Shown: positions 1-64,000 of the stretch, piece by piece
Numbering within the stretch: the first letter of the stretch is position 1
How the letters are laid out: each line of letters begins with the position of its first letter
Source of the DNA: Lyngbya sp. HA4199-MV5
GTDB lineage: Bacteria > Cyanobacteriota > Cyanobacteriia > Leptolyngbyales > Leptolyngbyaceae
NCBI GenBank assembly: GCA_019359375.1
Contig: JAHHHL010000003.1
Span: 124,001-188,000 of the forward strand
Length of the DNA stretch: 64,000 nucleotides
Direction of reading: 5' to 3'
Position numbers and translations under genes: made by a program
Notes under the pieces: generated by a model
The model's input: only the letters and a program-made list of their open reading frames with translations
Told to the model about the DNA's origin: nothing
Databases searched by the model: none

Positions 1-351
1 GGAGGCAAAGGCAATTTTAATCAGCCGACGTGCCGCAGATGTTGCCAGACCTCGGCTCTGGTAAGCTGGTGCAACAGAATAGCCGATCTCAACTGTACGC
101 TGGGCATCGGGAACTGATTTAAAGCCTCCAAGCCCAACGATCATTTGCTCAGACCGCAAAAGAAACAGATACGGTAGCCACGGATGCCAGATTTCTTTCT
201 CTTGCATCGCCTCAAGGCTGTATTGAAGCGCTCCTTCAAATGGCAAGTACCCATCAGCCACCCGAAACCCGTAAGTCGCCTGAAAAACATCCGTGCCCTC
301 AATGAGCGTTTTGAGTTGCTCGATCGAACAAGGGGTCAGTTCTACATCCAT
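1..351 (-). CDS. GNAT family N-acetyltransferase, partial at the window edge
   Basis: The minus strand reads open from an ATG at 351 to base 1 (117 codons), so the C-terminus lies outside the window. The translation begins MDVELTPCSIEQLKTL and later shows FLLRSEQMIVGLGGFK, VEIGYSVAP and YQSRGLATSAARRL. These match the GNAT fold: the central beta strands, then the Q-x-x-G-x-A loop that binds the acetyl-CoA pyrophosphate. The family moves an acetyl group from acetyl-CoA to an amine; the substrate cannot be told. The closest pattern is the RimJ/RimL-like branch, judged only from the GYSVAPAYQSRG block. The gene is divergent from the chorismate lyase gene that follows. Confidence 0.8.
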   Translation of the reverse strand, partial: MDVELTPCSIEQLKTLIEGTDVFQATYGFRVADGYLPFEGALQYSLEAMQEKEIWHPWLPYLFLLRSEQMIVGLGGFKSVPDAQRTVEIGYSVAPAYQSRGLATSAARRLIKIAFAS

Positions 352-511
352 ACTTCAACCGTCCTCATGTTGAGCAGGAGTCTTCAATAAGGCTTGCTAC
401 TGAAACGCCAGCAGTATAGCAACCAAACAACTGTGTTGATCGCCCGCTTGCTCAAGAATTTTCCCAATGAGAGCGTTATGATTGGACTGAGATTACGTTG
501 TGTAAAGAAAG

Positions 512-1129
512 TTGACTATCGCTGTTACACCCCACGATCGCTCTACATTGCCAACGACCTGGCATCCGCTGACACCGCTTTGGCAAGGGGATGAAGCGAT
601 CGTCCAGCAAGGGCTTCCCCATAGCAAACTGGCTCCAACCTGGCAAATGCTGATGTTGGGCGATGGGTCTCCGACGCGTCACCTACAATTACTGACGGGT
701 GAACCCACGGAAGTGGATGTCATTGATATGTCGGCAATTGGCATGGATGCGGATCACGCGCCCAGTCAACTGCAAGTGGTGCCAGGACCGCGCTTACGGC
801 GGCAGGTTTGGCTACGCACCGCTTCAGGGCAACGTCTGGCTTATGCAACCTCCTGGTGGGAAGCCAGCCATGTGGATGAGTATCTGCAAAATCGATCGCT
901 CCCCATTTGGGCAAGCCTTGCCCAGTTACGCACAGAGCTATATCGAGACGTGCAGGGTATTTACTACGGTCATTCAACCGCCTTAGAGCAAGCGTTTGGG
1001 CAATCAGGACCGCTGTGGGGTCGTCACTACTTGTTCTGGCATCGTGGACAGCCCCTCACGCTAATCTACGAAGTGTTTTCGCCCTATCTAACCAAATATT
1101 TAGGCGCAACGCGACTGGATTGTTGTTAG
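512..1129 (+). CDS. Chorismate lyase, cyanobacterial DUF98 type
   Basis: This 205-residue protein fits the cyanobacterial chorismate--pyruvate lyase family (DUF98, UbiC-like fold). That family removes pyruvate from chorismate to give 4-hydroxybenzoate, the head-group precursor of plastoquinone. Supporting segments are the central GPRLRRQVWLRT strand (arginines suited to binding chorismate carboxylates), the IWASLAQLRTELYRDV helix, and the C-terminal GPLWGRHYLFWHRGQPLTLIYEVFSP, which is the family signature as I know it. The start is TTG at 512 with a weak purine-rich stretch (AAAGAAAG) upstream; no ATG or GTG is placed better. It is a single gene and the enzyme should be cytosolic. The family call rests on recalled motifs. 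Confidence 0.8.
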   Translation: MTIAVTPHDRSTLPTTWHPLTPLWQGDEAIVQQGLPHSKLAPTWQMLMLGDGSPTRHLQLLTGEPTEVDVIDMSAIGMDADHAPSQLQVVPGPRLRRQVWLRTASGQRLAYATSWWEASHVDEYLQNRSLPIWASLAQLRTELYRDVQGIYYGHSTALEQAFGQSGPLWGRHYLFWHRGQPLTLIYEVFSPYLTKYLGATRLDCC

Positions 1130-1251
1130 AGCGATCGCGGTGCCGTTAGCTCAGAGTCATCAAGACCAAAACTTACGCAGGGCACACTCTCAACGTCTTT
1201 ACCTGAGGCTATAATGCGTTCTCAGTCACAGTGTTTGCCATCCGTTTGAAG

Positions 1252-1626
1252 ATGCCTAACCCAACCACGCAGCAACGGTTTGACCAGCTCGCACAGGCAA
1301 CTGCTGCCTTGATCGAGTCTTCCAGCCAGCAAAATCATAAGCTGGATGCTTTGATACAGTCTTCCAGCCAGCAGAATCATAAGCTGGATGCGCTTACAGA
1401 TAAAATTGATGCGCTCACCGATCAGATCGGGCACTTGACTGAAGGGTTCACGGAACTGAAAGAAATGATTGAGCGGCAGGTAGCCGCAGCGGAACGGCAA
1501 GAGGCAACGGCGGAGCGACAGGCAGCAGCGGCGGAGCGACAAGCAGCGACAGCCGAACGGCAGGAACGTAATATCGATCGCCTGGTTGGGATTGTCGATC
1601 GCCTCCTGCAAGACAGAACCGCTTAG
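1252..1626 (+). CDS. Repeat-rich coiled-coil protein of unknown function
   Basis: The product of about 124 residues is almost entirely helical coiled coil. It contains a 14-residue direct repeat (SSSQQNHKLDAL twice, from a 42-bp DNA duplication at 1318-1401), then LTDKIDALTDQIGHLTEGF heptads. A run of AERQ units (VAAAERQEATAERQ and so on) follows, ending with RNIDRLVGIVDRLLQDR. Such proteins are common in cyanobacteria and have no assigned role; oligomerisation is likely from the heptads. A GTG at 1231 would add seven residues; ATG 1252 is preferred because the sequence after it (MPNPTTQQRF) is the plausible N-terminus. No clear ribosome binding site is visible for either. Confidence 0.65.
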   Translation: MPNPTTQQRFDQLAQATAALIESSSQQNHKLDALIQSSSQQNHKLDALTDKIDALTDQIGHLTEGFTELKEMIERQVAAAERQEATAERQAAAAERQAATAERQERNIDRLVGIVDRLLQDRTA

Positions 1627-1722
1627 TCGATCGCGCCGCAAAGTTGGGCACTCAGGGCGAATTACGCTATCCTGAGCAGTATTAGGCACTGAAAGAATCA
1701 CTTCACTTCTGGAGAACGCAAT

Positions 1723-2217
1723 ATGACTTGGCGCGGGTCTATTTCTCCCACAGACCGGATCTTCGCTTGTTTGGTTTACCTGCTACCGTTACTCGATGTC
1801 ATTGGGATGGTTTACAGGGTGGTTGGGTCTGGTTCCTTTCTCAGCCCCATTTTTAATGTCATTGCACTTCCACTGTCACCGCTTTTGAGCGTTTACTATG
1901 GCTTTGGTGGCTTTATGCCGCTCATTATCTTCTTTGCTCTCTTTTTGCTCGTGGTGAGAAACGAGTCGATCGTTCACTTCATTCGGTTCAATGCCATGCA
2001 GTCCATCCTGTTTGGCATTGTGCTGAGTCTGGTTTCGATTCTGTGGCGTTATGTTCTGGCTGGGGCACTCCAGGGGACATTGTTGGAGCAAACGCTATTC
2101 AACACAATCTTTCTGGGGGTTGTAGCGGCTGTTGGCTATTCAGTCGTTCAGTCGGCTCTGGGACGCTATGCCGAAATTCCGACGATTTCGGATGCTGCTT
2201 ACACCCAGGTTCGCTAG
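1723..2217 (+). CDS. Tic20 family membrane protein
   Basis: This 164-residue protein starts MTWRGSISPTDRIFACLVYLLP and shows four hydrophobic segments (about residues 13-30, 40-75, 80-105 and 120-145). The RNESIVHFIRFNAMQSIL loop is typical of the Tic20/Ycf60 family. Tic20 is a channel component of the chloroplast inner-envelope import machinery; the role of the cyanobacterial homologue in the plasma membrane is not settled. The start is ATG 1723 with a GGAG site about 10 bases upstream. A 125-bp MITE begins at the last base of the stop codon. The empty-site reconstruction reads CGC TAA, so the insertion swapped TAA for TAG without altering the protein. Confidence 0.85.
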   Translation: MTWRGSISPTDRIFACLVYLLPLLDVIGMVYRVVGSGSFLSPIFNVIALPLSPLLSVYYGFGGFMPLIIFFALFLLVVRNESIVHFIRFNAMQSILFGIVLSLVSILWRYVLAGALQGTLLEQTLFNTIFLGVVAAVGYSVVQSALGRYAEIPTISDAAYTQVR

Positions 2218-2341
2218 GGGCTGTCATCAATTAATACTACGCATTAGTTGCAACAAGGGTTTCAGCCCCTAGCCTTGTTCGCTGGGACGGGCGCGACCAT
2301 GCTGATACCGCAAGGTTTTGGAGCTAGTTGATGACGCGCCC
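2217..2341 (+). mobile_element. MITE copy 1 (125 bp), inserted in the tic20 stop codon
   Basis: This is a non-coding element running from GGGGCTGTCATCAATTA to GATGACGCGCCC. The ends are imperfect inverted repeats (GGGGCTGTCATCAATT against GGGCGCGTCATCAACT). It is flanked by TA on both sides (2215-2216 and 2342-2343), as expected for a 2-bp target duplication. An internal CAGCCCC can pair with the left GGGGCTG. Near-identical copies of exactly the same length lie at 17317-17441 and, inverted, at 49712-49836. No transposase that could move it is present in the window; the TA target suggests an IS5-group or IS630-type parent, which is inference. Confidence 0.85.
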
Positions 2342-2433
2342 TAACAATCAAGCGCTTAGATTCCCCAGTCATTGAATTGACCGTTAACGCCTCACTGTCT
2401 ATTGATTGTGGGGCGTTGATGTTGGCTGTCATA

Positions 2434-3246
2434 TCAAGCTGTTGGCGACGGTTCTGGTAGGGACGGCTTGCTCGATCGCGCAGCTACGTTGCTATTGAGA
2501 TAGCCGATCCCTTCTATTTCGACGCGGACGCGATCGCCTACCTGTAGCGGTCCCACCCCTTCAGGCGTACCCGTTAGCACCACATCACCCGGCAGCAGCG
2601 TGATTGCCTGACTGATGTACGACACCAAAACATCCGGTGGAAACACCATTTGATCGATGTAGGCAGACTGTACAGGCTTCTGATCATCATTCACAAACGT
2701 TTGGAGTCGTGCCCCTGGGCTAACGTCTCGCACAATCCAGGGACCCAAAGGGCAGAAGGTATCAAAGCCTTTGGCGCGCGTCCACTGACCATCTTTGCGC
2801 TGTAGATCACGGGCAGTCACATCGTTGGCGATCGTGTAGCCCCAAATTTTTGCCTGTGCCTCCTCTGGTGTACAGTCTACGCAGCGATCGCCAATCACCA
2901 GAGCCAGTTCCCCTTCATAGTCAACCCGCTGCGACTGCACAGGATACAAGATCACTCCGTCTGTTGCAATGATTGCTGTCGGTGGCTTCATAAATAGCAG
3001 CGGTTCTTCTGGTACGGGTGTTCCCATCTCGGCGGCATGGTCAACGTAGTTCTTGCCCACCGCAACTATCTTTGAAGGCGCACACGGGGCTAAAAGCTGG
3101 TAGCTCTCTGCAGGTAGCTCCAGGTCTGTCGGTTGCCCGTTCAACCAGGGAGGCGCATCCAGCACGCTGACCTCTCGCCCAAGCTGGAGTAACCCATAGT
3201 AAATTTGCCCGTCTGCGGCTTGAACCCGGACATAGCGCTGTGCCAT
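2434..3246 (-). CDS. Fumarylacetoacetate hydrolase family protein
   Basis: The 270-residue product has the FAA hydrolase fold. Residues 1-60 form a small N-terminal domain. The catalytic domain begins at KIVAVGKNYVDHAAEMG, a family hallmark. Metal ligands are visible in RVDYEGELALVIG (two glutamates) and ANDVTARDLQ (aspartate), and GDVVLTGTPEGVG closes the active site. Family members cleave C-C bonds of acylpyruvates or decarboxylate oxaloacetate; the substrate here is unknown, and acylpyruvase/oxaloacetate decarboxylase (FAHD1-like) is the best guess. The start is ATG 3246. The gene is divergent from rpsF, with about 370 bases between them. Confidence 0.85.
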   Translation of the reverse strand: MAQRYVRVQAADGQIYYGLLQLGREVSVLDAPPWLNGQPTDLELPAESYQLLAPCAPSKIVAVGKNYVDHAAEMGTPVPEEPLLFMKPPTAIIATDGVILYPVQSQRVDYEGELALVIGDRCVDCTPEEAQAKIWGYTIANDVTARDLQRKDGQWTRAKGFDTFCPLGPWIVRDVSPGARLQTFVNDDQKPVQSAYIDQMVFPPDVLVSYISQAITLLPGDVVLTGTPEGVGPLQVGDRVRVEIEGIGYLNSNVAARSSKPSLPEPSPTA

Positions 3247-3616
3247 AACTCAACCGATTCCTCACGGCTCGAGAAAAACGTGAAACACCCGACTTTAAAA
3301 AAGGTTAGTCCACTGTGACGTGGGCTAAGCGCTTCCGTCTATTAAAGACAAACCTGTGATTTAAACCTATCACCACAGCTCTGGACATAATGGTATCGCT
3401 CAGGTTCCTATAGCTTTAGGCATAGCAGCCTGAGCAATGCATCATAAAAGCTGATTGATGCGATGTTGCGATTCTCTGGCGACTGAGAACCCAAACGCGA
3501 TAGAATGATGAATCCTTGCTTCTTGAGCGCATAGGGTGCCGGACGACGATCGCTGTATCAGTAGCCGTTCCTCCCTGACCCCAAGCAGCCATTAGTCCAT
3601 AAGGAGACTCAACAAC
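3247..3616. other. Non-coding spacer between the FAA hydrolase gene and rpsF
   Basis: No convincing gene is seen. The spacer must hold the divergent promoters of both neighbours. A TAGAAT hexamer near 3502 is a possible -10 box for rpsF, and the AAGGAG ribosome binding site of rpsF lies at 3600-3605. No stable terminator hairpin was recognised. Confidence 0.4.
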
Positions 3617-3937
3617 ATGGAATATTTTTACGAAACGATGTATATTCTTCGCCCCGATTTGGGTGAGGAAGCCGTGGATCAAGCGATCGAGAAATATCAA
3701 ACGCTCCTCCGCGAAAATGGAGCCGATGTTCTAGAAACGCAGCATCGCGGCAAGCGCCGTCTTGCCTACGAAATTCAAAAGCACCGTGAAGGGATCTATA
3801 TCCAGATCAACTACCAATGTGATGGGAGCCAGGTTGCCCCCCTGGAACGATCGATGCGCCTCAGCGAAGAAGTGATTCGCTTCCTGACGATCAAGCAAGA
3901 AGTGCCGGAAGTCGAAAAAGAAGCCGTAGAAGCCTGA
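3617..3937 (+). CDS. rpsF: 30S ribosomal protein bS6
   Basis: The 106-residue protein begins [22 protein letters not shown] and contains [20 protein letters not shown] and [15 protein letters not shown], which identify ribosomal protein S6. It binds 16S rRNA as a partner of S18 in the platform of the small subunit. Length is normal, with a short acidic tail (EVEKEAVEA). A strong AAGGAG site sits about 11 bases before the ATG. In this genome rpsF stands alone; the next gene downstream on the same strand encodes an unrelated flavoprotein. Confidence 0.97.
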
Positions 3938-4031
3938 CATTTCATCCCACAGCCGCTTCAAACTGCTTACACTGAAAGGACGAAGAGATTGCTCTTGCCG
4001 TTCCTTGCGTTGAGTGCGCCCCAGCAACCCT

Positions 4032-5069
4032 ATGAAGCTCTCCAAGAAAACCCTCGATCAGCGCTTAGAGCACGTTTACGATGTCATTATCGTCGGTGGT
4101 GGTGCGGGTGGACTGGCGGCAGCCATCTACTTACAGCGCTACCGCCTCTCGTGCCTGGTGATCGAAAAAGGTCGAGGGCGATCGTTCTGGATGCAGGACT
4201 TACGGAATTATCTGGGGTTGCCGCCTGAAACTCCAGGACGCACCCTTTTGCAGCAAGGGCAGCAGCATTTGCTATCCCTCAATGGTGACTACCTGGCTGG
4301 GTTTGTGGAAGCGGTACACGATGAGGGTGAGACCTTCGCCGTCAAAGTGAAAGTTGGCAAGCAGGACAGTCTTTATCCCGTCTTTCGCAGTAAATACGTG
4401 GTGGCGGCAAGCGGCATTATCGATCGCCTGCCCCAGCTTGAGGACATGCAGAACGTTTACGACTATGCGGGCTTCAATCTGCACGTCTGCATGATTTGCG
4501 ATGGCTACGAAATTGCCGATAAGCAGTGTGGGCTTTTTGTCGGCACCGAAGGAGCGATTAACACCGCCTTTGTGTTGAACTGGTTTACGCCTTACATCAC
4601 GGTCTTTACACAAGGGCTGTGCGAGGTCGGCGATGCGATGCGCCAGAAGCTCAAAGAGCACGGCTACCCATTGGTCGAAACCCCGATCGCAAAATTCCTG
4701 GGGCACGATCACGAAATGACGGGGGTAGAACTCACCGATGGTTCCACGATCGACCTCGAAACGGGGTTGGTTGCGATGGGTTCACATTACTTTAACGAAT
4801 ATCTGAAAGGGCTGGATTTGCAGTGGAACGGCGAAAACCTGGTGACAGATTCCATGTGCCGTACCTCCCATCCACGCCTTTTTGCCGTGGGTGATTTAAA
4901 AGAAGGACTAAATCAGGTATCAATTGCGGTCGCAGATGGTACATTAGCTGCAACCGCAATTTGGCGGGAGATTCGCCGCGCTTCTGCCCCTCGCCGCTGG
5001 GAATCTCATCTAAGCCAGCCAGATGCCATAGAAACAGATGCCATCAAAAACGGAGTTCTAAAGACGTGA
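4032..5069 (+). CDS. Thioredoxin-reductase-like FAD/NAD(P) disulfide oxidoreductase
   Basis: The product is about 345 residues. An FAD-binding Rossmann motif, DVIIVGGGAGGLAAAIYL, lies near residue 12. A central CMICDGYE carries the CxxC-D redox motif of thioredoxin reductases. GLFVGTEGAINTA replaces the usual NADP-binding GxGxxA site, and HPRLFAVGDLKEGLNQVSIAVADG is the C-terminal FAD motif. The altered nucleotide site resembles the cyanobacterial flavin disulfide reductases that do not use NADPH in the usual way (the DDOR/FFTR group). That assignment is inference. ATG 4032 is preferred to GTG 4014. The stop overlaps the next start (GTGA), so the two genes are translationally coupled. Confidence 0.85.
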   Translation: MKLSKKTLDQRLEHVYDVIIVGGGAGGLAAAIYLQRYRLSCLVIEKGRGRSFWMQDLRNYLGLPPETPGRTLLQQGQQHLLSLNGDYLAGFVEAVHDEGETFAVKVKVGKQDSLYPVFRSKYVVAASGIIDRLPQLEDMQNVYDYAGFNLHVCMICDGYEIADKQCGLFVGTEGAINTAFVLNWFTPYITVFTQGLCEVGDAMRQKLKEHGYPLVETPIAKFLGHDHEMTGVELTDGSTIDLETGLVAMGSHYFNEYLKGLDLQWNGENLVTDSMCRTSHPRLFAVGDLKEGLNQVSIAVADGTLAATAIWREIRRASAPRRWESHLSQPDAIETDAIKNGVLKT

Positions 5070-5614
5070 CCTATTCTGAGAGCCATACCCTGCCCGATTT
5101 GCAAGCCGAAGCCGCCCGTCTCCGCGAAGAGCTACAGATGCGCGATAACCTGGTGCAGCAGCTATCCCAAGAATTATTTCGCCTGGTAAAAGGCAATGCC
5201 AGCTTTATGCCCAGCCCGGAAGTATCTGAGCGGCACCTGGCTGAAGTGCGTGCCTTGCGGGAGCAACTACAAGGCGTAGAGCAGCAGGTAACGTTTTACC
5301 AGGAGCAAATTACCGATCGCGATACCGAAATCTATCAGCTCCGTCAATCGGTACAGGAATTGACCGATCGCTCCCGCATGTTGGAGCAAGTCGTACAAGA
5401 GTTACCCAAGATTTATCGCCAAAAATTTGCGGAACGTATGGTGCCCATCCGCGAGAAAGTGACTCAAATCCAACGCGAAAACCGTCAGCTTCACGCCGAA
5501 TTGCAAAGCGTCAGCTACCGTCTCGCGGTGAGAACCCGTCGCCAAACCCATCTGGATTTGCCCAGCTTCCCTAAAGGGATGGGTGCCTCTCTTCCCAGTT
5601 TTGGTAACGCTTGA
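5066..5614 (+). CDS. Coiled-coil protein coupled to the flavoprotein gene
   Basis: The start is taken as GTG 5066, which overlaps the preceding TGA as GTGA, a classic translational coupling. The 182-residue product is hydrophilic and predicted to be long helices: AEAARLREELQMRDNLVQQL, then EQQVTFYQEQITDRDTEIYQL and VREKVTQI-like heptads, with a short basic, proline-containing tail. There is no signal peptide or membrane segment. It looks like a conserved cyanobacterial protein of unknown function. Coupling suggests it is made in fixed ratio with the disulfide reductase and may be a partner, which is inference only. Confidence 0.75.
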   Translation: MTYSESHTLPDLQAEAARLREELQMRDNLVQQLSQELFRLVKGNASFMPSPEVSERHLAEVRALREQLQGVEQQVTFYQEQITDRDTEIYQLRQSVQELTDRSRMLEQVVQELPKIYRQKFAERMVPIREKVTQIQRENRQLHAELQSVSYRLAVRTRRQTHLDLPSFPKGMGASLPSFGNA

Positions 5615-5620
5615 GCCTCA

Positions 5621-6334
5621 ATGCCTGATGTACGCTCGCCTGATGTGCTCATTGTTGTAGAGTCTGAACCCAATGAGGTGACGACTCAGATGGTTTCTGC
5701 ACTTAAAGCTGCCATGCTTGCTAAGCATCACTTTGAGGCAGAATCTATTCACGTTGATGTGATTTCATCCACTGATCTTGCGGTAAACGCTTCGAGCGTG
5801 GACGATCGAGCTATAGGTGATCGTCTACTTTGTCCTTTAACCCTTCATCTACCAACCACCCTTTCGTTTCCAGCTCAGGCGATTTACGCAGCCTGCCGGG
5901 ATGTGGAGAGCCTGCGTCAGCAGTTAGCCGCATGGCAATATGCGATCGGGACAGGCGATTTTTGGTTGCCGATCGTCCTCACAGCCAAAGGTCCGCTTTA
6001 CGCTGAAGTCATTGGTCTCGCACCTGATGCCGCACCAACTGTTGAGCGATCAGAGCCGTGCTACACTCAGCCAGTTCACTTAACCGATGCTCAGCGTCAA
6101 CCGCTCTATGCTTTGGGGCAGCGGCTACTACGATCGCTCGCAGCACCGCCTGCCGTCTACCTGATGCAATTTGGTTGGCAAGGTGACACCCTCTGCTTCG
6201 ATCGACTATTACCTTTTCCAGCCGCACCTGCGATCGCCAGCCTCAACGTTCAAACCCCCGATTTATTTGCCTGTCATTGGGCATGCCTTAGTAGACAACC
6301 CATTGTTGATCTTGTAATCAATTCACGAGTGTAA
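5621..6334 (+). CDS. Unknown protein with a degenerate ATP-grasp-like C-terminus
   Basis: This 237-residue protein begins six bases after the coiled-coil gene, so it is probably the last gene of the same operon. No standard family was recognised with confidence. Residues about 150-230 follow the order of the PurK-type ATP-grasp C-terminus: a VHLTDAQRQPLYALGQRLL helix, then AVYLMQFGWQGDTLCFDRL, then a P-x-P segment where PurK has the ARPHNSGH-type motif. This is followed by TPDLFACHWACLSRQPI. The acidic magnesium ligands and the histidine loop of active enzymes are not conserved, so a non-catalytic relic is more likely than an enzyme. The N-terminal 100 residues are featureless. Confidence 0.6.
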   Translation: MPDVRSPDVLIVVESEPNEVTTQMVSALKAAMLAKHHFEAESIHVDVISSTDLAVNASSVDDRAIGDRLLCPLTLHLPTTLSFPAQAIYAACRDVESLRQQLAAWQYAIGTGDFWLPIVLTAKGPLYAEVIGLAPDAAPTVERSEPCYTQPVHLTDAQRQPLYALGQRLLRSLAAPPAVYLMQFGWQGDTLCFDRLLPFPAAPAIASLNVQTPDLFACHWACLSRQPIVDLVINSRV

Positions 6335-6850
6335 TGCGTCTGTTTATGAGCACTCCGTATAAAGCAGGAAGCAATATTGTTCCTTAACAAAGCAAACTTT
6401 ATTTACTCTTCTATTTGCATCTCCTTACTGAGGAAAGTTATAAATATTGGGTAAAGCAGCCAATTACGAACGGAGGGGAGGTCAGTAAACCCTCCATAAT
6501 TAGATGAGCTACCTGCCTCAGGGTGTGTACGGATGTTCCCTCAAAGCAATCTACCAGCAACTAATCTCTATCGCTCCATTGTCATCAGCTAATCTTCATC
6601 GGCTAATCTTCATCGGTTAAGAGCAGTGGTCTGTATGCAGGCAGCAACCGCTTAAAAAGCCTGAAACGACTTATGTGCAGCCAATTTGACGCTTACTCAA
6701 CCGTGAGAGCAGCGTTTGCATAGTTATAGTGAGAAGGTTTCTGTGGGTACGTTAAACCCATCCTGGCTGCTTTGCCAATCAGTAGCTCACGCTTGTGTAT
6801 TTTGTAATCTATTGCATCTTCACTCTCCCCTATCACTAAGAGATGTCACG
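6335..6850. other. Non-coding leader before the exopolysaccharide genes
   Basis: No gene is supported in these 516 bases. Three direct 14-bp units (TCATCGGCTAATCT type) lie at 6582-6623. The rest probably holds the promoter and leader of the OPX gene. An open frame extends upstream of the chosen OPX start to 6716 but encodes no recognisable sequence before the signal peptide. Confidence 0.4.
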
Positions 6851-8011
6851 ATGACGGGAATCAATCGCTCAATTACAGGCTTTTCTCTATCAATCTTGCT
6901 TGGAGCAGGCTTTTCTCTGCCCACACTGGCGCAGGTAAAGCCATCGCCTGTGCAGAGTACTCCCTATCAAAGAGAGCTTAGCCCTCCAATACCAGGCGAG
7001 ACCAGGCAAGAAGCAGAATCTGCCTATGTCCTTGGTGCAGGCGACATCCTTAAGATTGATAGCTTCGATACGCCTGAACTGGTGCTGGAACTACGCTACC
7101 CTGTCTTACCCGACGGTTCAGTCAACCTGCCGTGGGTTAAGAGTGTTGATGTTAAAGGGCTAACGCTGAAGGAAGCCTCTGAACGGCTGGAGGCAAGCTA
7201 CAGCCGCTATGTTAATGAGCCAAGAATCACGGTCAGCCTGGTTGCCGCTCGGACGCTGAAAATCGGCGTTATTGGTGAAGTGACCCGCCCAGGCTCCTAC
7301 ATTATTGCTAGCAATCTCGTTAGTAGTTCCGCGGTGGGTACTACAGATGCCAACCAAAATGGGTTAGGTGGGCAACAGGGCGGCGGCGGCGGCAACGAAA
7401 GCGGTAGTCAGTGGCCTACCGTCAGTAAAGCAATCCAGGCGGCTGGAGGCATTACGGAACAAGCGGATATCCGTCAGATTCAGATTCGCCGTCCCCAGGG
7501 CGACAGTAATGGAACGACGCGCACCATCAACCTCTGGAAGTTTTTGAGTGAAGGTGATTTAACGCAAGATGTCCAGGTACGGGACGGGGATACATTGGTT
7601 GTTCCTAAAGCAACGAATGTGGATACGACCGAAGCCTTGCAAATTGCTATCAGCAGCTTTTCCCCAGAGGCGATCAGGGTCAATGTAGTCGGAGAAGTTA
7701 CCACTCCTGGCACGGTTGCTGTCAGACCCAACACAACGTTGAATCAGGCGATTCTAGCGGCTGGTGGGTTTAAGACAAGTCGGGCGAAGAAAGATGTGGA
7801 GCTGATTCGTCTTAACCCTAATGGCACGGTCGATCGCCGCACGATCGCCGTTGATTTCTCACAAAGGCTTGACGAGAAAAATAATCCTCCCTTGCGCAAT
7901 AACGATGTAGTGGTGGTAAATCGAAACGGCATCGCTAAGATTGGCGATACTGTAGGCACTTTCCTGGGACCGCTGGGTGGGATTTTAGGGCTATACGGCA
8001 TCTTCAGATAA
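6851..8011 (+). CDS. Polysaccharide export outer-membrane protein, OPX family with SLBB
   Basis: From ATG 6851 the product is 386 residues and opens with a signal peptide (about residues 1-27, ending near TLAQ). The poly-export domain begins at AYVLGAGDILKIDSFDTPELV and includes LPDGSVNLPWVKSVDVKGLTL. SLBB beta-grasp repeats follow: IGVIGEVTRPGSYII and INVVGEVTTPGTV-like, each with an AAGGI/AAGGF turn. OPX proteins form the outer-membrane/periplasmic channel of Wzx/Wzy-type exopolysaccharide export. A poly-glycine linker (GGQQGGGGGNE) interrupts the first SLBB domain. The neighbour downstream is its usual partner, a BY-kinase/co-polymerase. A longer start at 6716 would spoil the signal peptide. 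Confidence 0.9.
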   Translation: MTGINRSITGFSLSILLGAGFSLPTLAQVKPSPVQSTPYQRELSPPIPGETRQEAESAYVLGAGDILKIDSFDTPELVLELRYPVLPDGSVNLPWVKSVDVKGLTLKEASERLEASYSRYVNEPRITVSLVAARTLKIGVIGEVTRPGSYIIASNLVSSSAVGTTDANQNGLGGQQGGGGGNESGSQWPTVSKAIQAAGGITEQADIRQIQIRRPQGDSNGTTRTINLWKFLSEGDLTQDVQVRDGDTLVVPKATNVDTTEALQIAISSFSPEAIRVNVVGEVTTPGTVAVRPNTTLNQAILAAGGFKTSRAKKDVELIRLNPNGTVDRRTIAVDFSQRLDEKNNPPLRNNDVVVVNRNGIAKIGDTVGTFLGPLGGILGLYGIFR

Positions 8012-8083
8012 ACGTTAATTCAGATCCCCCGAATAGCTGCAAGAGGTTTGTTGCTTAGAGTCAACGAGGTAAAGAGGAAAATC

Positions 8084-10414
8084 ATGAAGGCTGAACAATA
8101 CACTCAAGGTTCATCGTTTAACGATCAAGAGCGATCGTCCGCCAATGGCACGCTGGGTGAAGACACGGCAGATTCGTCCACCAGACCAGCGGGGCTAGAT
8201 CTATCACCGATCGTGAGGATGATTCAGCGCAATGCCCTCCTCATTGCAGGTGTAACCGTTGCTGGTGCCGCTCTGGTTGCCTACTCCAGCCTGAGTGGTC
8301 CTCGTACCTACAAAGGGCATTTTCAGCTTTTGGTCGAGCCGATCACGTCTCAAGCTCGTTTGTCTGATCCAGCGGCGATTTCTCGACCGGGCGCGCAACA
8401 GCCTGATGTCATTGATTACCCAACGTTGCTTCAGATTTTACAAAGCCCTGAACTGCTGTCTAAAATTGCAGCCGAAATTCAGCGTCGCTACCCTGATGTC
8501 ACTGCGAGTTCGTTAGCCGCCGCCGCCAGCAATAAAACCCTGGTGATCAAGCGTTATGAAGTAATGGCACAGCGCTTTGGTTCTGATGCCTCCGATCCGA
8601 CCAAAGTAATTGATGTGTCGTACAAGGGTGGAGACCCACAGAAAGTAGAGTTCATCTTGCAGGAGCTTGCTAGAGGCTACTTGAGATATAGCCTTGAGGA
8701 TCGAAAAACCCGCATCGGTGGTGGCGTTCAGTTTATTGAGGACCAGCTTCCTAGCCTCCAGCGTCGCGTCAATGACCTGGAAGGAGAACTACAGGCGCTC
8801 AGACAACGCTATCGGATCGCTGACCCAACGACCGAAGGGACGCAGCTTTCCACTCAGGTACAAAATATTCAGGCTCAGCAGCTAGAAACCCAGCGTAGCT
8901 TGAAAGAACAGCAGGCACTGTTTGGGCGTTTGCAAGCGCAACTTGGTATCAGCCCAGAACAAGCCCTGGCAGCAGCTTCCTTAAGTGAAAATACTGGCTA
9001 TCAGACGCAGGTTGCGGAGCTGAAAAAAGTACAAACGGCCATTGCAGAAAAGTCTGCCCGTTACAGCAGCGAAAGCCCAGTCATTGTGAGCTTGCGGCAG
9101 CAGGAAGCCAAGCTAGAGCAATTGTTGAACCGAGAAGCGCGCAAGAGCTTGGGCTTAACCAACCCCAATGCACCGATCGACGCTCGCGTTCTTGCCTTTC
9201 AAAATGCACTGCGGGTGGATTTGATTAAACAATTAGTAACGGCTGCTAATACGGCTCAGCAATTGAGCGTCCGTGGGCAGGCGATCGCAGAATCTCAGGC
9301 GTTCTTGAATCAAAAGCTGCAAGAATTCCCGGTTGTGGTGCGTCAATACACTGGCTTGAGCCAGCGGTTAGACCTTGCCAGAACCACATTGAACCAATTC
9401 TTGACCCAGCGTGAAACGTTGCGGATTGAAGCCGCGCAGAAAGAAGTCCCCTGGGAAATCGTCTCGGCTCCCGCGATCGATCGGGATGGCAAAAACAACC
9501 CGATTCCATCTGCCAGCATTGAGCCGAAGTTCTTGATTGCGGGTTTGGGAGCCTGCTTGTTGCTGGGCTTAGCTGCCGCCTTGCTGAAGGAAAAAGCGCG
9601 CGATCGCTTCTACAGTGCCGAAGACATGGAAGGTTCGCTAAAGCTACCGCTTTTGGGCACCATTCCCTTCAAGAGTGGTCTGAATCAACCGACGGCTTCC
9701 CTTCCCGCTTCCCGGTCAGATGCTTTTTCAAAGGCATTCAGTTCTCTCTATACAAATATTCGCTTTCTCAGCCCGAAGTCAGCCGTCCGCTCAATCGTCG
9801 TTGGCTCCGCAGAATCTGGTGATGGCAAAACTACGATCGCGCTGCATTTGGCTCTAGAAGCGGCATCAATGGGACAGCGCGTGCTGTTGGTTGACACGAA
9901 CTTGCGTGCGCCTCAACTCCATTCGCTGTTTAACTTACCTAACACGATCGGGCTGAATGAGCTGATCACAAACAAGACAGGAATAGAGCAGTCCATTCAG
10001 CGCGTGCCAGTCGATCACAACCTTTCAGTGCTAACGTCCGGGCAAGCATCACCAGATTCGGGTAAGCTGCTAGCCTCTAATGAGATGCAGGGCGTAATGC
10101 AAGCTTTACAAGACAAGTTTGATCTGGTCATTTATGACACCGCCGCGCTCTCAGAGTTTTCTGATGCCAATTTTGTGGCGGCTCAGTCCAGCGGGATGCT
10201 CATGGTGGCGGGTGTTTCAAAGACAAAACGCTCTGTGCTAACCCAAATTCTTGCTGAACTGAATCGCTTTCGGTTGCCCATACTCGGCTTTGTACCGAAT
10301 CATCCAGGCAAAGGCTCCGCTAACTCTTTCAGCCAATCTGGTCAGTTCGGACAAACTTACGATGGAAAGCCTACGTTACTGGGAAATTTTAAGCTGCTCA
10401 AACCAAATGAGTAA
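8084..10414 (+). CDS. Polysaccharide co-polymerase / BY-kinase (Wzc-like)
   Basis: The start is ATG 8084, preceded by GAGG; the product is about 776 residues. It has a Wzz chain-length domain (about residues 40-150, with a first membrane segment at ALLIAGVTVAGAALVAYS), then long periplasmic coiled coils (about 220-300 and 360-440). A second membrane segment, FLIAGLGACLLLGLAAALL, comes next. The C-terminal bacterial tyrosine-kinase domain shows Walker A (GSAESGDGKTT), Walker A' (VLLVDTNLRAPQLH) and Walker B (DLVIYDTAAL). Such proteins set polymer length and drive export through OPX. Oddly, the tail after the kinase holds one tyrosine (QTYDG) instead of the usual Tyr cluster. Confidence 0.92.
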   Translation: MKAEQYTQGSSFNDQERSSANGTLGEDTADSSTRPAGLDLSPIVRMIQRNALLIAGVTVAGAALVAYSSLSGPRTYKGHFQLLVEPITSQARLSDPAAISRPGAQQPDVIDYPTLLQILQSPELLSKIAAEIQRRYPDVTASSLAAAASNKTLVIKRYEVMAQRFGSDASDPTKVIDVSYKGGDPQKVEFILQELARGYLRYSLEDRKTRIGGGVQFIEDQLPSLQRRVNDLEGELQALRQRYRIADPTTEGTQLSTQVQNIQAQQLETQRSLKEQQALFGRLQAQLGISPEQALAAASLSENTGYQTQVAELKKVQTAIAEKSARYSSESPVIVSLRQQEAKLEQLLNREARKSLGLTNPNAPIDARVLAFQNALRVDLIKQLVTAANTAQQLSVRGQAIAESQAFLNQKLQEFPVVVRQYTGLSQRLDLARTTLNQFLTQRETLRIEAAQKEVPWEIVSAPAIDRDGKNNPIPSASIEPKFLIAGLGACLLLGLAAALLKEKARDRFYSAEDMEGSLKLPLLGTIPFKSGLNQPTASLPASRSDAFSKAFSSLYTNIRFLSPKSAVRSIVVGSAESGDGKTTIALHLALEAASMGQRVLLVDTNLRAPQLHSLFNLPNTIGLNELITNKTGIEQSIQRVPVDHNLSVLTSGQASPDSGKLLASNEMQGVMQALQDKFDLVIYDTAALSEFSDANFVAAQSSGMLMVAGVSKTKRSVLTQILAELNRFRLPILGFVPNHPGKGSANSFSQSGQFGQTYDGKPTLLGNFKLLKPNE

Positions 10415-10587
10415 GCGTTTCGCAGCCAATGGATGGCGTGCGAAAGGGTCGTGTGATCATACTTTTAGCCACCCAGTCGAGTCATCTAAAGTGCTTCTGA
10501 AAGGACTTGCTGGTCAAACGGTGCTTGATCGATCGAGCAGACAAGGTGAGAGCGAACTTGCAAAAATGGGACGTTACCGTATTCGTG

Positions 10588-11793
10588 ATGAATCAACTGC
10601 TCAATTTTCTCTTGATGGCGATCGCGCTCTTCCTCTTCATCCCCATTGGAGTGCTTTGGGTAGAATGTCTGGCTGCTGCTTTGCCAACACGGCGAACCAG
10701 TCAAGTAGCCTTGATGGATCGTCCGACGATCGCAGTTTTGGTGCCCGCGCACGATGAAGCAGGGGGTATCGGCACAGCGTTAAGTACAGTGCTTCCACAA
10801 CTGACCCCTCACGATCGCCTGATTGTCATTGCCGACAACTGTACAGATGAAACAGCCGTTGTGGCACGGGAAGCAGGTGCAACAGTCATCGAGCGCCATG
10901 ATCTTGAGCACAGAGGCAAAGGCTATGCTCTGGATTTTGGGTTGAAGTTTCTTGCCTCAGCCCCACCGGACGTAGTTGTGGTCGTGGATGCAGATTGCCT
11001 GGTCGCAGAAGGGGCGATCGCTCAAATTTCACGTTTGGCAGGAATGAAGCAACGTCCAGTACAGGCAAGCTACCTCCTTGCGCAACCCTCAGCACCTAGC
11101 CCATCGGCTGCTGTCTCGATCCTTGCTTTTACGGTTAAAAATTTAGTACGTCCACTTGGACTAGCTCAACTGGGGCAACCTTGCCTTTTAACGGGTACCG
11201 GGATGGCTTTCCCCTGGTCTGTCATTCATCAAGTTTCCTGGGCAAGTGGCAACATTGTTGAAGATATGCAGCTTTCCCTCGACCTCTTGCTTGCAGGATA
11301 CCCCACCGTTTTTTGTGCGGAGGCTAGCGTGACGGGTGCATTGCCACAGCAAGAACAGGCTGCTATGAGTCAACGGACTCGGTGGGAACACGGACATTTA
11401 CAAACGCTCTTGAGTCAGGTGCCACGTCTACTGCAAGCCTGGGTAAGCCAGAAGCGCTTCAATTTACTGGCGATCGCGCTTGATTTGTGCGTTCCGCCCC
11501 TGTCGCTTTTAGTTATGCTCTGGGCTGTCTCGTTAATTGCGGCAGGCATTCTAAGCCTGACGTTGGGACTGTACCAACCCGTGCTCTTACTCGCGCTGGA
11601 AGGCTTACTCATTCTCATGGCTGTAACTATAGCCTGGGCAAAGTTTACGCGAGACTCGCTCCCCTTAGCCACGCTCTTATCAGTACCGCTTTATATTCTC
11701 TGGAAAATACCACTTTACTTCGCTTTTTTGCGTAAACCTCAAACTCAATGGGTACGTACAGAGAGAGACCTGGCAAAATCCCAGGAACTTTAA
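10588..11793 (+). CDS. Membrane glycosyltransferase, family 2
   Basis: The likely start is ATG 10588, which places a membrane segment (LLNFLLMAIALFLFIPIG) at the N-terminus. The GT2 core follows: IAVLVPAHDEAGGIGTAL for nucleotide binding, the VVVVDADC DxD motif, the acceptor-site VEDMQL (ED) and the QRTRW motif (QxxRW) of processive or cellulose-synthase-like GT2 enzymes. Three to four C-terminal membrane helices end the protein of about 401 residues. It probably transfers or polymerises sugars at the inner face of the membrane. It lies downstream of OPX and the BY-kinase on the same strand and completes a small exopolysaccharide unit; the sugar is unknown. Confidence 0.88.
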   Translation: MNQLLNFLLMAIALFLFIPIGVLWVECLAAALPTRRTSQVALMDRPTIAVLVPAHDEAGGIGTALSTVLPQLTPHDRLIVIADNCTDETAVVAREAGATVIERHDLEHRGKGYALDFGLKFLASAPPDVVVVVDADCLVAEGAIAQISRLAGMKQRPVQASYLLAQPSAPSPSAAVSILAFTVKNLVRPLGLAQLGQPCLLTGTGMAFPWSVIHQVSWASGNIVEDMQLSLDLLLAGYPTVFCAEASVTGALPQQEQAAMSQRTRWEHGHLQTLLSQVPRLLQAWVSQKRFNLLAIALDLCVPPLSLLVMLWAVSLIAAGILSLTLGLYQPVLLLALEGLLILMAVTIAWAKFTRDSLPLATLLSVPLYILWKIPLYFAFLRKPQTQWVRTERDLAKSQEL

Positions 11794-12022
11794 CCTCCAG
11801 CTTCTCCAAAAGCCAAGATGCAAGCTTTGGTTTCAGCGTTTTGTTGTTTTTATAACAATACATCGTTCTTTTAGCATAGTTAAACGGCGCTGTCTGTTGT
11901 TTAGAATGCAACTTGTGAGGGAGTGTTTTACTTGGCGCATTCCGTATTCTGAAAGGGTGAATAGATACATCTTTCATGTGCTCTATTCGCTTCAGATAGT
12001 TCTTTAGAAACGGAGTACGACA

Positions 12023-12211
12023 ATGAGTTTGGAAGAAAGAGCAAAAGCTGCCGCTAAGAATGTTGAAGGCAAAGTTCAAGATGCGGCTGGTAGAGTAACG
12101 GGTGATCCCGCAGACCAAGCTGAAGGAAAAGCAAAGCAAGTAGAAGCTAATGCACGCAATGCTAAAGAAGACCTGAAGGACAGCGCCAAGCGTACTGTTG
12201 ACAACGCGTAG
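12023..12211 (+). CDS. CsbD family stress protein
   Basis: The 62-residue product MSLEERAKAAAKNVEGKVQD...TGDPADQAEGKAKQ is a typical CsbD-domain protein: small, charged, alanine- and lysine-rich and natively flexible. CsbD was defined as a sigma-B general stress protein in Bacillus; the cyanobacterial role is unknown. A GGAG site lies 11 bases before ATG 12023. A good intrinsic terminator follows at 12249-12278, so the gene is monocistronic. Confidence 0.92.
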   Translation: MSLEERAKAAAKNVEGKVQDAAGRVTGDPADQAEGKAKQVEANARNAKEDLKDSAKRTVDNA

Positions 12212-12248
12212 TTATTGGTGACTAACCACCACTAACCTGTCTTACATT

Positions 12249-12278
12249 AGAGGGTGCCGCTTGTCGGTGCCCTCTTTT
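12249..12278 (+). terminator. Intrinsic terminator after csbD
   Basis: An 11-bp stem (AGAGGGTGCCG with CGGTGCCCTCT, two G-U pairs) with a five-base loop is followed directly by TTTT. It lies 38 bases after the csbD stop. Confidence 0.8.
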
Positions 12279-12504
12279 GGTTTGCTCGATCGAGCTGGCT
12301 CAGTCATTGCAGCACTGGTGATAAAAGCATTGTGGTTTCAACCTCCGTATGTTTTCCTTTTGACTCCTGCGTACTTCACGTCGACTCTGCTTTACATATT
12401 TAGCAACTGCGATACGTGAAGAAATTGTCTTGAAGAAGGCGAGGACTATTGTGATCGCCCGATCTTTAGTACGATGCTGGTTAGTGACTTAGCATGTAAC
12501 TGCC

Positions 12505-13602
12505 GTGGTACAAAGTTCTAGCGACTCAACCTTGCATATACCCACTGATGCCTCGAAGCTTACAGCAGAATGGTCTGAGTTGCTACAGCAGTTGCTCGAT
12601 CGCCAATCGTTATCCACTGAGCAAGCAGCTATCTTAATGCAAGGTTGGCTGAACGAAGCAATACCGCCGCTTCTGTCGGGGGCGATTCTTGCTGCGCTGC
12701 AAGCGAAAGGTGTCTCCGCAGAAGAATTGGTTGGCATGGCTCAAGTACTGCGTAGCCTGATGTCTCACTTCGCTACATCCGACTTGCCACCTCTCGCTAC
12801 CGTTGTTGATACGTGTGGTACGGGCGGCGATGGTACGGGCACCTTTAATATTTCTACAGCCGTCGCTTTTGTCACCGCAGCAGCAGGCGTTTCTGTTGCA
12901 AAGCATGGTAATCGCTCTGCGTCCAGTCGGGTCGGGTCTGCTGATGTCCTGGAAGCGTTGGGTGTAAATCTAGCGGCTTCTCCAGAACAGATCCAGGCTG
13001 CACTCCATGCAGTTGGCATCACATTCTTATTTGCTCCTGGTTGGCACCCAGCGCTAAAAGTGGTTGCACCGATGCGACGTGCCTTAAAGGTACGGACGGT
13101 GTTTAATCTTTTAGGTCCACTGGTCAATCCGATGTATCCAACAGGGCAGGTGCTTGGAGTCAACGCTCCCGGTTTGATCAAAACGGTTGCGGAGGCGTTG
13201 AACCAGTTAGGCGTGCGGCGTGCGATCGTGCTGCACGGTCGAGAAAAGCTGGATGAAGCCGGGATTGGAGACCTGACAGACTTAGCAGTGCTGTCTGAAC
13301 AAACTGTCAGCCTGACCAGCTTAGATCCGACTGAAATGGGCATTACATCGGCACCTTTGAGCGCGATCGCTGGAGGAGACGTGCCATACAATGCTGATCT
13401 TTTGAAAGCGGTGCTGCAAGGTAAAGGAACCCAAGCACAGCAAGATGTTGTGGCGTTGAATGCGGCATTAGCGCTACAAGTGGGCGACGTGTTGCCTCAG
13501 ACTGCGAAATCATACGCTGAAGGTGTGCAACTCGCGCAAGAGATCTTACGCAGTGGTGCTGCCTGGGATAAGTTTGAGCAACTGGTGCAGTTTCTTCGTT
13601 AA
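12505..13602 (+). CDS. trpD: Anthranilate phosphoribosyltransferase
   Basis: The 365-residue protein carries the PRPP loop [17 protein letters not shown] and the [21 protein letters not shown] block of Trp[32 protein letters not shown] and the ligand-binding [10 protein letters not shown] segment confirm it. It joins anthranilate to PRPP in tryptophan biosynthesis (cytosol). The start is GTG 12505, with an extra N-terminal stretch of about 20 residues compared with the family core; no strong ribosome binding site is seen. It is not beside other trp genes, which is common in cyanobacteria. A TrpD2-like paralogue is present at 27222-28280. Confidence 0.96.
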
Positions 13603-13641
13603 GTCTGTTTGCTGTCTGATCAGCTCTGAAGGCAATTGAGA

Positions 13642-14544
13642 CTACCGCTGCTTAAATTCCACCACATCGCGTTTGACGGTGACATCATAGTCATTAAAGA
13701 AGTCGTGACCGAGCAAGCCTGTATCCAACGCTGAGTTGCCGATCGCAACAACAACGCCTTTAATCACTGCCCCACCCACTCCGATGGAATCAACGTAGGC
13801 GAGGGGCACTTCTACACTCTTAGCGCTGGCAGTGTCTACTTTGGCTTTGCCAACCACTTTAACCCCCAGGTTTGAAGCCATCGCGCTAGTAATGACCGTG
13901 CCGCTAGCACCGGTATCGACAATCATCTCAAAGGTTTGACTCCCGTTAAACGTGACATCGATTACAGGTGTACCGCCAGCACGACGCTTGATTCTCGCCA
14001 CATAAACCCGTCCAGAACGCAACGATACGTTGGAGTTTTCAGTTGCAGGGTTGCTGCTAGAAGCGGTGTATGTGCGAGGCGCGATCGGTAGAAATGCAGG
14101 CTCAGAGGCTATCTCACTGGTATCGGCACGGGCTGCTTGCTTTTTAGCGTAGGCAAGGTTGCGCTGATAGGCGGTTAGCTTTGCTTTTGCCAGCGAACGG
14201 TACGGGCTCGAGGTTGGCACCGATCGCATGAATTGAATGGCTTGTTGCCATCGACTTGCGACCAAATTCCAGTCGTCACGAGTCTGCGCTGAAACAGTGA
14301 TATTGCTGGCGCTATCCGCTTTCTCTAAAGCAAGCTTGTAGGCATCTCGATTCGCCGTAGCAGCGGGTGCAGGAGTCGTCGGTCGTACCGGGCTTGTGGC
14401 AGGATCTGGTATTGCGATCGGAGTCGTTTCAGTGCTGGTTACAGTCGTCTTGATGGCTGCGTTGCGGCTACAGGCGACGCTCCCCAGCGCGATCGTACCC
14501 GACAAGATAAGCAAAACAACACGAGAACAAGAGCGTTTTAGCAT
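13642..14544 (-). CDS. Retropepsin-like aspartic protease lipoprotein
   Basis: The 300-residue protein has a lipoprotein signal (hydrophobic residues 8-22, lipobox LGSVAC), then a threonine/proline-rich linker. A helical segment with WNLVASRWQQAIQFMRSVP and AKAKLTAYQRNLAYAKKQA follows, a block often found before such proteases in cyanobacteria. The C-terminal domain is a clan AA retropepsin-like fold with the catalytic IVDTGASGTVI motif, a GLLGHDFFNDYDV C-terminal segment and a single aspartate, so it should act as a homodimer. It is probably anchored in a membrane facing the periplasm. The target is unknown. It is convergent with trpD and divergent from carA. Confidence 0.85.
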   Translation of the reverse strand: MLKRSCSRVVLLILSGTIALGSVACSRNAAIKTTVTSTETTPIAIPDPATSPVRPTTPAPAATANRDAYKLALEKADSASNITVSAQTRDDWNLVASRWQQAIQFMRSVPTSSPYRSLAKAKLTAYQRNLAYAKKQAARADTSEIASEPAFLPIAPRTYTASSSNPATENSNVSLRSGRVYVARIKRRAGGTPVIDVTFNGSQTFEMIVDTGASGTVITSAMASNLGVKVVGKAKVDTASAKSVEVPLAYVDSIGVGGAVIKGVVVAIGNSALDTGLLGHDFFNDYDVTVKRDVVEFKQR

Positions 14545-14852
14545 AGGCTAAGAAAACTCAAATAAGGTGCGAATTTGGAGGACGACATTGAGAGGGCAAA
14601 ACTTGGAGATCCAAAGCTATGGTTCGATCGCGCGCTTGACAAGTTTCTCCTTTAACCATTCTGGCGGATTTCCCCTCTCCCTAGAGTGCCGCACTCATGC
14701 TGCTGAATGAACCACTACACGAAAAGAGCAAATGGAACTGTTTCTCTGTCAGGGCATTGCCTGTTCTTACGGTCTTACGGCTCACCCTTCACATGCTTAT
14801 GCTGAACTCCTGAGACTGATTTGAGCATGGCATAATAAAGCGTCTCCGTCTG
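14545..14852. other. Non-coding spacer between the protease gene and carA
   Basis: No gene is seen in these 308 bases. A short perfect inverted repeat (GAGTGC-GCACTC) lies near 14683-14695. A CATAAT hexamer about 20 bases before carA is a weak -10 candidate. Confidence 0.4.
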
Positions 14853-16019
14853 ATGGCAATCATTATGGTTCTCTCGTCTACTCAGCCAGCGTTGTTAGTT
14901 TTAGCCGATGGTACGTCCTACCAGGGATTTTCCTTTGGCGCAACAGGCACCGCAATCGGTGAAGTTGTGTTTAACACTGGCATGACTGGCTATCAGGAAG
15001 TTTTGACCGACCCTAGCTATTGTGGGCAGATCGTGACGTTTACCTATCCAGAACTGGGCAATACCGGGGCGAATCCTGATGATGAGGAGTCAGCCTATCC
15101 TCAAGTGCGAGGGACGATCGCTCGCAACGTTTGCTTCAAGCCCAGCAACTGGCGCTCCACCCAATCCTTGCCTGACTACCTTAAGCAACATAACATTCTG
15201 GCAATCTATGGCATTGATACCCGTGCCCTGACGCGCAAGCTGCGGTCTGCTGGAGCGATGAATGGAGCCATCTCCACTGAAATGCTTGATCCGGTGGAGC
15301 TGCTATCGCACGTACAGGATGCACCCAGTATGGCAGGTCTCAATCTTGTCCGCGAGGTGAGCACGAAAGCAAGCTATGAATGGTCGGATGTGACGCACGA
15401 GACCTGGGCGTTTGGGTCTGTCGCAAAGTCTGCGGATACTGAACCCCTCACAGTGGTCGCGATCGACTTTGGCATCAAGCGCAATATTCTACGTCGTCTT
15501 GCTAGCTATGGCTGCCGTGTGATCGTTGTGCCTGCGCATACGCCACCAGAAGAGATTCTGAAATATAAGCCAGATGGCATCTTCCTCTCCAATGGTCCCG
15601 GCGACCCAGCAGCGAATAGCGATGGCATTGCGACAACCAAAGCCCTTTTGACCAGCCAAAAGCCAATCTTTGGCATCTGTATGGGGCATCAAATTTTAGG
15701 ACTCTCGCTGGGAGCCGAAACCTTTAAGCTCAAATTTGGGCACCGGGGGCTAAATCAACCGTGCGGCTTGCAGCAACAGGTCGAAATTACAAGCCAAAAT
15801 CATGGGTTTGCCATCACAGCTGAATCGTTGGATGCGGCTGAGGTTGAAATTACGCACTTAAACTTGAACGATCGCACGGTGGCAGGTCTACGACATAAAT
15901 CGTTACCGCTCTTTTCAGTGCAATACCATCCTGAGGCAAGCCCTGGTCCTCATGATGCCGACTATCTGTTTGATCGCTTTGTGCAAACGATGCGTGAGCA
16001 ACGCACTGTCTCCCAGTAA
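14853..16019 (+). CDS. carA: Carbamoyl-phosphate synthase small (glutaminase) subunit
   Basis: The 388-residue protein has the CarA N-terminal domain ([37 protein letters not shown]) and a class I glutamine amidotransferase domain. The nucleophile lies in [12 protein letters not shown] (cysteine about 275) and the His-Glu pair in [15 protein letters not shown]. It releases ammonia from glutamine for the large subunit CarB, feeding arginine and pyrimidine synthesis. carB is not in the window. The start is either ATG 14853 or ATG 14865; the first is annotated. The gene is followed by the unrelated STAS gene. Confidence 0.95.
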
Positions 16020-16169
16020 GCTTCTCCAGTAATTTTTCAGATTGAATCGCGGTCTTTCCCCCAGTTTTTCAACGATCCGCTAAGATATTGTCATTTGAGG
16101 GCAGATTTCAGTAGCAAACTTGCTGCCCAGGATGTATACTTGAACGTCGAATCTAAGGATTGAACAGCT

Positions 16170-16175
16170 AGGAGG
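16170..16175 (+). promoter_or_regulatory. Strong Shine-Dalgarno site that decides an ATT start
   Basis: AGGAGG at 16170-16175 is followed by five bases (GTTTT) and then ATT at 16181. The frame upstream is closed by TAG at 16169-16171, so no ATG, GTG or TTG can be used here. Confidence 0.7.
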
Positions 16176-16180
16176 GTTTT

Positions 16181-16549
16181 ATTCCTGAACAACTAACCCT
16201 GACGGTCAGCTTAAGAGGCACGCGCGAAGTTAGGGACAATTACCAGTTATTTCGCCTCACAGGTCTCTTGGATGCTTTTTCGGAGCCTACCTTTCGTAAG
16301 GTGCTCACAAAATGTATCGAAGAAGGACCCAAGCACATCATTCTGGATCTATCCAAAATTGATTTCGTGGATAGTTCTGGGTTAGGTGCCTTGGTGCAGC
16401 TTGCCAAGAAAGCCCAGACTGCTGAGGGTACCTTGCAAATTGTGACGAATCCTCGCGTGACTCAGACGGTTAAGCTTGTCCGGTTAGAGCAATTTCTCGC
16501 GCTCCAAACATCGGTTGAGGTGGCGATCGAGAACGTTAAAGCTGCCTGA
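16181..16549 (+). CDS. STAS-domain anti-sigma factor antagonist, probable ATT start
   Basis: From ATT 16181 the product is 122 residues: PEQLTLTVSLRGTREVRDNY, then FRLTGLLDAFSEPTFRK, HIILDLSKIDFVDSSGLGAL and LQIVTNPRVTQTVKLVRLEQFL. It fits the STAS fold of SpoIIAA/RsbV-type antagonists, and the serine in VDSSGLGAL is the usual phosphorylation site. Such proteins free sigma factors or other partners from a kinase in a partner-switching cascade. The only common start codon, TTG 16268, would cut off the first beta strand (LTLTVSLRG) and has no ribosome binding site. The perfect AGGAGG five bases before ATT argues for the rare start, as in infC. Confidence 0.82.
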   Translation: MPEQLTLTVSLRGTREVRDNYQLFRLTGLLDAFSEPTFRKVLTKCIEEGPKHIILDLSKIDFVDSSGLGALVQLAKKAQTAEGTLQIVTNPRVTQTVKLVRLEQFLALQTSVEVAIENVKAA

Positions 16550-16783
16550 TGCGGGAGTAGCGATCGTAACGCAACTGCGTTTTAACATCGCAAAAGATCG
16601 AACTAAACCAAGCAGCGAGTACGTCTTAGAAATTCTGACACCCCACGCTGAATTGCTTAAATATTGCTGCTAGCCCGGTAAACTCGTGCTTTGCGCATCA
16701 GTTTTGATGCGGTTTGAGTCATCGTATATAACTAACAGTAGCGGTTGCATTCAAGCTGCGATGCACCACACAACTTCAGTTTT

Positions 16784-17239
16784 ATGAGCCAATATATGCG
16801 TTGGGTTTGGCAAAACAGCCTGTATCGATTGGCTTCCTTCACAGTGGGAATTGTCGTCATCATCCTGCTGTTAGCAAGCCAGATGACGGCAGCTAATGCC
16901 CATCAAATAGCTGCCCAGGTAACACCCAGAGATCATGCTATGAGTACTCTCGCCCCGCTTGCTAAAGAAGAATTGAACGCAGCACTTAGCCAGCTTAGTG
17001 GTTGGAGCGTTAAAGACGGTAAGCTTCATCGTCAACTCCAGTTTGCCTCGTTTGTGGAAGCGTTTGGCTTTATGTCTAGCGTCGCCCTGGTTGCAGAGTC
17101 AGCAGGGCACCATCCAGAGTGGTTCAATGTCTACAATCGCGTCACGATCGATCTCACGACCCATGATGCAGGCGGTATCACCACAAAAGACATTGAGTTG
17201 GCGCGTAAAGTCAATGCTTTAGCAAAGTTGGCGAAATAA
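16784..17239 (+). CDS. Exported pterin-4a-carbinolamine dehydratase-like protein
   Basis: The 151-residue product has an N-terminal hydrophobic segment (about residues 13-33, [14 protein letters not shown], then MTAANAHQ), which looks like a cleavable signal or membrane anchor. The PCD/DCoH domain follows: [37 protein letters not shown] and [17 protein letters not shown]. The His-His-Pro motif and the distal histidine are intact, so dehydratase activity on 4a-hydroxy-pterins is possible. PCD enzymes are normally cytosolic, so the signal is unusual. ATG 16784 is preferred to a TTG at 16745. MITE copy 2 lies about 75 bases downstream. Confidence 0.88.
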
Positions 17240-17316
17240 AGCATTGATCTGAAAATTAAAGCGTTGGCACTCCAAAAGACCGTTGGTTAGTCGCTATTTC
17301 CTTGCTGTAACTGCTA

Positions 17317-17441
17317 GGGGCTGTCATCAATTACGACTACACACTGCTTTCAGCAAGGGTCTCAGCCCCTAGCTTTGTGTGTTGGGGCGGGCGCGATCAT
17401 GCTGATACCGCAGGTTTTAGAGCTGAATTGATGACGCGCCC
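17317..17441 (+). mobile_element. MITE copy 2 (125 bp)
   Basis: The element has the same length, ends and orientation as the copy at 2217-2341, and is flanked by TA at 17315-17316 and 17442-17443. The centre differs by scattered substitutions but keeps the internal CAGCCCC that pairs with the left end. It sits in the spacer between the PCD gene and the HAS-barrel-like gene (17240-17599), which otherwise shows no gene. Confidence 0.85.
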
Positions 17442-17599
17442 TAGCGCTGTGAAGCCATTTGTTTGGCATAAAGTAAGGCTTTCGCTTTCACCAGTTCTTC
17501 TCAAGCGGATCTCTGAATATTCGGTACAAATGTTCCATTCTGGGCATTCTTGCGTATGCTGGATGCATTGTACTGGTGTTGGCAAGAGGAGCGCTTGTT

Positions 17600-18202
17600 A
17601 TGCGTTTGGGCAAAGTTGTTAAATCCAATTCGCACTGTGACTACATTGTGGAACTGGATGATGAGCGCAGTCGGGTAAATTCTCCCAAGCCAGATGATTA
17701 TGGGTTTGGCTGTTTTGTGCGTCTGGATGGTGGCGATCGACACTGGGCAGTAGGGCTTGTCTACAATACGCAGCTCTTTAACCCGATGTTTTTGAATATG
17801 GGACCGCGTTTATCGAGTGAGCCGGATCCCGTCTTTGCACCTGATCTAATCAGCGAAACCCGGACGCTGCTCTGGACTGTGCTCATTGGCACGCTCGAAG
17901 CAGACAACGGTTCCTCCTATGGCATTCATGGCATTCCCAAAGTGGTTGTACCGATTAATACCCCGGTTGAGACAATGACCCCTGCTGACGTTCATCGCTT
18001 CCATCGTAACCGTCAGGGTCAACCGCAGTTTTGCTATTACAGCCACTTATTGCGCTGTGGCGGGACGTTTGCGGCCCAACTGACCCAGCAAGTTTTAACG
18101 GAACTGATTGATAGCCAATTATTTGACGGCGATGAGCAACGAGCCTTGAATATTCTCTGCAAAGAGCTATCATGGAAGGAAACAATGGGTGCTATGCGTT
18201 AA
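17600..18202 (+). CDS. HAS-barrel-like conserved protein of unknown function
   Basis: The start is ATG 17600 with GAGGAG about 10 bases upstream; the product is 200 residues. The N-terminal 60 residues (MRLGKVVKSNSHCDYIVEL, DDYGFGCFVRLDG, WAVGLVYNTQLFNP) resemble the HAS barrel, the beta-barrel found at the start of HerA and F1-ATPase subunits. The remainder (LLWTVLIGTLEADNGSSYG...IPKVVVPINTPVETM) looks like a mainly cyanobacterial extension. No ATPase motifs are present. HerA-type helicases are its known context elsewhere, but none lies nearby. Function is unknown; the barrel assignment is moderate. Confidence 0.65.
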   Translation: MRLGKVVKSNSHCDYIVELDDERSRVNSPKPDDYGFGCFVRLDGGDRHWAVGLVYNTQLFNPMFLNMGPRLSSEPDPVFAPDLISETRTLLWTVLIGTLEADNGSSYGIHGIPKVVVPINTPVETMTPADVHRFHRNRQGQPQFCYYSHLLRCGGTFAAQLTQQVLTELIDSQLFDGDEQRALNILCKELSWKETMGAMR

Positions 18203-18283
18203 GTGAGTCTTGCTAAAGCGCAACTTAGACCGGAACGTTCGCTCAGCTTCTCTCTTCTACGCTTCTTTACGTGCAGCAGTCTG

Positions 18284-18319
18284 CCGATCGGGGGTCACGC
18301 ACCTCTTGTCGGGGTTTTT
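18284..18319 (+). terminator. Possible intrinsic terminator of the HAS-barrel-like gene
   Basis: CCGA pairs with TCGG around an inner GGGT/ACCT stem, and the structure is followed by GGTTTTT. It lies about 80 bases after the stop codon. The stem includes mismatches, so support is moderate. Confidence 0.4.
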
Positions 18320-18378
18320 ACAGCCTGTACACTACTGCTACGGGAAGTAGTGGTTACTTGCCGTCTATTGGTCTGCAA

Positions 18379-18457
18379 TAAAAAACCGACAGTTCTCGAA
18401 AGAAGCTTGTCGGTCAGTCGTGTGTTCCCTGTTGATGACTCGGCTAAAGTTGAGTCT
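18379..18457 (-). ncRNA. Candidate small RNA A with strong terminator
   Basis: Read on the minus strand, the unit has a 5' hairpin (GACTC...GAGTC) and an unpaired CATCAACAGGGAACACACGACTG. It ends in a terminator whose stem ACCGACA/TGTCGGT encloses TTCT-TTCG-AGAA and is followed by TTTTTTA. TACTGT (18461-18466, minus) just upstream is a possible -10 box. The layout of a 5' hairpin, open linker and terminator is that of cyanobacterial small RNAs such as the Yfr group, but I cannot assign it to a named family. It is about 80 nt long and the 5' end is approximate. Confidence 0.6.
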
Positions 18458-18561
18458 TTTACAGTATGTTGCTTCAGTATTCTGACGGATGCGATCGAGA
18501 TCAGCGTTAGGTGTGATCTTCGTCACACAGTAAGATCTTACTCACACAGTAAGCAGACAAA

Positions 18562-18640
18562 TAAAAAACCGACAGTCCTCGAAAGAAGCTTGTCGGTCAG
18601 TCGTGTGTTCCCTGTTGATGACTCGGCTAAAGTTGAGTCC
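18562..18640 (-). ncRNA. Candidate small RNA B, tandem paralogue of A
   Basis: This is the second copy of the same unit, 183 bp to the right. The 5' hairpin, open linker and UUCG-loop terminator are conserved, with only a few substitutions between the two (for example one base in the terminator, TTCGAGGAC against TTCGAGAAC). A possible -10 box, TACTTT (18644-18649, minus), is in the same place as in copy A. Conservation of the promoter-like box and the RNA body, with drift elsewhere, suggests both are transcribed. Confidence 0.6.
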
Positions 18641-18843
18641 TCTAAAGTATGTTGCTTCAGCTCTTTCCAACCTGCGATCAAGATCATCCTTGCTGGTGAT
18701 CTTAATCACATAACTAGCTTCAGTAATCTGTATGCAGGTTTTTTGGAGACTCAATGCTTGCTGCTTTACGCACGTAAAGCCTAATCATGTGACCTTTAAA
18801 CTCAGTGCTGTAGAGGCTTTTGGGCGATAAAACCGCTCTCTGG

Positions 18844-19938
18844 TTAAGCTGGTCTCACAGACTGACTCAAAAGGGCAGCAAACCACTGCTCTAGTCGATC
18901 GCCCATCGCGGCTAACGAATAGGTTGCCTCTGTTTGCTGACGACAGGTGTAGCGATTGATTTGATCAATACGGGCGATCGCGTCTACTAGACCGCTAATA
19001 CTATCCGGTTCTACCAGCCAGCCTGTTTTACCGTTTTGCACAACTTCAGCCGGTCCACCGCGTCTATACGCAATCACAGGTACCCCACAAGCAAGAGCTT
19101 CGATCGCCACATTGCCAAACGCTTCAACCCAGTGGGGTGTCATCAGCAATGCCTGACACTTACCCAGCGCGTTCTGAAGCTGCTCTGTCGGCAGAAAGCC
19201 TTCGTAGGTAACAGGTGCCGTTGGATACTGCTGCTGAATGTGTTGCCAGTACGTGTGATCTTGGAGTACGCCCCAGATTTTGAGCGGTTTTTGAGTGATC
19301 TGGGCGGCTGCAACTGAATCTTCTAAGCCTTTTTCGGGGGCAAGGCGACCCACCCAGGCAAGGTAAGGCTTTGGCTGGGGGCAAAACTGGTAAAGCGAGA
19401 GGTCAAACCCATTACCCAGCACACGGCACTCAGCACCAAACGAGAAGGTAGCTGCCTGAGCCTGACTATGCACCCCAACGGTGTTTGGAAACTGGGCGAT
19501 CGTCTGCGCGATGATGGCATCCATTGCATCCGTTAAGGAACCCATGCTGACGAGATGGGCGATCGGGCGATCAAAAAAAGGCGTGAGATAAAAGGGTAGC
19601 CAGTCGTAGGCAAAGTTCACCAGCAGATCGTACTGTGCCTGCACCTGATGAGCATAAACCCACATATTGGCGAGAACAGCGTTGGCAGGCATGGCGATCG
19701 CGGCAGTGCGCCCTTCATTCTGTGCCGTGGGTTGCAGCGTGCCCTCAATTTCGACCAGGGGAAAGTGGGCGATCGAACCAGCAGGAGCCACAATTTTGAT
19801 CGTGTGCCCTTTCAGGCTAAGCGCTTGCGCCAAATTGTGAAGCGTCAGTTCTACACCACCCCCCAATCCAGATCCCAAAGCTCCTACGGAGGTAGATAGC
19901 AGCAGCACGCGAAGGGGACGTTCCAGGGAAGACATCAT
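18844..19938 (-). CDS. Glycosyltransferase family 4
   Basis: The 364-residue protein has the GT-B fold of GT4 enzymes. The N-terminal domain has RVLLLSTSVGALGSGLGGGVELTLHNLAQAL, with the glycine-rich acceptor loop. The donor domain has YLAWVGRLAPEKGLEDSVAAA and the E-x7-E motif in EAFGNVAIEALACGVPVIAYRRGGPAEVV. It transfers a sugar from a nucleotide donor to an unknown acceptor, at or near the cytoplasmic membrane. Its ATG overlaps the stop of the transporter gene before it (ATGA), so the two are translationally coupled. GT4 members of this size often act in glycolipid or polysaccharide assembly. Confidence 0.9.
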   Translation of the reverse strand: MMSSLERPLRVLLLSTSVGALGSGLGGGVELTLHNLAQALSLKGHTIKIVAPAGSIAHFPLVEIEGTLQPTAQNEGRTAAIAMPANAVLANMWVYAHQVQAQYDLLVNFAYDWLPFYLTPFFDRPIAHLVSMGSLTDAMDAIIAQTIAQFPNTVGVHSQAQAATFSFGAECRVLGNGFDLSLYQFCPQPKPYLAWVGRLAPEKGLEDSVAAAQITQKPLKIWGVLQDHTYWQHIQQQYPTAPVTYEGFLPTEQLQNALGKCQALLMTPHWVEAFGNVAIEALACGVPVIAYRRGGPAEVVQNGKTGWLVEPDSISGLVDAIARIDQINRYTCRQQTEATYSLAAMGDRLEQWFAALLSQSVRPA

Positions 19939-21017
19939 TCGGGCTTGGTAGCTTGCATGGCGACAGTGGCTAGCTCGTCTAGCGCGATCGCGGTTTGAGG
20001 TTGGTCAATTGCTTGCGGTTCTGACGCACGGTTGAATTTTGCCGCTATGCGATCGCGCTGATTGATGAGATAAATACTAACCAACGTGAGGCTCACGCCA
20101 AACCATTGCAGCGGACTCAACATTTCAGACAAGAAAAGATTGCCAAACAACAGCGCAAAAATGGGCGTTAGGAAGGTTAAGGAACTCAAACTCGTGAGGC
20201 TACCGCTGGAAGCAAAGTAGAAAAACAAGCCATAGGCGATCGCGCTGCCAAACACGGTTGCGTAGCCCATTGCTACCCAACTGGAGACATCTAACTGCGT
20301 CCATTGCTGGCTTTCGAGCTGGGATGACAGGGCAAAGAGGGGCAAGCCACCGATAACCATGTGCCATCCTGTTGCCGTTACCGGGTCTGCATGGCGGCTG
20401 ACATACCGCATGAGTACCGTACCAACCGCCATTGAAAGCGCGGCTAAGAGCATGAGCCATTGCCCATTCTGAAACAGATCGTGAATTAGGGCTGCGCCCA
20501 ACTGCAACTCACCCGGCAGCGATCGTTGGTGCCAAACGTTCAGCAGCCATGCTTCTGGCAACCCCAGCAGACTAATGCCAATGACACCTAAGAGCAACCC
20601 CAGCCAACCCCAAAGCCCAATGCGTTCACCAAACAGCCATAGCGCCATCAAGGCGACGGCTAGCGGCTGAGAGTCAATCATCACCGATCCCAAGCCTGCC
20701 CCTGTTCTGACCAACCCTTCTGCTAAAAAGCCTTGAAAGAGCATGCCATCGACGAAGGCAAACAGCGCAATCCACAGCCACGCTGTCCAGCCTTTGGGTT
20801 GGGGTCTGCCCATCAGCATCCCAGCGAACAGCACCAAAAAGCCTGCGGGTACCAACCGGATGCCTGCCATAAATAGCGGCGTTGTGTTGGGAATCACTCC
20901 TTTCATGGCAACCATTGCGGTGCCCCAGAAAAAGAAGGGAGCAATCAGAAGTAAGGCGGCTATGAGCGATCGTCCAAAGTGCGGTGCTTTCTGCGGTGCA
21001 GGGGGGGAAGAATCCAT
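19935..21017 (-). CDS. DMT family (EamA) transporter
   Basis: The product of about 360 residues is a ten-helix membrane protein made of two EamA repeats. The first starts LIAALLLIAPFFFWGTAMVAMKGV, with the F-W-G-x-x family motif. The second starts LMLLAALSMAVGTVLMRYVS and ends SLTFLTPIFALLFGNLFLSEMLSPLQWFGVSL. These exporters move metabolites or amino-acid-like molecules; the substrate is unknown. ATG 21017 gives a short cytosolic lead; TTG 21065 is an alternative. The stop overlaps the GT4 start, so the two proteins are made together, which suggests but does not prove a shared pathway. Confidence 0.88.
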   Translation of the reverse strand: MDSSPPAPQKAPHFGRSLIAALLLIAPFFFWGTAMVAMKGVIPNTTPLFMAGIRLVPAGFLVLFAGMLMGRPQPKGWTAWLWIALFAFVDGMLFQGFLAEGLVRTGAGLGSVMIDSQPLAVALMALWLFGERIGLWGWLGLLLGVIGISLLGLPEAWLLNVWHQRSLPGELQLGAALIHDLFQNGQWLMLLAALSMAVGTVLMRYVSRHADPVTATGWHMVIGGLPLFALSSQLESQQWTQLDVSSWVAMGYATVFGSAIAYGLFFYFASSGSLTSLSSLTFLTPIFALLFGNLFLSEMLSPLQWFGVSLTLVSIYLINQRDRIAAKFNRASEPQAIDQPQTAIALDELATVAMQATKPE

Positions 21018-21085
21018 AAACAGGCGTACCCTTTCAAGCCAATTGGTTGAGTCAGACTGTGACAATTGTAGCTAATGTTGTACTT

Positions 21086-21277
21086 ATGTTAAGTAAATTA
21101 GAGAGCAACTGCTTGAGATTTGCTGTATCCTGGCTCACTCATCGCTGTCGCATGCAGCACTGGCGGGATGGCGATCGTTCCTATTCGGGTCGCAGCAGCG
21201 CTTTACAGGAAAAGCGACTAGCCGATCGCTATCCTGGCTTACGGCTAGTCGAAACTCCATGTATTAAGGCACACTAG
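21086..21277 (+). CDS. Possible small basic protein
   Basis: A 63-codon frame from ATG 21086 reads MLSKLESNCLRFAVSWLTHRC then MQHWRDGDRSYSGRSS and ALQEKRLADRYPGLRLVET. The second half has a balanced, protein-like composition and carries cyanobacterial codon habits with HIP1-type hexamers. There is no strong ribosome binding site and no recognised family. It lies between the divergent DMT transporter and sppA. It may be a real small gene or chance. Confidence 0.35.
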   Translation: MLSKLESNCLRFAVSWLTHRCRMQHWRDGDRSYSGRSSALQEKRLADRYPGLRLVETPCIKAH

Positions 21278-21356
21278 AATCGGGAGACGCACTAGATTTA
21301 GACGCTTCTTCGTGCCGTTTTTGCTCTCATAGCCTTTTTACTTACCCTGCTTGATT

Positions 21357-22196
21357 ATGATCTGGCCTCTTAAGCCTCGCTTTCAAAAACAAATTGCCCG
21401 CATTGAAATCAATGGCGCGATCGCAGGCGCAACCCGTAAGCGTGTGCTAGAAGCGCTTAAAACCGTGGAAGAACGACGCTTCCCAGCGTTGCTCCTACGC
21501 ATTGATAGCCCTGGTGGGACGGTCGGTGACTCCCAGGAAATTTATGAGGCGCTGAAGCGACTGCAACGCAAAACTAAGATTGTGGCAAGCTTTGGCAATA
21601 TCTCGGCATCAGGCGGCGTTTACATTGGTATGGGCGCAGAGCATATCGTGGCGAACCCCGGCACGATTACAGGCAGTATTGGGGTGATTCTGCGGGGTAA
21701 TAACCTTGAGCGCTTGCTAGAGAAGGTTGGCGTTTCCTTCAAAGTGGTGAAATCAGGTCCTTACAAGGATATTTTGGCGTTCGATCGCGAAATCACTGAG
21801 TCAGAAAAAAGTATCCTTCAAGAACTGATTGATGTCAGCTATCAGCAATTTGTGCAAACCGTTGCCGAGGGACGTAAACTGGCTGTGGAAACGGTGCGAA
21901 ACTTTGCCGATGGGCGCGTCTTTACCGGGCAGCAGGCATTGGCGTTAGGACTGGTCGATCGCCTGGGCACCGAAGAAGATGCCCGTTACTGGGCAGCAGA
22001 ACTGGTAGGACTCGATCCTGAGAAAACTCGCACCTTCACGCTAGAAGAACGCAAACCATTCCTCAATCGGCTGCTGTCGAGAGATGAAAGCGCCTTCAGT
22101 CAGTTAGCAGCGTTACCTGGGTTGGCAATGGGGGCTGAGTGGCTAGAGTTTGAGCTGACTACCAGTGGTCTACCACTTTGGCTTTATCGTCCTTAA
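21357..22196 (+). CDS. sppA: Signal peptide peptidase SppA, short (36K) type
   Basis: From ATG 21357 the product is 279 residues and fits the S49 peptidase family. Signature parts are IEINGAIAGATRKRVLEAL, LLLRIDSPGGTVGDSQEIY, the nucleophile serine in SFGNISASGGVYIGMGA (about residue 85) and the base lysine in KVVKSGPYKDIL (about 136). It degrades signal peptides left in the membrane. The usual N-terminal membrane anchor is weak or missing here, as in several cyanobacterial copies. It stands alone, with the aroH-type gene about 220 bases downstream. Confidence 0.92.
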   Translation: MIWPLKPRFQKQIARIEINGAIAGATRKRVLEALKTVEERRFPALLLRIDSPGGTVGDSQEIYEALKRLQRKTKIVASFGNISASGGVYIGMGAEHIVANPGTITGSIGVILRGNNLERLLEKVGVSFKVVKSGPYKDILAFDREITESEKSILQELIDVSYQQFVQTVAEGRKLAVETVRNFADGRVFTGQQALALGLVDRLGTEEDARYWAAELVGLDPEKTRTFTLEERKPFLNRLLSRDESAFSQLAALPGLAMGAEWLEFELTTSGLPLWLYRP

Positions 22197-22416
22197 CGTT
22201 AGCGCCCCTAATTTATGACATTGAAACGCAACGTCTTACGAAGGGCATGATGTTCTCACTGTCAGCCTCAGCATTTGCAGTCATGCTGAAGATCAGCCAT
22301 GATTGAATACACAATTGAATATCCAGGTTTGCTGTCAGTCAGCCGATCTTAGAATTGGCAGATCATCAAAAATCGTTAGGATCAAAATGTTAGTAAGCGT
22401 GCGCGGAGGATTGAGC

Positions 22417-22821
22417 GTGGGTTGGAGAGTGCGGGCAGTGCGTGGGGCAACAACAGTCTCAGAAAATTCAGTTGCAGCGATTCGAGAAGCCGTCCATGAA
22501 CTGCTGGATGAGTTAGAGGCTTATAACCATCTTGATCCTGATGAAATCGTGAGCGCGACCTTCTCCGCTACGCGTGATCTGGATGCAACCTTCCCGGCTT
22601 CGATCGCCCGTGAACGCCCCCATTGGTCAAACGTACCGCTCTTGGATGTGCAGCAGATGCACGTTGAAGGGAGTTTAGAGCGCTGTATCCGCTTTCTCAT
22701 CCACTTCAATACGCCCAACCCGGAGCTTGAGATTTATCATCCCTATCTACGCCATGCCAGAAGTCTTCGCCCTGACTGGACAGTGGCTCAAGCAGCCTTT
22801 ATCGCTAAAACAACCACGTAG
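22417..22821 (+). CDS. aroH: Chorismate mutase, AroH type
   Basis: The 134-residue protein reads GWRVRAVRGATTVSENSVAAI, then IVSATFSATRDLDATFPASIARE and PLLDVQQMHVEGSLERCIRFL. That is the monofunctional AroH chorismate mutase of the Bacillus type (trimeric alpha-beta barrel). It converts chorismate to prephenate for phenylalanine and tyrosine. The start is GTG 22417: GGAGG lies six bases upstream and the conserved W-x-V-R-A-V-R-G begins just after it. The frame is open farther upstream but unrelated to the family. A bidirectional terminator follows. Confidence 0.93.
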   Translation: MGWRVRAVRGATTVSENSVAAIREAVHELLDELEAYNHLDPDEIVSATFSATRDLDATFPASIARERPHWSNVPLLDVQQMHVEGSLERCIRFLIHFNTPNPELEIYHPYLRHARSLRPDWTVAQAAFIAKTTT

Positions 22822-22883
22822 TCTTAGTCCACAAGGCTCTGGCTACTGCTGCACGATCACGGAGTTGAGAAACGCAGCGTTGA

Positions 22884-22926
22884 GAAAAAGGGCAGAGAGG
22901 TCACCCTCGATCCCACTGCCCTTTTC
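22884..22926. terminator. Bidirectional terminator between aroH and the DUF360 gene
   Basis: A ten-base perfect stem (AAAAGGGCAG with CTGCCCTTTT) carries an inner GAGG/CCTC stem. A T-run follows on the plus strand, and TTTTTCTC follows on the minus strand. It sits between two convergent genes. Confidence 0.75.
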
Positions 22927-22987
22927 TTGACTCCGAATAACAATGCGGTGGTCGATGCTCTGAGCGAACATCGGACGAAACAAGGCT

Positions 22988-23368
22988 CTAAACCTCAGGC
23001 TTTGCTTCGGGCAAAACGCCAACCTGACGTTCTGCAAAGTACTTGTTCAGGAAGGTACTGACCAACGAGAGGACGATCGGCGACAAAATGAATGCCACCA
23101 AGCCATCAACTCTAAAACCAGGCACAAACACAGACGCTAACCAGAAGCAAAAGCCGTTTACGACTAGGGAGAAGAGTCCCAACGTCAAAAAGTTGAGCGG
23201 CAACGACAGGATCGACAAAATCGGTTTGACAAACGCGTTGACAAGCCCGATCGAGACGGCTGCAATAATTGCGGCTGGGAATGTAGCAATATCGACTCCA
23301 GGAACTGCTAAATCAACAACAAGCAGACTTAGCGCCGTAGCCAATAAGGTTAAAAGATTTCCGACCAT
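22988..23368 (-). CDS. DUF360 / phage-holin-like membrane protein
   Basis: The 126-residue protein has four membrane helices and the motif NAFVKPILSILSLPLNFLTLGLFSLVVNGFCFWLAS, which is diagnostic of PF04020 (DUF360, annotated as phage holin family 4 superfamily 2). It is a plain chromosomal membrane protein in most bacteria and its function is unknown; nothing here indicates a phage. The start is ATG 23368 with GAGG upstream. It is convergent with aroH across a shared terminator. Confidence 0.88.
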   Translation of the reverse strand: MVGNLLTLLATALSLLVVDLAVPGVDIATFPAAIIAAVSIGLVNAFVKPILSILSLPLNFLTLGLFSLVVNGFCFWLASVFVPGFRVDGLVAFILSPIVLSLVSTFLNKYFAERQVGVLPEAKPEV

Positions 23369-23539
23369 AGTTTTTTCCTCAAATTTATCAAGAGCCAACA
23401 GTCTTGCTATGCACTCATTATTGAGGAAGTGGTAGTCAGGCGTATCTCTACCCAGACAGAGATACGAATCGATTGCGCTCAGCCTAGAGAAGCAAGCCGT
23501 TCACGCAGCAGTCACAGAGGAAACAGCACGGAGCAAGAC

Positions 23540-24538
23540 TCAGGGTGATGAAGGAGTAGAATGACTTGTCAGCAATGGTTCTATGGCTTCGGCTGTTTCT
23601 TCTGCACGCAATAGTGGTGAGCCAGTGGTGACCTCTCTAGCTTGTTTGACGGCGATCGGGTGTGGCTTATGGAAGCGAATACCCAGTACTACGTCGTAAA
23701 GGAACCCAAAAAAATCTTTTGGCGACTGCAAAATACCAAGCGATTGGTGAGAGCCTTTTGCGTCTAGTAAGCCCTTGGTTGCAAAGTAAGCAGGCTGGTA
23801 GTTATACCAGGGAATAGACGGCCAGAGATGATGAACCAGATGGTAGTTTTGCCCCATGATCAACCAATTAAGCACTGCATTGGGATAGACTCTGGCATTT
23901 TTCCAGCGATCGCGCTCATCAAACGGGCGATGCGGCAAATAGTCGAAAAACACCCCCAGCGCTAAACCGACGACGGCAAGGGGCACAAACCAGTAGTTAA
24001 AAACATAGTCTGTAAAGCCAAACTGGAAAGCCGAGAAGACGATCGCAGCAGACACCGATCGCGCAACAACCCATTCCCACAACTCATACTTGCGCCATAG
24101 CCGACGCTTGAAAAAATAGACTTCGTGATACAAAAACCGTGCGTTGATGATCCACAAGGGACCAGCCGTAGACACCACATGATCAGGATCATTGGCGGGA
24201 TCATTGACATGCGCATGATGCTGCATGTGCACTCGCGTGAACACCGGAAAGGAAAAACAAAGCATCAACGCGCTGGCATGCCCCAGAAACGCGTTGAGCG
24301 CTCGATTGCGATGTGCCACGTTGTGGCAAGCATCATGAATCACCGTACCGACCATATGCAGGGCTAAAAAATTTAGCAAAAAACTGCACCAGTGATACCA
24401 ATGCCAACAAAAGTAACCCAAAGTAGATACCGATGCCAGCGCCACTGATCCTAAGAACATCAGCAGGGTTGGATTGAAATCACCAGGAGGACCTAGCAAC
24501 TCCTTGGGCACCGTCAGGGGCTTCACTGCCTCCGACAT
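23540..24538 (-). CDS. crtR: Beta-carotene hydroxylase
   Basis: The 332-residue membrane protein belongs to the fatty-acid-desaturase superfamily. It has three histidine boxes: HDACHNVAH (about residue 69), HMQHHAHVNDPANDPDH (about 105) and HLVHHLWPSIPWY (about 233). The segments around them match cyanobacterial CrtR. It adds hydroxyl groups to beta-ionone rings, giving zeaxanthin from beta-carotene and myxol or nostoxanthin types depending on species. The di-iron site is built by the histidines on the cytosolic side. Four membrane helices are visible. The tail after VKQAREV is variable. It is monocistronic; a candidate promoter lies just upstream at 24572-24600. Confidence 0.92.
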   Translation of the reverse strand: MSEAVKPLTVPKELLGPPGDFNPTLLMFLGSVALASVSTLGYFCWHWYHWCSFLLNFLALHMVGTVIHDACHNVAHRNRALNAFLGHASALMLCFSFPVFTRVHMQHHAHVNDPANDPDHVVSTAGPLWIINARFLYHEVYFFKRRLWRKYELWEWVVARSVSAAIVFSAFQFGFTDYVFNYWFVPLAVVGLALGVFFDYLPHRPFDERDRWKNARVYPNAVLNWLIMGQNYHLVHHLWPSIPWYNYQPAYFATKGLLDAKGSHQSLGILQSPKDFFGFLYDVVLGIRFHKPHPIAVKQAREVTTGSPLLRAEETAEAIEPLLTSHSTPSSP

Positions 24539-25105
24539 TTACAGTTCTGCTCCTTCTAATCACCAACGCGTAGTATACGATACCTATCGTTTCAAAATAA
24601 AGTTTTGTGAAATTAGCTCCGCTAATCTAAAAGCGACGATAACGGTATAAGGGGTTATGTGACAGCTTGTAAAGCCTGGAGCCTTGTCAGTGTTGAGTCA
24701 AGGCTGGCGGTAAAGCAATGATACACAAAGACGTGTGAAACTGACTTTAGGACGGGGTAATTGGGGAACTTTAAGTGATGCAAACACGTCACCAGCTTTG
24801 AATACTTTTGATCACGACAAGCAATGACAACAAGCAGATCGATCCAGATCGGATTGCTCGTTGCTCTCCCGGCTTGAGGTAGTTGGTGATGAGGTTGTGC
24901 TGCTACACCGAAAAGCGCTGTACCTGGAGCGCTGTACTTGAAGCGCTGTGGAGAAGTTATCGCTTCGTTTAGATGCCTTGCCAGACCTTGCGCGGTTATC
25001 CTTGCTGGCGTTCATCTAAACGCTGAGAAACGCTGCCATTCGCTAGAAATGTTGCTCAGTTTTTTTCGTCGCTTCAGTTACCACTGTCTTTTTGAGGTTT
25101 TTACT
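24539..25105. other. Non-coding spacer between crtR and the COP23 gene
   Basis: No gene is supported in 567 bases. The crtR-proximal part holds a promoter candidate with a small palindrome. The rest contains short duplicated phrases (AAGCGCTGT near 24913, 24930 and 24938) but no recognisable element. Confidence 0.4.
24572..24600 (-). promoter_or_regulatory. Candidate crtR promoter with palindrome
   Basis: On the minus strand, TATACT (24572-24577 plus flank) lies about 35-40 bases before the crtR ATG. It is preceded by the perfect inverted repeat CGATA-GG-TATCG (24579-24590). The palindrome sits in the spacer of the promoter, where a regulator could bind. Assigned by eye. Confidence 0.35.
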
Positions 25106-25942
25106 ATGTCGTTATCAAGGTTAGGAAACAGGCTGGGTTACTCTGTGCTGCGGTTCAGCAGTTTAGGCGTATCGTTGGGTGTGGTGCTGTTGTCAGGTGG
25201 AGGACATGCGATCGCCGCTCAACCCTTTGTACCCACAGCATCCCCGCTTCAGGTTGCTCAAAGCTCCACGACGAACACGGGCGATGTCATTGTAAACCCA
25301 GAACCGCAGCGACCAGGTTCAACCACCACGCCCTCAACGACCAATCCATCCAGCACGACGACAGCGGCGGGAACCCGCTTCTCTTGCGAGATGGTGAACG
25401 GTCAATATACGGTCATGTATCGTCCCGAAAGCCAGCCAACCCAATCTTACCCCTGGGCGATTCCGAGCAACATGGGGGGTGGTTGGGATGCCAATCGTCG
25501 TTGTGCCGAAATTAGCCGCCGCCTGGAAACTTATCGCCCCGATGGGTTACTAGAAATGAAAACGGGTATGGAGAACGGCTACAATACCGTCTGCGTGACC
25601 ACCGAAAAGGTTTCTAGCTGTCGGATTGTGCTGACGGTGCCCAATGGACAAGATCCAACTTCGACCCGCGATCGCGTTTTCCAAAACCTGACCGTTGCTG
25701 ACAGTGGACAGCAAACTCAAGGGGTAAACACCTATGTCGGTGGTGGCGGCAGCGACATTGTGGATCAAATTGGGCAGGCGATCGGTGGACTGTCAAACAT
25801 CGGCAAATCGGCGAGTGGTGCAGAGGGTATTAACCTGCGTCCTTTTCTCGATCGTCGTGATGGTGGCACAGGCGAACAGCTAGGAGGAGCCGCCACTATC
25901 AGGTCTACCCCTCGACGGTTGAACCCTGGAAACTTTCGTTAG
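25106..25942 (+). CDS. COP23-domain secreted protein
   Basis: From ATG 25106 (GAGG upstream) the product is 278 residues. A signal peptide covers about residues 1-38 (hydrophobic LGVSLGVVLLSGG, cleavage near AIAA). A Ser/Thr/Pro-rich linker follows, then the COP23 domain beginning TRFSCEMVNGQYTVMYRPE. Conserved PWAIPSNMGGGWDANRRCAEISRRLETYRPDGL and NTVCVTTEKVSSCRIVLTV carry paired cysteines. COP23 is a circadian oscillating membrane-associated protein first described in Cyanothece; its molecular role is unknown. The C-terminus (FLDRRDGG) is low-complexity and basic. A clear terminator follows. Confidence 0.88.
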   Translation: MSLSRLGNRLGYSVLRFSSLGVSLGVVLLSGGGHAIAAQPFVPTASPLQVAQSSTTNTGDVIVNPEPQRPGSTTTPSTTNPSSTTTAAGTRFSCEMVNGQYTVMYRPESQPTQSYPWAIPSNMGGGWDANRRCAEISRRLETYRPDGLLEMKTGMENGYNTVCVTTEKVSSCRIVLTVPNGQDPTSTRDRVFQNLTVADSGQQTQGVNTYVGGGGSDIVDQIGQAIGGLSNIGKSASGAEGINLRPFLDRRDGGTGEQLGGAATIRSTPRRLNPGNFR

Positions 25943-26058
25943 AGTTTCAATCGATCGACCAGATTCAATGAGCATCATACGTGGCTGACCGCTTTAGCTT
26001 GTTTCCGTCTTGCGGTGTGCTCAGAGGTCATTTCAGGTCACTTTTTCACCCATTCTTT

Positions 26059-26083
26059 GCTCTGCCTTGCGCGGAGCTTTTTT
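26059..26083 (+). terminator. Intrinsic terminator downstream of the COP23 gene
   Basis: A seven-pair stem in GCTCTGC-CTTGC-GCGGAGC (one G-U) is followed by six T. It is located about 115 bases after the stop codon. Confidence 0.75.
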
Positions 26084-26204
26084 GTATCCTTTGAGCGGAT
26101 TTGCTGTATCACGCTCTACCGAACTGACTGAACAAATCCGTTAAGGTCACTGGAAGTAATCGTTGTGATCTTGACGACATTCGTTCATTGGCACGTTCTC
26201 ATTC

Positions 26205-27179
26205 ATGCGCCTAGAGCAGTTGCAAGCATTTCTCGCGGTGGCAGAGACGGGTAGCTTTCAGCAAGCTGCCCAGCGCTGTGGTGTCACGCAATCAGCCATC
26301 AGTCGGCAAATTCAAAGCCTAGAGGCAGCGTTAAAGGTGCCACTCTTTCATCGCACCACTCAGGCAAAGCTGACGATCGCGGGCGATCGCTTTCTGCCTC
26401 GTGCCAAAAAAATTTGTCAGGAATGGCTCAATGCGATTCAAGATCTGGATGATTTGTTGGCAGGAAAGCAGCCAGAACTGTGCGTCGCTGCCATCCATTC
26501 CATCTGCGCGTATCATCTGCCCCCTGTATTGCAGCAGTTTTGCCACGATTATCCGGATGTGCAATTGCGGGTGACGGCGTTGGGCAGCGATCGTTCCCTC
26601 AAAGTGCTGAAGGATGGGCTGGTGGATCTGGCGATCGTCATGCACAATCGGTTTTTGATGACGAACCCAGAAATGGTTGTGCAAGTGCTGTACGACGAGC
26701 CGATCAAGGTGCTGATGGGGGCAAATCATCCCTTAGCCGTCTATGATGCGGTTCCCTGGGATGCACTGATTGCTTATCCGCAGGTGGTCTTTAAAGATGG
26801 GTATGGAATGCAGCGGTTAGTGCAGGAGCAATTTGAACGACGGGGAGTGCCGTTGCGGGCTGCGTTGGAGCTAAATACGCCAGATGCCTTTCGGGGCGTG
26901 GTGCGGCAGGGAGAATTAATTGCTCTGCTGCCAGAGACCGCACTCGTTGAGGCGTATACAGATCCAACCTTAGCAGTACGATCGCTGGCTCCCAGTGTTG
27001 ATCGCCACAAGGGATTGTTAACCGATTCCCTGACTGACCCACCCTTTACCCGTCAGGTGGTGCTGGTGACAACCCGCGATCGCTTACAAATTCCGCCCAT
27101 TCAACATTTTTTCAACCTTGTAGCGGCATTATTGCCACCCCAAATTCAGCTACCGCTATCGATCGCAACCGTCGAATAA
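26205..27179 (+). CDS. LysR family transcriptional regulator
   Basis: The 324-residue protein has the winged helix-turn-helix at residues 1-60 (MRLEQLQAFLAVAETGSFQQ, VTQSAISRQIQSLE, PLFHRTTQAKLT). A LysR substrate-binding domain follows, with LCVAAIHSICAYHLPPVLQQF and FKDGYGMQRLVQEQF. The effector is unknown. The gene is followed after 42 bases by a TrpD2-like gene on the same strand, so they probably share a transcript and the regulator may control it. LysR regulators more often control a divergent gene, but no divergent neighbour is close. Confidence 0.92.
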   Translation: MRLEQLQAFLAVAETGSFQQAAQRCGVTQSAISRQIQSLEAALKVPLFHRTTQAKLTIAGDRFLPRAKKICQEWLNAIQDLDDLLAGKQPELCVAAIHSICAYHLPPVLQQFCHDYPDVQLRVTALGSDRSLKVLKDGLVDLAIVMHNRFLMTNPEMVVQVLYDEPIKVLMGANHPLAVYDAVPWDALIAYPQVVFKDGYGMQRLVQEQFERRGVPLRAALELNTPDAFRGVVRQGELIALLPETALVEAYTDPTLAVRSLAPSVDRHKGLLTDSLTDPPFTRQVVLVTTRDRLQIPPIQHFFNLVAALLPPQIQLPLSIATVE

Positions 27180-27221
27180 GGGCGTTTGTCGGTCGCTTTC
27201 TGCCGCTATCGAGTGAATGCT

Positions 27222-28280
27222 ATGAGTCATGCTTTTAGAGATCTGCTTCGTAAAGTGGGTAGCGGCACGCACACCAGCGAATCCCTATCTCGCGAGGAAG
27301 CAGCGGCGGCAACTCGCATGATGTTGCTCCACGAAGCAACCCCGGCACAGATTGGTGCCTTTATGATTGCCCATCGCATTCGACGACCGACAGGCACTGA
27401 ATTAGCTGGGATGCTGGATGCCTATGAGGAGCTTGGTCCACGCCTGCACCCAATCGCCTCGGCTCATCCAGTCACAGTCATGGGGGTTCCCTACGATGGG
27501 CGATCGCGCACCGCTCCCCTCAACCCTTTAATTGCCTTGATCCTGGCAACGGCTCATTGTCCGGTGCTCATGCATGGGGGCGATCGGATGCCCACGAAAG
27601 AAGGGGAACCACTCATCGACTACTGGCGCGGCTTAGGCGTTGACTGGAGCCAGCTATCCCTGGCACAGGTGCAGGACATCTTAGACGCTACAGGGTTAGG
27701 CTTTCTTCATTTGCCGACTCACTTTCCCCTGGCGCAAAGCTTGGTGCTTTATCGTGAGCAAATCGGGAAGCGTCCGCCACTGGCAACGATGGAGCTGATC
27801 TGGTCGCCCTATGGCGGTGAGGCTCATCTCGTCTCTGGCTTCGTGCATCCCCCCACAGAGTTGATGTTTCAGGAAGCGATCGCGCTGCGAGGCATTTCTC
27901 ACTTCACCAGCGTCAAAGGTTTAGAGGGAAGCAGCGATTTGCCCAGAGAACGGACTGCCATTATTGGTTTGGGCGCACCCGCGATCAGCTTTGAACGTTT
28001 ACACCTGCATCCACGCGACTACGGCTTTGAGGGCAAAAATGTTCCCTTAGACACTACCTCCAAGCTCGTCGAAGCCATGTACACCGTGCTGGAAGGTCAG
28101 CCTTCTGAGCTGATGCAATCGACCCTCTGGAGCAGTGGGTTTTATCTATGGCGTTGTGGCAGTTGTCGATCGCTCGAAGCAGGCATTCAGGAAGCCAACC
28201 GCCTGCTGACCGAAGGACTGGTGCTGCAAAAACTACGAGAACTCCAGCAGGTTGCTACCCCCTTGCAACTGACGCATTAA
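27222..28280 (+). CDS. TrpD2-like anthranilate phosphoribosyltransferase paralogue
   Basis: From ATG 27222 the product is 352 residues and has the fold of the class III nucleoside-phosphorylase/TrpD family: SREEAAAATRMMLLHEATPAQIGAFMIAHRIRRPTG, then VPYDGRSRTAPLNPL. The PRPP glycine loop of true TrpD (GTGGDG) is absent and reads MGVPYDGRS instead. GGDRMPTKEG replaces KHGNRS. This matches the YbiB/TrpD2 branch, whose E. coli member binds nucleic acid and lacks the anthranilate activity. The lysine/arginine-poor surface here leaves that role open. It lies directly after a LysR gene and is the second TrpD-fold gene in the window. Confidence 0.85.
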   Translation: MSHAFRDLLRKVGSGTHTSESLSREEAAAATRMMLLHEATPAQIGAFMIAHRIRRPTGTELAGMLDAYEELGPRLHPIASAHPVTVMGVPYDGRSRTAPLNPLIALILATAHCPVLMHGGDRMPTKEGEPLIDYWRGLGVDWSQLSLAQVQDILDATGLGFLHLPTHFPLAQSLVLYREQIGKRPPLATMELIWSPYGGEAHLVSGFVHPPTELMFQEAIALRGISHFTSVKGLEGSSDLPRERTAIIGLGAPAISFERLHLHPRDYGFEGKNVPLDTTSKLVEAMYTVLEGQPSELMQSTLWSSGFYLWRCGSCRSLEAGIQEANRLLTEGLVLQKLRELQQVATPLQLTH

Positions 28281-28315
28281 GGCAGGAGGCAGGAGGCAGG
28301 AGGCAGAAGGCAGAA
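28281..28315. repeat. Short tandem 7-bp repeats (GGCAGGA type)
   Basis: Five successive units of GGCAGGA/GGCAGAA follow the stop codon of the TrpD2-like gene. The same units recur at about 58575-58630 and 63030-63080, and inside ligA. They are the usual short tandemly repeated sequences of filamentous cyanobacteria. Confidence 0.8.
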
Positions 28316-28446
28316 TAGCCTATTTCTTTGGGCTTTTAGTATGGCGATCGCCATTAACGTCACATCAATTTAACCAGCCATTGCTACAGATGAATCGTTG
28401 TCAAGGCAATTCTTTGTCCCTACCGCATGCTTTGCTCTCACTCTCA

Positions 28447-28491
28447 TATTTATGCCTTTGGTATTTATGCCTTTGGAATTGTATGCCTTTG
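28447..28491. repeat. Three 15-bp direct repeats before the acylphosphatase stop
   Basis: TATTTATGCCTTTGG occurs twice in a row, followed by a diverged third unit (AATTGTATGCCTTTG). They end about 14 bases from the end of the acylphosphatase gene on the minus strand. No function can be inferred. Confidence 0.75.
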
Positions 28492-28504
28492 AAATTACAT
28501 CGCA

Positions 28505-28780
28505 TCAGCGGCGGACATTAAAAGATTGTAGGCTCTCTGGCGGTTCGTAGGAAGCTATCACTTGCTCCACGATCGCTTCTGGGGGACCTTCATGGCACCA
28601 GCGCAGCATGGACTCGATCGCCGCTTCCTCGCCTTCAAACACCGCTTCGACGCGTCCATCGGGCAAGTTTCGTACCCAACCCTTTAAACCCAGATGCGTG
28701 GCAAGTTTAGCCGTTGTCATGCGGTAAGCAACGCCCTGAACCCGTCCCGAAATCCAGACGTGTGCGCGAATGAGTTCCAT
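28505..28780 (-). CDS. acyP: Acylphosphatase
   Basis: The 91-residue protein shows the acylphosphatase signature: HVWISGRVQGVAYRMTTAKLA, with the phosphate loop and catalytic arginine, then GLKGWVRNLPDGRVEAVFEG with the catalytic asparagine. It hydrolyses carboxyl-phosphate bonds such as acetyl phosphate and 1,3-bisphosphoglycerate in the cytosol. Length is standard. It is a single gene, divergent from the esterase gene. Confidence 0.95.
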   Translation of the reverse strand: MELIRAHVWISGRVQGVAYRMTTAKLATHLGLKGWVRNLPDGRVEAVFEGEEAAIESMLRWCHEGPPEAIVEQVIASYEPPESLQSFNVRR

Positions 28781-28981
28781 AGATTGGTGGAAAAGCCTTT
28801 CATCATTAAACTCCGGCTTAGCAAAGTTGAATCATCTCTCTGCAAGCGATTTTTCTCTGTACTCTCGATTTTCTCCGTGCTGTGTTAGGAATGGTGATCG
28901 CAGCCTGTGTATTCATCAACGGTTTGATGCAGCGATGCGTTTTCTAGCCTCCGAACACACATCTTTTCTCCTTACTAAACT

Positions 28982-29752
28982 ATGGGCACTATCCAGATCA
29001 TCCGTGACTTCCGTTCTGATGCTGAGCAGATGACGCGCACGATTCGCATTTTTACGCCCGATGCATATACACAGCAGCCAAATCAGCCGTTTCCCGTTTT
29101 ATACATGTTCGATGGGCAGAATGTGTTTTCCCATCCTGAATCAGCGATGTTTGATACCTGGTGCGCCAACACGACGATGGAAGCGCTGGTGAAAGAAGGA
29201 AGCGTGCGTCCGTGGATTATTGTGGCGATCGACAGTACGCCCGATCGGATGGTCGAATATTCTCCCTGGCTTGGGGGACGAGGCGATTTGTGCGCTCAGT
29301 TTTTGCTCAAGCAGCTCAAGCCCTATATCGACAAAAACTACCGCACTCTCCCACAGCCACAGTGGACAGGCGTGATGGGAGCCAGTATGGGCGGCTTGAT
29401 GGCGCTGTACATCGGCAAGAAATATGCTCAAGCGGTGGGTCGTATTGGTGGGCTTTCGCCAGCATTGATGTGGGGTGGCGATCAAACCTTTAAGCTCTGG
29501 AACCAGCGCACGAACGTCTGGTCAAAAATCTATCTCTACGTTGGCAGTCAAGAGCAATACTCGTTTCATGGCGTTTGGCTCGACTACGTTCCTATCACAC
29601 GAGACTTCTACAATCATCTCAAAAGGCTGGGCTATAAGGATCACGAAGTCCATTTCCTGCTAGCAAACGGTGAGACACACTATGAGACCTCGTGGCAACG
29701 CCGACTCCCCGAAATTTGGCGCTGGTTGCTGGCTGAAACCACAGGTAGCTAA
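28982..29752 (+). CDS. Esterase family protein (alpha/beta hydrolase, EntF/Fes-like)
   Basis: The 256-residue protein belongs to the putative esterase (enterochelin-esterase-like) family. It has FPVLYMFDGQNVFSHPESAMFDTW near residues 38-61, the nucleophile elbow GVMGASMGGLMALY (GxSxG, serine about 140) and a late histidine in NGETHYETSWQRRLPEIW. No signal peptide is visible, so it is probably cytosolic. Family members cleave esters such as siderophores, cinnamoyl groups or S-formylglutathione; the substrate is unknown. No siderophore genes lie nearby. It is convergent with the YkvA gene. Confidence 0.87.
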   Translation: MGTIQIIRDFRSDAEQMTRTIRIFTPDAYTQQPNQPFPVLYMFDGQNVFSHPESAMFDTWCANTTMEALVKEGSVRPWIIVAIDSTPDRMVEYSPWLGGRGDLCAQFLLKQLKPYIDKNYRTLPQPQWTGVMGASMGGLMALYIGKKYAQAVGRIGGLSPALMWGGDQTFKLWNQRTNVWSKIYLYVGSQEQYSFHGVWLDYVPITRDFYNHLKRLGYKDHEVHFLLANGETHYETSWQRRLPEIWRWLLAETTGS

Positions 29753-29829
29753 GTGATGCTATGTCGTCTGCTGATTCCAGACTCTTGTTCTGTGCAATCT
29801 CAACTCTTATCTTCAGGTATTCTGTTCCA

Positions 29830-30132
29830 TTACTTTGCAGAATGAGAATTAAAAAATTTGTCAGCCTTACGCCTGTGGTCATCTGTGACATATGCTCCAA
29901 CAGTTGCCAAAGCTGTTGCAATGACCCCAGCATCATCTGTAAAGCCAATACCTACCAAAACATCAGGTATTGCATCCATTGGTGACAGGAAGTACGTTAG
30001 AGCAGCAGCGATCGTCCCTTTTACTGGAAGCGGTGTTTTCGAGTCGATCATGCAAAAGTACATTGCCAGCGCATCTTTTGTGAATGGAACGTGCCCAATA
30101 AAACGCTTGACCTTCTTGAGGAAATCATCCAT
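29830..30132 (-). CDS. YkvA/DUF1232 family membrane protein
   Basis: The product is 100 residues from ATG 30132. Its DUF1232 signature, PLPVKGTIAAALTYFLSPMDAIPDVLVGIGFTDDAGVI, has the invariant Y-x-x-x-P-x-D-x-I-P-D core and an amphipathic membrane-associated helix. Its function is unknown. An ORF on the other strand covers the same bases but has no family match. The start farther upstream at 30177 is possible but does not improve the fit. Confidence 0.88.
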   Translation of the reverse strand: MDDFLKKVKRFIGHVPFTKDALAMYFCMIDSKTPLPVKGTIAAALTYFLSPMDAIPDVLVGIGFTDDAGVIATALATVGAYVTDDHRRKADKFFNSHSAK

Positions 30133-30439
30133 GAACTGGTACCTGTGTTGATATATCAAACATAAAGTACCCAACACGCAGCCTAGCTAACTGACTTTGT
30201 AGCGTTTTTTACTTAAAAAAGGCACACTTATCTTCACCTCTTATACGTCATACGCTTTCTAAAAGCCCTATCAAACATGATGAAGAATTGACGGTTAAAG
30301 CATCTTTAAATTTTGCGTCTAACAAACTAGCTTTCCGAAACTAAAGCAATACATAGGTGTTGATTGTATGTAGCAATAAGCTTTTCCAGTTTTCCAGGAT
30401 GAGTTTCTTGAGCATGATCCCACTCTAAACATTGATTGG
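30133..30439. other. Spacer at the start of the accessory region
   Basis: No gene or repeat is seen in 307 bases. The sequence is visibly AT-richer than the flanking genes. Confidence 0.35.
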
Positions 30440-31039
30440 TTAACGTTGAATCCCTTTAAGAAACTCGTTTCTAGCTTCCAGTCGAGACGGCATTAAGACA
30501 CAGCGTACTAGCAAGGCAATGTCTAACTCTGGCAAAAATTCACTACGATCGATGGCTTCGTAATCCTCGTCACGCAACCGATAGAGAGAGAGGTTATCGT
30601 TTTCCCAAAACCAGACTTCTGAAATCTGTAAGCGCTTGTATTTTGCTAATTTCTTGATGGTGCCACTGGTGATAATGACTTCAACGGCAAGATCGGGATG
30701 TTCTTTATTCCCTTTCTCACCAATGTAATAAGATTCATCTGGCTCAAAGGAAACCTTTTGCCCTTCTACTTCACGAGTTGCACTGCCAACAGGCATGAAT
30801 TCAATGCCTATTTCACAAAAATAGAACTCTAGCAGAAAACCAAGAATTGATTTAATGAGTTCGTGAGGTTCACCGATCGTCATCAGTTCAATAAATCCAT
30901 CCAAATAGGTGAGCCGCACCCCTGGAACCTCTTCCATCAGGGTTTGAATTGCCTTGAACTCTTGCCAACTATGCCAACCGGGCAAGAGAAGCCGTTGCTC
31001 TTGAGTAGACGATGGTTTCTCCAGAATTTGTGGTGTCAT
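30440..31039 (-). CDS. Uma2 family nuclease-like protein 1
   Basis: The 199-residue protein has the Uma2 (DUF820) pattern: an N-terminal WQEFKAIQTLMEEVPGVRLTYLDGFIELM with the conserved glutamate, then PDLAVEVIITSGTIKKLAKYKRLQISEVWFWENDNLSLYRL. This is the PD-(D/E)xK core with the acidic pair and a lysine. Uma2 genes are very numerous in cyanobacteria and usually lack a known role; nuclease activity is inferred from the fold. It lies 73 bases from a second Uma2 gene on the same strand. Its YDGFIELM region differs clearly from that neighbour, so this is not a recent duplication. Confidence 0.85.
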   Translation of the reverse strand: MTPQILEKPSSTQEQRLLLPGWHSWQEFKAIQTLMEEVPGVRLTYLDGFIELMTIGEPHELIKSILGFLLEFYFCEIGIEFMPVGSATREVEGQKVSFEPDESYYIGEKGNKEHPDLAVEVIITSGTIKKLAKYKRLQISEVWFWENDNLSLYRLRDEDYEAIDRSEFLPELDIALLVRCVLMPSRLEARNEFLKGIQR

Positions 31040-31112
31040 AACGGTTGCAGAAGGTCGGGACGTAATCGATTCGCTTTTATCATGAGCTTTTTTAGCATGA
31101 CTGACTTTTGTC

Positions 31113-31679
31113 TTATTGAGCGTTTAAGATTTGCTCAACGGTTAAAGCAAGTTCGGAAAACGTGCGAGAAATTAGGCGATCGCTGCCCTTAAATTCAGCG
31201 ACATCATAAAAGCCGTCGTTCAACAGCAGCACAGAAATTTTCGCTTCCAATGGATCAACGATCCAATATTCAGCAATACCGAGAGCGGCGTACTCGGATT
31301 GCTTAAAGCGGTAATCGCGCGTCACGGATTCTGGGCTGGCAATTTCGATCACTAACAGCGGTGCGGTTGTAAGAATAGCGGCTTGATAGCGAATAGTCTG
31401 CGCTTGTTCGTTCGTGATGACGCAGGCATCCGGCAATCGTGACCGACGTTCAGTGGTTCGCACGCCTGTTTCGCCTTGCCGCACCCGCCAATCCAGCCCT
31501 AAGCGTTGAATCTCTAAGTAAAGCTGAATGAGCAGAAACCCTGCGATTGCCCCATGTTCACCTGTTGGAGGAGTCATTAAGACAAGCGCTCCATCGAAGA
31601 GTTCATACCGATTGTCTGTCCCATCGTCGTAGGTCAGGTAGTCTTCAAACGTGATGGGTTTGGTTGGGGACTGCACCAT
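31113..31679 (-). CDS. Uma2 family nuclease-like protein 2
   Basis: From ATG 31679 the product is 188 residues: ITFEDYLTYDDGTDNRYELFDGALVLM, then LPDACVITNEQAQTI, LLVIEIASPESVTRDYRFKQSEYAALGIAEYWIVDP and TFSELALTVEQIL. This is the classic Uma2/DUF820 form with the PD-(D/E)xK core (D, E and the lysine before Q-S-E-Y). Its start lies 25 bases after the alaS stop, so it can be read from the alaS transcript. It is one of five Uma2 genes between 30 and 40 kb. Confidence 0.9.
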   Translation of the reverse strand: MVQSPTKPITFEDYLTYDDGTDNRYELFDGALVLMTPPTGEHGAIAGFLLIQLYLEIQRLGLDWRVRQGETGVRTTERRSRLPDACVITNEQAQTIRYQAAILTTAPLLVIEIASPESVTRDYRFKQSEYAALGIAEYWIVDPLEAKISVLLLNDGFYDVAEFKGSDRLISRTFSELALTVEQILNAQ

Positions 31680-31704
31680 AGCGACTCTTGGAGACTTCTT
31701 GAGG

Positions 31705-34347
31705 TTACTGCAAGGCTGCTTTGAGTTGAGTTTTCGCTTCTGCCAAAGCCTCTGGTAGCTTGCTGGCATCGCGTCCGCCTGCTTGAGCAAGGTTGGGTCG
31801 TCCACCGCCGCCGCCGCCTGTGAGTTTGGCGATCGCGCCCACCAGTTTCCCAGCCTGCAAGCCTTTTTGCATGACGGCAGGACTGAAGGCAGCGACGAGG
31901 CTAACTTTATCGGCTTCGGGCACAGAACCAAGCACAACCGCACCATTGCTCAGCTTTTGCTGAAGCTGTTCCGCAGCGGTTTTGAGGGATTCGGGGTCAA
32001 CGCTGTCGAGTTGGGCGATAAGGATGTGGAATTCACCGATCGCTTCTGCTTGAGACAGAAGACTATCTGCCTTAGCAAGGGCAAGCTGACCTTTCACCGT
32101 TTCAAGCTGCTTTTGGGTCGTTTTGAGTTCGGTTTGCAGGGCGGTGATGCGATCGCCGATCTCTTCGGGCTTGACCTTAAAGCGATCGCTCAAATCACGC
32201 ACAATGGCATCACGCAAGTTCAGGTACTCCAGCACGGCAGTTCCCGCGATCGCTTCAATCCGGCGAATACCAGCCGCTACGCCTGTTTCAGAAACGATTT
32301 TGAACAACCCGATTTCGGCTGTGTTGCTGACGTGAGTGCCGCCGCACAGTTCCATCGACACGCCTGCCACATCCAACACCCGGACTTCGCTGCCGTATTT
32401 CTCGCCAAACATGGCGATCGCGCCTTTTGCTTTAGCCTCGGCGATCGGCATGATTGACGTTTGGGCATTGTGCGCTTCGGCAACCCAGGTGTTGACCTGT
32501 TCTTCCACCTGCTGGAGTTCTTCTGGTGTCAGCGGACGAGGGCAGTGGAAATCGAAGCGGAGGCGATCGAAGGACACCAATGAACCTGCCTGCGAGATAT
32601 TGTCATCCACCAGCTTTTTCAACGCGGATTGCAGCAGATGAGTTGCCGTGTGGTGTGCCTGGACGCGACGACGACAGGCAAGGTCAATTTGCGCGGTGAC
32701 GGTATCGCCTGTGTGCAACGTGCCTCGCTCCACCCGACCATAGTGGACGAAGAAGGCGGATTCCTTTTGCACGTCCTCAATGCGAACCAGCACATCCTCG
32801 CCAGAGAGATAGCCACGATCGCCCACTTGTCCGCCCGATTCGGCATAGAAGGGCGTTTGATCCAGCACAACCTGTATGTCCGTGCCCGCTTCTGCCGTTT
32901 GTTTGGGCTTGCCGTTCACCATCAAGACCTGCACAACAGCTTCGGTGACAGGCTGGGTGTAGCCCAAAAACTCCGTCTGCTCAATGTGGTCTGCCAGTTG
33001 ATCCAGAGAGCCTTGTGCGGTGAGGTCAATCGTAGTGTGCGCCATTTGAGAGCGTCGCCGTTGCTGCTCCATTTCAGTCTCGAAGCCTTTGATATTAACG
33101 GTCAGCCCTTTCTCAGCCGCAATTTCTTCCGTCAGCTCTACAGGAAAGCCGTAGGTGTCGTAGAGCGTGAAGGCATCGGTGCCAGAAATTTGTCCGCCTG
33201 CACCGATTTTCTCGGTGATGTCTGCCAGGAGCTTTTCACCCCGCTCGAGGGTTTTGAGAAAGCTGATCTCCTCTCGTTGCAGCGCGACTTTAATCGTCCG
33301 CTCCATCACCCGCACGTTGGGGTAGGCGGACTCTGAAAGGGCAATCGCGGCTTCGGCAACTTTGGGGGTAAACTCGCGATCGATGCCAATCAAGCGACCG
33401 TAGCGAATCACACGACGAATGAGCCGACGCAGCACGTAGCCACGCCCTTCATTGGATGCCACGATGCCGTCAGTGATCATGTGGACGACCGCACGGATGT
33501 GATCCCCGATGACCTTGAGCGCGATTTTGGTGGTTTCGTCAGCGGTAGCGTAATCGAGGTTGGCGATCGCTACTGCCTTCTGAATAATCGGCAAGATCAG
33601 ATCCGTCTCATAGTTATTGGGCACTTTCTGGAGGATTTGCGCCATCCGTTCCAATCCCAACCCCGTATCAATGTTCTTGTTTGCCAGTGGGGTCAAGTTG
33701 CCTGCTGCATCCCGGTTGTACTGCATGAACACCAGATTGTAGAACTCGATAAACCGGGTGTCGTCTTCCAGGTCAATGTGCTCGTCACCCTTTTCGGGAT
33801 GGAAGTCGTAGTAAATCTCTGAACAGGGACCACACGGACCTGTCGGACCCGACACCCAGAAGTTATCCTTCTCGCCCATGCGCTGAATCCGGTGCGCTGG
33901 GATACCGATTTCGTCCCGCCAGATCGCAAAGGCTTCATCGTCGTCTTCAAACACACTCACGACTAACTGCTCTGGCGGCAAGCCATAGACTTGTGTAGAC
34001 AACTCCCACGCCCACGCGATCGCCTGCGACTTGAAATAATCCCCAAAGCTGAAGTTGCCCAACATCTCAAAGAAGGTATGGTGCCGTGCCGTACGTCCCA
34101 CGTTTTCAATGTCGTTGGTGCGAATACATTTCTGCGATGTAGTGGCACGCGGAAACTCCGCCGGACGCTGTCCCAGAAAGATGGGTTTAAACGGCAACAT
34201 CCCGGCGATCGTCAACAGCACCGTCGGATCTTCCGGCACCAAAGAGGCACTGGGCAAGATCTGGTGCCCTCTGGCTGCATAGAAGTCGAGAAAGGTTTGC
34301 CGAATGTGAGCGCCTGTAGTGCGATCGCCGTTGGGGAGAGTAGCCAT
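31705..34347 (-). CDS. alaS: Alanyl-tRNA synthetase
   Basis: The 880-residue protein has all AlaRS parts. The catalytic class II domain shows [22 protein letters not shown] and [15 protein letters not shown]. The tRNA-recognition region follows, then the editing domain with [12 protein letters not shown] and [17 protein letters not shown] (zinc ligands). The C-terminal C-Ala domain ends [15 protein letters not shown]. It charges tRNA-Ala and clears mis-charged serine or glycine. Length is standard. It is the only core gene inside the accessory region, flanked by Uma2 and antitoxin genes. Confidence 0.98.
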
Positions 34348-34441
34348 GAGACGGGGTGGGGGTCTATAAGAAGTTATTCGCTGATCTTAATGATGCCGCA
34401 TGAACTAGCCAATCTCCCACTGCGATCGGGGTTAATTCGAT

Positions 34442-34705
34442 TTATAGCCCTAGCGTTGCTTTTGCACTTTCCCAGGAAATGCTACTGCCTTTTTCTGCTT
34501 GAAGAATGCTCTGGCGAAATTTAAAGGCAAATTCGGTATCGGTCAGAATGTCGAGAGTTTCGAGTAGCTCGGTGAGGTCTGTATAGCTGAGCGCCGCCAT
34601 AACAGGCACCCCATCTTGAGTAATGACGATGGGTTCGTCGGTCAGTTCACCGGGAAGGTTGGAGTGTTGTTGTTGTACCTGTGCGATCGTGAGTTGTTTG
34701 GGCAT
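34442..34705 (-). CDS. Phd/YefM-type antitoxin, without visible toxin
   Basis: From ATG 34705 the product is 87 residues: LTIAQVQQQHSNLPGELTDEPIVITQDGVPVMAALSYTDLTELLETLDIL. That is the Phd/YefM antitoxin fold, which binds its own promoter through the N-terminus and covers a RelE or Doc toxin with its C-terminus. The bases between its stop and alaS (94 bp) cannot hold a toxin, and the gene upstream is a Uma2 pseudogene on the other strand. It therefore looks solitary. It could also act as a free transcription repressor. Confidence 0.78.
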   Translation of the reverse strand: MPKQLTIAQVQQQHSNLPGELTDEPIVITQDGVPVMAALSYTDLTELLETLDILTDTEFAFKFRQSILQAEKGSSISWESAKATLGL

Positions 34706-34823
34706 AACACAAGCGGCTGGTCGGGTAAATTCACTGTAGCACCCGGTTTCTTGCAGAGCGATCGCACTTATTAACTGCTTTACACTAAAGTCAGCGGTAA
34801 CAGTGAAGCAGTAACAGGAAGCC

Positions 34824-35382
34824 ATGACTTCGACAAAGGTTCGCCTCTGGACAGTTGACGAATATCACCGCATGATAACAGCGGGCATTTTGACACCGAG
34901 CGATCGCGTGGAGCTTTTACAGGGACAGATTGTTAGGATGAGTCCTCAATTACCGCCTCATGCAGCAACGACGCAAAGAACAGCTCGTTACCTAGATCGG
35001 CTTTTAGCTAAGCGTGCATATATTAAGAATGCTACTTCCGGTCACGCTCCAGCCCAACTCTGAGCCAGAACCCGATATTGCGATCGTTCGCTTTGATGAC
35101 AAGGAATACTCTGATCGCCATCCCACACCAAGCGATATCTTCTGGCTAATTGAAGTTGCTGATACCTCGTTGCAAGACGATCGCACGGTCAAAGCACCTC
35201 TCTATGCCAAAGCGGGCATTTTGGAACACTGGATTTTGGATGTGAATACTCGACAGGTTTACGTGTTTCGTGATCCGCAGGATGATGGGTACGGGCAGGA
35301 AGTTGTTTTGACTGAAGAAAACACTCTGAGCGCGATCGCGTTTCCAGCACTGACCATCGCTTTAAACCAACTCTTTCCTTAA
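34824..35382 (+). pseudogene. Uma2 family gene 3, broken by a one-base frameshift
   Basis: The first frame reads VRLWTVDEYHRMITAGILTPSDRVELLQGQIVRMSP then YLDRLLAKRAYI. It then runs out of register and stops at 35061. The second frame resumes with LLPVTLQPNSEPEPDIAIVR, IFWLIEVADTSLQDDRTVK and AKAGILEHWILDVNTRQVYVFRD. Joined, they form a complete Uma2 protein. Removing one base in the ATTAAGAAT stretch near 35023-35030 restores the frame (AYI-R-M-LLPVTL). A sequencing error is possible; otherwise the gene is inactive. Confidence 0.85.
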
Positions 35383-35536
35383 CGATCATAGGACTCACCC
35401 GAACCTCGAAGGTTTTTGGGGAACGATGAGAGGGGCAATGGCGCTTTTGTTAGGTAGTAGCATAGAAAGACAGTCGCTGATGCGGATCATTCAGCCCACG
35501 CCAAACTGCGATTGATGCGACAGGAGCGATCAGACT

Positions 35537-36109
35537 ATGGCAGGTATTGTAAAGCCACCAACCCCTACACTGAAAGAGTTTCTGAAACAACCAGAAACAA
35601 AACCAGCAAGTGAATTTATCGACGGTCGAGTGGAGCAAAAGCCGATGCCCCAGGGGAAACACTCCCGTCTGCAACTCAGATTTTGTGATCAGGTCAATGA
35701 CATCGCAGAAACCACTCAGGTCATGATGGCCTTTCCAGAGCTGCGGTGTACATTTGGCGGACGGTCGATCGTACCCGATGCTACAGTAATTCGCTGGGAA
35801 CGCATTCCGTTCGATGCCGATGGTGAAGTTGCCAATGCGTTTGAAACTTACCCTGACTGGACAATTGAAATCCTTTCTCCAGACCAAACGACAACTAAGG
35901 TGATTCGCAATATTCTGCACTGCCTGAAGCATGGTTCCCAGTTGGGCTGGCTCATTGATCCAGAGGAACGAGTGATTTTGGTCTTTCTTCCAGAGCAACT
36001 ACCGATCGAATTAGTCGGTGATGCGGTGCTTCCAGTGTTGCCCAATTTGGCGCTGGCTCTCACCGTGAATGATGTGTTCGCGTGGTTGAAGGGCAGACAG
36101 CAAATCTGA
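35537..36109 (+). CDS. Uma2 family nuclease-like protein 4
   Basis: The 190-residue protein reads LKEFLKQPETKPASEFIDGRVEQKPMPQGKHSRLQL, then GGRSIVPDATVIRWERIP and YPDWTIEILSPDQTTTKVIRNILHCLKHGSQLGWLIDPEERVILVFLP. The conserved core (E in the first block, PD, E-x-L-S and the later acidic residue) is intact. Other Uma2 proteins have a Q-K-S-x-Y region where this one has NILHCLKHG. It is intact and follows the broken Uma2 copy on the same strand after 154 bases. Role unknown. Confidence 0.87.
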   Translation: MAGIVKPPTPTLKEFLKQPETKPASEFIDGRVEQKPMPQGKHSRLQLRFCDQVNDIAETTQVMMAFPELRCTFGGRSIVPDATVIRWERIPFDADGEVANAFETYPDWTIEILSPDQTTTKVIRNILHCLKHGSQLGWLIDPEERVILVFLPEQLPIELVGDAVLPVLPNLALALTVNDVFAWLKGRQQI

Positions 36110-36690
36110 CAGTGGCTTAGAGTTTCTGCCCTCAATGCGTCCACAATTGTCCTAATCGCATTCAATGAAAGCACGGGCGAGAGGAGCGATCGTGCTGCTG
36201 AGAAAGAGAAGCGCGAGTTTATACGCAGGCAGAACTCTCGATCGCCTGAACGTGCTTAACGGTAACTTCACCGTTAGTAACCACAGCTTTGCCGTTAGTA
36301 ACCACAGCTTCATCATTACTAACGATCGCTCTAGCGTAAGTAACCACAGCTTAAGCAGAAGTAACGACAATTTGTGCAGAAGTAACCAACGCTTGAGCGT
36401 AAGTAACGACAGCTCCAGTATTGGTAACGACGGCTTGAGCGTAAGTAACGAGCACTCGTGCCAAATCAACATTAGGAGAAATAGCTCTTGATGATGTGGA
36501 GAAGTAAATACCACACCACACCCTAAAAATCCTAAGTTTTCGGTCTTACCCCTTTCACATAGCTAATGTGCGGGCAAGATGCAGCCTAATCACCTAAACC
36601 AAAGACCTAAAATCTTTGTCTAGATAGATAAACTGACGAAGAACGTCTAGTAAGTGATTATGTATCATGGGAAATCATAAGGAAAAAATT
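36110..36690. other. Spacer containing the 21-bp repeat array
   Basis: No intact gene is supported. The array at 36277-36465 dominates the first part, and the last 200 bases are AT-rich and probably carry the promoter of the AT-rich orphan gene. Frames open across the array on both strands exist only because 21 is a multiple of three. Confidence 0.5.
36277..36465. repeat. Nine 21-bp tandem units
   Basis: Units starting GTAACCACAGCTT... or close variants follow every 21 bp, preceded by a partial unit at 36262. On the minus strand one frame reads heptapeptides of the type VVTYAQA and VVTNGKA, with one in-frame TAA, followed by VTVKHVQAIESSACV and a stop. This is a plausible remnant of a heptad-repeat protein. 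The units are diverged, so the array is old. Confidence 0.8.
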
Positions 36691-38256
36691 ATGGATGATT
36701 TTCTGGGATTTGTTGAGAAGGAGCTTGGCGAAAGCACTTGGGTTCCGTTATACAAAAATCTTGACAAAGATGATGGTTCTGAGGATGGATCTCTTTACTC
36801 ATGTTTAGTTGATCCATTAGAAACTGAGACAGTTATGAAAAACCATGGATGGGATCTTTGGCTTGGTAGAGGAGGACCATCGATTGTTACATCTGGCTCA
36901 GATATATGGTACGAGTTGAACTGCTCGAGTTTTCTACCCCTTGTGATCTATCGAGAGTTTCATGGCACTAGAGAATCTTACTTCGAAGTCCTTCAAGAGT
37001 TAGTTCTATATTTAAATTTATTTCATGACTCTAAAAACAAAAAATATGTGGTTGATGATGAGAATGGGACTGAAATCGAAGTAATCAAATATTCTGATTC
37101 GTTTTTTTCAATACGCAAATCATTTTTGTCTGCATTTATGTCTGCGCGACAATGCAACTTACTTCTATTTTTTGAAAAGACGAGGCATAAGAACAATATT
37201 GCTAGGCACCCGGATGAATTCTTCTATGGTAACAGAATTTCTTACACACGATATTGGGATACTTCATATGTGAAGGGTTTTGAAACTTTTATACGAGTCT
37301 GCGGTAAGAAGTTGTTTCACTGTATGGAGCGAAATGAAGAAAACACTTCTCCTTTTAAGTTAAATCAGGGTTATGAAGACTTTATGATTGATGGTGATGC
37401 TCATGACCACATATTGCATTCTTGTGATCCTTCACTGTTAGCTAATTACTTTGGGAAAAATCCAGGAAAGCCTCACTATCTGACACCTGTTTACTTTAAA
37501 AGAGGGGTTTTACAAAAGTATTATAACTCATCGACTGAATACGAAGTTAGAGACAGTTCAATCTACAAGAGAGGATTCTGGCGAGTAAGAATAGATAATA
37601 ACTCTCCAGATCACGTATGTGTCTTTCTTGGAGATTTAGGCAGAGACATACCTCATCTTGAACAGATTTACTGGAAGAGTTTCAATATAGCTCCTGAAGG
37701 CAGAAAGATGAGTAAAACCTACTTTAGAAGAAGTATGCTGGGAGAGTTTGCAAATGCAGAAGGTCCTGACTTGAAATTCAAATTTATATTTGAGAAGTTT
37801 CAAGAGAGATGGTATCAAGTGCACAACTGGTATTTATTCCTGCCCTTGGCAGAAGGGGATAAACATTGTTTCCAGACGTTGCATTCACTCACTAAAAATG
37901 AACAATCTGAATTTGATTCTCAGATTCTTTCTCTAGTGAAAATAACAATAGACTCAATTAACGTGAAGGAACTCAAGCAGAGGATTAGCATCGATGAAAA
38001 TGGCTCAATAAAGCTGCTGTCAAGTTACCTCAAAGAGAATGGAATTAGCTTTGATATTGCTGTTTTTCTTGGAGGATTACAAGATGTACGTTCTACTGGA
38101 GTTGCTCATAGGCGAGGATCAAAGTATGAAAAAGCTATAGAGAAACTAGGTGTTGTAGATGGTAACTTAAAGGGAGCTTTTGATAATATCCTTTCTAAGA
38201 TGACCAATTTTATAATTGAAGTTGGTGACATTCTTTTAGTGGCTCCAAAACGGTAG
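36691..38256 (+). CDS. AT-rich orphan protein of unknown function with a HEPN-like tail
   Basis: From ATG 36691 (AGGA 8 bases upstream; ATG 36667 is an alternative) the product is 521 residues. I recognise no named family. Well-formed blocks are HYLTPVYFKRGVLQKYY and HVCVFLGDLGRDIPHLEQIYWKSFNIAP, which read like conserved positions of a large uncharacterised bacterial family. The C-terminal helices contain LGGLQDVRSTGVAHRRGSKY, where R-x5-H resembles the R-x4-6-H site of HEPN ribonucleases. There is no signal peptide or membrane segment. Base composition is far AT-richer than neighbours and no HIP1 site is present, so the gene is probably a recent acquisition. Confidence 0.75.
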   Translation: MDDFLGFVEKELGESTWVPLYKNLDKDDGSEDGSLYSCLVDPLETETVMKNHGWDLWLGRGGPSIVTSGSDIWYELNCSSFLPLVIYREFHGTRESYFEVLQELVLYLNLFHDSKNKKYVVDDENGTEIEVIKYSDSFFSIRKSFLSAFMSARQCNLLLFFEKTRHKNNIARHPDEFFYGNRISYTRYWDTSYVKGFETFIRVCGKKLFHCMERNEENTSPFKLNQGYEDFMIDGDAHDHILHSCDPSLLANYFGKNPGKPHYLTPVYFKRGVLQKYYNSSTEYEVRDSSIYKRGFWRVRIDNNSPDHVCVFLGDLGRDIPHLEQIYWKSFNIAPEGRKMSKTYFRRSMLGEFANAEGPDLKFKFIFEKFQERWYQVHNWYLFLPLAEGDKHCFQTLHSLTKNEQSEFDSQILSLVKITIDSINVKELKQRISIDENGSIKLLSSYLKENGISFDIAVFLGGLQDVRSTGVAHRRGSKYEKAIEKLGVVDGNLKGAFDNILSKMTNFIIEVGDILLVAPKR

Positions 38257-38341
38257 CTGTAGGGTAGGTGCTGTCCATCCATCTCCCCTTTCGTGCGCCG
38301 ACTACAATAGTCTGTCCTTTAGAACAGTCGTCATACCACCT

Positions 38342-38452
38342 AAACCCTCTAGTGCTAAAAGCTTCAGATCTACCACACGATCGCAGGGTGCTGGTAAAAC
38401 AACGATCGCCCGACAACCTGAGGCAAGTTCTGTTGAAATGACACGCCTGTAG
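38342..38452 (+). pseudogene. Possible remnant of a P-loop kinase gene
   Basis: In one plus frame the spacer reads QGAGKTTIARQPEASSVEMTRL and then stops. This resembles the Walker A start of small AAA/zeta-like kinases (GAGKTT-x-A-R-Q-L-E...). No start codon with a ribosome binding site and no downstream continuation were found. The match is short and could be chance. Confidence 0.3.
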
Positions 38453-38536
38453 ATACTGGAGAGGTTTAGCAGGATTAGGCGTTTAACAGCAGAAGGATAA
38501 AATGTACAGTAGTACTTTTTTGATCAGAGGGATTTT

Positions 38537-38725
38537 ATGAGGTTTAGCGTGACGCTCGATCGCGATGAGGATGGCATTTGGATTGTGGAGTGTCCCAGTA
38601 TTCCGGGTTGCGTGAGTCAGGGACAAACACGACAAGAAGCTCTTGAAAACATTAAAGATGCGATCTCAGCTTGTCTACAGGTGCGGGCAGAGCTTGGAAT
38701 GCCGCTTACAGTCGAAACGTATTAA
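38537..38725 (+). CDS. hicB: HicB-like antitoxin with a premature stop
   Basis: The 62-residue product MRFSVTLDRDEDGIWIVECP, SIPGCVSQGQTRQEALENIK, VRAELGMPLTVETY is the HicB-like antitoxin fold. AGAGGG precedes the ATG. After the TAA at 38723-38725 the same frame continues with VEVVA and a TAG. Many HicB homologues end with such a Q-VEVxx tail, so CAA probably mutated to TAA. The original TAG overlapped the hicA start (TAGTG), which is the usual coupling. HicB neutralises HicA and represses the operon. Confidence 0.85.
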   Translation: MRFSVTLDRDEDGIWIVECPSIPGCVSQGQTRQEALENIKDAISACLQVRAELGMPLTVETY

Positions 38726-38742
38726 GTTGAGGTCGTAGCGTA

Positions 38743-38928
38743 GTGGGTTCTGCCGTTCCTGTCATGAGTGGGCGTGAGGTCGTGCGCGTCTTTGAATCTT
38801 TGGGTTGGAATGCTGTGCGGCAGACAGGTAGCCACATCATCATGGTTAAAGACGAGGAACTTGTAACACTTTCGGTTCCTGATCATCGTGAAGTAGCACG
38901 CGACCGAAATAATGGGGGCGATCGATAA
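38743..38928 (+). CDS. hicA: HicA-like mRNA interferase with an altered C-terminus
   Basis: The start GTG 38743 overlaps the ancestral hicB stop; ATG 38764 is an alternative. The product (about 61 residues) reads MSGREVVRVFESLGWNAVRQ, then TGSHIIMVKDEELVTLSVPDHREVA. The catalytic histidine in TGSH is intact. The usual C-terminal helix (GTLRSLIRxAGLT-type) is missing and replaced by RDRNNGGDR and a stop. The toxin may be unstable or inactive. With the shortened HicB, the pair looks like a decaying toxin-antitoxin module. Confidence 0.8.
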   Translation: MGSAVPVMSGREVVRVFESLGWNAVRQTGSHIIMVKDEELVTLSVPDHREVARDRNNGGDR

Positions 38929-39053
38929 GCGAGTGTGATCGCATAGTGTGATGGAAGCAATCAATAGACTCATCCAACAACATTGAGCCGTCACACATCC
39001 CTATTCTCTTCTCTTTGGGTAAGCTGAAGATATTGATTGGGCTAAGTTGACCG

Positions 39054-39680
39054 ATGACCACTGCAATCAACCAACCAATCCAACAGCAACCAGTTAGCGT
39101 TGACGAGTTTCTTGCTCGTTACGGTGGCGATAACCGCTACGAATTGATTGATGGAGAGGTATTCGACTTGGAACCCACAGGCTTACATGAAGAGGTTGCA
39201 GCCTTCATTACCGCCAAGCTCTGTGTCCAAATCGACAGCAGAGGCTTACCCTGGTTTGTCCTCCAGCGAGGACTCTTGCGCCCTGCTAACAGTGGCATGA
39301 CCGCCTTTCGCCCTGACGTTGCAGTAGTTGATCGCGATGAACTGACCCAAGAGCCACTCTGGTCTGATCAGTCAATTCTGACGCTAGGCAGTTCCATTCA
39401 ATTTGTGGCAGAAGTTGTGAGTAGCAACTGGCAAAATGATTATGCCCGCAAGGTCGAAGACTATGCAGTTTTAGGCATTCCCGAGTATTGGATTGCAGAC
39501 TACGCAGGCTTAGGGGGAACTCGACATATTGGCAAGCCGAAGCAACCCACTTTATCTATCTGTACGCTTGTGAATGGGGAGTATGAAATCCAGCAACTTC
39601 GGGGCAATCAGACGATCGTCTCGCGAACCTTCCCAGGCTTAAACCTGACGGCTGAACAAGTGTTAAGAGCTGCGAGATAA
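39054..39680 (+). CDS. Uma2 family nuclease-like protein 5
   Basis: The 208-residue protein reads VSVDEFLARYGGDNRYELIDGEVFDLEP, then TAFRPDVAVVDRDEL, IQFVAEVVSSNWQNDYARKVEDYAVLGIPEYWIADYAGLGG and TFPGLNLTAEQVL. The Uma2 core is complete, with E, PD, E-V-V-S and the K-x-x-D-Y helix. An insertion (AGLGGTRHIGKPKQPTLSI) common to one Uma2 subgroup is present. It is closer in pattern to copy 2 than to copies 1 and 4. It is convergent with the helicase gene. Confidence 0.9.
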   Translation: MTTAINQPIQQQPVSVDEFLARYGGDNRYELIDGEVFDLEPTGLHEEVAAFITAKLCVQIDSRGLPWFVLQRGLLRPANSGMTAFRPDVAVVDRDELTQEPLWSDQSILTLGSSIQFVAEVVSSNWQNDYARKVEDYAVLGIPEYWIADYAGLGGTRHIGKPKQPTLSICTLVNGEYEIQQLRGNQTIVSRTFPGLNLTAEQVLRAAR

Positions 39681-39709
39681 AAGCATTCATTACCAATCAT
39701 TTGCCTTCA

Positions 39710-41899
39710 CTACCAACTACGGACAACATTGCCTAACGCTTCAACGTCGAGATAATCGGCTGCAAACGCTCGACGCAGTAAGGTTGAGGGGATAAATTCG
39801 TCATATTTTTGCAGTTTAGGAGCTTCTTCTTCCGCCATTAGCTCGTCTGCACTCAGCCGACGATCGCTCAGCGACTTAAGTTCGTGATACAGGCTCACCG
39901 TGCTGCACTTGCCCATATTGACCACCAGGAAGTAGGGCGATCGTCCCATCACGCCTTTAATTTTCAGCGTTTCGCGACAGTGGAGGCGGAGAAAGCGTTC
40001 CAGGGTGCGAACGGCGATCGTCCCTGCCCAGGGTAGAATGCAGCAGGCGTTCCCTTCGAGGGGAAACAGGTAACTGCTCTCCAGTCCTTCTTTCTTGGCG
40101 AGGGTGCGGGCTTCTGCTAAACGCGCTTTAGCACCGGGCTGCAAGTAGGCGTAGTCAGTGTCTTCTAGCAGTGCCTGTCGCATGCGTTGCAGTACCCGGG
40201 TATGAATGTTACCACTGCTGCCACGCCAGGAAACGCTGGGGGAGCCGATCGCGGGTTTGACCTGAAGCACTTTGCGACGGCTGTTCACTTCTGTGACTTC
40301 CCAAATCCGTCCTGCTAGGGAGAGGCGATCGCCGACATCTGGCGGCACGACAACGGTACCTAACTCAATGCCATCACTCCAAACGGTATATTCCTCGCTG
40401 TCGGGGAAAATGGCGTAGAACTTAAAGTTGTTGACAAGACGTTCGGCGGCTAACCCAACAATTAGCCCGTTTTCGGGAGTGCGCTGAATGTGGTCTAGCT
40501 CAATCCAATGACGCAACACCTGACGGAAATCGTCTTGTGAAAGCGATCGGAAGGGCGGCAGGGTGAGAATGCGCTGTGCCAGGGATGCGGGAGAGAGTTC
40601 ACCCAGCGCGACGAGTGTACTCATGGTTTGCTGGTAGAGCAGGCTTAGGGGATAGTTCAAGGGAGCGATCGGTTCAATCCACTTTTCTTCGAGATAAAGC
40701 TGAATGACGGCAATACACTGGAGCAACTGCCAGGGAAGGCGTTCGGGAAGCGATTCGCCGCCTGTGGGTTTGTCTTCGGCGCACACAAACCGCATGTCAG
40801 CAGGGCTACCCCGCCTGCCCGATCGCCCCAATCGCTGCAAAAAGCTGGCTACAGAGGGGGGTGCTTCAAGCTGAATGACGCGATCGAGCTGTCCCAGATC
40901 AATCCCCATCTCAAACGTCACCGTAGCCGCTGTCACAGTGGGGCTTGTGGGGTCACGCATGGCGTTTTCTGCCGCTTCTCGCAGGGATGCCGCAATGCTG
41001 CCGTGATGGACGTGGTACACATCAGGAAAGCCTTTTGCCTGAGCGATTTGCCGCAGAGAGGCAATGACGTTTTCAGTCTCAGAGCGTCCGTTGGCAAAAA
41101 TCAGGCACTTACGGGAGTGACTTTGCTCGAATAAGTGACGCTGATAGGGGCTGAATGCTCTATCTCGCGTATCGCCCCTTGCTCGCACGGTGAGGCTGGA
41201 GGTGTAAAAGTGTTCGAGCGCCAACTGAATGGTGTGGGGTGTAGCAGGCAGATGCGGGGTGATGACGGGACGATCGGTGCCCGATCGCAACCAATCCTCC
41301 GCCATTCCATAGTCACCCAGCGTTGCCGATAGTCCAACCCGTCGCGGGTGATTTTGAGTAATTTGGGCGAGTCGGGAGAGCTGGCACAGGATTTGCGCCC
41401 CGCGATCGGAGCCAATAAAGGCATGAATTTCATCAACAATGACAAAGCGTAAAGCTCCAAACAGGCGATGTAGTTCGGCATGCTTGTTGATCAGCAAACT
41501 CTCTAGCGATTCGGGCGTAATTTGTAAAATACCCTGGGGTCGCTTCAGTAAGTTGGTTTTGCGGCTTTGCTTGACATCACCATGCCACGCCCAAACCGGG
41601 ATATCGGCTTGTTTCAAGAGGTCTGTGAGGCGATCGAACTGGTCATTAATGAGTGCTTTGATGGGACCAATGTACATGGCACCGATCGTGGATGGTGGCT
41701 CATTATGAAGTAGCGTTAGCACGGGTAGAAAAGCCGCCTCTGTTTTGCCGGATGCGGTTCCAGCTGCAATCAGCAAATGCGCGTCAGTTTCAAACACAAC
41801 GCGGCAGGCTTCTACCTGTACCGGACGCAGATCTGCCCAACCCTCACGGTAGATATATTCCTGGATAAAAGGCGCAAGATAATGATAGGGAGAGGTCAT
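39710..41899 (-). CDS. Lhr-like DEAD/DEAH helicase (BrxHI-like)
   Basis: The 729-residue superfamily 2 helicase shows LRPVQVEAC (Q-like motif), AAGTASGKTEAAFLP (motif I), YIGPIKALINDQ (Ia), ITPESLESLL (Ib), VIVDEIHAFIGSDRGAQ (motif II, DEIH) and VGLSATLGD (III). EMGIDLGQLDRVIQ and QRLGRSGRRGSPADM (VI) follow. The C-terminal third has Lhr-type winged-helix parts. It unwinds nucleic acid with ATP. The next minus-strand gene upstream is a BrxD-like ATPase. The two occur together in type 2 BREX and in TerB-linked clusters, so a defence role is possible. It is convergent with Uma2 copy 5. Confidence 0.88.
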   Translation of the reverse strand: MTSPYHYLAPFIQEYIYREGWADLRPVQVEACRVVFETDAHLLIAAGTASGKTEAAFLPVLTLLHNEPPSTIGAMYIGPIKALINDQFDRLTDLLKQADIPVWAWHGDVKQSRKTNLLKRPQGILQITPESLESLLINKHAELHRLFGALRFVIVDEIHAFIGSDRGAQILCQLSRLAQITQNHPRRVGLSATLGDYGMAEDWLRSGTDRPVITPHLPATPHTIQLALEHFYTSSLTVRARGDTRDRAFSPYQRHLFEQSHSRKCLIFANGRSETENVIASLRQIAQAKGFPDVYHVHHGSIAASLREAAENAMRDPTSPTVTAATVTFEMGIDLGQLDRVIQLEAPPSVASFLQRLGRSGRRGSPADMRFVCAEDKPTGGESLPERLPWQLLQCIAVIQLYLEEKWIEPIAPLNYPLSLLYQQTMSTLVALGELSPASLAQRILTLPPFRSLSQDDFRQVLRHWIELDHIQRTPENGLIVGLAAERLVNNFKFYAIFPDSEEYTVWSDGIELGTVVVPPDVGDRLSLAGRIWEVTEVNSRRKVLQVKPAIGSPSVSWRGSSGNIHTRVLQRMRQALLEDTDYAYLQPGAKARLAEARTLAKKEGLESSYLFPLEGNACCILPWAGTIAVRTLERFLRLHCRETLKIKGVMGRSPYFLVVNMGKCSTVSLYHELKSLSDRRLSADELMAEEEAPKLQKYDEFIPSTLLRRAFAADYLDVEALGNVVRSW

Positions 41900-42332
41900 A
41901 TCAGGTGCTAAGAACTACATTTAAAATTGCTTGACCTGTAATGCGAAATACATGACTTCAGTGACGATCGCAACCGCTTAAAGCAGGAATAAGTGCAGCG
42001 TTTTTAGAGGATTGAACGAGCAGCTTCCAGCACATATGCCTGTCTTTGAAAGCGAATTTAACGTAACTTAGCATCTTGTTGCAGAAAGACTTTCATAACG
42101 CTGTAACCCATCGATTATCGCGTTGGTGTCTGCTTCTAAACCGTCTTTTCATGCAAAGCTGGTGGTTCAAGCGTAGACGCAGGCATGTCTTCTTTCTTTA
42201 GATAATTAAATTTTTTGATACGCATAAGATTTTGTTAGGGTGAGCGGTATACTCTATACCAGTGTGAGCTTAGTAAGCATAAATTGCTATGTGCTAAGCA
42301 TCTGTTCCTTAGGTTTTTAGGAGAGTCGAGTT
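41900..42332. other. Spacer between the helicase gene and glsB-like gene
   Basis: No gene is seen in 433 bases. It contains the divergent promoters of the helicase and the GlsB-like gene. The only clear signal is the palindrome at 42246-42260. Confidence 0.45.
42246..42260 (+). promoter_or_regulatory. Palindrome overlapping a -10-like box upstream of glsB-like gene
   Basis: GGTATA-CTC-TATACC is a perfect inverted repeat with a three-base centre. It overlaps TATACT, a good -10 match, about 73 bases before the ATG of the GlsB-like gene. A repressor bound here would block the promoter. This is inferred from sequence only. Confidence 0.4.
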
Positions 42333-42602
42333 ATGAATCTGATTGCGTGGATTGTTTTAGGTTTAATTGCAGGCGCGATCGCAAAAGCGATTTACCCTGG
42401 CACCCAGGGCGGCGGCATTCTGGCGACGCTCGTTTTGGGCGTGGTTGGTGCTTTTATCGGTGGCACATTGTTCACGCTGTTAACAACAGGGACATTTGCT
42501 TTAGCGGCTCCAGGCTTTAGTATTGGTGGCATCGTTGTCGCAATTCTTGGCGCGATCGTAGCGATCTTCTTGTGGGGTTTGATTACTCGTCGTGCGGCTT
42601 AA
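42333..42602 (+). CDS. GlsB/YeaQ/YmgE family stress membrane protein
   Basis: The 89-residue protein reads MNLIAWIVLGLIAGAIAKAI, then GGGILATLVLGVVGAFIGGTLF and IGGIVVAILGAIVAIFLWGLI. It has three membrane helices rich in glycine and the family G-x-x-A-G-x-x-A-K motif. Despite the old name (transglycosylase-associated), no enzyme role is shown; members respond to envelope or acid stress. AGGAG lies 12 bases before the ATG. It sits on the opposite strand between the helicase and BrxD-like genes, splitting them. Confidence 0.93.
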   Translation: MNLIAWIVLGLIAGAIAKAIYPGTQGGGILATLVLGVVGAFIGGTLFTLLTTGTFALAAPGFSIGGIVVAILGAIVAIFLWGLITRRAA

Positions 42603-42629
42603 ATCATAACGCTGCTTGTAGGGGCAACT

Positions 42630-42699
42630 TGTAGGGACAAAGGGAGCGATCGCCTCTGGGTTGTCATACCAGAGACTCATGAGCGCACTTGTCCCTACA
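42630..42699. repeat. Nested inverted repeat (cruciform) after the glsB-like gene
   Basis: Perfect 11-bp arms TGTAGGGACAA and TTGTCCCTACA enclose a second hairpin, CTCTGG/CCAGAG. It lies between two convergent genes, so it may act as a terminator, but no T-run follows. The GTAGGGGC-type arms suggest a small dispersed repeat. Confidence 0.7.
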
Positions 42700-42762
42700 G
42701 CTATCCAGCTAAGGCTTATCCAGCTTACGACTACTATTGTCGTTCTCTCTAGACAGTTCTCT

Positions 42763-44091
42763 CTAGACAGTGAATTCAGCAAACTCGTTCGTTTCTTCGA
42801 TCGCAGGACTGTTTTGTACCTTCGACGGTTGAAACGTGTGGCTTTGCATTAGTTGATTGAGTGTCATTTGAGGATGCTGCTGCAAGACGTTGAGGAGACC
42901 CATAAAATCGCGTACCACTTCACCTGGCGTGATTAGGGTTTCTGCACCCACCCGGTTCGTCACGGCTCCTAAGAAATCGTGGAGTTCTCGTTCAGTCAAT
43001 CGCGGTTTGCTGTCGTGATGTGCGGCGTGAATCTCTGACAAGCGCTGCAACAGCCCTAAAAGATCGTCCTTGCCGAGTGGCTCTAGCCAAATGGCAGGAC
43101 CCGAAACATCTTCAGTGCCCACCGTGACGAAGCGGCTTTTGGCGGTACGGCGCTGCCATGCCGGGTCACTGTACAATCCCCGACGCGGATCTTCTAGCAG
43201 TTGGGGGGTGCCTCCAATGACTGTGCCCAAAAAGCTGACCCGACCTTGCATGGCATCGTTGAACATGGCAAGCAGCTTGTCGTAGTTGTTCTGGCGGGCG
43301 ATCGCGGTGTTGATTTTATACAGGTGAATCGCCTCATCCAGGATGATGAGTAAGCCCTTGTAGCCAATATCTGACACAAAGCGGGCAAAAAGCTTGATGT
43401 AGTCGTACCATGTTTCGTCATCGATAATCACCCGCACGCCTAAAGCCGCACGCGCCTCTGTTTTGGTCGGAAATTCGCCACGCAGCCAGCGCAGTGCAGC
43501 AGTTTTCTTGCTGTCGTCATCGGTACGATAACCCGACCAGTAGGCAATGATGACATTGGCAAACTCAAACCCGTTGACCAGATCGGCAACATCAGTGACG
43601 ACTTCGCGGATCTTTGCTTCCACATGACCATCAAAGCCGTCATCGTTTGGCTTCTTGCCCGTTTCCTGTGCGACCTGTGTTTGGATACCCGCAATCCAAC
43701 GCTCTAGAATAATCGTCAGTGCACCGCCATCAGGACGGCTCTTGGTTGCCAGGTTATGCATCAGTTCGCGGTAGGTAGCAACGCCTGCCCCATTGCTGCC
43801 AGCTAACCGACGCTCTGGGGTAAGATCCGCATCGGCAACGACAAAGCCCTGTTCCATCGCCTGATTGCGGAGCAATTGCAGCGTGAAGCTTTTGCCTGCC
43901 CCATAGCGCCCCACCACAAACCGAAAAGCCGCTCCCCCTGCCGCAATGTTATCCAGGTCTTCCAGGAGGGCAAGGACTTCCCGTTCGCGCCCCACAGCAA
44001 TGTGTTCTAACCCCACACGCGGCACTACTCCCGCACTGAGGGCATTGATCAGCGCAGTCGAGATGCGTTTGGACAGTTTTGGGGATGACAT
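42763..44091 (-). CDS. BrxD-like ATPase (DUF2791 / BREX ATP-binding domain)
   Basis: From ATG 44091 (GTG 44109 possible) the product is about 442 residues: KLSKRISTALINALSAG, GLEHIAVGREREVLALLEDL, Walker A FVVGRYGAGKSFTLQLLRN and Walker B GLLIILDEAIHLY. A sensor-like FLGTVIGGTPQLLEDP and a helical tail with LITPGEVVRDFMGLL follow. It matches the DUF2791 family that includes BrxD of type 2 BREX. The role is unknown; it is an AAA-type regulator or motor. BREX genes pglX, pglZ and pglW are not nearby, and no TerB gene is seen. The upstream neighbour is a hybrid kinase on the other strand. Confidence 0.85.
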   Translation of the reverse strand: MSSPKLSKRISTALINALSAGVVPRVGLEHIAVGREREVLALLEDLDNIAAGGAAFRFVVGRYGAGKSFTLQLLRNQAMEQGFVVADADLTPERRLAGSNGAGVATYRELMHNLATKSRPDGGALTIILERWIAGIQTQVAQETGKKPNDDGFDGHVEAKIREVVTDVADLVNGFEFANVIIAYWSGYRTDDDSKKTAALRWLRGEFPTKTEARAALGVRVIIDDETWYDYIKLFARFVSDIGYKGLLIILDEAIHLYKINTAIARQNNYDKLLAMFNDAMQGRVSFLGTVIGGTPQLLEDPRRGLYSDPAWQRRTAKSRFVTVGTEDVSGPAIWLEPLGKDDLLGLLQRLSEIHAAHHDSKPRLTERELHDFLGAVTNRVGAETLITPGEVVRDFMGLLNVLQQHPQMTLNQLMQSHTFQPSKVQNSPAIEETNEFAEFTV

Positions 44092-44583
44092 AGGCGTTTG
44101 GAGGTTCACTTGTACCCCGGTTCATCTGTACCAGGACGATCGCTTATTCATCATAGTAAGACCTGAACGGGGATACTCCACGACTCGCTGTAGGATTCAT
44201 CAGTTGCATGCGATCGCACGAGCGATCGCGGCTCGAATCGGTGATATAACCTACATGGTAATTTCACGAGACTTGGTACTGAATTTTACTGAGTCTTTGC
44301 TAGCGTATAACTAGCGGATCGGCTGCAATAGCTGGCAATAATTGTTGAGACAACAGGGGTAACGAGGCACCCGTCTGCCAACTGATTCAGTAGAACCGCT
44401 GAGACAAGTCTGATTTTAAACTGGTTACTTTTTTTATATTTTTTCTTACGCTTGCTTCAAGCCCCATCGGCATCAGGTTGTTGAGTGAGTGCCACTTGAC
44501 TGTTGGTCGCGCTGCTTTAATCAAGGCTCCAGGTTCAAACAGCATCCAGTTGAATCGAAGCGTCTGTTGATAAAAGGATTATT
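44092..44583. other. Spacer between the BrxD-like gene and hybrid kinase gene
   Basis: No gene is supported in 492 bases. It contains two HIP1 sites (near 44213 and 44223) and a very T-rich run near 44428-44450. The spacer probably carries both divergent promoters. Confidence 0.4.
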
Positions 44584-46701
44584 ATGCATCAGTGCTCATA
44601 CGGGTTGGGATGGCAATGTGCCGATACATCATCCTACAGCCCACTTACAAGCAATTCTCTACCGAGCGTGCTCCCAGCGAATCGTTCGATCATCGAGTGC
44701 CCTGCTCCTCACATGCTGCCGACGATGCCCACTGACGCGGTACCAGAAAACGCGGTACCAGAAAATTTGCAGTCAACGGTGCAGCAGTTAACAGCAGAAC
44801 TACAGGCAGAACGTTGTCTTAACCGTTTGGGGCAACGGCTGAATGCTTGCGTGGTAGCAGCCCTTACGATCGATCACGAAACCGCTTTCTGCGACACCCA
44901 CAAGGCATTGGCGCGCGTGCTGGCGGATGAGTTAAACCAGGGACTAGCACAAAGCTGTGCAATCGTGCTGCGGAGCGGAGATGCAACGAGTCATTGCATT
45001 GCCACTTCTGCACAAACCCTGGAACCCTGTTTCACTGTTTGTGCGATCGCGGCAAGCCATCTCCAATCGGCACTGGGGGATACGTCTTTTCCGACTATGA
45101 CTGCGCTACTGCCGTTTGTGTTGGGGCAGACCTTGACTGAGCGCGAACTGCAAAGCTGGCACACTCAGTTTCCGGCTTGCGGCTGTCCCATCGTCGATGG
45201 ACAGGTGATCTTAGGTTGGCTGTTGCTAGCTCCTGCTGCAACTGATTTTCAGCCAGAAACCGCCAATGGACTGTCATCATTCACAGCTTGCTTAAAGGCA
45301 GGTCTGATTGAGCAGAGCCTCGATCGCTATCGGTCGGCGCGGCGGCAAGTTGAGTTGGTTCAGGCGCAAGCACAGCAACGCCAAGCGCTAGAAGCCTCCA
45401 ACCGCGAATTGACTCAAGCGAATCACCTGAAAAGCGAATTTTTGGCAAACACCAGCCATGAGATCCGCACGCCGCTGAGTTCGATTTTGGGCTTTACCCA
45501 CCTCATGCGCGAACAGGGGTTTAGCCCCAGCAATCTCAAGCATCAGGAATATCTCAACATTATCTTGAGCAGTGGTCAGCACCTGCTATCGCTGATTAAC
45601 GACATTCTCGATCTCTCAAAAATTGAAGCGAACCAGCTTGATCTGCACTGGGAAACGGTGGCAGTGAAGGCAGTGTGCCAAACCGCGATCGCCCTGGTGC
45701 GAGAAAAGGCAAACGATAAGGGACTGGCACTCAAGCTAGAGATTGCGCCCCAGGTGGAGACTCTTGTAGCTGACCCACTACGGCTCAAGCAAATGCTGTT
45801 TAACCTGCTGTCGAATGCACTCAAGTTTACCCGCCAGGGAAGTGTGGGACTACAGGTAACTGCCAGCGATGCAATTCGTTTTACCGTTTGGGATACAGGT
45901 ACAGGCATTTCGGAAGACCAGCAGCAGTTGCTCTTTCGCCCGTATGCACAGCTTTTGAATACGGCTGCCAAACGGGACGAAGGCACTGGCTTGGGATTAG
46001 CGCTCACCCAGAAACTCGCAGAACTGCACGGCGGATGCGTAGAAATTCGATCGCAGCTTGGTCAAGGCTCGCACTTTACGATCGTGCTTCCCCTGGAGCC
46101 TCCCGCGATCACAGATAGCAACACGGCTCGCGCTGAATCGGCTCGACCGACACCTGCGCCCAACCCAGCGGTTGGAGAGGGGTGTGAGCAATGCCCGGTG
46201 CCCGGTACCCCAGTGGAGGGCACAATGGTTGATAATGCCAGGTTTGATAGCCCAATGGCAAAGCCTTCTCCCCTGTCTGTGATGCTTTCGCAGTCAGGCA
46301 TACCCATTCGATCAAACCATCTTTTGCTGGTCGAAGATAATGCCTACAACGCCAAATTGCTGCTCACATATCTGAGCAAATTGGGCTACGAACTGACTTG
46401 GGTAAAAGATGGTAAGGAGATGAAGCAGGCACTGACCCGCGCACTGCCAGCTTTGATTTTGATGGATGTTCATCTACCTGGCGATAATGGTCTGGCGTTA
46501 ACGCATCAGCTTCAGACGGACGATCGCTACCGAGCGATTCCCATTATCGCGCAAACGGCGATGGCGATGAGTGGCGATCGTGACCTTTGCCTACAGGCTG
46601 GAACCGTCGCCTATATCTCTAAGCCCATTGATCTAAAAGCGTTGGCGCAGTTGGTTAGAAAATACGTCCCAGGCTTGAAGGAGGTTAAGGCAGAAGACTG
46701 A
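44584..46701 (+). CDS. Hybrid sensor histidine kinase / response regulator
   Basis: The product is 705 residues from ATG 44584, which has AAAGGA about six bases upstream. The first 110 residues are low-complexity, with a duplicated AVPEN. A GAF-like region follows (about 90-240), then a coiled linker. The HisKA domain has SEFLANTSHEIRTPLSSILGF (His about 292). The HATPase domain has LFNLLSNALKFT, WDTGTGISEDQ and GTGLGLALTQKLAE. A C-terminal receiver domain has LLLVEDNAYNAKL, LILMDVHLPG (Asp about 628) and YISKPID. There is no membrane segment, so it is probably cytosolic. Signal and targets are unknown. It may work with the CHAT-FHA protein that follows. Confidence 0.93.
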   Translation: MHQCSYGLGWQCADTSSYSPLTSNSLPSVLPANRSIIECPAPHMLPTMPTDAVPENAVPENLQSTVQQLTAELQAERCLNRLGQRLNACVVAALTIDHETAFCDTHKALARVLADELNQGLAQSCAIVLRSGDATSHCIATSAQTLEPCFTVCAIAASHLQSALGDTSFPTMTALLPFVLGQTLTERELQSWHTQFPACGCPIVDGQVILGWLLLAPAATDFQPETANGLSSFTACLKAGLIEQSLDRYRSARRQVELVQAQAQQRQALEASNRELTQANHLKSEFLANTSHEIRTPLSSILGFTHLMREQGFSPSNLKHQEYLNIILSSGQHLLSLINDILDLSKIEANQLDLHWETVAVKAVCQTAIALVREKANDKGLALKLEIAPQVETLVADPLRLKQMLFNLLSNALKFTRQGSVGLQVTASDAIRFTVWDTGTGISEDQQQLLFRPYAQLLNTAAKRDEGTGLGLALTQKLAELHGGCVEIRSQLGQGSHFTIVLPLEPPAITDSNTARAESARPTPAPNPAVGEGCEQCPVPGTPVEGTMVDNARFDSPMAKPSPLSVMLSQSGIPIRSNHLLLVEDNAYNAKLLLTYLSKLGYELTWVKDGKEMKQALTRALPALILMDVHLPGDNGLALTHQLQTDDRYRAIPIIAQTAMAMSGDRDLCLQAGTVAYISKPIDLKALAQLVRKYVPGLKEVKAED

Positions 46702-46995
46702 AAGGAAGAGTTGGTAGTTGGTGGTTATTAGATGGCGAAGGCGGTGGAACAGCCGCCAGTAAATTGGAAAACGCTGTAACAACCAACAACTAAAAACCAA
46801 CAGCTAAAAACTAAAACTCTTAACGCTCCCCTCTCACTCCTCGCTCCTCTCCATTCAACTCAAACCTTTTCTTCTCCAACTCCGGTTTTTCCCTTGTGTC
46901 GGTAATCTCATCGTTACCGCTATCAACTAAGGCGAACACGGACTAGACTGTTAAGACAATCCTGATGTCGTGAAGAGTCGAGCTTTACCTCTTGA

Positions 46996-48729
46996 ATGTC
47001 TTTGTCTGAAATTCCCTGCTTGAATTTGGCGATCGCTCCCCTACGGACAGCCAGTCACTTCGCCATCCATGTGACTCAAGCTCCATATCCAGGGGGCTAT
47101 GTTTTGCATGATTGTCTTTGGGCTGAGGCTCAAAACCAGCTATGGCTGGGGTGGCAAGACATGTTTTCGGCGAGAAGCCTACCCAATGTGCCGCAGGTGT
47201 CGCAGGTCGATGCGTTGCCTCCCGATTTGGTGTTGCCGCTGGATGCGTCCCCGCCAACCCCTGGTCAGCCGGTTAGCCAATCCGGTCGATTGATGCAAAA
47301 CCTGGGTATTAGCTTGTGGCAGTGGTTATTCGATGGTCCCATTCAAGGGAGCCTCGATCATAGCCAGGGCATTGCGATGGGGCAATCTAAACCATTGCGG
47401 TTGCGGCTAGAAATTCGAGATCCCAATTTGGTGGCGCTGCCCTGGGAAATCATGCAGGATGGGGCGGGGAAGCAACCCATTTCACTTCGGCAGCAGTTGT
47501 TGTTTAGCCGTACGACGAGCGATGTCCATTCGTTACCGACGCTGCGATCGGACAACATCCTTAAAATTCTGCTCGTTTTAGGCGAAGACTCTGAACCCCC
47601 TTCAGAAAACACGGGATCAGGGCTGGCTAACCGTGCCCACCCTGGCGCTTCACAGACCTTACAGCTTGAGCAAGAAGCGAATGTGTTGGCGCATCTGCTC
47701 ACAACCTCTGGCAGCAGTGGCATTGGCGGGGCAACCATTACGCCCTGTCAGGTGGATACGCTGGTGCAGCCCACTCCAGCCGCTCTCATCAGTCAACTGG
47801 AGAGACAGACCTACAATGTCTTTTTTTACGCTGGGCACGGGATTCCGGCTCCTGACGGCGGGCTGCTGTTTTTGCGACCTGACATGACCCTCAATGGTAC
47901 GGAACTAGCACAAGTGCTGACGCGCTGCCAGGTAAAACTGGCTGTGTTCAACGCCTGCTGGGGTGCTCAGCCCGATCACGAAACAGTTTCGACAGCTTCG
48001 ACCAATGGGGACGCAATCCGATCGCAAGCCATCTCGCGCAGCAGTTTAGCGGAGGTGCTGATTCATCATGGCGTTCCGGCTGTGTTGGGTATGCGCGATT
48101 CCATTACCGACGAAGAAGCGCTGAGCTTTATCCAAGCCTTTGCCAGGGCGCTCTCAGGACGGGTGCCGATCGACCAGGCAGTTGCCGTAGCGCGACAGCA
48201 CTTGCTCACGCTGTATCGCTTTAACCAGCAAGCCTGGACGCTGCCGGTTCTTTATATGCATCCTGAATTTGATGGCGAACTGCTCCAGCCCCTCGAAGGT
48301 GGCATGACGGCAATGCCGGGACCCATTACCCGGTTGGGGCAACCGAAGCCCGATGCCGCCCTGCGATCGCTCACGACTGCAAAAGTCTGGCATATTCAGG
48401 GTGGCTTTATGCGCGTGGGCAGAGATCGGGCTGAAAACGATCTGGTGCTGCAAGAAGACCAGGGTGGAGTCTCTCGCAAACATGCGGTGATTTTTTGTCG
48501 CCAGTCTCACAATGGCGGCACTGAGTTAGCGTACTTTCTCGAAGATTTCTCTCGCTTTGGCACCTGGATGCTAGAGCCTGGGCTGGAAACACATGGATGG
48601 CGTAAAGTGCATCGTCAAGAAGTGCCGCTCAAACCTGGTAGCCATTTGAAGTTTGGCAGCACGCACAACGAGGCGCTAGAGTTTACGATCGCGGTGGATC
48701 TTCCGGGGGGCGATCGTGCTGCTAGCTGA
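46996..48729 (+). CDS. CHAT protease domain fused to an FHA domain
   Basis: The 577-residue protein has a CHAT (caspase-like) domain at about residues 130-420. The strand PWEIMQD lies ahead of the catalytic pair: YNVFFYAGHGI (His about 281) and LAVFNACWGA (Cys about 321). Supporting motifs are GTELAQVL and SSLAEVLIHHGVPAVLGMRDSITD. An FHA domain follows (about 470-570), with FMRVGRDRAENDLVL, GGVSRKHAVIF and FSRFGTWM, which binds phosphothreonine. This suggests a phospho-gated protease. CHAT proteases in bacteria appear in defence and cell-death systems, but here no classic gasdermin or Csx29 partner is near. An upstream spacer of repeats separates it from the hybrid kinase. Confidence 0.9.
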   Translation: MSLSEIPCLNLAIAPLRTASHFAIHVTQAPYPGGYVLHDCLWAEAQNQLWLGWQDMFSARSLPNVPQVSQVDALPPDLVLPLDASPPTPGQPVSQSGRLMQNLGISLWQWLFDGPIQGSLDHSQGIAMGQSKPLRLRLEIRDPNLVALPWEIMQDGAGKQPISLRQQLLFSRTTSDVHSLPTLRSDNILKILLVLGEDSEPPSENTGSGLANRAHPGASQTLQLEQEANVLAHLLTTSGSSGIGGATITPCQVDTLVQPTPAALISQLERQTYNVFFYAGHGIPAPDGGLLFLRPDMTLNGTELAQVLTRCQVKLAVFNACWGAQPDHETVSTASTNGDAIRSQAISRSSLAEVLIHHGVPAVLGMRDSITDEEALSFIQAFARALSGRVPIDQAVAVARQHLLTLYRFNQQAWTLPVLYMHPEFDGELLQPLEGGMTAMPGPITRLGQPKPDAALRSLTTAKVWHIQGGFMRVGRDRAENDLVLQEDQGGVSRKHAVIFCRQSHNGGTELAYFLEDFSRFGTWMLEPGLETHGWRKVHRQEVPLKPGSHLKFGSTHNEALEFTIAVDLPGGDRAAS

Positions 48730-48731
48730 CC

Positions 48732-48779
48732 GCGTTAAAACAAAAGCGCGTTAGAACAAAAGCGCATTAGAACAAAAGA
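48732..48779. repeat. Three 16-bp direct repeats after the CHAT-FHA gene
   Basis: GCGTTAAAACAAAAGC is repeated as GCGTTAGAACAAAAGC and GCATTAGAACAAAAGA, starting three bases after the CHAT-FHA stop. They could be remnants of a duplicated terminator-proximal sequence; no structure is evident. Confidence 0.8.
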
Positions 48780-48936
48780 TGTTACCAATGGCTGCGTTAT
48801 TTGAGGTAGCAAACCCGGTCAGGCTAAGCACTTATCGGCTAAATGACGTAAATTAGATGGAGTTGCGGAACTGACAGCACTCACCCTGTAGGTAACACCA
48901 ACGAGGTATTGTTTTCAGTGCATGCAGGAGTCCCCT

Positions 48937-49605
48937 ATGGTAAGTAAGGTAATGTGTTCTGACGATCACGCAGAGTTAGAGGCTAAGGTTGAGCAAGCGC
49001 TATGGGCAACCCTGCTCCATGCGGACGGCGTACATTGCTCGTGGAAAGGCGATGAACCGCTAGCGGAAGATGCATTTACCGCAGACGAAGAACCCACGGC
49101 TAGAGCACCTTACGTTTGGAACCCTGCCGTGCCAGAATCAGAAGCCTTTTTTACTGCCTTAGAGCAAGATTCCTCCCTGGATGGTTGGGATGCGGATGCG
49201 ATTAACATCCGTTCCAACGCGTTCTTTGCCCAGGTCAATCAATTGTGGTCAGCGACAAGCCTTCAAGAAACGTTGATCCAGCGCTTCGCTACACGCGTGC
49301 CTCAACAGTTCCTCACGGCGATCGCCACCCGCGCCCAAAATGTTTTGTCCAGTTCTGCTTCTTTAGCCGATCAGCTTGTGCAGTGTGTGCAAGACGTACT
49401 GCCCAATCTCGCCGATGATGATTTGTATGTGTTGGCACGTCCCCTTGCCTATGCCATGCGTGGCAACGATGCACCCATTGAATCTACCCTGGAGCGCGTC
49501 CGTTCAGTTGAATGGGACGCGCTTTCTGAAGTTGAGCAAGCCCGCTTGAGTTTGGCGATCGCTCGCTACGCTATTGCTGAACTGGGAACGAAACGCGAAG
49601 ACTGA
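48937..49605 (+). CDS. Acidic protein of unknown function next to the CHAT-FHA gene
   Basis: From ATG 48937 (GGAG seven bases upstream; 48922 is an alternative) the product is 222 residues. It is acidic and helical: HAELEAKVEQALWATLLHAD, then VWNPAVPESEAFFTALEQDS and TLIQRFATRVPQQFLTAIATRAQNVL, ending ARYAIAELGTKRED. No domain was recognised, and there is no signal or membrane segment. It lies 207 bases after the CHAT-FHA gene on the same strand, so it could be its partner or substrate. That idea rests on position only. Confidence 0.7.
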   Translation: MVSKVMCSDDHAELEAKVEQALWATLLHADGVHCSWKGDEPLAEDAFTADEEPTARAPYVWNPAVPESEAFFTALEQDSSLDGWDADAINIRSNAFFAQVNQLWSATSLQETLIQRFATRVPQQFLTAIATRAQNVLSSSASLADQLVQCVQDVLPNLADDDLYVLARPLAYAMRGNDAPIESTLERVRSVEWDALSEVEQARLSLAIARYAIAELGTKRED

Positions 49606-50037
49606 AGCAAGCATCTTGTGGTGTCTCTTCAACAAGCCACCATTCAGCAATATTAGGACTTACGCAGAGCGATGAGGGAATGGGTGACTCAGAACTAGGT
49701 TTGAGTCACTAGGGCGTGTCATCAATTAGCTCCGAAACCTTGCAATATCAGCAGTGTCACGCCCGTCCCAACACACCAGGCTAGGGGCTGGAACCCTTGC
49801 TGCAAGCGATGTGTAGTAGTAATTGATGACAGCCCCTAGAGTCAAGCTATGAAAGACACGTTTACTCGCCTGGACTATTGCCCAGTACCTGCTGGTCAGC
49901 CAAATCAACTATACGCTGACTAACTTTGCTGGTCATAGGGAGCGGTTCTCAAGCACAGGTTACTTGATGATTACCTCTCTCACCCTTCACCCTCTCACCC
50001 CCTCTGCCTCCCCTGCCCCCTCCACTCCCGACTCTCC
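49606..50037. other. Spacer with MITE copy 3 and short repeats
   Basis: No gene is seen in 432 bases. It contains MITE copy 3 and, at its right end, C-rich short repeats of the CTCACCC/CCCTGCC type (49976-50030) that are typical of spacers in this part of the window. Confidence 0.5.
49712..49836 (-). mobile_element. MITE copy 3 (125 bp), inverted
   Basis: The reverse complement starts GGGGCTGTCATCAATTA and ends GATGACACGCCC, exactly 125 bp and flanked by TA at 49710-49711 and 49837-49838. It is in the opposite orientation to copies 1 and 2. The internal CAGCCCC is conserved. It carries one C-to-T change in the right terminal repeat. Confidence 0.85.
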
Positions 50038-51858
50038 TCAATCCGTCGGTACTTGCTCCACCTGACTGGGGGTCTCAATCTTTTTCTGCGGATTAAAATA
50101 AGCTTCCAAAACTTGACGCACCATCGGAGCTGCGAATGAACCGCCACCGCCGCCAGAGTTTTCACCAAAGGCAACCACCACAATTTCTGGTTTGGCGGTT
50201 GGAGCATAGGCACCAAACCAGGTATGGGATTGTCGTCCGATATCTTCTGCTGTACCACTTTTCCCCGAAGTGGGCGGTAGCGAAGACACATTCAGCGCGG
50301 CACCTGTGCCACCATCGACCACTGCACGGAGACCTTCACGCAGAATGCGGACGGTGTCTAGCTTCAGGTTGAGGGACTCCGTCCAGGTTTGGGCGGCTTC
50401 ATTATCTTTCAGCAGGTGTGGCTTGACGAGAGAGCCGCCATTCGCGGGTACGGCAAACATCACAGCGACTTGTAGGGGCGTGGTTTGCAAAAAGCCCTGA
50501 CCGATCGACATATTCACGGTGTCGCCTAAAAACCAGCCTTCTTTGATTTCCTGGCGCTTCCAGCCATCGTCGGGTACGAGACCGGGGCTTTCTTCTTCAC
50601 CCAGGTCAATGCCCGTTTTGCGACCAAAGCCATAACGTCGCGTCCACTGAATCAAGTTGCGATCGCCCACACCCATCCCAATTTGGTAAAAGAACGTGTC
50701 GCTGCTCCACTGCAACGCGCCCACAAAGCCTAACGGACCAAAGCCAGCGCGGTTCCAGTCGCCAAATTCAATGCCGCCGACTGTGATGGATGGATAGGTG
50801 CCCAGCACGGTATCGGGGCTAAATTTACCCGTCTCTAAGCCTGCTGTCGTGGTGACAATTTTGAACGTGCTGGCGGGAGGAAACCCCTGTACGGCGCGAT
50901 TGACGAAGGGGTGATCTTTACTTTGAAGCTGCTGCCATTGGGCATCGGTGATGCGGGTGGAGAATAAGTTGGGGTCAAAGGTGGGGCGGCTGACCATTGC
51001 CAGCACAGCACCGTTATTGGGATCGATCGCCACGATCGCCCCTTTGCGATCGCCCAGTGCTTTCTCCGCCGCCTTTTGCAGCTCTAAATCCAGCGTGAGC
51101 TGTACATCTTTACCCGTTTGGGTTGGCTTCTTGCCCAGCACGCGCACAACCTGTCCCGTGCCATCCACTTCGACCTGTTGCCCACCCCACTCACCGCGCA
51201 ACAGCTTTTCATAGGTCGCCTCAACGCCCATCTGACCAATCACATCGCCCAGACGATAGCCTTCGCCCTTGCGCTTTTCAAGTTCGCGATCGTCCATTTC
51301 GCCCGTATAGCCAATCACATGGGCAGCCAGATCACCGTTGGGATAATAGCGCACGGCTTCTGCATCGACCTGTACGCCTTCCATCTCGCCACCATATTCC
51401 GCCAGGGCTGTCACCTGGGCAGGGCTAACCCCACGCGCAATGCGAACCAGAAAAGGAGACGTATAGCCTGCTTGCTCTAGACGGTTTTTGATCTTGGCTT
51501 CAGGCACGTTCAGGATTTGCGACAGCCGTTGAAGCGTGGTTTCCCATTCTGCTTTTTTGCGTGCCAGGGGCCACAGAAAAACGGAATGCGACAAGCGACT
51601 GCCTGCCAACATTTTGCCTTTGCGATCGAGAATTTTGCCGCGCTCTGGCTGTCTGGGAATCAAGCGAATGCGGTTGTTCTCTGCAAGTTGACGGTTGCGA
51701 CTGCCCTCCACTAGCTGTAAGTAAGCCAAGCGACTACCAATACCCGCCAGCAACACCAGCGACACACCCACCATGAGGGCGACCGACTGATACCGCCGTC
51801 CCACCGTCCGGGGAGTCGTTTGTGTAACGGTTGTGGTAGAAGGTTGGGTTAAGGTCAT
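50038..51858 (-). CDS. mrdA: Penicillin-binding protein 2
   Basis: The 606-residue protein starts with a cytosolic lead, one membrane anchor (YQSVALMVGVSLVLLAGIGSRLAYL, about residues 24-48) and a dimerisation domain. The transpeptidase domain has the serine motif PPASTFKIVTTTAG (STFK, Ser about 329), SSDTFFYQIG (SxD-like) and SGKSGTAEDIG (KSGT, about 532). MRDA/PBP2 cross-links peptidoglycan of the side wall in the periplasm, with RodA. rodA is not in the window. Length is standard. The C-terminal AYFNPQKKIETPSQ tail is short. Confidence 0.94.
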   Translation of the reverse strand: MTLTQPSTTTVTQTTPRTVGRRYQSVALMVGVSLVLLAGIGSRLAYLQLVEGSRNRQLAENNRIRLIPRQPERGKILDRKGKMLAGSRLSHSVFLWPLARKKAEWETTLQRLSQILNVPEAKIKNRLEQAGYTSPFLVRIARGVSPAQVTALAEYGGEMEGVQVDAEAVRYYPNGDLAAHVIGYTGEMDDRELEKRKGEGYRLGDVIGQMGVEATYEKLLRGEWGGQQVEVDGTGQVVRVLGKKPTQTGKDVQLTLDLELQKAAEKALGDRKGAIVAIDPNNGAVLAMVSRPTFDPNLFSTRITDAQWQQLQSKDHPFVNRAVQGFPPASTFKIVTTTAGLETGKFSPDTVLGTYPSITVGGIEFGDWNRAGFGPLGFVGALQWSSDTFFYQIGMGVGDRNLIQWTRRYGFGRKTGIDLGEEESPGLVPDDGWKRQEIKEGWFLGDTVNMSIGQGFLQTTPLQVAVMFAVPANGGSLVKPHLLKDNEAAQTWTESLNLKLDTVRILREGLRAVVDGGTGAALNVSSLPPTSGKSGTAEDIGRQSHTWFGAYAPTAKPEIVVVAFGENSGGGGGSFAAPMVRQVLEAYFNPQKKIETPSQVEQVPTD

Positions 51859-52367
51859 ACACGCATTACAAACAGGACAGGCACAACAAGCAACTAGAAC
51901 ACTGGCAATTTAGGGCACTGACGTTTCGGGCATGATGCTTTCGGGCACTCGGCAACAGGCAGACAAAGGAACGGAGCAAGCCAGCCTGGTAGAGAATGAG
52001 TCGTTCGGCAGAAAGTTGGGCAATCTAAAGCAAGCTGCTGCTTCATGCTAATCCCCTTCGTGTGCTGCCAGGTAAAGTGGCTAGTGTGAAGCTGGCAGGG
52101 AACTCGCTGTTTAAGGTGAGGCGCGGAGTGGGAGGAGTTATGAGCACAACGTTGAACGATCGCTACGTTATGGGGATGATGACTTAACGTATGGAATGAG
52201 CCTTCGGTAGATAAAATAGACCAAGATATAGTCTGTCACTTTATCAGAAGATAGGCACAACCAACTCAGTGCTTGCCCTGAACACGCCTTCCAATCCTGC
52301 TCAACCGCTCCTTGCGCCTCGATCGCCCACACAGTGCGTAAGGAATCAACCATAGGGAACTGTCACG
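51859..52367. other. Non-coding spacer before the polyamine transporter
   Basis: Nothing is recognised in these 509 bases except repeated GGCACTGACG/GGGCA-type phrases near 51913-51950. It presumably holds the divergent promoters of PBP2 and the ABC transporter. Confidence 0.4.
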
Positions 52368-53498
52368 ATGTCTCAAACCATCACGCATAATCAGCGCGCT
52401 CTGGCGACAGATACTGGGTTTGATGTTGAACTCCGCAAAGTGTTTAAGGTGTTTAACGGTGAAACGGCAGTACGAGGCATTGATCTGAACATTCGTCGAG
52501 GCGAATTTTTTAGCATTCTCGGTCCCTCTGGATGCGGCAAAACCACCACTCTACGCATGATTGCAGGGTTCGACTCTCTCTCAGCAGGGGAACTGTTGAT
52601 TCAAGGGCAGTTAATGACGCAGGTGCCACCGTATCGCCGTCCGGTCAACACGGTTTTCCAGAGCTATGCCCTGTTTAGCCACCTCACCGTGCGCGAAAAT
52701 ATTGCCTTTGGGCTGCGGCTCAAAAAGCGGAGCAAAGCAGAAATTGCCGATCGCGTGCAGGATGCTATCAAGCTCGTCAAGATGGAAGCCTTTGCTAACC
52801 GGTTCCCGGCACAGCTTTCAGGTGGTCAACAGCAGCGAGTCGCCTTGGCGCGTGCATTAGTTAACCGCCCCGCTGTGCTCCTCTTAGATGAACCGTTGGG
52901 CGCACTGGACTTGAAGTTGCGGAAAGAGATGCAGGTTGAGTTAACGAACCTTCACCAGGAATTGGGGCTAACCTTCGTGATGGTCACGCATGATCAGGAA
53001 GAAGCGCTCAGTTTGTCCGATCGCATTGCGGTGATGAACCTGGGCAAAATTGAACAAATTGACACGCCCAGCCGCATTTACGAACAGCCACAGACTGCCT
53101 TTGTTGCTGATTTTATTGGCGATACAAACCTCTTCCCTGCCAAGATTGAGGGCGCACACCCTGCCATGCTCTGGATCACCACGGCAAATGGACTGAAGAT
53201 GAAAGTCAAGCCGCTAGAGACCTCAACCCCGTTGACCTCTGGCTCCGTTGTCGTAAGTGTCCGTCCCGAAAAGATTCACGTCACCCGTACCATTCCCACC
53301 GATGTCATCAACTGCTTTGAAGGACGGTTGAGACATGTGATGTATCTGGGTGCTCACGTCCATTATGTGGTTGAGCTGCTATCGGGCGATCGCGTCACAG
53401 TTCAGCAGCCCGCCGCGATCGAAGATATCCCCACCGCCGATACTCCGATCTATGTCCAGTGGGCACCAGGCGATTGTTTAGCGATTCCGACGAGCTAG
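52368..53498 (+). CDS. potA: Spermidine/putrescine-type ABC transporter ATPase
   Basis: The 376-residue ATPase has [20 protein letters not shown], Walker [23 protein letters not shown], the Q-loop in [10 protein letters not shown], the signature [17 protein letters not shown], Walker [15 protein letters not shown] and the H-loop [18 protein letters not shown] domain (about residues 280-370) follows, as in PotA. It powers import by the permeases encoded downstream. It is the first gene of a four-gene set ordered ATPase, binding protein, permease, permease on one strand. The substrate is taken as polyamine from the set, not from biochemical data. Confidence 0.93.
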
Positions 53499-53502
53499 AA
53501 GG

Positions 53503-53703
53503 CGGGGGAGTTGTTGGTTTTTAGTTTTTAGTTTTTAGAAGGAGCTAGGAACGACTCATGCACTAACAATTAACAACTTTTCTTGAATGCCCATTTCTGG
53601 TATGACTGGAAGGCTTTAGGGCTACACAACCAACAACTTTTCTTGAATGCCCGACAAAGCACTATACAACTAACAACCAACAACTAACAACCAACAACTT
53701 TTC
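53503..53703. repeat. Repeat-filled spacer between potA and potD
   Basis: The spacer consists of TTTTTAGTTTTTAG and ACCAACAACTAACA-type units. CAACTTTTCTTGAATGCCC occurs twice (about 53572 and 53632), and a variant of it contains the potD start (CAACTTTTCATGCC). The repeats may have spread from, or into, the potD ribosome-binding region. Confidence 0.7.
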
Positions 53704-54837
53704 ATGCCTCACCCTCCTGCTACTCACACCGCTGCTTCCACCACGCGCCGATCGCGGCGGCAGTTTTTGCAGGTGGCAACAGGGGCTGTGTCCGGTCTGG
53801 CGCTTTCAGGCTGCGGATGGACGTTAGGAGAGGTACGTCCGTTGCAGGCAAACGCGAAAACCGCCAATGAACTGCATATCTATACCTGGTCGAGCTACAT
53901 TGACGATGCCCTGCTGGAAGGGTTTAAAGCACAAACAGGCGTGACGGTGATTGCCGATACGTTTGACTCGAACGAAACTATGCTGGCGGCATTTCAGGCA
54001 GGCAAAGGCGCGGCTTACAGCATCATTTACCCATCGGATTACACGGTGGCAAAGATGATTGAGCTAAAGCTATTGCAGCAGCTCGATCGCAGCCGCATTC
54101 AAGGGTTGGAGAACATTCTGCCAAAGTTTCAAACCTCCGTGCATGATCCGGGGAACCGTTATCATGTGCCGATTAGCTGGGGAACAACGGGCTTAATCTA
54201 CAACAGCGCCAAGCTAAGTCCTGCACCAACGGATTGGAGCTATTTGTGGGCGTATCAGAAAAATCTATCCCGCCGGATGACATTGATCAACGATACCCGC
54301 GAAGTGATGGGAGCTACCCTGCGATCGCTCGGCTACTCCTACAACTCCACCAATCCCCAGGAGATTAAGCAAGCATACGAGAAGCTTGCCGCTTTGAAGC
54401 CCGCGATCGCCTCCTTCACCACCGATGCGTGGCGCGATCAACTCATCGCGGGCGATTTGCTGCTGGCAATGGGCTACTCCGCCGATGCGATGGCAGTCAC
54501 GCTTGCCAATCCTGCGCTGAAGTATGTGATTCCCAGCAGCGGCACCTCTCTCTGGAGTGACACGATGGTCATTCCCAAAACAGCCCCCAACCCGGATGTT
54601 GCCTACGCCTGGATCAACTACGTTTTGCAACCCTCCGTTGCCGCCCAAATGACCGAGCGCCTCAACTTTGCCTCCCCCAATCAGTCAGCCCATGACCAGT
54701 TGCCAGCACCCCTGCGTGACAACGAAATTCTGTTCCCCTCAGACAGTCTGTTGACCAAATGTGAAGGCGTTGCCCCCGTCAAAGAACCGATCGCAGAGCT
54801 GTATGAGAAATACTGGACGCAGTTGACGAGCAGCTAG
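53704..54837 (+). CDS. potD: Polyamine-binding lipoprotein, Tat-exported
   Basis: The 377-residue protein has an N-terminal twin-arginine motif (STTRRSRRQFLQVATG), a hydrophobic core and a lipobox (LALSGC), so it is probably a Tat-exported lipoprotein facing the periplasm. The mature part reads ELHIYTWSSYIDDALLEGFK, then IIYPSDYTVAKMIE, VPISWGTTGLIYNS and GYSADAMAV, which fit the PotD/PotF family. It captures polyamine (or another cation) and delivers it to the permeases. The ATG directly follows a run of short repeats, and no strong ribosome binding site is seen. Confidence 0.92.
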   Translation: MPHPPATHTAASTTRRSRRQFLQVATGAVSGLALSGCGWTLGEVRPLQANAKTANELHIYTWSSYIDDALLEGFKAQTGVTVIADTFDSNETMLAAFQAGKGAAYSIIYPSDYTVAKMIELKLLQQLDRSRIQGLENILPKFQTSVHDPGNRYHVPISWGTTGLIYNSAKLSPAPTDWSYLWAYQKNLSRRMTLINDTREVMGATLRSLGYSYNSTNPQEIKQAYEKLAALKPAIASFTTDAWRDQLIAGDLLLAMGYSADAMAVTLANPALKYVIPSSGTSLWSDTMVIPKTAPNPDVAYAWINYVLQPSVAAQMTERLNFASPNQSAHDQLPAPLRDNEILFPSDSLLTKCEGVAPVKEPIAELYEKYWTQLTSS

Positions 54838-55092
54838 ATAGTTATTGGTTGTTGGTTGTTGGTTGTTAGTTATTGAGGGCAGTCAGCGGTCAGCGGTCAG
54901 CCTGGAAGTTTTGAGTCAAGAGTGAGGAGGAAAGGCTAAAGGATGAAGTATAAAGTATGAAACTTAGCCTTTAGCCCTCATCCCTCATCCCTCTGCTTCC
55001 CCCACCTCTCCTGCTTCCCCCACCTTCTGCCCTCTGCCTTTTTTAGCCTTTAGCCTTTAGCCTTCACTCCTCACCCCTCACTCTCCCCCCTC
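54838..55092. repeat. Repeat-filled spacer between potD and potB
   Basis: About 255 bases of TTGGTTG, CAGCGGT, GCCTTTA and CCCTCA-type units, largely in runs of two to four. No gene or hairpin is supported. Confidence 0.7.
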
Positions 55093-55992
55093 ATGTCCCA
55101 AGCATCTTCCCCTGCCTCAACCGATGGTTCGTCTCACGATCGCGATCTGCCTAAATGGATCGAGCCGCTTCTGCTGCTGGGACCAACGGGAATTTGGTTG
55201 GGCTTGCTGCTGGTCATTCCAACCCTGCTGATTCTGGAGCTGAGTCTGGTGCCGAGTATTCGTCCGGGGCAGGTGGTGAATCCGTCAGGGCTGGATAACT
55301 ACGCGCTCATTTTTCAGCCCATTTACCTTCAGGTGTTGGGGCGATCGCTCTTTTTTGCCCTGGGAACCACCATTATTTGTCTGATCTTAGGCTTTCCAGT
55401 GGCGTATTGGATTGCCCTCATGGTGCCCAAACGCTGGCAGAATCTCCTCGTGGTCGGCTTTGTCCTGCCTCTATGGACTTCCTCTCTGCTCCGCTCCTAC
55501 GCCTGGATCACCATTTTGCGACCAACGGGCGTATTGAACTCGATGCTCAACAGTCTGGGACTACCCTCCCTCGATATTTTGAACCGGAGTCCGGCGGTGC
55601 TGGTGGGGATGAGCTACAGCCTGTTGCCCTACATGGTGCTGATTCTCTATGCTTCGTTGGAAAAGCTCAATCGACGCTTGCTGGAAGCGGCAGCCGATCT
55701 GGGAGCAACGCCAATGCAGGTGTTTTGGCGCGTGACGGTACCACAAACCCTTCCAGGCATTACGGCGGGCGCTCTCCTGGTCTTTATTACGGCTCTCGGT
55801 GATTTCGTTGACCCAGAGCTACTGGGCGGAGCCTCTAGCATGACGGCAGCGCGGCTGATCTACAATCAATTCCTCGGCGCAACCCAGAATTGGGGCTTCG
55901 GTTCGGCTTTGAGTAGTCTACTCATTCTGGCGGTGAGTTTGGCGATCGCGCTGCTGTTAAAATACGGCGATCGCATTGCCAGCAACGTTTAA
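55093..55992 (+). CDS. potB: ABC transporter permease, PotB type
   Basis: The 299-residue protein has six membrane helices and the permease EAA loop: LLEAAADLGATPMQVFWRVTVPQTLPGI (about 196-223). The N-terminus (LLLGPTGIWLGLLLVIPTLLILELSLVPS) is that of PotB. It forms the channel with PotC. It is placed 63 bases before potC on the same strand. Final segment LAIALLLKYGDRIASN. Confidence 0.93.
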   Translation: MSQASSPASTDGSSHDRDLPKWIEPLLLLGPTGIWLGLLLVIPTLLILELSLVPSIRPGQVVNPSGLDNYALIFQPIYLQVLGRSLFFALGTTIICLILGFPVAYWIALMVPKRWQNLLVVGFVLPLWTSSLLRSYAWITILRPTGVLNSMLNSLGLPSLDILNRSPAVLVGMSYSLLPYMVLILYASLEKLNRRLLEAAADLGATPMQVFWRVTVPQTLPGITAGALLVFITALGDFVDPELLGGASSMTAARLIYNQFLGATQNWGFGSALSSLLILAVSLAIALLLKYGDRIASNV

Positions 55993-56055
55993 CGCGAATG
56001 GCTGAGCGTTTTCTCGCCAGCAACACTCCTTTTACCTCACAACCCTCGTTCCCGT

Positions 56056-56886
56056 ATGACTGCACTCAAGCCCCAGCCTAAAATCCCTGGTTCCTGGCAG
56101 GCGCTCTTTTCGCTCCTGATGTTTGGCTTTATGTACCTTCCTATTGGGGTGCTGGCGTTTTATAGCTTTAACCAATCGCCTTACAGCGCCAGTTGGCAGG
56201 GGTTCACGCTGGAATGGTATCGCAAATTTTTTAGCGATCAGCGCATTCTGTCTGCTTTGAGAGACAGCCTGAGTGTGGCGTTTTTTGCCGTGGGGATTGC
56301 GGCTGTGTTGGGGACGCTGGTTGCTGTCGGGTTAGCGCGTTATCAGTTCCCCGGCAAAAGCCTGTATCGAGGGATTTCTTACCTGCCGCTCATCATTCCA
56401 GATATTGCGATCGCCGTCTCTACGCTGGTCTTTCTAGCCGCAGTAGCGATCCCCTTCAGCGGCGGTGCCATTCAACTAAGCCTGTGGACGGTTGTAGCGG
56501 CGCATGTGGTCTTCTGCCTGTCGTATGTCGCGCTGGTGGTATCGACTCGCCTCACAAACCTGAATCCACATCTGGAGGAAGCGGCACTTGATTTGGGTGC
56601 AACACCAGGGCAGGCATTTGTGCAAGTGTTACTGCCAGAGTTAATGCCTGCGATCGTCTCCGGTTGCTTGCTGGCGTTTGTGCTGAGCATGGACGATTTC
56701 CTCATTGCCAGCTTTACCGCTGGAGGCGGCACCAACACCTTACCCATGGAAATCTTTAGCCGCATTCGGACAGGGGTTAAACCCGATATCAACGCCCTTA
56801 GCGTCGTGCTGATCCTGACATCGGGTCTGGTTTTCTTTGTAGCAGAATGGGTGCGCCTCCGCAGTGAACGGAGGCGACTAAATTAA
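56056..56886 (+). CDS. potC: ABC transporter permease, PotC type
   Basis: The 276-residue protein has six membrane helices. It starts with a typical PotC block (FMYLPIGVLAFYSFNQSPYSASWQGFTLEWYRKFF), and the EAA loop reads HLEEAALDLGATPGQAFVQVLLPELMPAI. It ends FVAEWVRLRSERRRLN on the cytosolic side. It completes the transporter with PotA, PotB and PotD. A palindromic repeat follows between it and rpsU. Confidence 0.93.
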   Translation: MTALKPQPKIPGSWQALFSLLMFGFMYLPIGVLAFYSFNQSPYSASWQGFTLEWYRKFFSDQRILSALRDSLSVAFFAVGIAAVLGTLVAVGLARYQFPGKSLYRGISYLPLIIPDIAIAVSTLVFLAAVAIPFSGGAIQLSLWTVVAAHVVFCLSYVALVVSTRLTNLNPHLEEAALDLGATPGQAFVQVLLPELMPAIVSGCLLAFVLSMDDFLIASFTAGGGTNTLPMEIFSRIRTGVKPDINALSVVLILTSGLVFFVAEWVRLRSERRRLN

Positions 56887-56937
56887 GCCAATTTGCTAAG
56901 GATCGCGGATTAAATAATACCGAAACTCAAGCGTAAA

Positions 56938-56999
56938 GGTTTAGCATTCTGCAGATGTACCCTTGCTCATAGCAAAAATAGTTGCCTGAATGCTAAACC
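56938..56999. repeat. Palindromic repeat between potC and rpsU
   Basis: Perfect 12-bp arms GGTTTAGCATTC and GAATGCTAAACC are separated by about 38 bases. The element sits exactly between two convergent genes and could act as a terminator on both strands. The arm sequence is of a kind I recall as dispersed in cyanobacterial spacers; copy number here cannot be judged. Confidence 0.75.
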
Positions 57000-57049
57000 C
57001 CTACAAGTTAGCGGTTTTATTTGGTTCTCACTCTTAAGAGACAGTGTGG

Positions 57050-57226
57050 TTACTTAAAGCGATGCTTCCGCTTGGCGATCGCTTTGCGCTTGCGCTTTTC
57101 GATCGGCGTTTCAAACTGTCTCAACCGTTTGATGTCCGCAAAGATGCCAGCCTTAGAAACCTGACGCTTAAAGCGACGCAACGCTGATTCAATACCTTCG
57201 TTTTCACCGAGAACTACCTGAGTCAT
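57050..57226 (-). CDS. rpsU: 30S ribosomal protein bS21
   Basis: The minus strand from ATG 57226 to TAA 57050-57052 encodes 58 residues: [20 protein letters not shown], then [20 protein letters not shown] and [18 protein letters not shown]. This is a complete, standard-length bS21, the small basic protein needed for initiation at the small subunit. It follows the RRM gene by about 100 bases on the same strand; the pair rbp-rpsU is a known cyanobacterial arrangement, studied in Anabaena as a cold-regulated operon. Confidence 0.96.
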
Positions 57227-57327
57227 TCAATCCTCTGAGCTTTAGCTCCTAAAAAGAGCTCCACAAACCTCTCAAAACTGGAGATAACTGGAGCGAATAC
57301 ATCGTTACGAAATGTTGCTTATAGCCG

Positions 57328-57663
57328 TTAGTAGCGATCGGAGTAGCCGCCGCCACCGCCACCTCTACTGCTGGAATAGCCTCTGCCACCACCCATGCCA
57401 CCACCAGACGGCTTGCGATCTTCGCGTGGGCGAGCTTTGTTGACTTTGAGGTCACGCCCCATCCACTCAGCGCCATCCAGGGCTTCGATCGCGGCTGTTT
57501 CTTCAGCGTCGGTTTCCATTTCGACAAAGCCGAAACCACGAGGGCGACCCGTCTCGCGATCGGTGGGAAGTTGGACACGCTTGACCGTGCCATATTCCGC
57601 AAAAATGCTGCTAAGGTCTTCTTGCGTAACGGCGTAGGAAAGGTTGCCTACATAAATTGACAT
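57328..57663 (-). CDS. RNA-binding protein, RRM with Gly-rich tail (Rbp family)
   Basis: The 111-residue protein has one RRM: MSIYVGNLSYAVTQEDLSSIF (RNP-2 IYVGNL) and GRPRGFGFVEME (RNP-1). A glycine- and serine-rich tail (GGGMGGGRGYSSSRGGGGGG) follows. It belongs to the cyanobacterial Rbp proteins, many cold-induced, which bind RNA, perhaps in mRNA targeting. GGAG lies about 10 bases before the ATG. The gene precedes rpsU on the same strand, and its long leader (57664-57780) may carry the cold response known for this operon in Anabaena; no motif is proven here. Confidence 0.93.
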   Translation of the reverse strand: MSIYVGNLSYAVTQEDLSSIFAEYGTVKRVQLPTDRETGRPRGFGFVEMETDAEETAAIEALDGAEWMGRDLKVNKARPREDRKPSGGGMGGGRGYSSSRGGGGGGYSDRY

Positions 57664-57855
57664 GGAATATCTCCGGAGAGTGATAAGTGTGGCGGTTTAA
57701 ATCCGGAGAGAAGCCTGCTGAAACCAAGAACAAACACTACAACCGAATCAAACTCTGCAACCTAGATTAACACAGGATCCAGATCCGCAACCCCTACTCA
57801 CCATACTGTGAAGGAATCTCACGTTTTTTAGCACAAGGAATCCAGCACAAGGAAT

Positions 57856-58491
57856 CTAACGCAGGGAAATGTCTACGCCACCCTGTTCATCCTTCACCTT
57901 AATTTGGGCAGAGCGAGCCTGACCTTGGGCACCCGTCACTTTGCATTCAAACGTGTCTCCTGGTTGAGCCACCCGAATCTTGCCGCCGCAATTTGCCGTC
58001 ACATCGGGACCACCCTTGTCACGAATGCGGCTCTGGATGTATTGCTCTAGCTTGGACAGCACCAACAATTCTTTCGTATTCCACTGAAACTGACCGTCTG
58101 GATTGGTGAGTTCGACCGCGATCGCAAAGGTTTGCCCTTCCGAGGTTGCCTGACAGTTGAAGCGATTTCCCGCCTTCACATCAAATTGTGCTGGACAATC
58201 AACTGAGTCGAGCGGGATTTTTGTAGACTCTGTAAACGCTTTACCAAGACGACCTTCCAGATCCTTCGTTGCGTCTGATTTTGCAGTCACGCTGGGGGAA
58301 ATGGTAGGACTGACGACGGCGGTTGTCGTGGGCGAAGGACTGTTATCCACTGCTTGCGGTTGCGGTTGTCTTGTACACCCAGTGAAAAGCGCTATAAAGA
58401 CAGTGACGGCGATGGTTGCCCCATACTTGACATGATGGGTGTGCGATCCGCTCGATCGTGCCCTTGCCTTAAAACTAGAAGACTGACTCAT
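57856..58491 (-). CDS. DUF4333 lipoprotein
   Basis: From ATG 58491 (GGAG seven bases upstream) the product is 211 residues. The N-terminus has a basic stretch, a hydrophobic segment (ATIAVTVFIALF) and a lipobox ending FTGC, so it is probably a lipoprotein. A Pro/Thr-rich linker follows. It carries two DUF4333 units: DSVDCPAQFDVKAGNRFNCQATSEGQTFAIAVELT and VTANCGGKIRVAQPGDTFECKVTGAQGQARSAQIKV. Each has the conserved C-P/G...F-x-C pair. DUF4333 domains occur in secreted proteins of actinobacteria and cyanobacteria and have no assigned function. Confidence 0.86.
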   Translation of the reverse strand: MSQSSSFKARARSSGSHTHHVKYGATIAVTVFIALFTGCTRQPQPQAVDNSPSPTTTAVVSPTISPSVTAKSDATKDLEGRLGKAFTESTKIPLDSVDCPAQFDVKAGNRFNCQATSEGQTFAIAVELTNPDGQFQWNTKELLVLSKLEQYIQSRIRDKGGPDVTANCGGKIRVAQPGDTFECKVTGAQGQARSAQIKVKDEQGGVDISLR

Positions 58492-58574
58492 GAATACGCT
58501 CTCCGCTGCCCTGCCTATGGTAGCGCAAAGAGAAGCCATGCTTGGGAGAGGAAGGGATGAGGGATGAAGGCTAA

Positions 58575-58635
58575 AGACAGGAGGCAGAAGGCAGGAGGCA
58601 GAAGGCAGAAGGCAGGAGGCAGGAGGCAGAAGGAT
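58575..58635. repeat. GGCAGGA/GGCAGAA tandem repeats
   Basis: About eight heptamer units lie between the DUF4333 gene and the next unknown gene. They are the same units as at 28281-28315 and on the minus strand inside ligA. No promoter or hairpin is obvious. Confidence 0.8.
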
Positions 58636-58762
58636 GAAGGCTGACGCTCTTTAAGCCTGAACTCAAAACTCAAAACTTCCTCACCCTTCCCCCCTCACTC
58701 CTCTCCATTCAACTCACAACTTCTGTGCTGACTGCTCTTTCAGCCAAAATACTGCTTAACCT

Positions 58763-59557
58763 CTATTCGGTGTAGGAGAGGGCTTCTTGTTCGGCGGCGA
58801 AGATGTAGTCGTAGTCGAAGATCAGCGAGTGGGCGTGGCGAATCACTGAGAAGCCCAAGTTTGTGGTGGTTTCGGTGGTGAAGGTGGCGATCGCGAGTTC
58901 AACCAGCTTCTTCTCGCTAATGGCAGGCTTTTGCACAAAATAATCGCGTCGTGCAAAAAAGAGGCGTTCGTCTTTGGGCACGATGATGCGGTTGAGCTTG
59001 TGGGTGTGCTGAATAGGACGAATGTAGGTGTTGATAAATTCATCCTGGTTGCGCTGGAGCCGATAGAGCTTTTCGTGCTGAAACCAACTCATTCGAAACA
59101 TCATTTTGATCAGCTCAAAGCCCAGGATGTAGTTAAAGACGTTGTTGCGCTCTGCGGTGCTCATCACCAGCTTCAGTGCTGATTCGAGATAGAGATCCGG
59201 CTGACCACGGACAGCCTGCGCCGAGTGAATGTAAAACTGCCGGATGTAGCGTCTGAGGGCGATCGTGTTTAGCTCGGTTTTGACGTTGAATTCTTTTAAG
59301 TACTGACTAACCTTTTGTTTGGTATCACGGTCTTCCAGAACTTTAGAAATGAGTCCATCGGCGGTGTAATCATCCAGGAAACCGGCTCGCATTTCGGGCG
59401 ACGCAGCACACATGAGATGACAGAGCGACAGCACAAACCGCCGCTGATTCCAGGGCAAACTCTCTGCCCACTGTTGGGCTTCTGGAGGCAGCATGGAGAG
59501 AATGCTTTCAGCGCTAGTCGGTGCGGATGGGGTCGTCTTGCCTGGGCGCTTGCTCAT
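58763..59557 (-). CDS. Conserved cyanobacterial protein of unknown function
   Basis: The 264-residue soluble protein reads LPPEAQQWAESLPWNQRRFVLSLCHLMCAASPEMRAGFLDDYTADGL in the first third. Later blocks are TIALRRYIRQFYIHSAQAVRGQPDLYLESALKLVMS, NVFNYILGFELIKMMFRMSW and FQHEKLYRLQRNQDEFI. It is mostly helical with many aromatic residues and no catalytic motif I can name. It lies 31 bases after the ligA stop on the same strand, so it is likely cotranscribed with it. Automated pipelines sometimes give cobalamin-type names to such proteins; nothing in the sequence supports that. Confidence 0.75.
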   Translation of the reverse strand: MSKRPGKTTPSAPTSAESILSMLPPEAQQWAESLPWNQRRFVLSLCHLMCAASPEMRAGFLDDYTADGLISKVLEDRDTKQKVSQYLKEFNVKTELNTIALRRYIRQFYIHSAQAVRGQPDLYLESALKLVMSTAERNNVFNYILGFELIKMMFRMSWFQHEKLYRLQRNQDEFINTYIRPIQHTHKLNRIIVPKDERLFFARRDYFVQKPAISEKKLVELAIATFTTETTTNLGFSVIRHAHSLIFDYDYIFAAEQEALSYTE

Positions 59558-59588
59558 GAGTGACCGAAAAGGCGGGCGATCGGTGTTT

Positions 59589-61871
<2,283 letters not shown>

Positions 61872-62065
61872 TTAGCGTTGCAGCAAGAGGACTGGAAGCG
61901 GGCTTACCGCAAGCGCAATCGAAATGGCACATTTTAGCTTGTGGACTCCCTACTCCCTACTCCCCACTCCCTACTCCCGACTCCCCATTCTCAGCAGTCA
62001 AAACGGGAATTTTCGAGTATGCTGCGATGTAATGACGTATTCCCTTTTGGGTCTTGAGTTCGGCG

Positions 62066-62392
62066 ATGAAGGTCTGGATTACTTGCTTTGTTTTACTGTT
62101 TGGCGCGGCGGAAGTGTTGCAATGGGTGCGGCAGGTTTCGTTGCCGTTGCCGCTTTTTATTTTAGGCGGCGCGTTTTTGGCGATCGCGTCTAACTACGAC
62201 AAGCTGACCAACATGCCGTTTCACCTGGACTACGAGAAACCAGAAGCGCTGAAAGAAGAACCGACCGTTGCCCGATCGCTCAATGTGCCCCAAGCGCCCT
62301 TACAGAAGACGGTACACGATTCACTGAGCGATCGTCCAAATCAGCGACCCATTTCCTTCACCATTCGCAAGCCTCAGCAGCCAGAAGGTTAA
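62066..62392 (+). CDS. Small membrane protein of unknown function
   Basis: From ATG 62066 the product is 108 residues. One or two hydrophobic segments lie at the N-terminus (VWITCFVLLFGAAEVLQWV, then LPLPLFILGGAFLAIASNYDKL). The remainder is hydrophilic (EKPEALKEEPTVARSLNVPQ, SDRPNQRPISFTIRKPQ). No family was recognised; similar small proteins are common in cyanobacteria. The divergent neighbour is ligA, and the gene ends seven bases before the stop of the convergent TIGR04376 gene. Confidence 0.65.
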   Translation: MKVWITCFVLLFGAAEVLQWVRQVSLPLPLFILGGAFLAIASNYDKLTNMPFHLDYEKPEALKEEPTVARSLNVPQAPLQKTVHDSLSDRPNQRPISFTIRKPQQPEG

Positions 62393-62398
62393 TCGGAG

Positions 62399-62974
62399 CT
62401 ATCGTCCCATTTTGCGTTTGAGTTCTTGTAGTTCTTCTTCGGCTTCCCAGCGGCGAAACTGATGTTCCAAATCGCCAACGCTGCTGGATGACGTGGGAAT
62501 CTGGTTCCAGCCTGCGCTGTTCCACTTCTGCTCAGGAGTGGCGGCAGCGGCACGGGTCGCTTGAGCCTGCGCCACTTTAGCCTGCACTTCTTTGCGGCGC
62601 TGCTGAATTTGTTGCTGCAACTCCTGGGTTTGCTTGAGGCGTTCTTTCAGCACTTCCATTTGCCCCCAGCGCTGATTACCTTTCCGCAACAGGCTGGCTT
62701 CGTGTTCCTGAGCGGGTTCTGCCAGGTCGAGCCGTCCCGCTGCTTTGGCTTTTTCAATGCGGGCGTGCCAGAGCTGAATTTCACGAGCGATCGCCAGAAT
62801 CTCATCCTGAAGCCCTTTCTCCTCTCGCCGCAGATCGGTCATCAGGTTGAGGGTTTCTTCTTCCTGGTCGCGCAACTTTTCTTCCAGCACCAGCAGTTCT
62901 AGCTGCGGATTGTCACGCAGAAACTCCTCCAGCCGCGTTTCGAGAAATTTGCTGAAATCGTCGAAGAGACCCAT
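62399..62974 (-). CDS. TIGR04376 family coiled-coil protein
   Basis: The 191-residue protein begins MGLFDDFSKFLETRLEEFLRDNPQLELLVLEEKLRDQEEETLNLM and continues as a long coiled coil: ILAIAREIQLWHARIEKAKAAGRLDLAEPAQEHEASLLRKGNQRWGQ and LKQTQELQQQIQQRRKEV. The tail ends with VGDLEHQFRRWEAEEELQELKRKMGR. This is a cyanobacteria-specific family (TIGR04376) of unknown function, reminiscent of PspA-like coiled coils. The start is ATG 62974. Confidence 0.9.
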   Translation of the reverse strand: MGLFDDFSKFLETRLEEFLRDNPQLELLVLEEKLRDQEEETLNLMTDLRREEKGLQDEILAIAREIQLWHARIEKAKAAGRLDLAEPAQEHEASLLRKGNQRWGQMEVLKERLKQTQELQQQIQQRRKEVQAKVAQAQATRAAAATPEQKWNSAGWNQIPTSSSSVGDLEHQFRRWEAEEELQELKRKMGR

Positions 62975-62989
62975 GTGTGTGCTCCGCAG

Positions 62990-63210
62990 GTTTGCTCCGC
63001 AGTTGTTAGTTGTTGGTTGTTAGTTGTTAGAGGAGGTAGAAGGCAGAAGGCAGGGGGCAGAAGGCAGAAGGGAAAAAGCCAAAACTCAACGCTTCTAGCT
63101 TCACTCCACACTCCTCGTGCAACTCAAAGCGTTCTTCCTCGCCTCTTTAAGCTAACAATCAACAGCTAAAAACTAACAGCTTCTAACAACTAAAAACTAA
63201 AAACTAACAG
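62990..63210. repeat. Spacer with short tandem repeats between the last two genes
   Basis: Units of TTGTTAG, AGGCAGA and AACTAAAA types in both orientations fill the spacer. They include the GGCAGAA runs at 63032-63075. No gene is supported. Confidence 0.75.
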
Positions 63211-63213
63211 CTT

Positions 63214-63999
63214 CTAAAAGTTCTGACCCATAAAGACCGATCGCACTTCCCCATTGCGACGAATGACCGCTTGATCTTTAGAGACATCCACTAAAGTCCA
63301 GCCGCTGGTGGCAATGCTTTCGCCAACCCGGTAGCGCTGGGTGACACCATTCATTTCGATAAGGGCAGCAGAGCGATCGCCCAATTCCATCACGCCCACC
63401 AGTTTTTTAACCACTCCCGGCACTGTCAGCGGAATCGGCTGGCGTACAGCAGTTGGCGCATTCAATGACGGTAAGGGCGCAACAGACGGGCTACCAGGCT
63501 GACCGGGCTGCGGCACTTGATAGACAGGCACGTAGAGCCGTGACAACCCGGTGGCTGGACGGGTTGCGGTGGAAGGGGATTTCCCTGTCGCAGGTAACGG
63601 TTGAACCGTGGGGCTACCTGGCAACGCGACGGTTGGGAGGTTTGTTGTCACTCCACTCACGCCTGTTGGAGGCGCGCCAGCGGTCTGCTGCTGGTCGTCG
63701 ATCGCCTTGAGCGCTTGCTGCAAGTAGTTGACGAATTGGTTATCGGTTGTTGTGCTGGAAGGGGCAGTCGAACCAGCCGATGTCTGTGGTGCAATGGCAA
63801 CCGGAGCCGCTTGCTGTCGTGCCTGCTGGTTAAGGAACCATACTGCCAGCACGGTCAGCAGCGACAGGCATCCTACACCCAGCAACAGCCGATCGTAGGA
63901 GCGCACCGATTCGCGCATACTCGTGAGGAAGGGTTTGCGTGCCAGCGATCGCTCGACCGCTTCGCGGGTTGCTAGCAGTGCCTCATAATCTTGCTCGTC
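63214..63999 (-). CDS. Membrane-anchored protein with a GspC/PilP-like domain, partial
   Basis: The frame is open to the window edge, so the N-terminus lies outside. The visible 261 residues begin DEQDYEALLATREAVERSLA, then have a membrane helix (LLLGVGCLSLLTVLAVWFL) and a long Thr/Pro/Ser-rich linker (about 60-190). A C-terminal domain follows: LTVPGVVKKLVGVMELGDRSAALIEMNGVTQRYRVGESIATSGWTLVDVSKDQAVIRRNGEVRSV. The beta pattern L-x-G-V-x-E-x-G-D-R-x-A-x-x-E and Y-x-V-G-E matches the HR domain of GspC/PilP secretion and pilus proteins. The role here is unknown. A start at ATG 63918 is possible, but the upstream residues look coding. Confidence 0.7.
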   Translation of the reverse strand, partial: DEQDYEALLATREAVERSLARKPFLTSMRESVRSYDRLLLGVGCLSLLTVLAVWFLNQQARQQAAPVAIAPQTSAGSTAPSSTTTDNQFVNYLQQALKAIDDQQQTAGAPPTGVSGVTTNLPTVALPGSPTVQPLPATGKSPSTATRPATGLSRLYVPVYQVPQPGQPGSPSVAPLPSLNAPTAVRQPIPLTVPGVVKKLVGVMELGDRSAALIEMNGVTQRYRVGESIATSGWTLVDVSKDQAVIRRNGEVRSVFMGQNF

Positions 64000-64000
64000 T

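Follow-up and report, generated by a model that had tools for sequence, protein, structure and literature searches.

The closest described system is Shango, known from Pseudomonas aeruginosa PA14 and E. coli. In PA14 it is a three-gene operon encoding a TerB-like protein, an ATPase and a helicase, protects modestly (10-100-fold) against many phages and sits in a defence hotspot, according to passages of PMC10250203. Its helicase, SngC, is grouped together with BrxHI, DruE and DpdJ as a potentially distinct immune helicase clade in a passage of the Hachiman paper (PMC12278908).

The window, as we call the whole stretch of 64,000 nucleotides analyzed here, carries a helicase gene and a DUF2791 ATPase gene on the same strand, with a GlsB-like gene on the opposite strand between them, an arrangement read by an earlier note on this DNA and confirmed by the open reading frames and Pfam. 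The features are as follows.

39710 to 41899, minus strand: sngC-like gene, Ski2/Lhr-type SF2 helicase, 729 aa (PADLOC SngC match)
41741 to 41755, minus strand: SngC motif I (Walker A, ASGKT, residues 49-53; pattern search)
41423 to 41437, minus strand: SngC motif II (VDEIH, residues 155-159; pattern search)
42763 to 44091, minus strand: sngB-like gene, DUF2791 / BrxC_BrxD-type AAA+ ATPase, 442 aa (PADLOC SngB match)
43885 to 43911, minus strand: SngB Walker A (GRYGAGKSF, residues 67-75 in the 448-aa reading; pattern search)
42766 to 42786, minus strand: conserved C-terminal tail of SngB, EFAEFTV (alignment)
42333 to 42602, plus strand: GlsB-like gene (Transgly_assoc; Pfam), between SngB and SngC
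34824 to 35063 and 35014 to 35382: Uma2 gene split over two frames (Pfam)
35537 to 36109: Uma2 gene (Pfam)
39054 to 39680: Uma2 gene (Pfam)
38537 to 38928: HicB/HicA pair (Pfam)
34442 to 34825: Phd-like ORF (match under the Pfam cut-off)

Pfam recognized DEAD, Helicase_C and WH_Lhr in the helicase ORF, and BrxC_BrxD (PF10923, 540 bits) in the ATPase ORF. Pattern searches also located SAT at 191 and QRLGRSGR at 355 in SngC, and a Walker B motif, LLIILDE, at 253 in SngB; the catalytic motifs are thus intact in both proteins. SngB likely starts at the ATG at 44091 (442 aa) rather than at the GTG at 44109 (448 aa), because in G005, a relative in the same genus, a stop codon stands immediately before the equivalent ATG. 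At the other end of the protein, the A-E-F of the tail is invariant in 29/29 rows of alignment A3 and present in 25 of the 28 cyanobacterial tails compared, with G036, G097 and G107 differing and retaining the F. Comparable acidic-hydrophobic termini occur in the canonical SngB proteins of G024 and G044, and in one BrxD, and the tail may possibly be a docking peptide.

We then focused our attention on the identity of the pair, which had been likened to BrxHI-BrxD of type 2 BREX or to a TerB-linked module. Against the PADLOC SngC model the helicase scored 817 bits (E 4.5e-246, residues 3-726 of 729), as compared to 429 and 248 bits against two BrxHI models, while the ATPase scored 576 bits with SngB and 184 bits with BrxD, so that the margin of Shango over BREX is approximately 390 bits for each of the SngB and SngC models. 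With NCBIfam BREX_BrxD, the ATPase reached 188 bits, below the cut-off of 350. Moreover, the split of Shango rows from BREX-type rows had a support of 100/100 in the SngB tree and of 97/93 in the SngC tree (which has no helicase row from L206 and L207), and both window proteins fell on the Shango side. All 28 cyanobacterial rows formed one clade with the Shango rows, apart from the BREX-type ones, and nearest to the cyanobacterial clade was a canonical TerB_N-ATPase-helicase operon of Paenibacillus. In addition, a relative (G002) carries a PglX-PglZ-BrxD-BrxHI locus (L022) separate from its SngB-SngC pair, and there the scores are reversed. Based on the model scores, the BREX_BrxD cut-off, the trees and this separate locus, the BREX reading was rejected. 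Judged by sequence, the window helicase and ATPase are SngC and SngB of Shango, homologous to BrxHI and BrxD; the TerB-linked option was close to right, with a TerB_C partner that is unlinked and of a different build.

Regarding the surroundings, the Pfam scan of the window comprised 14 ORFs, all between 34442 and 49605, and no pglX, pglZ, pglW or TerB gene was found among them, in agreement with the earlier note as far as these ORFs go; elsewhere, the genome holds one PglZ match (contig C76, with BrxL, unlinked to the pair) and a TerB_C protein (contig C18). The same ORFs include three Uma2 genes confirmed by Pfam. A tblastn search (E 1e-4) of the 16-20 kb SngB-SngC regions from six relatives, with two Uma2 proteins, HicA, HicB, Phd and the orphan as queries, returned nothing but one 28%-identical Uma2 (L017), and the proposed setting of a defence-like island is weak, its genes being nearly absent from the relatives' loci. 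A histidine kinase adjoining SngB recurs in five of these six regions.

The TerB_C protein on C18 (G000:C18, L023:8920-10425, 501 aa) is the sole match to the SngA model in this genome; it is encoded on a different contig from the pair, at least 72 kb away by contig coordinates. Ahead of its C-terminal TerB_C domain (44 bits, cut-off 26.3), two membrane helices and a long coiled coil are predicted; the protein gave no match to TerB_N or TerB, only TerB_C and coiled-coil models being matched; in the canonical SngA of G024, TerB_N, TerB and TerB_C are all present. A hydrophobic N-terminus is not exclusive to the cyanobacterial form, as one such stretch occurs in the canonical-type SngA of G128. 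The SngA alignment does not include L128. The predicted structure of a relative (L072) has helices at 3-23 and 27-99, a coil at 164-315 and a C-terminal domain at 412-508 with pLDDT mostly 88-96. Foldseek with predicted SngA returned nothing at E <= 0.001, and in a second structural comparison the best rows were mostly winged-helix proteins at Z 6.0-7.1, which is weak alone, as a Z below 8 may reflect a common arrangement only; absence from the list excludes no family. The TerB_C alignment had no sequence relative among solved structures at E <= 1; SngB had none at E <= 0.001 or 0.01, and its predicted structure (mean pLDDT 51.6) was of too low a quality for use. A DNA-binding role for TerB_C is doubtful, given a net charge of -5 to -16, and of -2 to -4 in the presumed recognition helix. 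Because the domain and this helix are acidic, we prefer to regard TerB_C as a putative protein-docking domain.

To count SngC, only scores above 700 bits were accepted, because at E 1e-50 Lhr-type helicases also match (6/14 control genomes). SngB scored above 500 bits in only 26 of the 194 genomes of the phylum sample; the carriers in the window's class all have SngC and an SngA-like protein as well (22/22), a count clustered in related families and uncorrected for relatedness, spanning four sampled cyanobacterial families (f1, f7, f15, f21). One of these SngA proteins, that of G068, was missed by the PADLOC SngA model and found by the more sensitive TerB_C alignment, raising 21/22 to 22/22; the TerB_C model has 27 rows, mostly from genomes of the same sample, with G068 not among them. 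Two genomes from outside the class, G056 and G059, match the SngA model but lack SngB. Separation of helicase and ATPase in most relatives had been named as a result that would speak against a functional pair. The outcome is divided: they lie apart in 11 of the 22 class genomes carrying both, yet co-occur in all 22, and their relation in the class is one of pairing without linkage. As, among these 22 genomes (the window's own counted among them), SngA adjoins SngB in 19 and all three genes stand together in 9, the scattered forms look operon-derived. A survey of named loci (37/79, including all 17 that lack SngB in the locus) gave 37 genomes with an SngA-like protein, 35 of which have SngB and 35 SngC, and 15 of the 17 genomes without SngB beside SngA carry both SngB and SngC elsewhere. 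Five genomes of genus g16 have SngA without the other two, and SngA may therefore have a role of its own.

Within the window's genus, SngB (87-93% identity in the relatives) and SngC each occur in 7/7 genomes and are adjacent in all seven, with GlsB between them in six, own included. In G005, GlsB was not found between the two genes, which are separated by a gap of about 125 bp. A role for GlsB as membrane component was rejected on this ground, and because an SngA match with predicted membrane helices exists elsewhere; GlsB looks like a bystander outside the system. As SngA is unlinked here, it is co-occurrence, together with linkage seen in other genera, that argues for a partnership of the three proteins in this genome, and the SngA-like protein is likely the third component.

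Patristic distances of SngB and SngC correlated with those of AlaRS (0.94 and 0.87, respectively) in a comparison without G173, whose AlaRS match is in two pieces, and without SngA. The correlation between SngB and SngC distances (Pearson 0.91) was about as good as that of either with AlaRS; 20/24 splits were common to SngB and SngC, 16/24 to SngB and AlaRS, and 15/24 to SngC and AlaRS. We read the two trees as suggesting that both genes descended vertically, and make no claim of specific co-evolution. In the closest pair, G000-G003, dN/dS was 0.128 for SngA, 0.037 for SngB and 0.045 for SngC, and it was 0.03-0.07 in those SngB and SngC pairs, 33 out of 36, that have a defined ratio, 3/15 SngB pairs having none as synonymous sites were saturated (SngB was analyzed in 6/7 genomes, without G005, and SngA in 5/7, without G004 and G006). 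Trees that agree for the most part with AlaRS, and low dN/dS, point to mainly vertical descent under constraint; such inheritance with strong purifying selection fits housekeeping as well as defence. SngB relatives are also found in 682 plasmid records (540 predicted conjugative), all below 60% identity and some possibly BrxD, and a gene with a TerB N-terminal domain touches the SngB match in 13 of the 20 records listed.

Altogether, we give odds of roughly three in four to a dispersed, membrane-tethered Shango variant, with SngB and SngC at this locus and a likely SngA elsewhere, serving chromosomal defence or domesticated genome upkeep. SngB would be an ORC/Cdc6-like AAA+ ATPase that, driven by ATP, loads or switches the SngC helicase; passages of PMC12839542 raise the possibility of such a loader function in BrxD/BrxHI, the sister pair. 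The TerB_C domain of SngA, with its predicted winged-helix-like fold of acidic charge, would dock the ATPase/helicase pair, its coiled coil and membrane anchor would hold the complex at a membrane in these cyanobacteria, and entering phage DNA or abnormal DNA might be met and processed there. Complex formation, helicase loading, tethering and anti-phage action of the trio are all parts that we infer. A bolder version, which we consider tentative and rather unlikely, is an origin-recognition-like surveillance of DNA at the membrane, in which anchored SngA would give a winged-helix module in trans to a Cdc6-like SngB lacking one; the ancestral operon would have been split and fixed as chromosomal housekeeping or innate immunity in several cyanobacterial families, invisible to tools that require neighbours.

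The trio could also be Shango-derived but have left phage defence for a present role in DNA repair, replication restart or chromosome-membrane tethering, which we place somewhat short of an even chance; as this differs from the preferred reading in role only, the two estimates overlap. Mainly vertical inheritance, low dN/dS, the presence of the trio genes throughout the genus (7/7 genomes) and their dispersal, instead of retention as a cassette, are consistent with genome maintenance, as is the contrast with the plasmid-borne SngB relatives. However, SngB is found in so few of the sampled genomes, and SngB and SngC are missing from the five of g16, that the trio is not essential; moreover, old, vertically inherited defence loci exist too.

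The remaining explanations fare worse. Adjacency throughout the genus, with GlsB mostly in between, would suit a system made up of SngB and SngC only, or of these two plus GlsB as membrane part, as the earlier note had proposed; this is not supported, since an SngA-like protein accompanies the pair in every sampled class genome with both, usually beside SngB, and GlsB is not always between the genes, which makes it improbable. A remnant of type 2 BREX that has lost pglX, pglZ and pglW would share the domain families, and an unlinked PglZ and BrxL pair lies on C76 of this genome, but the far higher scores with Shango models, the missed BREX_BrxD cut-off, the separate clades and the coexistence of both loci in G002 leave it with very little credit. 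Decay of a lost defence island, with the pair as its leftover, would explain the separation by an unrelated gene, the unlinked partner and the split Uma2 gene in the vicinity; nevertheless, intact motifs and purifying selection on SngB and SngC make it the least credible of all.

Searches for defence systems mostly go by gene neighbourhood, on which the rules of PADLOC and DefenseFinder rely; as the parts of the trio co-occur yet are often scattered, such callers may miss or misname it. Among the open-licence papers searched, going by their listings and by some passages, none was seen to describe a dispersed cyanobacterial Shango; a 2012 review of Ter may describe a link between TerB-C, helicase and ATPase. 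Should the preferred reading of a membrane-tethered Shango hold, the anchoring of SngA points to a possible site of Shango action, and the lack of TerB_N and TerB in a natural variant gives a hint as to the portion of SngA on which the ATPase/helicase pair depends.

Compared with known systems, likeness to Hachiman HamAB, a sensor helicase with an effector nuclease, is slight, as SngC scored only 39 bits with a HamB model against 817 with its own, and none of the matches to the window proteins was HamA. The BrxD-BrxHI dyad of type 2 BREX is a homologous ATPase-helicase pair, but belongs to different clades; no PglZ stands beside the window pair, and a genuine dyad lies elsewhere in a relative (L022). 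With Shango, the locus shares the families of the SngB ATPase and the SngC helicase, and a TerB_C protein co-occurs. Nevertheless, canonical SngA has TerB_N and TerB, whereas SngA here matches neither and is predicted instead to have membrane helices and a coiled coil; the three-gene operon contrasts with a SngA on another contig and a trio scattered in many species; and Shango of PA14 lies in a defence hotspot and relatives are found on plasmids, whereas the cyanobacterial trio is mainly vertical. As two canonical features, the TerB domain and the operon, are thus replaced by another build and another arrangement, we regard the trio as a variant of Shango.

The open reading frames named in the earlier note were confirmed as real, and those of the region that matter here are the following:

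34824-35063, + strand: first part of a Uma2 gene, with the model start
35014-35382, + strand: remainder of the same Uma2 gene
39710-41899, - strand: SF2 helicase (SngC) of 729 aa, with DEAD, Helicase_C and Lhr winged-helix matches
42333-42602, + strand: GlsB-like gene of 89 aa, between helicase and ATPase
42763-44091, - strand: ATPase (SngB), matching BrxC_BrxD (PF10923) over almost its full length (540 bits)

Helicase motifs I, II, III and VI are intact, as are the Walker A and Walker B motifs of the ATPase. The most likely start of the ATPase is the ATG at 44091, which is the end given in the earlier note, because a stop lies directly upstream of the equivalent codon in the congeneric genome G005, and because 11 of the 17 homologues taken from family f7 have a length of 442 aa. 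The GlsB-like gene lies between SngB and SngC in six of the seven genomes of the genus, not so in G005, and a histidine kinase adjoins SngB in six of seven, the window's own included. In the window it is a hybrid histidine kinase (44584-46701), itself adjoined by a gene for a single protein with a CHAT and then an FHA domain (46996-48729, + strand). Elsewhere in the window, the Uma2 gene (34824-35382) runs over two overlapping frames, a frameshift being likely. A 529-aa ORF (36667-38256, + strand) had no match in Pfam, PADLOC or NCBIfam, and sits where GC is low (0.355 at 37000-37999, the remaining 1-kb steps between 34 and 46 kb having 0.44-0.57). Direct repeats with a 21-base step, in which an 88-base stretch recurs in eight overlapping copies (36236-36470), fall inside an ORF that, read on the + strand, gives an SN-rich repeat.

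The pair had been read as an orphan BREX pair, and is here reassigned: the finding is real, and the pair is now filed under a dispersed Shango variant in which SngA is predicted to be membrane-anchored. In PADLOC the helicase scored 817 bits for SngC versus 429 for the best BrxHI model, and the ATPase 576 bits for SngB versus 184 for the best BrxD model; against NCBIfam BREX_BrxD the ATPase reached 188 bits, below the cut-off of 350. G002, of the same genus, serves as a natural control: apart from its SngB-SngC pair it carries a BREX locus, type 2-like, with PglX, PglZ, BrxD and BrxHI consecutive (L022:106-12731), where the scores are reversed (ATPase, BrxD 552 versus SngB 145; helicase, BrxHI 910 versus SngC 461). 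Trees built from 46 ATPases and 43 helicases, with long branches flagged, placed all 28 cyanobacterial rows in a single clade within the Shango side, adjoining a Paenibacillus Shango locus. The BREX-type rows, labelled in advance by their lower SngB or SngC score and with BREX neighbours confirmed for the L022 locus only, split off in both trees (10 ATPase rows at 100/100, 8 helicase rows at 97/93). As a separate observation, part of another BREX locus is present in the window's own genome on the 10.8-kb contig C76, with no linkage to the window; there PglZ (1204 bits, one PADLOC model) is followed by BrxL (937 bits; L066:5795-10499).

We then turned to the third component. In the window's genome (6.9 Mb, 95 contigs) the SngA model finds a single match, located on contig C18:

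L023:8920-10425: SngA-like protein of 501 aa

Its C-terminus matches Pfam TerB_C (44 bits, cut-off 26.3), while Pfam detected neither TerB_N nor TerB in it; the canonical SngA of G024, in contrast, has all three domains. As C18 ends about 15 kb past the gene and the SngB-SngC pair lies at least 57 kb from its own contig's ends, SngA is at least 72 kb from the pair. By hydropathy, four of five cyanobacterial SngA-like proteins have two N-terminal hydrophobic stretches and the fifth has one; among three of canonical type, G128 has one stretch, and G024 and G022 none. The structure predicted for the Stenomitos rutilans protein (L072), 78% identical, shows helices over residues 3-23 and 27-99, one long helix (164-315) and a C-terminal domain (412-508, pLDDT mostly 88-96). 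The top structural rows for this domain were mostly winged-helix proteins, including Cdc6/ORC winged helices (Z 6.0-7.1), which is suggestive, not proof, of a winged-helix-like fold; Foldseek with the predicted SngA gave no match at E ≤ 0.001.

All three components occur in the seven genomes of the genus, with SngA on another contig than SngB and SngC in every one, these being drafts of up to 700 contigs. Across a phylum sample of 194 genomes, SngB exceeded 500 bits in 26, of which 22 belong to the window's class, coded in the sample and taken as Cyanobacteriia from the named relatives below. All 22 also have SngC above 700 bits and an SngA-like protein (TerB_C model), and at these thresholds no class genome with SngB or SngC was missing the other components. 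The TerB_C model also matches five genomes of genus g16 without SngB and SngC, while two others (G078, G133) carry all three. In two of the five, L067 and L068, no SngB or SngC remnants adjoin SngA (tblastn, E up to 1) and the gene on its other side is conserved; that these genomes keep SngA without the other two hints at SngA acting on its own or at loss under way. Outside the class, the three genes are consecutive in G022, G024 and G128, G044 has SngA and SngB on a 4.6-kb contig without SngC, and G056 and G059 match the SngA model but have no SngB.

With a limit of 5 kb, on contigs partly draft and short in G122, the 22 class genomes showed four arrangements: all three genes together (9 genomes), SngA beside SngB with SngC apart (10), SngB beside SngC with SngA apart (2, namely G068 and that of the window) and each gene apart from the others (1). 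The SngB-SngC gap reaches 52 kb, 292 kb, 344 kb, 1.9 Mb, 3.0 Mb and 3.7 Mb in six single contigs of 6-7 Mb, so that dispersal is not an assembly effect. An SngA alignment found 189 stretches encoding a relative among named genomes, and the 79 loci kept came from Leptolyngbya-, Stenomitos- and Phormidesmis-like species and many Nostocaceae. SngB lay inside 62 of these loci and SngC inside 17, many being cut by contig ends. Thirty-seven of the 79 genomes were searched, including all 17 without SngB in the locus; nine share coordinates with genomes already sampled, and the counts of the two surveys overlap. SngB and SngC were each found in 35, and the genomes missing a component are metagenome-assembled (L081, 2.6 Mb, without both; L075 without SngB; L091 without SngC). 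Fifteen of the 17 carry both elsewhere, on one contig in six and on separate contigs in nine.

With AlaRS as the reference for vertical descent, trees of 27 genomes gave distance correlations among 25 cyanobacteria of 0.94 (AlaRS-SngB), 0.87 (AlaRS-SngC) and 0.91 (SngB-SngC), with 16, 15 and 20 of 24 splits in common, respectively; families f1 and f7 each formed one clade in all three trees. Nei-Gojobori dN/dS within the genus, with synonymous sites near saturation in many pairs, was 0.03-0.06 for SngB (defined in 12 of 15 pairs), 0.04-0.07 for SngC (21 pairs) and 0.11-0.17 for SngA (10 pairs), the closest pair, the window's genome (G000) and G003, giving 0.037, 0.045 and 0.128. The three genes are not decaying; in cyanobacteria they descend mainly vertically, are often dispersed and are under strong constraint.

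As to mechanism, BrxD, the sister protein of SngB, is classed as an ORC/Cdc6-type ATPase, and a published comparison suggests a possible role for it in loading or activating BrxHI (PMC12839542). By the same logic, SngB would act as the loader of SngC, and SngA would serve as the docking partner of both. With a net charge of -5 to -16, the TerB_C domain is acidic, which makes protein binding likelier than DNA binding. The SngB tail contains A-E-F in all 29 rows of alignment A3 and in 25 of 28 cyanobacterial tails compared separately, and may be a docking peptide. This conserved acidic-hydrophobic tail is at 42766-42786 in the window; similar C-terminal peptides occur in the canonical SngB of G024 (DDDELASFRL) and in a BrxD of L022. 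The coil and membrane helices of the cyanobacterial form would keep the complex at a membrane.

Judged from sequence, the cyanobacterial trio may be a stable chromosomal defence or may be a domesticated machine for genome upkeep. In Pseudomonas, Shango provides modest protection against many phages (PMC10250203). SngB relatives occur in 682 plasmid records (all below 60% identity, some possibly BrxD), 540 of them predicted conjugative. The system is called a dispersed Shango variant, and not a plain member, because two canonical features, a TerB-domain SngA and a single operon, are lacking, the latter in the window's genome. On plasmids, a TerB N-terminal gene touches the match in 13 of 20 records listed, and the four annotated loci examined, out of the 682 records, all show the canonical Shango order of TerB N-terminal protein, ATPase and helicase. 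SngB relatives are common on plasmids, whereas the cyanobacterial form is mainly inherited vertically and often dispersed.
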